8,893 bases of DNA, from contig MHDQ01000087.1 of the NCBI GenBank assembly GCA_001803565.1, forward strand, positions 1 to 8,893, written 5' to 3'. Numbering within the stretch: the first letter of the stretch is position 1; every line of letters starts with the position of its first letter. The position numbers were made by a program, and so were the translations under genes. Shown here piece by piece: positions 1-8,893 of this stretch. The notes under the pieces were generated by a model, which did not search any database, was not told the origin of the DNA, and saw only the letters and a program-made list of their open reading frames with translations. This DNA comes from Nitrospinae bacterium RIFCSPLOWO2_12_FULL_45_22 (lineage in GTDB: Bacteria; 2-12-FULL-45-22).

Positions 1-844
1 CGGTTGCCAGGTCCTTTCTTATATCGCTATTGGGTGCAGATTTTACCAGATAGCGATACACCCCATTACCAGCACAGCCCTGGCCTTCTACCTGCAATAC
101 CCCGTTGACCTTTTCCAGTTCCCTGGATACCCTCTCCGGGGGCCCTTCTATTTGTAAAGAGACCCGGTGGGATTTCTGTAACTGGGCGGTTAGATTCTCT
201 GGGGTATCTACTGCTATTAACCTGCCTTCGTTAATAATAATTACCCTCTGGCAGACCATGCTTACCTCGGGCAGGATATGGGTGCTCAAAATAACCGTCC
301 GCTGGCCCCCCAAACCTTTAATAAGATTCCGAATCTCTATAATCTGCTTAGGGTCCAAACCTAATGTAGGCTCATCTAAGATCAAGACCTCTGGGTCACT
401 CAGTAGGGCCTGGGCTATCCCAACCCGCTGCCTGTATCCCTTGGAGAGCTTCCCTATAAGCCGGTTACGAACCTCTGCTATGCCACAATCCCGGATGGTC
501 TCTTCCACCCGGCGCTGCCGTTCCCTCCTCTTGATGCCCTTTATCTCGGCGACAAAAAAGAGATAGCTAGTAACCGTCATATCGTTATAAAGGGGTACAT
601 TTTCCGGGAGATAGCCTATCCGGCGGCGGACCTCCAGGGGGTGTTTATAAATATCATAACCCGCTACCCGTACCTGACCACTGGTAGGGGGGATGAAGCA
701 CGTAAGGATTCTCATAGTAGTAGTCTTACCAGCACCATTGGGCCCCAGGAAGCCAAGTATTTCCCCTCTTTCTACCTGGAAGGAGATATCCTTTACTGCC
801 GGTAATAGGCCATAATACTTGGTCAATCCCTCTACTTCTATCAT
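1..844 (-). CDS. ABC transporter ATP-binding protein, GldA/NatA-like, 3' end off window
   Basis: This is the nucleotide-binding subunit of an ABC-2-type exporter; it hydrolyses ATP at the inner face of the membrane to drive a separate permease. Reading leftward from the ATG at 844, 281 codons are open and no stop is reached, so the C-terminus lies outside the window. Visible motifs are Walker A GPNGAGKTT (residues 34-42), the signature LSKGYRQR (133-140), Walker B VLILDEP (153-159, catalytic E158) and the switch histidine H189. The stretch YLPENVPLY (78-86) is typical of the GldA/CcmA/NatA group. Beyond about residue 215 the regulatory tail common in this group begins. An AAGGAGG-type ribosome site precedes the start, and the upstream small gene ends only 5 bases away, so the two are co-transcribed. 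The permease is expected just left of the window. The substrate cannot be deduced. Confidence 0.93.
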   Translation of the reverse strand, partial: MIEVEGLTKYYGLLPAVKDISFQVERGEILGFLGPNGAGKTTTMRILTCFIPPTSGQVRVAGYDIYKHPLEVRRRIGYLPENVPLYNDMTVTSYLFFVAEIKGIKRRERQRRVEETIRDCGIAEVRNRLIGKLSKGYRQRVGIAQALLSDPEVLILDEPTLGLDPKQIIEIRNLIKGLGGQRTVILSTHILPEVSMVCQRVIIINEGRLIAVDTPENLTAQLQKSHRVSLQIEGPPERVSRELEKVNGVLQVEGQGCAGNGVYRYLVKSAPNSDIRKDLAT

Positions 845-849
845 GGAAC

Positions 850-1026
850 CTATTCCTCCTCCTTATCCCGTGCTTTTATCTTCCCCCGGGCCTTTTCTGC
901 CTCCTCACCTATGAGATTAACCTCCCCTAAAATGGGGCAATAGATTTGCAAAAAATTTATCGGTTGTTTGCTGGCGCTTGAGGGCATAACCTTTTTCTCT
1001 CTAACAATCCTGGCAGTACAGTCCAT
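850..1026 (-). CDS. Small 58-residue protein between rpoZ and the ABC ATPase, unrecognised
   Basis: A short open frame starts with ATG at 1026 and ends with TAG at 850. A good ribosome site (GAAGGAG) lies about 9 bases upstream of the ATG. It sits 22 bases after the rpoZ stop and 5 bases before the ABC ATPase start, the tight spacing expected of a translated operon member. The protein has two cysteines (C3 and C30, the second in LQIYCPILGE), a basic N-terminal part (RIVREKK) and a strongly charged C-terminal tail rich in E, K and R that is probably helical. There is no signal peptide or membrane segment. I recognise no family. It could be a real small protein or a translated spacer that couples rpoZ to the transporter gene. 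The ribosome site and operon position favour a real gene. Confidence 0.6.
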   Translation of the reverse strand: MDCTARIVREKKVMPSSASKQPINFLQIYCPILGEVNLIGEEAEKARGKIKARDKEEE

Positions 1027-1048
1027 ATTATCTTACTCCTTCAAATCA

Positions 1049-1357
1049 TTACCTGCCCGTAATATCTTTCTTTTTCTTAGCCTTTTTGGGTTCCTGGGTC
1101 ACCTTTTCCAGCTTTAATTTACCCTGAACAATCTCTTTACAGGCTATTTCTGTTAGCGATAATGACCGAGACTCCTCAATATCTACCAAGGGCTTAGCCC
1201 CTCTATTCAATTGTTGAACCCTATCGGAAATAATCCTTACCAATAAATATCTATTAGGGATAATCCTTAAGGCTTCTGATAGATATAAGCCGTCATCCAT
1301 CCAGGCTTTCCCCCCGTAAAATTCTCTTTCCATATCTATTAAAATAAGCTCCCCCAT
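1049..1357 (-). CDS. rpoZ: DNA-directed RNA polymerase omega subunit
   Basis: Omega is the small RNA polymerase subunit that wraps the beta-prime C-terminus and helps assembly and stability. The family core is visible: NRYLLVRIISDRVQQLNRGA (residues 35-54) followed by KPLVD, and then the conserved second helix LTEIACKEIVQGKL (68-81). Omega proteins carry the same N-R-Y, R-A-x-Q-L-N and A-x-x-E-I-x-x-G-K-I pattern. The length of 102 residues is normal, with a lysine-rich tail (PKKAKKKK). The ATG at 1357 has AAGGA about 10 bases upstream. An internal ATG (MEREF, residue 9) is possible but has no well-spaced ribosome site. It is the first gene of a leftward operon with the 58-residue protein and the ABC ATPase, behind a good promoter at 1419-1447. 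Confidence 0.85.
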   Translation of the reverse strand: MGELILIDMEREFYGGKAWMDDGLYLSEALRIIPNRYLLVRIISDRVQQLNRGAKPLVDIEESRSLSLTEIACKEIVQGKLKLEKVTQEPKKAKKKKDITGR

Positions 1358-1418
1358 CCTTATCCCATCCTTGTAGAATTACAATAACTGACCAAATATA
1401 ACAAAACATAAGGTAATC

Positions 1419-1447
1419 AATTTATAAGCTAAAATCCTTTTTGTCAA
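1419..1447 (-). promoter_or_regulatory. Sigma-70-type promoter for the rpoZ operon
   Basis: On the minus strand a perfect -35 TTGACA (1447-1442) is followed by TATAAA with a 15-base spacer (1426-1421) or TAAATT with a 17-base spacer (1424-1419). Transcription would start near 1410, about 50 bases before the rpoZ ATG. Seen by inspection only. Confidence 0.5.
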
Positions 1448-1493
1448 CTTCCCTTTCCCCCATTTCTCCCCCCGGCATTCCCCAAAAGTAACC

Positions 1494-1597
1494 GTTCAGC
1501 CCCTCACACCTCACTTCTCACTCCTTACGATGTACGTATCTTTGTGTCCTCTGCGTTCTCGGCGGTGAAATTTTGAAAAGGATGATACTTGGTTGTA
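1494..1597 (+). repeat. Dispersed intergenic repeat words, including GCGGTGAAA repeat copy 1
   Basis: The 376-base gap between rpoZ and the lipoprotein gene contains no gene. It holds a CTCAC-rich tract (about 1500-1525) and then a block at 1541-1597 containing CCTCTGCGTTCTCGGCGGTG and ending GGTTGTA. A diverged copy occurs at 6971-7026, with the same CCTCTGCGT, GCGGTGAA and GGTTGTA landmarks in order and spacing differing by two bases between the last two. A related CTCACTACTTAC word lies at about 5903-5920. These look like non-coding dispersed repeats. Confidence 0.55.
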
Positions 1598-1634
1598 GAA
1601 ATTTTTGGGAAAACTACAGGCAGTTTCATAAGGC

Positions 1635-1664
1635 TTGACACTATATGTAAGTACGCTTTAAAAT
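1635..1664 (+). promoter_or_regulatory. Sigma-70-type promoter for the lipoprotein gene
   Basis: TTGACA at 1635-1640 is followed after 18 bases by TAAAAT at 1659-1664, a full -35 match and a five-of-six -10 match. The start point would be near 1671, giving a leader of about 60 bases before the ATG at 1734. It diverges from the rpoZ promoter, with the repeat block in between. Confidence 0.55.
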
Positions 1665-1733
1665 AGTTGATAATCTCTTGGTTAGAGTTTTCCACTGCCC
1701 CAAAAGGGTTCCCAGGAAGGGAAAAATAAAATC

Positions 1734-2699
1734 ATGAATGAAAGGACTTATATTCTAATCCCCCTCTTTTTTTGTCTATTTTATTCAGCCTGTTACAAAT
1801 CCAACTTAAAGATATACCCCTTGAAAGTAAAACCCTCTATTCACCGCAACGAGGTAAAAATGACCGTTAACTCTCTAGGAAAGGCAAAAGAATGGCTGCA
1901 AATCAATTTGACTATTAACAATACTAGTCCTTATAACCTGGAGTTAAAGACCCATAATGTTCTTTTAACTCATGGTGGTGGTAGGATTCTTTGGCCCCTG
2001 GACCAGGGAGAATTAATAATGAAGATTAGTCAAGAGGCCCACCAATACTCTTCTCTGGCGGTAATACCAATGGTTGGCTCTTTAGTAGCCATCCAGCAGC
2101 TTATAGTAAATAATAGGGTCAGAGACGATTCAGACGATATCATTAATACCTCACTTAAGGATATTGATATCCCACCCCGGATGACTATCAGAGGGAATGT
2201 TTATTTCCCGGCGGTAGAGAATGTAGAAGAGATCATCGTCTACCTGAAAAGAGAAAATAACCTCATTAAATTCCAGGTCCCTATAACCCAGACCCGTTCT
2301 AGCAAGCTGCCCGGAGGTAAACGCTTGCCTGAAGCAGAGATTTTATATCAGAAGGCCTTTACCCAGTATAAAGCAGCTTTATACCAGAAGGCTGTCCAGC
2401 AATTTAGTATGTTCTTAAAGAATTTCCCTCAGCATGATCTGGCCGATAATGCTCAATATTGGGTAGGAGAAAGCTATTATTCTCTAGGATTATTTCCGGA
2501 AGCTATATCTGCTTTTCAGAAAGTAATAACCTATTATCCTAAGAGGAATAAGGCCCCTGATGCCTTATTGAAAATAGGCCTGTGTCGTCTAGTCACCAAA
2601 GATAAAGAGAAAGCCCGGACAACTTTACAGAAATTGTTGACCGAATACCCATCCACTAATGCAGCTTACTTAGCCCGAATGAAATTAGGGGAAATTTAA
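1734..2699 (+). CDS. Putative lipoprotein with N-terminal beta-rich domain and C-terminal YbgF/CpoB-like TPR block
   Basis: The 321-residue product starts with a short signal-like segment (residues 5-19) ending YSAC. C20 may be lipidated, although tyrosine at -3 makes the lipobox weak. Residues 27-185 are unassigned and beta-rich. WLQINLTINNTSPYNLEL (54-71) resembles the Ig-like/DUF4352 type of exported domain, and it contains a hydrophobic stretch at 108-125. After a linker (SSKLPGGKRLPEAE) come three tetratricopeptide-type units at about 202-235, 239-272 and 276-309. Motifs such as DNAQYWVGESYYSLG and ALLKIGLC match the C-terminal repeat of YbgF/CpoB, the periplasmic Tol-Pal partner. YbgF proteins normally carry an N-terminal coiled coil, which is absent here. 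AGGAAGGG precedes the ATG by 12 bases. The next gene is a diguanylate cyclase 96 bases downstream. The role is inferred as a cell-envelope scaffold. Confidence 0.75.
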   Translation: MNERTYILIPLFFCLFYSACYKSNLKIYPLKVKPSIHRNEVKMTVNSLGKAKEWLQINLTINNTSPYNLELKTHNVLLTHGGGRILWPLDQGELIMKISQEAHQYSSLAVIPMVGSLVAIQQLIVNNRVRDDSDDIINTSLKDIDIPPRMTIRGNVYFPAVENVEEIIVYLKRENNLIKFQVPITQTRSSKLPGGKRLPEAEILYQKAFTQYKAALYQKAVQQFSMFLKNFPQHDLADNAQYWVGESYYSLGLFPEAISAFQKVITYYPKRNKAPDALLKIGLCRLVTKDKEKARTTLQKLLTEYPSTNAAYLARMKLGEI

Positions 2700-2795
2700 T
2701 TTATATAATAAAATATACCCCGTCTCAGGGATGTATCGGCACCTATAGTTAATAAACCCCGAAGAGAGCCGTAGTGCTGAAAGAGGATGGTAAAT
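2700..2795 (+). promoter_or_regulatory. Leader of the diguanylate cyclase gene with alternative pairings
   Basis: TATAAT at 2704-2709 is a perfect -10 hexamer but lacks a convincing -35. Downstream, CGGCAC (2737-2742) can pair in two exclusive ways: its CGGC with GCCG at 2768-2771, or all six bases with GTGCTG at 2774-2779 (one G-U pair). The second stem ends one base before the AAGAGG ribosome site (2781-2786). CCC/GGG at 2718-2720 and 2728-2730 could form a further small hairpin. It resembles no riboswitch class I know. Confidence 0.3.
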
Positions 2796-3875
2796 ATGAA
2801 AAAGACTATAAAACTCGAACTGGAAATGCTTTACACTCAACTAAAGATTTATTCTGGAGTAATTGATATTCTGGTATCTTCTTTGCACCTGGACTTTTTA
2901 GCCCGAAGGGTCTTGGAAAAGATACTAGAGATATTACCCTTTAACGCCGGGGCCTTACACCTCTATAATCCAGAGGAGAATCTTTTAGAATTAAAGACTC
3001 ATATAGGTGTTTCCGAGGAGTTTATAAAAAAGGCTGAGCGAATAATTGTTGGGGAGGGTATTACAGGCCGTACTGCCCTATATAGAAGATCTATTATGTT
3101 AAGCGGTCAAGAAATAGATCCGCGTGCCCAACCTGATAACACCTTTCCCCCACCATCAAATATGCGCCCTATAATAAGCCTCCCAATTGTCCCTAAAATA
3201 GATACTATCCAACTACCTATAAGGATAAAAGACGAACTTATTGGGGTTTTGACCTTTTTCCCCAATCCTGATCAAGATATAAAAGAGATGGTTTTTAAGA
3301 CCCTCGATTCCTTATGTAACCCTCTGGCCTTGGGTTTTAAGAATGCTATGCTCTACGAAGAAGCAGAGCAGATGGCTACTAAAGATGGGTTAACTCGCTT
3401 GTATAATCACTCTTATTTGCAAGGCTTCCTGGAAATGGAATTGGTTCGAGGAAAGCGTTACCACAGACCATTAACTTTTGCGATGCTGGACATTGATAAT
3501 TTCAAACAGATCAACGATACTTACGGCCATCAGGAAGGAGACCTGATACTGAAAGAACTAGCCGATATATTGCGTAATTTCACCCGGGCAAGTGATTTGG
3601 TGGCCCGGTATGGTGGAGAAGAATTCGCCGTTGTTCTCCCAGAGACCCTTGCGCCTCAGGCTTATATTTTAACTGAACGTTTACGGCAGCAAATAGCAGG
3701 GTATTCTTTTTCTGGTGCGGATCATCCGCTAAAAATTACTACTAGCTGCGGGATCGCTGATTGGGAACCCCATTATCCTTTAGATCAACAAGGATTAATT
3801 GCTAGAGCAGACCAGGCACTATATCAAGCTAAGTCCCAGGGGCGGAATAAAACCTGTCTCTGGGAAAAAGATTAG
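2796..3875 (+). CDS. GAF-GGDEF diguanylate cyclase
   Basis: The enzyme condenses two GTP into the second messenger cyclic di-GMP in the cytosol. I place the start at 2796 (MKKTIK, 359 residues) because AAGAGG lies 9 bases upstream; an in-frame ATG at 2787 directly abuts that site and is less likely. In numbering from 2796, a GAF-type sensory domain spans about 27-187 and contains GEGITGRTALYRRSIML and a final ELIGVLTFF strand. A helix links to the GGDEF domain (about 194-356), which opens with DGLTRLYNHSYL. The metal-binding FAMLDIDNFKQINDTYGH is present, the active-site loop is GGEEF (273-277), and an RASD inhibitory I-site stands five residues before it, so product feedback is expected. No phosphodiesterase domain or membrane segment is visible. 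The GAF ligand is unknown. Confidence 0.93.
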   Translation: MKKTIKLELEMLYTQLKIYSGVIDILVSSLHLDFLARRVLEKILEILPFNAGALHLYNPEENLLELKTHIGVSEEFIKKAERIIVGEGITGRTALYRRSIMLSGQEIDPRAQPDNTFPPPSNMRPIISLPIVPKIDTIQLPIRIKDELIGVLTFFPNPDQDIKEMVFKTLDSLCNPLALGFKNAMLYEEAEQMATKDGLTRLYNHSYLQGFLEMELVRGKRYHRPLTFAMLDIDNFKQINDTYGHQEGDLILKELADILRNFTRASDLVARYGGEEFAVVLPETLAPQAYILTERLRQQIAGYSFSGADHPLKITTSCGIADWEPHYPLDQQGLIARADQALYQAKSQGRNKTCLWEKD

Positions 3876-3976
3876 CCCCTGCCAAAAAAGCCCAAAAAAT
3901 CTAAGGTGACAGCTTCAATTTACATTCCGCACCCTTCCGAGAAGGCCAGAAATAATTTGTAGTGGGTTGAAAAAGG

Positions 3977-4016
3977 GGACACGAATTACACGAATAGACT
4001 AATGGCACGAATGAAG
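3977..4016. repeat. CACGAAT-type dispersed repeat
   Basis: Within the 257-base gap between the GGDEF and radical SAM genes, CACGAAT occurs three times (3980-3986, 3989-3995, 4006-4012). The ten bases GGACACGAAT at 3977-3986 recur inverted at 6918-6927. Nothing coding is visible in this gap. The remaining sequence has only a small CCTTC/GAAGG hairpin near 3932-3944. Confidence 0.5.
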
Positions 4017-4025
4017 AAAAAAAAA

Positions 4026-4050
4026 CCAGCAAAGCAAGCTTTGCCACTAC
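4026..4050 (-). repeat. REP-like hairpin with GTAG head, left unit of an inverted pair
   Basis: Read on the minus strand, GTAGTG (4050-4045) is followed by a perfect 7-bp hairpin GCAAAGC-TT-GCTTTGC (4044-4029). A GTAG tetranucleotide before a short hairpin is the signature of REP elements mobilised by RAYT (TnpA-REP) transposases. It faces the unit at 4085-4106, forming a REPIN/BIME-like pair. Confidence 0.65.
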
Positions 4051-4084
4051 ATAATGCTATGGCAGTGCTAGTTTATTAATATCT

Positions 4085-4108
4085 GTAGTGGTCGAGCTTG
4101 CTCGACAC
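4085..4108 (+). repeat. REP-like hairpin with GTAG head, right unit of an inverted pair
   Basis: GTAGTG (4085-4090) is followed by GTCGAGC-TT-GCTCGAC (4091-4106), a perfect 7-bp stem with a TT loop. Head, stem length and loop are the same as in the left unit. Three stem positions differ, and in each case both partners have changed. The two units point towards each other across 34 bases. There is no T-run after the stem in either direction that would make it a clear terminator. Confidence 0.65.
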
Positions 4109-4132
4109 CCCCTTTTCTTCAGTAACAACTAA

Positions 4133-5236
4133 TTAATCAAACAATCTTTTAGTAACATAGAGGTAGGGTTTTAAAAATTTCCACAACAGGATAGACCCCG
4201 CCTCCCGAAGAAATAACTGTAAATAGCTGGTCCCCCCTAAGCAACTCTGACAATAAGGGTGGATAACCCGAAAACGTTGAAACCCTTTGAGGATAGAAAT
4301 GAGATCAGGGGAATTTAGGATATTAGGGAGCTCTTGATGACATAAATTACCTACTGCAGTGTGGCCATCAAAATCTCGACAACAAAGGACTAGATCGCCA
4401 TTCCATAAGATGCTAAAATGATCGGCTATAGCAGGACAATAGCCAAACCTGGCTCTCTTGATAGGCTTTTGGATTAAGGTATTACCCCAATTATCCAGGA
4501 TATAAGTCTCCAGAAAAATGCGGGGATAGACTTCTAGGACATTCCATTTACGCAGAGAGACCCTTTTTATCCTTTCTAAGACCCTTTCTTCTCTGATACG
4601 GTTCTGAGCCCCTTCCAAACCATACAGTTTCTTCGTCCATTGGGCCAAGGCACTATGCAAGTCAGGTATCTGTGTTGCGACCCCTCCCTGATCCAAGGGA
4701 GTAACTAGTAACCTTCTGTCTTTAGAGTTTAGTAAGTGGAGCTTGATGGTAGTTTCGCCTTTGTTCTGGATAAGCAAAGAGATAAAGTTAAGAATATTCT
4801 GAAAGTATTCCTCAGCGGTTAGCCTCCCCGCTTGCCTCAGAGCAAAGCTATCTTCATCAGGCGTTTGGAGAGAAATATTTATTTGATCGAGCTCTAAGGC
4901 CAACAATCTATCTATATTCTCCTCAGTAAATAGACTACCATTAGTAGTCAGTCCTACTTTGCACCTCATATCCCTGGCATAGGCTATAATCTGAAATACC
5001 TGGGGGTGGAGCATTGGTTCCCCCATTACATGAAAAGTGATCTTTTCGGCTATATCCATCTCTTTTAAATCCGTAATGACCTTTTTGGCCAATTCCAGAG
5101 TCATATAGCCCTTTTCCCGGGTCATTAAAGAGCTAGGGCAAAAGGTGCACCGGAAATTGCAAATATTTGTTAGTTCCATATGGACCCGGGAAATAGGGAA
5201 GGATACATATTTCTTAATAATATCAACCTTACTCAT
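4133..5236 (-). CDS. Radical SAM protein with C-terminal SPASM-type cysteines
   Basis: Radical SAM enzymes use a 4Fe-4S cluster to cleave S-adenosylmethionine and start radical chemistry. Here the cluster ligands are C26, C30 and C33 (CNFRCTFC), followed by the GEP motif (MGEPMLHP, 71-78) that helps bind SAM and a typical TTNGSLF strand (97-103). The C-terminal part has further cysteines at 267, 285, 286, 299, 329 and 332 in the context GYCPA, LVLCC and YCQSC, which fits a SPASM-like auxiliary cluster domain. The length of 367 residues is normal for the radical SAM/SPASM group, whose members modify peptides, sugars or lipids. The substrate is not evident. AAAGGG sits about 6 bases before the ATG. 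It lies 72 bases downstream of the PadR gene on the same strand, so shared transcription is possible. A hairpin (5259-5296) occupies that gap. Confidence 0.9.
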   Translation of the reverse strand: MSKVDIIKKYVSFPISRVHMELTNICNFRCTFCPSSLMTREKGYMTLELAKKVITDLKEMDIAEKITFHVMGEPMLHPQVFQIIAYARDMRCKVGLTTNGSLFTEENIDRLLALELDQINISLQTPDEDSFALRQAGRLTAEEYFQNILNFISLLIQNKGETTIKLHLLNSKDRRLLVTPLDQGGVATQIPDLHSALAQWTKKLYGLEGAQNRIREERVLERIKRVSLRKWNVLEVYPRIFLETYILDNWGNTLIQKPIKRARFGYCPAIADHFSILWNGDLVLCCRDFDGHTAVGNLCHQELPNILNSPDLISILKGFQRFRVIHPYCQSCLGGTSYLQLFLREAGSILLWKFLKPYLYVTKRLFD

Positions 5237-5258
5237 AGCTACCCTTTTTGTAAATCCT

Positions 5259-5296
5259 GGTGTCAGTGTCAGAAACTAAAAACTGACACTGAGACC
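5259..5296. repeat. 14-bp inverted repeat between the PadR and radical SAM genes
   Basis: GGTGTCAGTGTCAG (5259-5272) and CTGACACTGAGACC (5283-5296) pair over 14 positions with one mismatch around a 10-base A-rich loop. No T-run follows on the minus strand, so a classical terminator is unlikely. It could be an mRNA-processing structure, an operator or a palindromic repeat. Confidence 0.5.
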
Positions 5297-5308
5297 AATA
5301 ACCGATAT

Positions 5309-5848
5309 TTATACTCCAGGCCTGCTATATTGCTTTAGAGACCTCATAAAATTCTTTATAAAATCAATCTCTATCCCCACTGTTAACCGGATGTGTTCTG
5401 ATATAGCTATCAGATAATAGGGTCTGGCCTCCTGCCGTAGGGATTTTTCTAGCTGATGTGCCCAGAGCCTAACCCGCCTCAAGCTTACTAGCCTCTCCCG
5501 GATCATTTTTAAGACGTCCACAGGTTCTAAAAATTTCAAGAAATAGAGAGACAGGTCTAGATTATGGAAGGGCCGCTGTAGGGTCAAAAAATTTCTATGA
5601 AGCAGATTGCGAAATTCTTGTCTCCCCTTTTTTGTTATCTGATATACATATCTTTCCGGCCTGCGGCCATGCTGACCCACGGTTTTGGTTACTAAGCTCC
5701 TCGATTCTAAATTTTTCAAGGCATAATAGATAGGACCGGAAGATAGCTCCATAAACCTACCCATGTCTTCCTCTATTAGCTTCTTCATCTCATAGCCATG
5801 TTTAGGGCCATCACAAAGTAAGCCTAGAAGGACAATATCCTGGATCAT
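5309..5848 (-). CDS. PadR family transcriptional regulator
   Basis: The 179-residue protein has the PadR layout: an N-terminal winged helix (about 1-75) and a helical C-terminal dimerisation part (about 95-172). Diagnostic stretches are LLGLLCDGPKHGYEMKKLIE (7-26), the recognition-helix region SSGPIYYALKNLESRSLV (36-53) and the wing GRRPERYVYQITKKG (61-75). PadR proteins usually repress neighbouring efflux or detoxification genes and are released by small hydrophobic or phenolic ligands. The ATG at 5848 is preceded only by a G-run (GGGGGGCGGGA), a poor ribosome site. Likely targets are itself, the downstream radical SAM gene or the SDR gene 132 bases upstream. I see no ATGT-N8-ACAT operator in the flanking gap. 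That gap (5849-5980) carries AGTGAG/CTCACT and AGTAAG/CTTAC word pairs related to the repeats near 1500. Confidence 0.92.
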   Translation of the reverse strand: MIQDIVLLGLLCDGPKHGYEMKKLIEEDMGRFMELSSGPIYYALKNLESRSLVTKTVGQHGRRPERYVYQITKKGRQEFRNLLHRNFLTLQRPFHNLDLSLYFLKFLEPVDVLKMIRERLVSLRRVRLWAHQLEKSLRQEARPYYLIAISEHIRLTVGIEIDFIKNFMRSLKQYSRPGV

Positions 5849-5980
5849 TCCCGCCCCCCAGTCTATCTTAGTGAGCAGTAAGCAAGTTAGCGGTTAACTC
5901 CTCACTACTTACCCCCGTGTGAGTTCAAGGTAGGTTAAAGGTCTTAACAAGAAATGGAAGGATATCCAAGGTCAAGTAAT

Positions 5981-6742
5981 TTACCGGGCCAATCCCCCTC
6001 CATCAACATAAATAGAATGGCCGGTAATAAAATTAGCGGCATCGGACGCCAGAAAGACCACGGCACCAGCGATTTCTTCCGGCTCAGCAATCCGGCCATA
6101 GGGTATGTTTCCGGCTACCATCTTATAGATATCAGGATTGCTCCAGAGGGGTTTACTAAACTCCGTCCGGGTCAACCCCGGCCCCACACAATTCACATTG
6201 ATCTTAAATGAGGCCCATTCTACTGCCATACACATAGAGAGCATTTTCAAGCCCGCCTTGCTGGCATGATAAGGGCCCATATTGATGCCGGCCCGCTCTG
6301 CTCCGCCAGTAGTAATATTTATGATCCGGCCACCTCCCTGCTCCTTCATTATCTTAGCTGCTTCACGGCTGAGAAGGAATACGGCCTTAAGATTAGTATT
6401 AAAGATCTTATCCCACCCCTCTTCTTTAAAATCAAACAGAGGGCGCATATAACTTAACCCGGCATTATTCACTAATATATCTATCCGCTTAAACTCCTCC
6501 ATGGTCTTTTGCACTAGGTTACTAAGTTCCTCTTTGACAGTTATATCGGTTTTTATGGCCAGTGCCTTCCGCCCCTTTTGTTGGATATCTTGAGCTACTT
6601 TTTCTAACTCTTCTGGGGTCCGACTGCAAACCACCACGTTTGCCCCCGCCTCACCTAAAGCCAGGGCAATAGCCTTACCAATACCCTTCCCACCACCGGT
6701 TACGATGGCTACTTTGCCGCTGAGTAAAAGATGGCTGCTCAT
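5981..6742 (-). CDS. Short-chain dehydrogenase/reductase (SDR), FabG-like
   Basis: This is a cytosolic NAD(P)-dependent oxidoreductase of the classical SDR family. I start it at the ATG at 6742 (253 residues, MSSHLLL) because AAGGAGG ends 5 bases upstream; an in-frame ATG at 6778 would include that site inside the gene. Motifs in this numbering are the cofactor loop TGGGKGIG (15-22), NNAG (92-95), the structural N117, the catalytic YHASK (Y158, K162), PG at 188-189 and a C-terminal ITGHSIYVDGGG (239-250). The usual catalytic serine, 13 residues before the tyrosine, is a threonine here (T145 in NITTGG). Members include 3-oxoacyl-ACP reductases and sugar or steroid dehydrogenases. The substrate cannot be assigned. 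It is upstream of the PadR gene on the same strand, but the 132-base gap with repeats argues for separate control. Confidence 0.9.
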   Translation of the reverse strand: MSSHLLLSGKVAIVTGGGKGIGKAIALALGEAGANVVVCSRTPEELEKVAQDIQQKGRKALAIKTDITVKEELSNLVQKTMEEFKRIDILVNNAGLSYMRPLFDFKEEGWDKIFNTNLKAVFLLSREAAKIMKEQGGGRIINITTGGAERAGINMGPYHASKAGLKMLSMCMAVEWASFKINVNCVGPGLTRTEFSKPLWSNPDIYKMVAGNIPYGRIAEPEEIAGAVVFLASDAANFITGHSIYVDGGGLAR

Positions 6743-6872
6743 ATCATCCTCCTTATAAATAATTCTGCCTATAAACACTGTTCAAACAAAATTGCCGCTA
6801 AAATTACCATATACAAATTACCAAGGACAATCCTCCCGGTCAAGCAAATTTAATAGCACCCATCAGTAATCA

Positions 6873-7000
6873 TTTACCGCAGAGGAGCAGAGACCCAGAG
6901 AAAACTATACTTACGTGATTCGTGTCCGTAAGAATAAAAGGAAATCCGCTAAATGATCATGGTATTAGACTCTTCTCTGGGCCTCTGCGTCTGCGGTGAA
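6873..7000. repeat. Inverted-repeat element (about 128 bp) with 28-30 base arms
   Basis: The left arm (6873-6902, beginning TTTACCGCAGA and ending CCCAGAGAA) and the right arm (6973-7000, beginning TTCTCTGGG and ending TCTGCGGTGAA) are near-complementary, with about two indel positions and two mismatches. The 70-base interior contains a smaller palindrome, CTTACG (6910-6915) with CGTAAG (6927-6932), enclosing ATTCGTGTCC, the reverse of the repeat at 3977-3986. No open frame lies inside. The right arm is part of the second copy of the repeat seen at 1541-1597. It is probably a non-autonomous palindromic element. Confidence 0.6.
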
Positions 7001-7042
7001 AACTTGCAATAAAGTATATGGTTGTATTGAGTGGCGTCTTTT

Positions 7043-7116
7043 GCTATAAAATTCTGTAGCCGCATCACATCCCGTACTTCGTCTAACAGTTTCCTTTTCT
7101 TTTTGGGTATTGACAT
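7043..7116 (-). pseudogene. Truncated N-terminus of a tyrosine recombinase, probably integron integrase
   Basis: The minus-strand ATG at 7116 opens MSIPKKKRKLLDEVRDVMRL followed by QNF. The stretch KLLDEVRDVMRL matches the start of the core-binding domain of integron integrases and close XerC/D relatives, which typically read K-L-L-D-x-V-R-x-x-x-R-x-x-H-Y-S-x-R-T-E-x-x-Y. After F23 the similarity fades. A one-base shift in the T-run at about 7048-7051 restores FYS, but the frames then run into the dispersed repeat and inverted-repeat element at 6873-7026. No catalytic part (R-H-R-Y residues) exists between here and the SDR gene, so the gene is dead. There is no good ribosome site. The fragment faces away from the cassette-like genes and attC on the plus strand, which is the usual integron layout. 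The assignment rests on a short motif plus this context. Confidence 0.55.
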
Positions 7117-7128
7117 ATTTTTTTCGCT

Positions 7129-7158
7129 TTGATACATATGGCATGAAAGTAGTATGAT
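7129..7158 (+). promoter_or_regulatory. Promoter reading into the cassette-like region (Pc-like)
   Basis: TTGATA (7129-7134) and TATGAT (7153-7158) are separated by 18 bases, each one base from consensus. A second -35-like TTGACA at 7110-7115 has only a poor partner (TACATA). The promoter lies between the recombinase remnant and the secreted-protein gene, where integrons carry the cassette promoter or attI region. I found no clear GTTRRRY core for attI. Confidence 0.4.
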
Positions 7159-7168
7159 AATGGCCTAG

Positions 7169-7221
7169 AGAAAATTTGCCTGAAAAGATACCTAATATCA
7201 TTATCCCAAGGCAAATTTTCT
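7169..7221 (+). repeat. Perfect 13-bp inverted repeat in the leader of the secreted-protein gene
   Basis: AGAAAATTTGCCT (7169-7181) and AGGCAAATTTTCT (7209-7221) are exact complements enclosing 27 bases. It sits 11 bases downstream of the predicted -10, so it would be transcribed. It could be a regulatory hairpin, a paired protein-binding site or a recombination site remnant. Confidence 0.55.
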
Positions 7222-7238
7222 TGTCAATAAATGTTCCA

Positions 7239-7255
7239 TTGCCCAAAATGGGCAA
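7239..7255 (+). promoter_or_regulatory. Palindrome enclosing the start codon of the secreted-protein gene
   Basis: TTGCCCA (7239-7245) and TGGGCAA (7249-7255) pair perfectly around a three-base AAA loop. The ATG at 7248-7250 straddles loop and stem, and no ribosome site lies upstream. This could limit initiation on the mRNA or act as an operator at DNA level. Confidence 0.4.
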
Positions 7256-7877
7256 GATACTTGGAGGAAGGTTTCTGTTTCTCCGCGTAAATTTACTACT
7301 GACGGCCTTGCTGGTGTGTTGCACAACCTACCAGGGTTTAGCTCAGGAACTTCAGAGCGTTGATGGGTGGATGGTGGTAGACTCCAGAGGCAATCGCGTA
7401 GGTCGCGTGCTCGGAGTATCCAATCCCGATAACGCGGTAATAGGCTTTGAATCAGACGGTCGCGTCTTTCAGATCAACGTGTGGCCCGGCGGGTTCCGGT
7501 TTGGAGGTGGGGTCCTATTCACGTCGCCGAACTGCCAGGGGCAGCCCTATGTGCCGGTTTCGAAACCTCCGCTCTTCATGGCCTTTGGTATAATTGCTAC
7601 TCCCGGACACACAGTCTGGGTCGGTCAGTTGGAAGTTCCACCCCAGACAATCACGGTCGTATCGGTGTTGAACGACACCTGTCAGGCGTCGACCTTCAGT
7701 ACGTGGGCCTTGCCGGCTATCCCGGTCGTCAATTTAGATGAACTATTCCTGCCTCCTTTCAAGCTCGCCACCGACACCACGACAGGAGTGCCAGACCATG
7801 CGCATACATATCTCACCGGAAAAGGAGAGGGGCACAACAATGTCACTGCTACAACCGGAGGCATGATTCGTCGCTGA
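7248..7877 (+). CDS. Secreted protein of unknown function with His/Asn-rich tail
   Basis: The ATG at 7248 gives 209 residues with a signal peptide: a basic start (MGKILGGRFLFLR), a hydrophobic core (LLLTALLVCC) and probable cleavage after GLA (residue 32). The mature part begins with a beta-rich segment, GWMVVDSRGNRVGRVLGV (40-57), and has only two cysteines, C96 (SPNCQG) and C145 (DTCQAS), which could form a disulfide. The C-terminus carries HAHTYLTGKGEGHNN (184-198), whose spaced histidines and asparagines suggest metal binding or a structural motif like those in tail-fibre proteins. I recognise it only as a type of exported protein of unknown function. The frame stays open upstream to a TTG at 7176, but no ribosome site supports that start. 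GC is clearly higher than in genes to the left, and it lies downstream of an integrase remnant, so acquisition is likely. Confidence 0.7.
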   Translation: MGKILGGRFLFLRVNLLLTALLVCCTTYQGLAQELQSVDGWMVVDSRGNRVGRVLGVSNPDNAVIGFESDGRVFQINVWPGGFRFGGGVLFTSPNCQGQPYVPVSKPPLFMAFGIIATPGHTVWVGQLEVPPQTITVVSVLNDTCQASTFSTWALPAIPVVNLDELFLPPFKLATDTTTGVPDHAHTYLTGKGEGHNNVTATTGGMIRR

Positions 7878-7925
7878 AGTCGATCTGCCTCCTCCTAAGA
7901 AAACTGGCTCTGCTAAAGGAGTGGG

Positions 7926-8276
7926 GTCACCCAGTATCTGACTACTGACGCGGTGTTCAGCACCTTGCAAGATGTCGCTTCGTCCTCTGCCCCTGGCAGT
8001 GAAATCGTCTTCCAGATTATCCTGCCCCCATCGATCTTGAGTGCAGAGGACCAGGCAGTGGTGGCCGTGGCCTCCCAGCTTGCAGCACAGCGATGAGAGC
8101 CCTGGCGGAGTTTTTTCGAGCCTAAAGCCCTTGAGGCGCGGCTCAGAGCAATGGGCTTTACCCAGGTCTTCCACTTTGAGCCAGCAGAAGCCTCAAGCCG
8201 GTATTTTCAGGGACGGACGGATGGGCTCCAGTTACCGAATTACTTTGAACTCATCACAGCTAAGGTTGGTGTGTAA
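7926..8276 (+). pseudogene. C-terminal remnant of a SAM-dependent methyltransferase (LCM/TIGR00027-like)
   Basis: One reading frame from 7926 to the TAA at 8274-8276 encodes VTQYLTTDAVFSTLQDVASS, then GSEIVFQIILPPSILS, a single TGA at 8094-8096, and then EPWRSFFEPKALEARLRAMG followed by FTQVFHFEPAEASSRYFQGR. This order matches the C-terminal half of putative methyltransferases related to leucine carboxyl methyltransferases (PF04072/TIGR00027), where an E-G-V-x-Y-L-T motif and a G-E-P-F/W-x-x-F-F motif occur. The TGA occupies the position of the conserved glycine before EPW, one base from GGA. The N-terminal half with the SAM-binding GxGxD loop is missing, and a TAA stands in frame about nine bases upstream of 7926. 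It is therefore a truncated, nonsense-carrying remnant. It lies between the secreted-protein gene and attC, in the high-GC part. Confidence 0.7.
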
Positions 8277-8359
8277 AGGTTCGCTAGAGCTGACTTCCTA
8301 TTGTTGGGAAAGTACGGGGGAGCAACAATGAAGCGTTACCCACCAAGCGGGACTCCGCC

Positions 8360-8453
8360 ACCTAACTCACTGTTCCACCTGACCGCCGCCCGCTTGCGGT
8401 TTGGGATGAATCCGAAAGGCCACGGTGGGGCGGCGGCAGGTGATCGGCAGCGT
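8360..8453 (+). other. Integron attC recombination site, interrupted at its right core
   Basis: The left core ACCTAAC (8360-8366) fits RYYYAAC. After a 9-base spacer comes the arm CACCTGACCGCCGCCC (8376-8391), which pairs over 15 bp with GGGCGGCGGCAGGTG (8428-8442) and leaves A8382 extrahelical. A matching 9-base spacer (8443-8451) leads to GT (8452-8453), the first two bases of the right core GTTRRRY, where the group II intron begins. Core, symmetric unpaired spacers, long stem with a single bulged base and variable terminal loop are all attC hallmarks. The extra base in the 5' arm suggests the plus strand is the attC top strand, so the cassette genes to the left read towards it. Confidence 0.82.
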
Positions 8454-8893
8454 GTGTGCCGGGCATGGCACAGGACTGGCGAGGTGAAAGTCCTCGTACC
8501 AGGTATTATCGGAGCCGAAGGTTAGGAGAAGGGCAAGGGCGTCATCGTGAGGTGGGGTCTGGAGGAAGTCCAATCCAAAAGTGCGGGGCGACGAACAGGA
8601 ACCGGATAGGAGGTGTGGTACATCCGGGACGAGTGGGCACGTGACCACGAAGTCCTCCATCCGTGATTTGGGTGTGCTTTATAAATCCGGCGTTTACGCA
8701 CTGAAAGCTCCGTGTCTTACCCCGGGAGGCCTGTACAGTGTCTTAACAGAAGGTATGGCTGAGATATTGTGGCACCGCCGGGAAACCAGGTGGAAACGGA
8801 GAAGACAAAGTTCAGCCTGGAGCCACAGTGATAGACTGAGGCACGAGCAATCGTGTCTGATCGCTGTGCAGGAGTCAGCAGAGGGCATATTAG
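8454..8893 (+). mobile_element. Group IIC (class C-attC) intron, 5' ribozyme portion, continues off window
   Basis: The intron starts GTGTGCCGGGCATGG at 8454, nearly identical to the 5' end of the Oceanobacillus iheyensis group IIC intron as I remember it. Further landmarks in the same order are the small stem CGAGG-TGAAAGT-CCTCG (8480-8496), GACGAACAGGAACCGGAT (8588-8605, compare the GGAACACGAACUUC region), the block CTTACCCCGGGAGGCCTGT (8716-8734), and AGGAGTCAGCAGAGGGCAT ending near 8888, the segment that commonly precedes the intron-encoded protein. The reverse transcriptase/maturase gene is therefore expected to start just past the right edge. Insertion inside the GTTRRRY core of an attC is the target choice of class C-attC introns. 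Open frames inside this stretch are by-products of ribozyme sequence. No domain V/VI is in the window. Confidence 0.85.

Follow-up and report, generated by a model that had tools for sequence, protein, structure and literature searches.

RAYT activity is usually taken as the sole explanation for REP repeats. In the BIMEs of Escherichia coli, the partner REPs are of the Y and Z types. RAYTs cut single-stranded REPs at a cleavage site guided by GTAG (PMC8266576), and the stems of other REPs retain their pairing (Nunvar 2010, PMC2817692).

The hairpin pair described here resembles the GTAG REP families and RAYT REPtrons (PMC2817692; Di Nocera 2013, PMC3733652; PMC8266576) in its GTAG head, short perfect palindrome and 2-nt loop, and also in its high copy number, paired stem variants, inverted pairs and association with flanked RAYT genes in relatives. 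It differs from them in a head that is fixed as GTAGTGG, with two extra unpaired bases, in a 22-mer that is identical across phyla, and in a host genome without a visible cognate RAYT, where MITEs house most of the copies. REPINs and E. coli BIMEs (Bertels and Rainey 2011, PMC3116915) are likewise built on an inverted REP doublet of fixed spacing, and the two partner units differ from each other as they do in E. coli BIMEs; however, the present pair is arranged head to head around a 34-nt spacer, and the doublets ride inside TIR elements. These elements are similar to bacterial DDE-type MITEs in size (~110–220 bp), in their TIRs, in the 8- or 9-bp duplications of two families (A and C, below) and in having no coding capacity. 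In contrast to such MITEs, they have REP doublets as cores, with several different doublets in a single TIR family.

The REP pair and its family

The window is an 8,893-nucleotide stretch of DNA from Nitrospinae bacterium RIFCSPLOWO2_12_FULL_45_22. The pair is located between two convergent genes, one of which is a radical SAM gene, and comprises two 22-nt units, head to head. The features of the locus are as follows.

4029–4050, minus strand: REP unit with a CAA-type stem, GTAGTGGCAAAGCTTGCTTTGC (GTAGTGG-CAAAGC-TT-GCTTTGC)
4085–4106, plus strand: REP unit with a TCG-type stem, GTAGTGGTCGAGCTTGCTCGAC (GTAGTGGTCGAGC-TT-GCTCGAC)
4051–4084, no strand: spacer between the two GTAG heads, 34 nt, near the typical spacing of MITE family B
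4115–4135, plus strand: right TIR of MITE family B, TTCTTCAGTAACAACTAATTA, with 3 mismatches to TTTTTCAGTGGCAACTAATTA
4000–4023 (approximate), no strand: expected place of the left TIR, decayed or replaced; the best match has 8/21 mismatches and adjoins a GACACGAATTACACGAAT repeat
4027–4046, minus strand: predicted intrinsic terminator, the minus-strand hairpin followed by GTTTTTTTTT (nine T), downstream of the radical SAM gene

The minus-strand unit, read from 4050 to 4029, consists of GTAGTG, GCAAAGC, TT and GCTTTGC, and the plus-strand unit, from 4085 to 4106, of GTAGTG, GTCGAGC, TT and GCTCGAC. Both thus display an unpaired GTAG head, a 7-bp stem and a TT loop, the form of GTAG-class REPs, and the feature is a true pair of GTAG-type REP repeats. 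The original prediction had placed two such units here on opposite strands, with stems that differ at three consecutive pairs and with both partners altered each time, and all of this was confirmed. It had also described the units as pointing at each other, which needs correction: with the GTAG heads facing across the 34-nt spacer, the units read outwards, away from each other. GTAGTG also occurs at 3959, where no hairpin follows; this third instance may be accidental or a decayed copy.

Folding of the two units as single-stranded DNA is modest (z of −2.5 and −1.8). Nevertheless, the hairpin family extends far beyond chance, since a search of the window genome assembly (3.67 Mb in 321 contigs, 85% complete) with GTAGTGNNNNAGCTTGCT at up to one mismatch returned 110 matches, compared to 0 for the reversed control pattern; the motif is hence not unique to this locus. 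Pairing in the stems was assessed with a search pattern in which three stem positions on each arm were unconstrained. In the window genome, all of these positions are complementary in 69 of 73 units (shuffle mean 29, maximum 45), and the same pattern gave 55/64 in a Desantisbacteria genome. Among 21 distinct variants, there are 24 double-change cells compared to 9 in shuffles, with a covariation of 0.367 against 0.169, and this signal is lost when the partner position is slid. The compensatory changes, originally read from only two units, are thus real.

The 38 two-unit clusters of the genome are all inverted, with head distances that cluster at 18, 34–36 and 50–51. A TCG-stem unit is joined to a CA(G/A)-stem unit in 37 of 37 two-unit clusters of the window family; the 38th belongs to a different REP family and was left out of this count. 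The same hetero-pairing of TCG and CAR stems also dominates in other phyla. The identical TCG-stem 22-mer is found in Planctomycetes, Desantisbacteria, Stahlbacteria/WOR-3, Ratteibacteria, Zixiibacteriota, Brocadiales and others, and viral contigs contain 12 single matches to the unit. Where a genome has just one copy, as in Stenotrophomonas, it may represent a chance match or another REP. In Desantisbacteria (L102:1791–2133), the units are arranged head to head with 2-nt gaps, in tandem arrays with a 57-nt period that mix CTTG and TTTA loop variants.

MITE families around the pair

Alignment of window-type copies revealed inverted repeats directly outside the hairpins, TAATTAGTTGCCACTGAAAAA...TTTTTCAGTGGCAACTAATTA, which define MITE family B; this TIR has 32 matches in the window genome. 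Both TIR ends are present in other family-B copies, and the window copy retains the right end alone, whose sequence overlaps with the radical SAM stop codon. On this alignment, the window pair probably forms the centre of a decayed MITE copy of ~120 bp, an element that the original prediction overlooked. The family-B flanks carry a 6-bp TAATTA on both sides in 6 perfect cases, compared to 3.3 expected by shuffling, a count that speaks neither for nor against duplication because the flanks are almost always TAATTA. The CAGTCTGTCGGAG family gave a similarly equivocal duplication test, its target being, as for family B, itself palindromic or nearly so.

Other repeats are found in and around these elements. 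The window contains GACACGAATTACACGAATAGACTAATGGCACGAAT and similar 'attcgtgtcc' stretches at 3977–4020 and 6914–6930, apparently another dispersed repeat, and one stretch of this type abuts the decayed left MITE end. Stretches of the form 'CTCTGCG...CTGCGGTGAAA' at 1535–1575 and 6880–7010 are possibly a further dispersed repeat family. At G000 C190:3862–3947, C33 and C257, another inverted repeat element (GTTATTAGGTCATTAGG...) interrupts the REP spacer of family-B MITEs, and C257 has an additional nested insert. The sole Rfam match in the window is a group II intron domain (RF02001, 8541–8715, plus strand, 125 bits), near the end of the contig.

The same REP pair is also the core of two more TIR families in this genome, A (GTAACCGTTCA) and C (GGGTGTGGCTATT), and a fourth TIR family, GTAACAGTTTAGCCA, was recognized by eye, with an 8-bp AAACAAAG duplication at C165. 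Approximately 49 of the 71 unit clusters lie within families A, B or C, and ~22 have no MITE assignment. Target duplications are 8 bp in family A (6/13 perfect, 0 expected) and 9 bp in family C (6/18 perfect, 0.12 expected). Two further TIR families contain this doublet in the Yes70-08 genome; one of them shows 8-bp duplications (8/19 perfect versus 0), and in it 2 of the 19 copies contain a GTAGGG-type doublet instead. In other copies of family C, the REP doublets are different and have GTAACT, GTAGGG or GTAGCG as heads, and copies of family A are also found with unrelated cores. The core junctions differ from core to core, so precise swapping at one site is not claimed. The form that the doublet takes in family C, as well as outside MITEs and at the RAYT, is head-out with a head spacing of 46–66 nt, and the GTAGCGGAGACCTTTAGGTCTCC hairpin of family-C cores also flanks a RAYT in Zixiibacteriota bin1014 (L251).

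These occurrences, in at least five TIR families from two genomes, with other doublets in two of the families, lead us to lean towards the view that REP doublets have been captured repeatedly as interchangeable cores of DDE-type MITEs, which would give them a TIR route independent of RAYT. We found no description of REPs as interchangeable MITE cores in the open-access literature. In the window genome, MITE transposition is probably the best explanation of the spread, based on the TIRs and duplications of families A and C; for family B we infer the same. Since the window pair and most copies are in MITEs, with duplications in two families, amplification in this genome was probably not mainly driven by RAYT.

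RAYT genes in the window genome and in other phyla

Since no RAYT-like ORF was seen at ~100 loci with exact matches to the unit, RAYTs were looked for genome-wide. The window genome contains five Y1_Tnp loci, three of which (L003, L004 and L001) score above the NCBIfam cut-off for REP-associated transposases. L003 and L004 are flanked by their own, different REP types, and the window unit is beside none of the five loci in the 85%-complete assembly. The reading frame of L004:1270–1995 (C141) includes two GTAGTG hairpins that belong to another REP family, both translated as GSGRSPDL, and a third hairpin follows the gene.

The situation in other phyla is different. The sole RAYT of a Ratteibacteria genome (L243/L263) has window-type units on and around the gene, which are close variants with differing heads. 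In the coding sequence of this RAYT (L243:1459–1917), two REP units are in frame (VVAELALL and KAKQALPLQ), the catalytic motifs are intact, and a third unit is located just past the stop codon. Querying with the Ratteibacteria RAYT identified a RAYT clade in many of the genomes that share the 22-mer, with conserved HxH (HUH) and Tyr catalytic motifs. Hairpins with a 6-nt head, a 7-bp stem and a TT loop flank 10 of 12 members of this clade, with very different stems; these hairpins were selected by requiring at least 6/7 pairs, so they demonstrate the format and not an unbiased covariation. At the Zixiibacteriota PFL53 RAYT (L266), the exact TCG unit occupies one flank, and the partner unit occurs on both. 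The closest match to the clade in the window genome is 28% identical and contains a stop codon, and no RAYT of the cognate clade was seen in its 85%-complete assembly; for the window organism, the RAYT step is thus a putative one.

The proposal that the hairpins are recognized by a RAYT therefore stands in part: RAYTs flanked by the same units, with catalytic motifs retained, are present in Zixiibacteriota (L266) and Ratteibacteria (L263, with variant heads), and the five Y1_Tnp loci of the window genome lack the unit. Format, covariation and the flanking of RAYTs in relatives mark the hairpins as RAYT-type recognition units, on which the RAYTs of this clade would presumably act as published RAYTs do on single-stranded REPs.

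Nature and spread of the pair

The pair is likely a hetero-pair of GTAG REPs, from a RAYT-mobilized family, that forms the core of a decayed MITE of ~120 bp between convergent genes. The mobilizer of the REP family would be the RAYT tyrosine transposase, where it is visible in other phyla, and the hairpins would be cut by RAYT as single strands, now or formerly in the source lineage. Most copies in the window genome would have been spread by DDE transposases that use the TIRs in trans, and the minus-strand hairpin, as a predicted terminator, may now end transcripts of the radical SAM gene.

In line with the RAYT reading of the original prediction, the pair could instead be a plain REP or BIME that a RAYT, working in trans on single strands of DNA, copied into this place, which would make its position within a MITE incidental. 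Copies of the unit that flank RAYTs in other phyla and pairs in the window genome outside the assigned TIR families are consistent with this, and a cognate RAYT may be missing because the assembly is 85% complete. We nevertheless consider it unlikely, given that most clusters fall within three TIR families, of which two show target duplications, that the window copy has a recognizable MITE end, and that no RAYT of the cognate clade was seen in the 85%-complete assembly.

Improbable, too, is that the hairpins are maintained solely as bidirectional terminators between genes, with repetition reflecting selection for termination. The minus-strand hairpin with its nine T does score as a terminator (1 found, shuffle mean 0.3), and the window pair is between convergent genes; however, the GTAGTGG head is fixed and stem pairing is strict whatever the T-runs, and a terminator role predicts neither TIRs nor target duplications. 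By a crude gene model, clusters are not enriched between convergent genes, with 3 of 71 in such a position and most in tandem contexts. Any role of the predicted terminator for the radical SAM gene would be secondary.

That the hairpins are no REPs and form the ordinary subterminal structure of a single MITE family is hardly credible: the window copy is inside a TIR-bounded element, but the pair is found in several MITE families with different TIRs, in the Desantisbacteria tandem arrays, beside RAYT genes and, in direct contradiction, outside MITEs.

If REP doublets are routinely carried in DDE-type MITEs, the abundance of REPs need not mirror RAYT activity, and genomes without a cognate RAYT could still acquire REPs. 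Such carriage would also provide a plausible vehicle for the presence of one doublet in distant phyla. Moreover, the order of events, insertion of REPs into MITE hairpins versus capture of REPs by MITEs first, would become testable.

Follow-up and report, generated by a model that had tools for sequence, protein, structure and literature searches.

Contig C87 (MHDQ01000087.1; 8,893 bp), which makes up the entire window, is part of a 3.67-Mb genome that is 85% complete in 321 contigs. Among 60 genomes searched for relatives, one (G001) belongs to the same order and the others share only the domain, which fits the guess of an earlier note, written from the sequence alone, that the lineage is uncultured. 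An inverted repeat at approximately 7165-7225 lies at the border between a low-GC backbone and a GC-rich cassette part, and dispersed repeat-like stretches are found at approximately 1530-1575 and 6885-7010 (CTCTGCG..TGCGGTGAAA). Two traces of ORFs lie on the forward strand, which is also the strand of the attC and intron described below. The first (7248-7877) is a cassette-like ORF with a signal peptide-like start, for which Pfam gave no family above the cut-off; the second (7929-8276) is a remnant with an in-frame stop, reading LTTDAVFSTLQDV..., which had no match in Pfam and which we presume to resemble methyltransferases. Elsewhere, the genome has two full integron integrase (intI) genes, on C243 and C304, and many intI pieces; beside these stand two loci, C136:20148-20653 and C317:8631-9136, that carry the same internally deleted integrase (approximately residues 3-125 followed by 269-313).

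A group IIC intron in an attC

An attC half-site begins on the forward strand with an R'' box (ACCTAAC, 8360-8366) that matches RYYYAAC at 7/7 positions. The left stem arm (CACCTG-A-CCGCCGCCC, 8376-8391) is followed by a terminal loop, or variable terminal structure, of 36 nt (8392-8427), and by the right stem arm (GGGCGGCGG-CAGGTG, 8428-8442), as read from sequence and fold. The 15-bp stem pairs CACCTG (8376-8381) with CAGGTG (8437-8442), and CCGCCGCCC (8383-8391) with GGGCGGCGG (8428-8436); the A at 8382 is extrahelical, a bulge on the left arm that marks the attC top strand. The 5' exon ends with IBS1 (GCGT, 8450-8453), whose GT (8452-8453) is what remains of the R' box (GT|TRRRY), such that RYYYAAC, stem and bulge are all present in the window, and GT is the only visible part of R' (GTTRRRY). 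The hairpin folds as DNA better than shuffled sequences do (z = -2.57; 3/200 shuffles as good), and a combined attC-likeness score for R'', stem and left-arm bulge was matched by none of 2,000 shuffles and by one of the 2,220 other CGT positions on the contigs sampled from this genome, the set that the attC scan covered. That one position is followed by TAGAC and reads as an intact attC. Of the 45 intact attCs on the contigs examined, 36 have CGTT at R'; hence, CGT/T is an ordinary, natural R' site. We confirm that the attC half-site is real, as observed earlier: the left half, the 15-bp stem with one extrahelical base, and the GT of the right core can all be read directly from the sequence.

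The intron itself starts with GTGTGCCGGGCATGG at 8454, directly after this GT, and its first 440 nt (8454-8893, forward strand) run to the contig end. The earlier claim of a group IIC 5' end immediately behind GT is borne out by the GTGTG at 8454, which fits the consensus GUGYG, and by Rfam model RF02001 (group-II-D1D4-3), which finds the domain I-IV core at 8541-8715 (125 bits, E = 3.9e-26) and also matches known class C introns, such as those of plasmid pR148 (L048) and genome G118 (L090). We set the 5' boundary at CGT|GTGTGCC because the sister copy on contig C17 is homologous from 8451 onwards; sister copies end with CCCGAT, which fits a 3' end of AY. Alignment suggests ACGC at 8696-8699 as a candidate EBS1, complementary to IBS1. 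The domain IV leader, which lies just before the usual start of the reverse transcriptase, is found at 8836-8893 (RF01998, D1D4-1, 31.6 bits; aligned to the C17 copy and to L013, from a 'Deltaproteobacteria' MAG), and this match reaches the last base of the contig, where it is cut off. The window extends to intron nt 440 only; this copy's reverse-transcriptase region, its domains V/VI and its 3' exon are off the contig. The element is a real group IIC intron inserted in an attC, and the evidence supports both the attC as target and the insertion point between GT and T, as had been proposed.

Comparison with introns of other classes revealed an extra hairpin in domain IV (8753-8823). In the window and in C17, this 72-nt hairpin is 83-86% identical to a domain VI segment of other-class group II introns, with counterparts on C191 and C122 of this genome (L008, 4438-4509; L009, 8185-8256) and in another genome, G116 (L114, L117), and it is absent from the aligned proteobacterial relatives. 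Exchange between intron classes is a possible source, judging from these identities. C191 and C122 were rejected as further copies of the window intron; they carry other-class introns that have only the 72-nt hairpin in common with it.

Insertion at R' on the top strand

Extrahelical bases on the left arm identify the top (cassette-sense) strand, as behind aadA1 in plasmid pR148. A pattern search of our genome contig collection yielded 29 stretches with the same intron start, mostly from Marinobacter and other Gammaproteobacteria, plus L013 and a Chitinivibrionales MAG (L023); L090 was added by way of its protein. Because the attC scanner gives chance hits at low thresholds (in 127 kb of shuffled sequence, 22 at threshold 8 and 10 at 9), strand counts were restricted to sites with arm scores of at least 9. 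The bulge is on the left arm at 21 of 23 such sites, including those in the window, C17 and C140, and on the right arm at none, with two undecided; below 9, a few remain undecided, and L034 alone points the opposite way, with a score of 7.2. GT is preceded by C at every site displayed. By the same test, canonical introns (TTGT|GTACGCCC) gave the right arm, and thus the bottom strand, in 4/4 cases. Both types stand back to back at one attC (3044-3120) of Marinobacter xestospongiae (L031), with the bottom-strand intron to its left, on the minus strand, starting at 3043, and the top-strand intron to its right, starting at 3121. The window fits the signature by which we define the lineage here, GTGTG[CT]CGGGCATG behind CGT, at attC R' on the top strand. 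The window intron has the orientation of the cassettes and interrupts R' on the attC top strand (CGT/T). Separately, we note that the top-strand intron of L023 is 704 nt long and retains no more than a short reverse-transcriptase remnant, making it a further ORF-less member, and that L015 (852 nt) was rejected as a clean ORF-less intron, being a deletion derivative that keeps reverse-transcriptase residues 226-444.

The reverse transcriptases (IEPs) of most top-strand introns are 61-66% identical to that of pR148 (54% for L090), compared with 44-48% for the canonical bottom-strand introns and mostly 41-51% for introns that target terminators. In a tree of 26 IEPs, seven core top-strand rows form one clade (96/84) and four bottom-strand rows another (95/96), and class C introns that target terminators branch nearby as outside groups. 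Placing L090 inside the top-strand clade was not rejected (p-AU = 0.49); top- and bottom-strand types as one clade were rejected (p-AU = 2.9e-10), with the clade test referring to the IEPs of this lineage and not to one from the window. The data show that the top-strand lineage is coherent, spread over several phyla, and distinct from canonical bottom-strand class C-attC introns.

These comparisons bear on the possibility that the window holds a canonical class C-attC intron. Introns of this kind run opposite to the cassettes, having entered the bottom strand of attC at the TTGT/T of R'' (PMC7923331). These are the integron introns already known, and those of the IMP-4 and arr-2 plasmids (L080, L083) resemble the window's in broad class (IIC), in host site, with the attC hairpin as upstream stem-loop, and in their position inside a core box, after GT and before T. 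Nonetheless, we consider this reading very improbable, and it is already contradicted: the window has GCGT as IBS1 where a canonical intron would have TTGT; its attC bulges on the left arm; both traces of ORFs upstream share the strand of the intron; and canonical introns have the opposite strand and orientation, start with GTACGCCC, and have IEPs that form a separate clade and are only 44-47% identical to those of this lineage, the joint clade having been rejected. The label 'class C-attC', given in the earlier note, thus stands as far as group IIC and the attC target are concerned, but not with respect to the insertion, which is in the top strand at R', or the IEP lineage, which does not group with C-attC introns.

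A class C intron that targets terminators could instead have landed by chance behind a hairpin that resembles an attC, given that most insertions of class C introns follow a terminator stem-loop (PMC4424553) and that terminator types are among the neighbours in the IEP tree. This is no more probable than a canonical intron. The junction is not preceded by a T-run, unlike those of L079, L081 and L082; attC features recur at the C17 and C140 copies and at most relatives; and the R'' match is perfect, with the single equal-scoring position among the 2,220 background positions. Terminator-type introns have AUAA in the alignment where the window has its candidate EBS1, ACGC; since EBS1 of the bottom-strand lineage aligned unconvincingly, the argument from EBS1 is one that we infer.

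Of known introns, the closest is that of pR148 (80% identical DNA in the first 275 nt), which lies behind aadA1 in a class 1 integron of an Aeromonas hydrophila IncC plasmid. Like the window intron, it is on the cassette strand and starts GCGT|GTGTG, and the pR148 copy restores GTTAGATGC; it differs in having a full 444-aa reverse transcriptase and in lacking the extra domain IV hairpin. Among 72,556 plasmids, at least 80% of the pR148 intron is matched in only nine records. One copy, 99.9% identical, is on a Shewanella algae plasmid in PLSDB, and is probably the same-orientation case noted in S. algae KC-Na-R1 (PMC9229058). Another same-orientation case, from E. cloacae in 2012, is summarised in PMC7923331 as a group IIC intron in the attC top strand that was described as not IIC-attC; going by that description, which was our only basis for comparison, it resembles the window intron in class, strand and cassette orientation. 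With two same-orientation reports, the literature consulted treats top-strand insertion as an oddity, and the lineage has been little noticed.

Sister copies in the same genome

Two further copies in the genome have the same 5' boundary, GT|GTGTGCC, as the window. The C17 copy is 92% identical, with homology from 8451 (the C before GT|GTGTGCC), and the C140 copy is truncated and 73% identical, with homology from 8450; they sit behind attC-like hairpins (CAGCGGATGGC..GCCACCGCTG and AATCCAGCGGACGGCG..CGCCGCCGCTGATT), and both contigs have more attC-like sites on the same strand. In G001, the genome of the same order, intron remnants likewise adjoin attC-like sites. Assembly in 321 contigs at 85% completeness, a contig that ends inside a repeat, and a scaffold gap in C17 would all be compatible with an artefact of assembly or binning at the junction or in the contig, but this is the least probable of the alternatives, since an identical, exact 5' boundary is found on three contigs behind three different attCs, G001 has similar remnants, and the same junction occurs in finished plasmids.

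The C17 intron passes from the domain IV leader to domains V/VI within 857 nt, including 8 N, without a reverse transcriptase. The 8-N scaffold gap is in domain IV, and since the 22 nt on each side of it are identical, little sequence is probably missing there. Contig C144 starts inside the domain IV leader, matches C17 at 88% identity across 133 nt, and runs gap-free to ..CCCGAT with domains V/VI but no reverse transcriptase. Domains V/VI were identified in both by alignment; Rfam gave no domain V match in L085 (E 0.1), the domain V region of which nonetheless aligns with the pR148 intron. In L013, the same leader precedes a reverse transcriptase, which is the normal arrangement. Searches of the 85%-complete assembly with RVT_1 and the pR148 IEP found no class C reverse transcriptase. 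The one reverse transcriptase found, on C291 (L010), adjoins a Cas6-like gene; read from its translation, it is fused to TPR and primase-polymerase-like parts and looks like a type III CRISPR reverse transcriptase. The intron copies in this genome thus appear to be ORF-less, having lost the reverse-transcriptase ORF and kept domains V/VI. In bacteria, ORF-less group II introns are almost always accompanied by a related IEP encoded in their own genome (PMC4424553); the C17 and C144 introns resemble them in keeping the ribozyme domains without an IEP ORF, and differ in that no related IEP was found in this assembly. The earlier note had named the lack of a reverse transcriptase or domains V/VI downstream as a ground for refutation, and it is the latter that the sister copies provide.

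C87 and C144 have the only orphan 5' and 3' intron halves at contig ends that we found in the genome, and C144 resumes approximately 7 nt after the last base of the window, as judged by comparison with C17. For these reasons, C87 and C144 are probably one intron of approximately 790 nt, with C144 the missing 3' half of the window intron, on circumstantial grounds. If so, the 3' exon TCGACGG would give R' as GTTCGAC, a 6/7 match with one mismatch to GTTRRRY. Complementarity between R'' and R' is unfit as a test of this join, as TRRRY is contributed by the cassette that follows. The 3' exons in this genome are TAGCT, TCGAC, TAGAC and TATGC, and all readable 3' exons across the lineage begin with T, nearly all with TA. 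Hence, GTT is restored in the sister copies, whereas the full GTTRRRY that the earlier note had anticipated is restored in one only. On the C17 contig (L006), catalase, Cu/Zn-SOD-like and cupin-like ORFs lie directly after the intron (minus strand, 8623-6121), followed by an attC-like site (5914-5972); these ORFs may be a multi-gene cassette.

Mechanism and implications

We propose, with a probability of roughly 0.87, that a group IIC intron of the top-strand lineage retro-inserted in the attC top strand between GT and T of R', and that the reverse-transcriptase ORF has apparently been lost from this genome's copies. The attC hairpin would serve as the upstream stem-loop, with CGT/T as IBS1/IBS3; the intron would recognise the hairpin in single-stranded DNA together with CGT, the latter probably through pairing of EBS1 (ACGC, 8696-8699) with IBS1. 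Insertion at this point turns GTT into GTG, and IntI recombination at the site should therefore stop. Since cassette transcripts carry the intron in its sense orientation, the mRNA would be restored by splicing. Copies without their own protein would need an IEP in trans for any mobility. A broader proposal stands at about even odds, namely that two integron-targeting IIC lineages evolved separately, one for each attC strand, with the top-strand lineage spread over several phyla and its members in the window's lineage being short, ORF-less, spliced from cassette transcripts, and mobile only with protein in trans.

Canonical C-attC introns are antisense to the cassettes and thus cannot be spliced from a transcript that starts at the integron promoter. 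By contrast, a top-strand intron could be removed from the cassette mRNA, and its effect on downstream cassettes should differ. The Marinobacter xestospongiae attC that holds both types indicates that different lineages can enter the same attC from either strand, and the choice of strand serves as a natural experiment in how IIC introns recognise DNA hairpins. Lastly, the ORF-less copies bear on the question whether such introns survive without a protein of their own.
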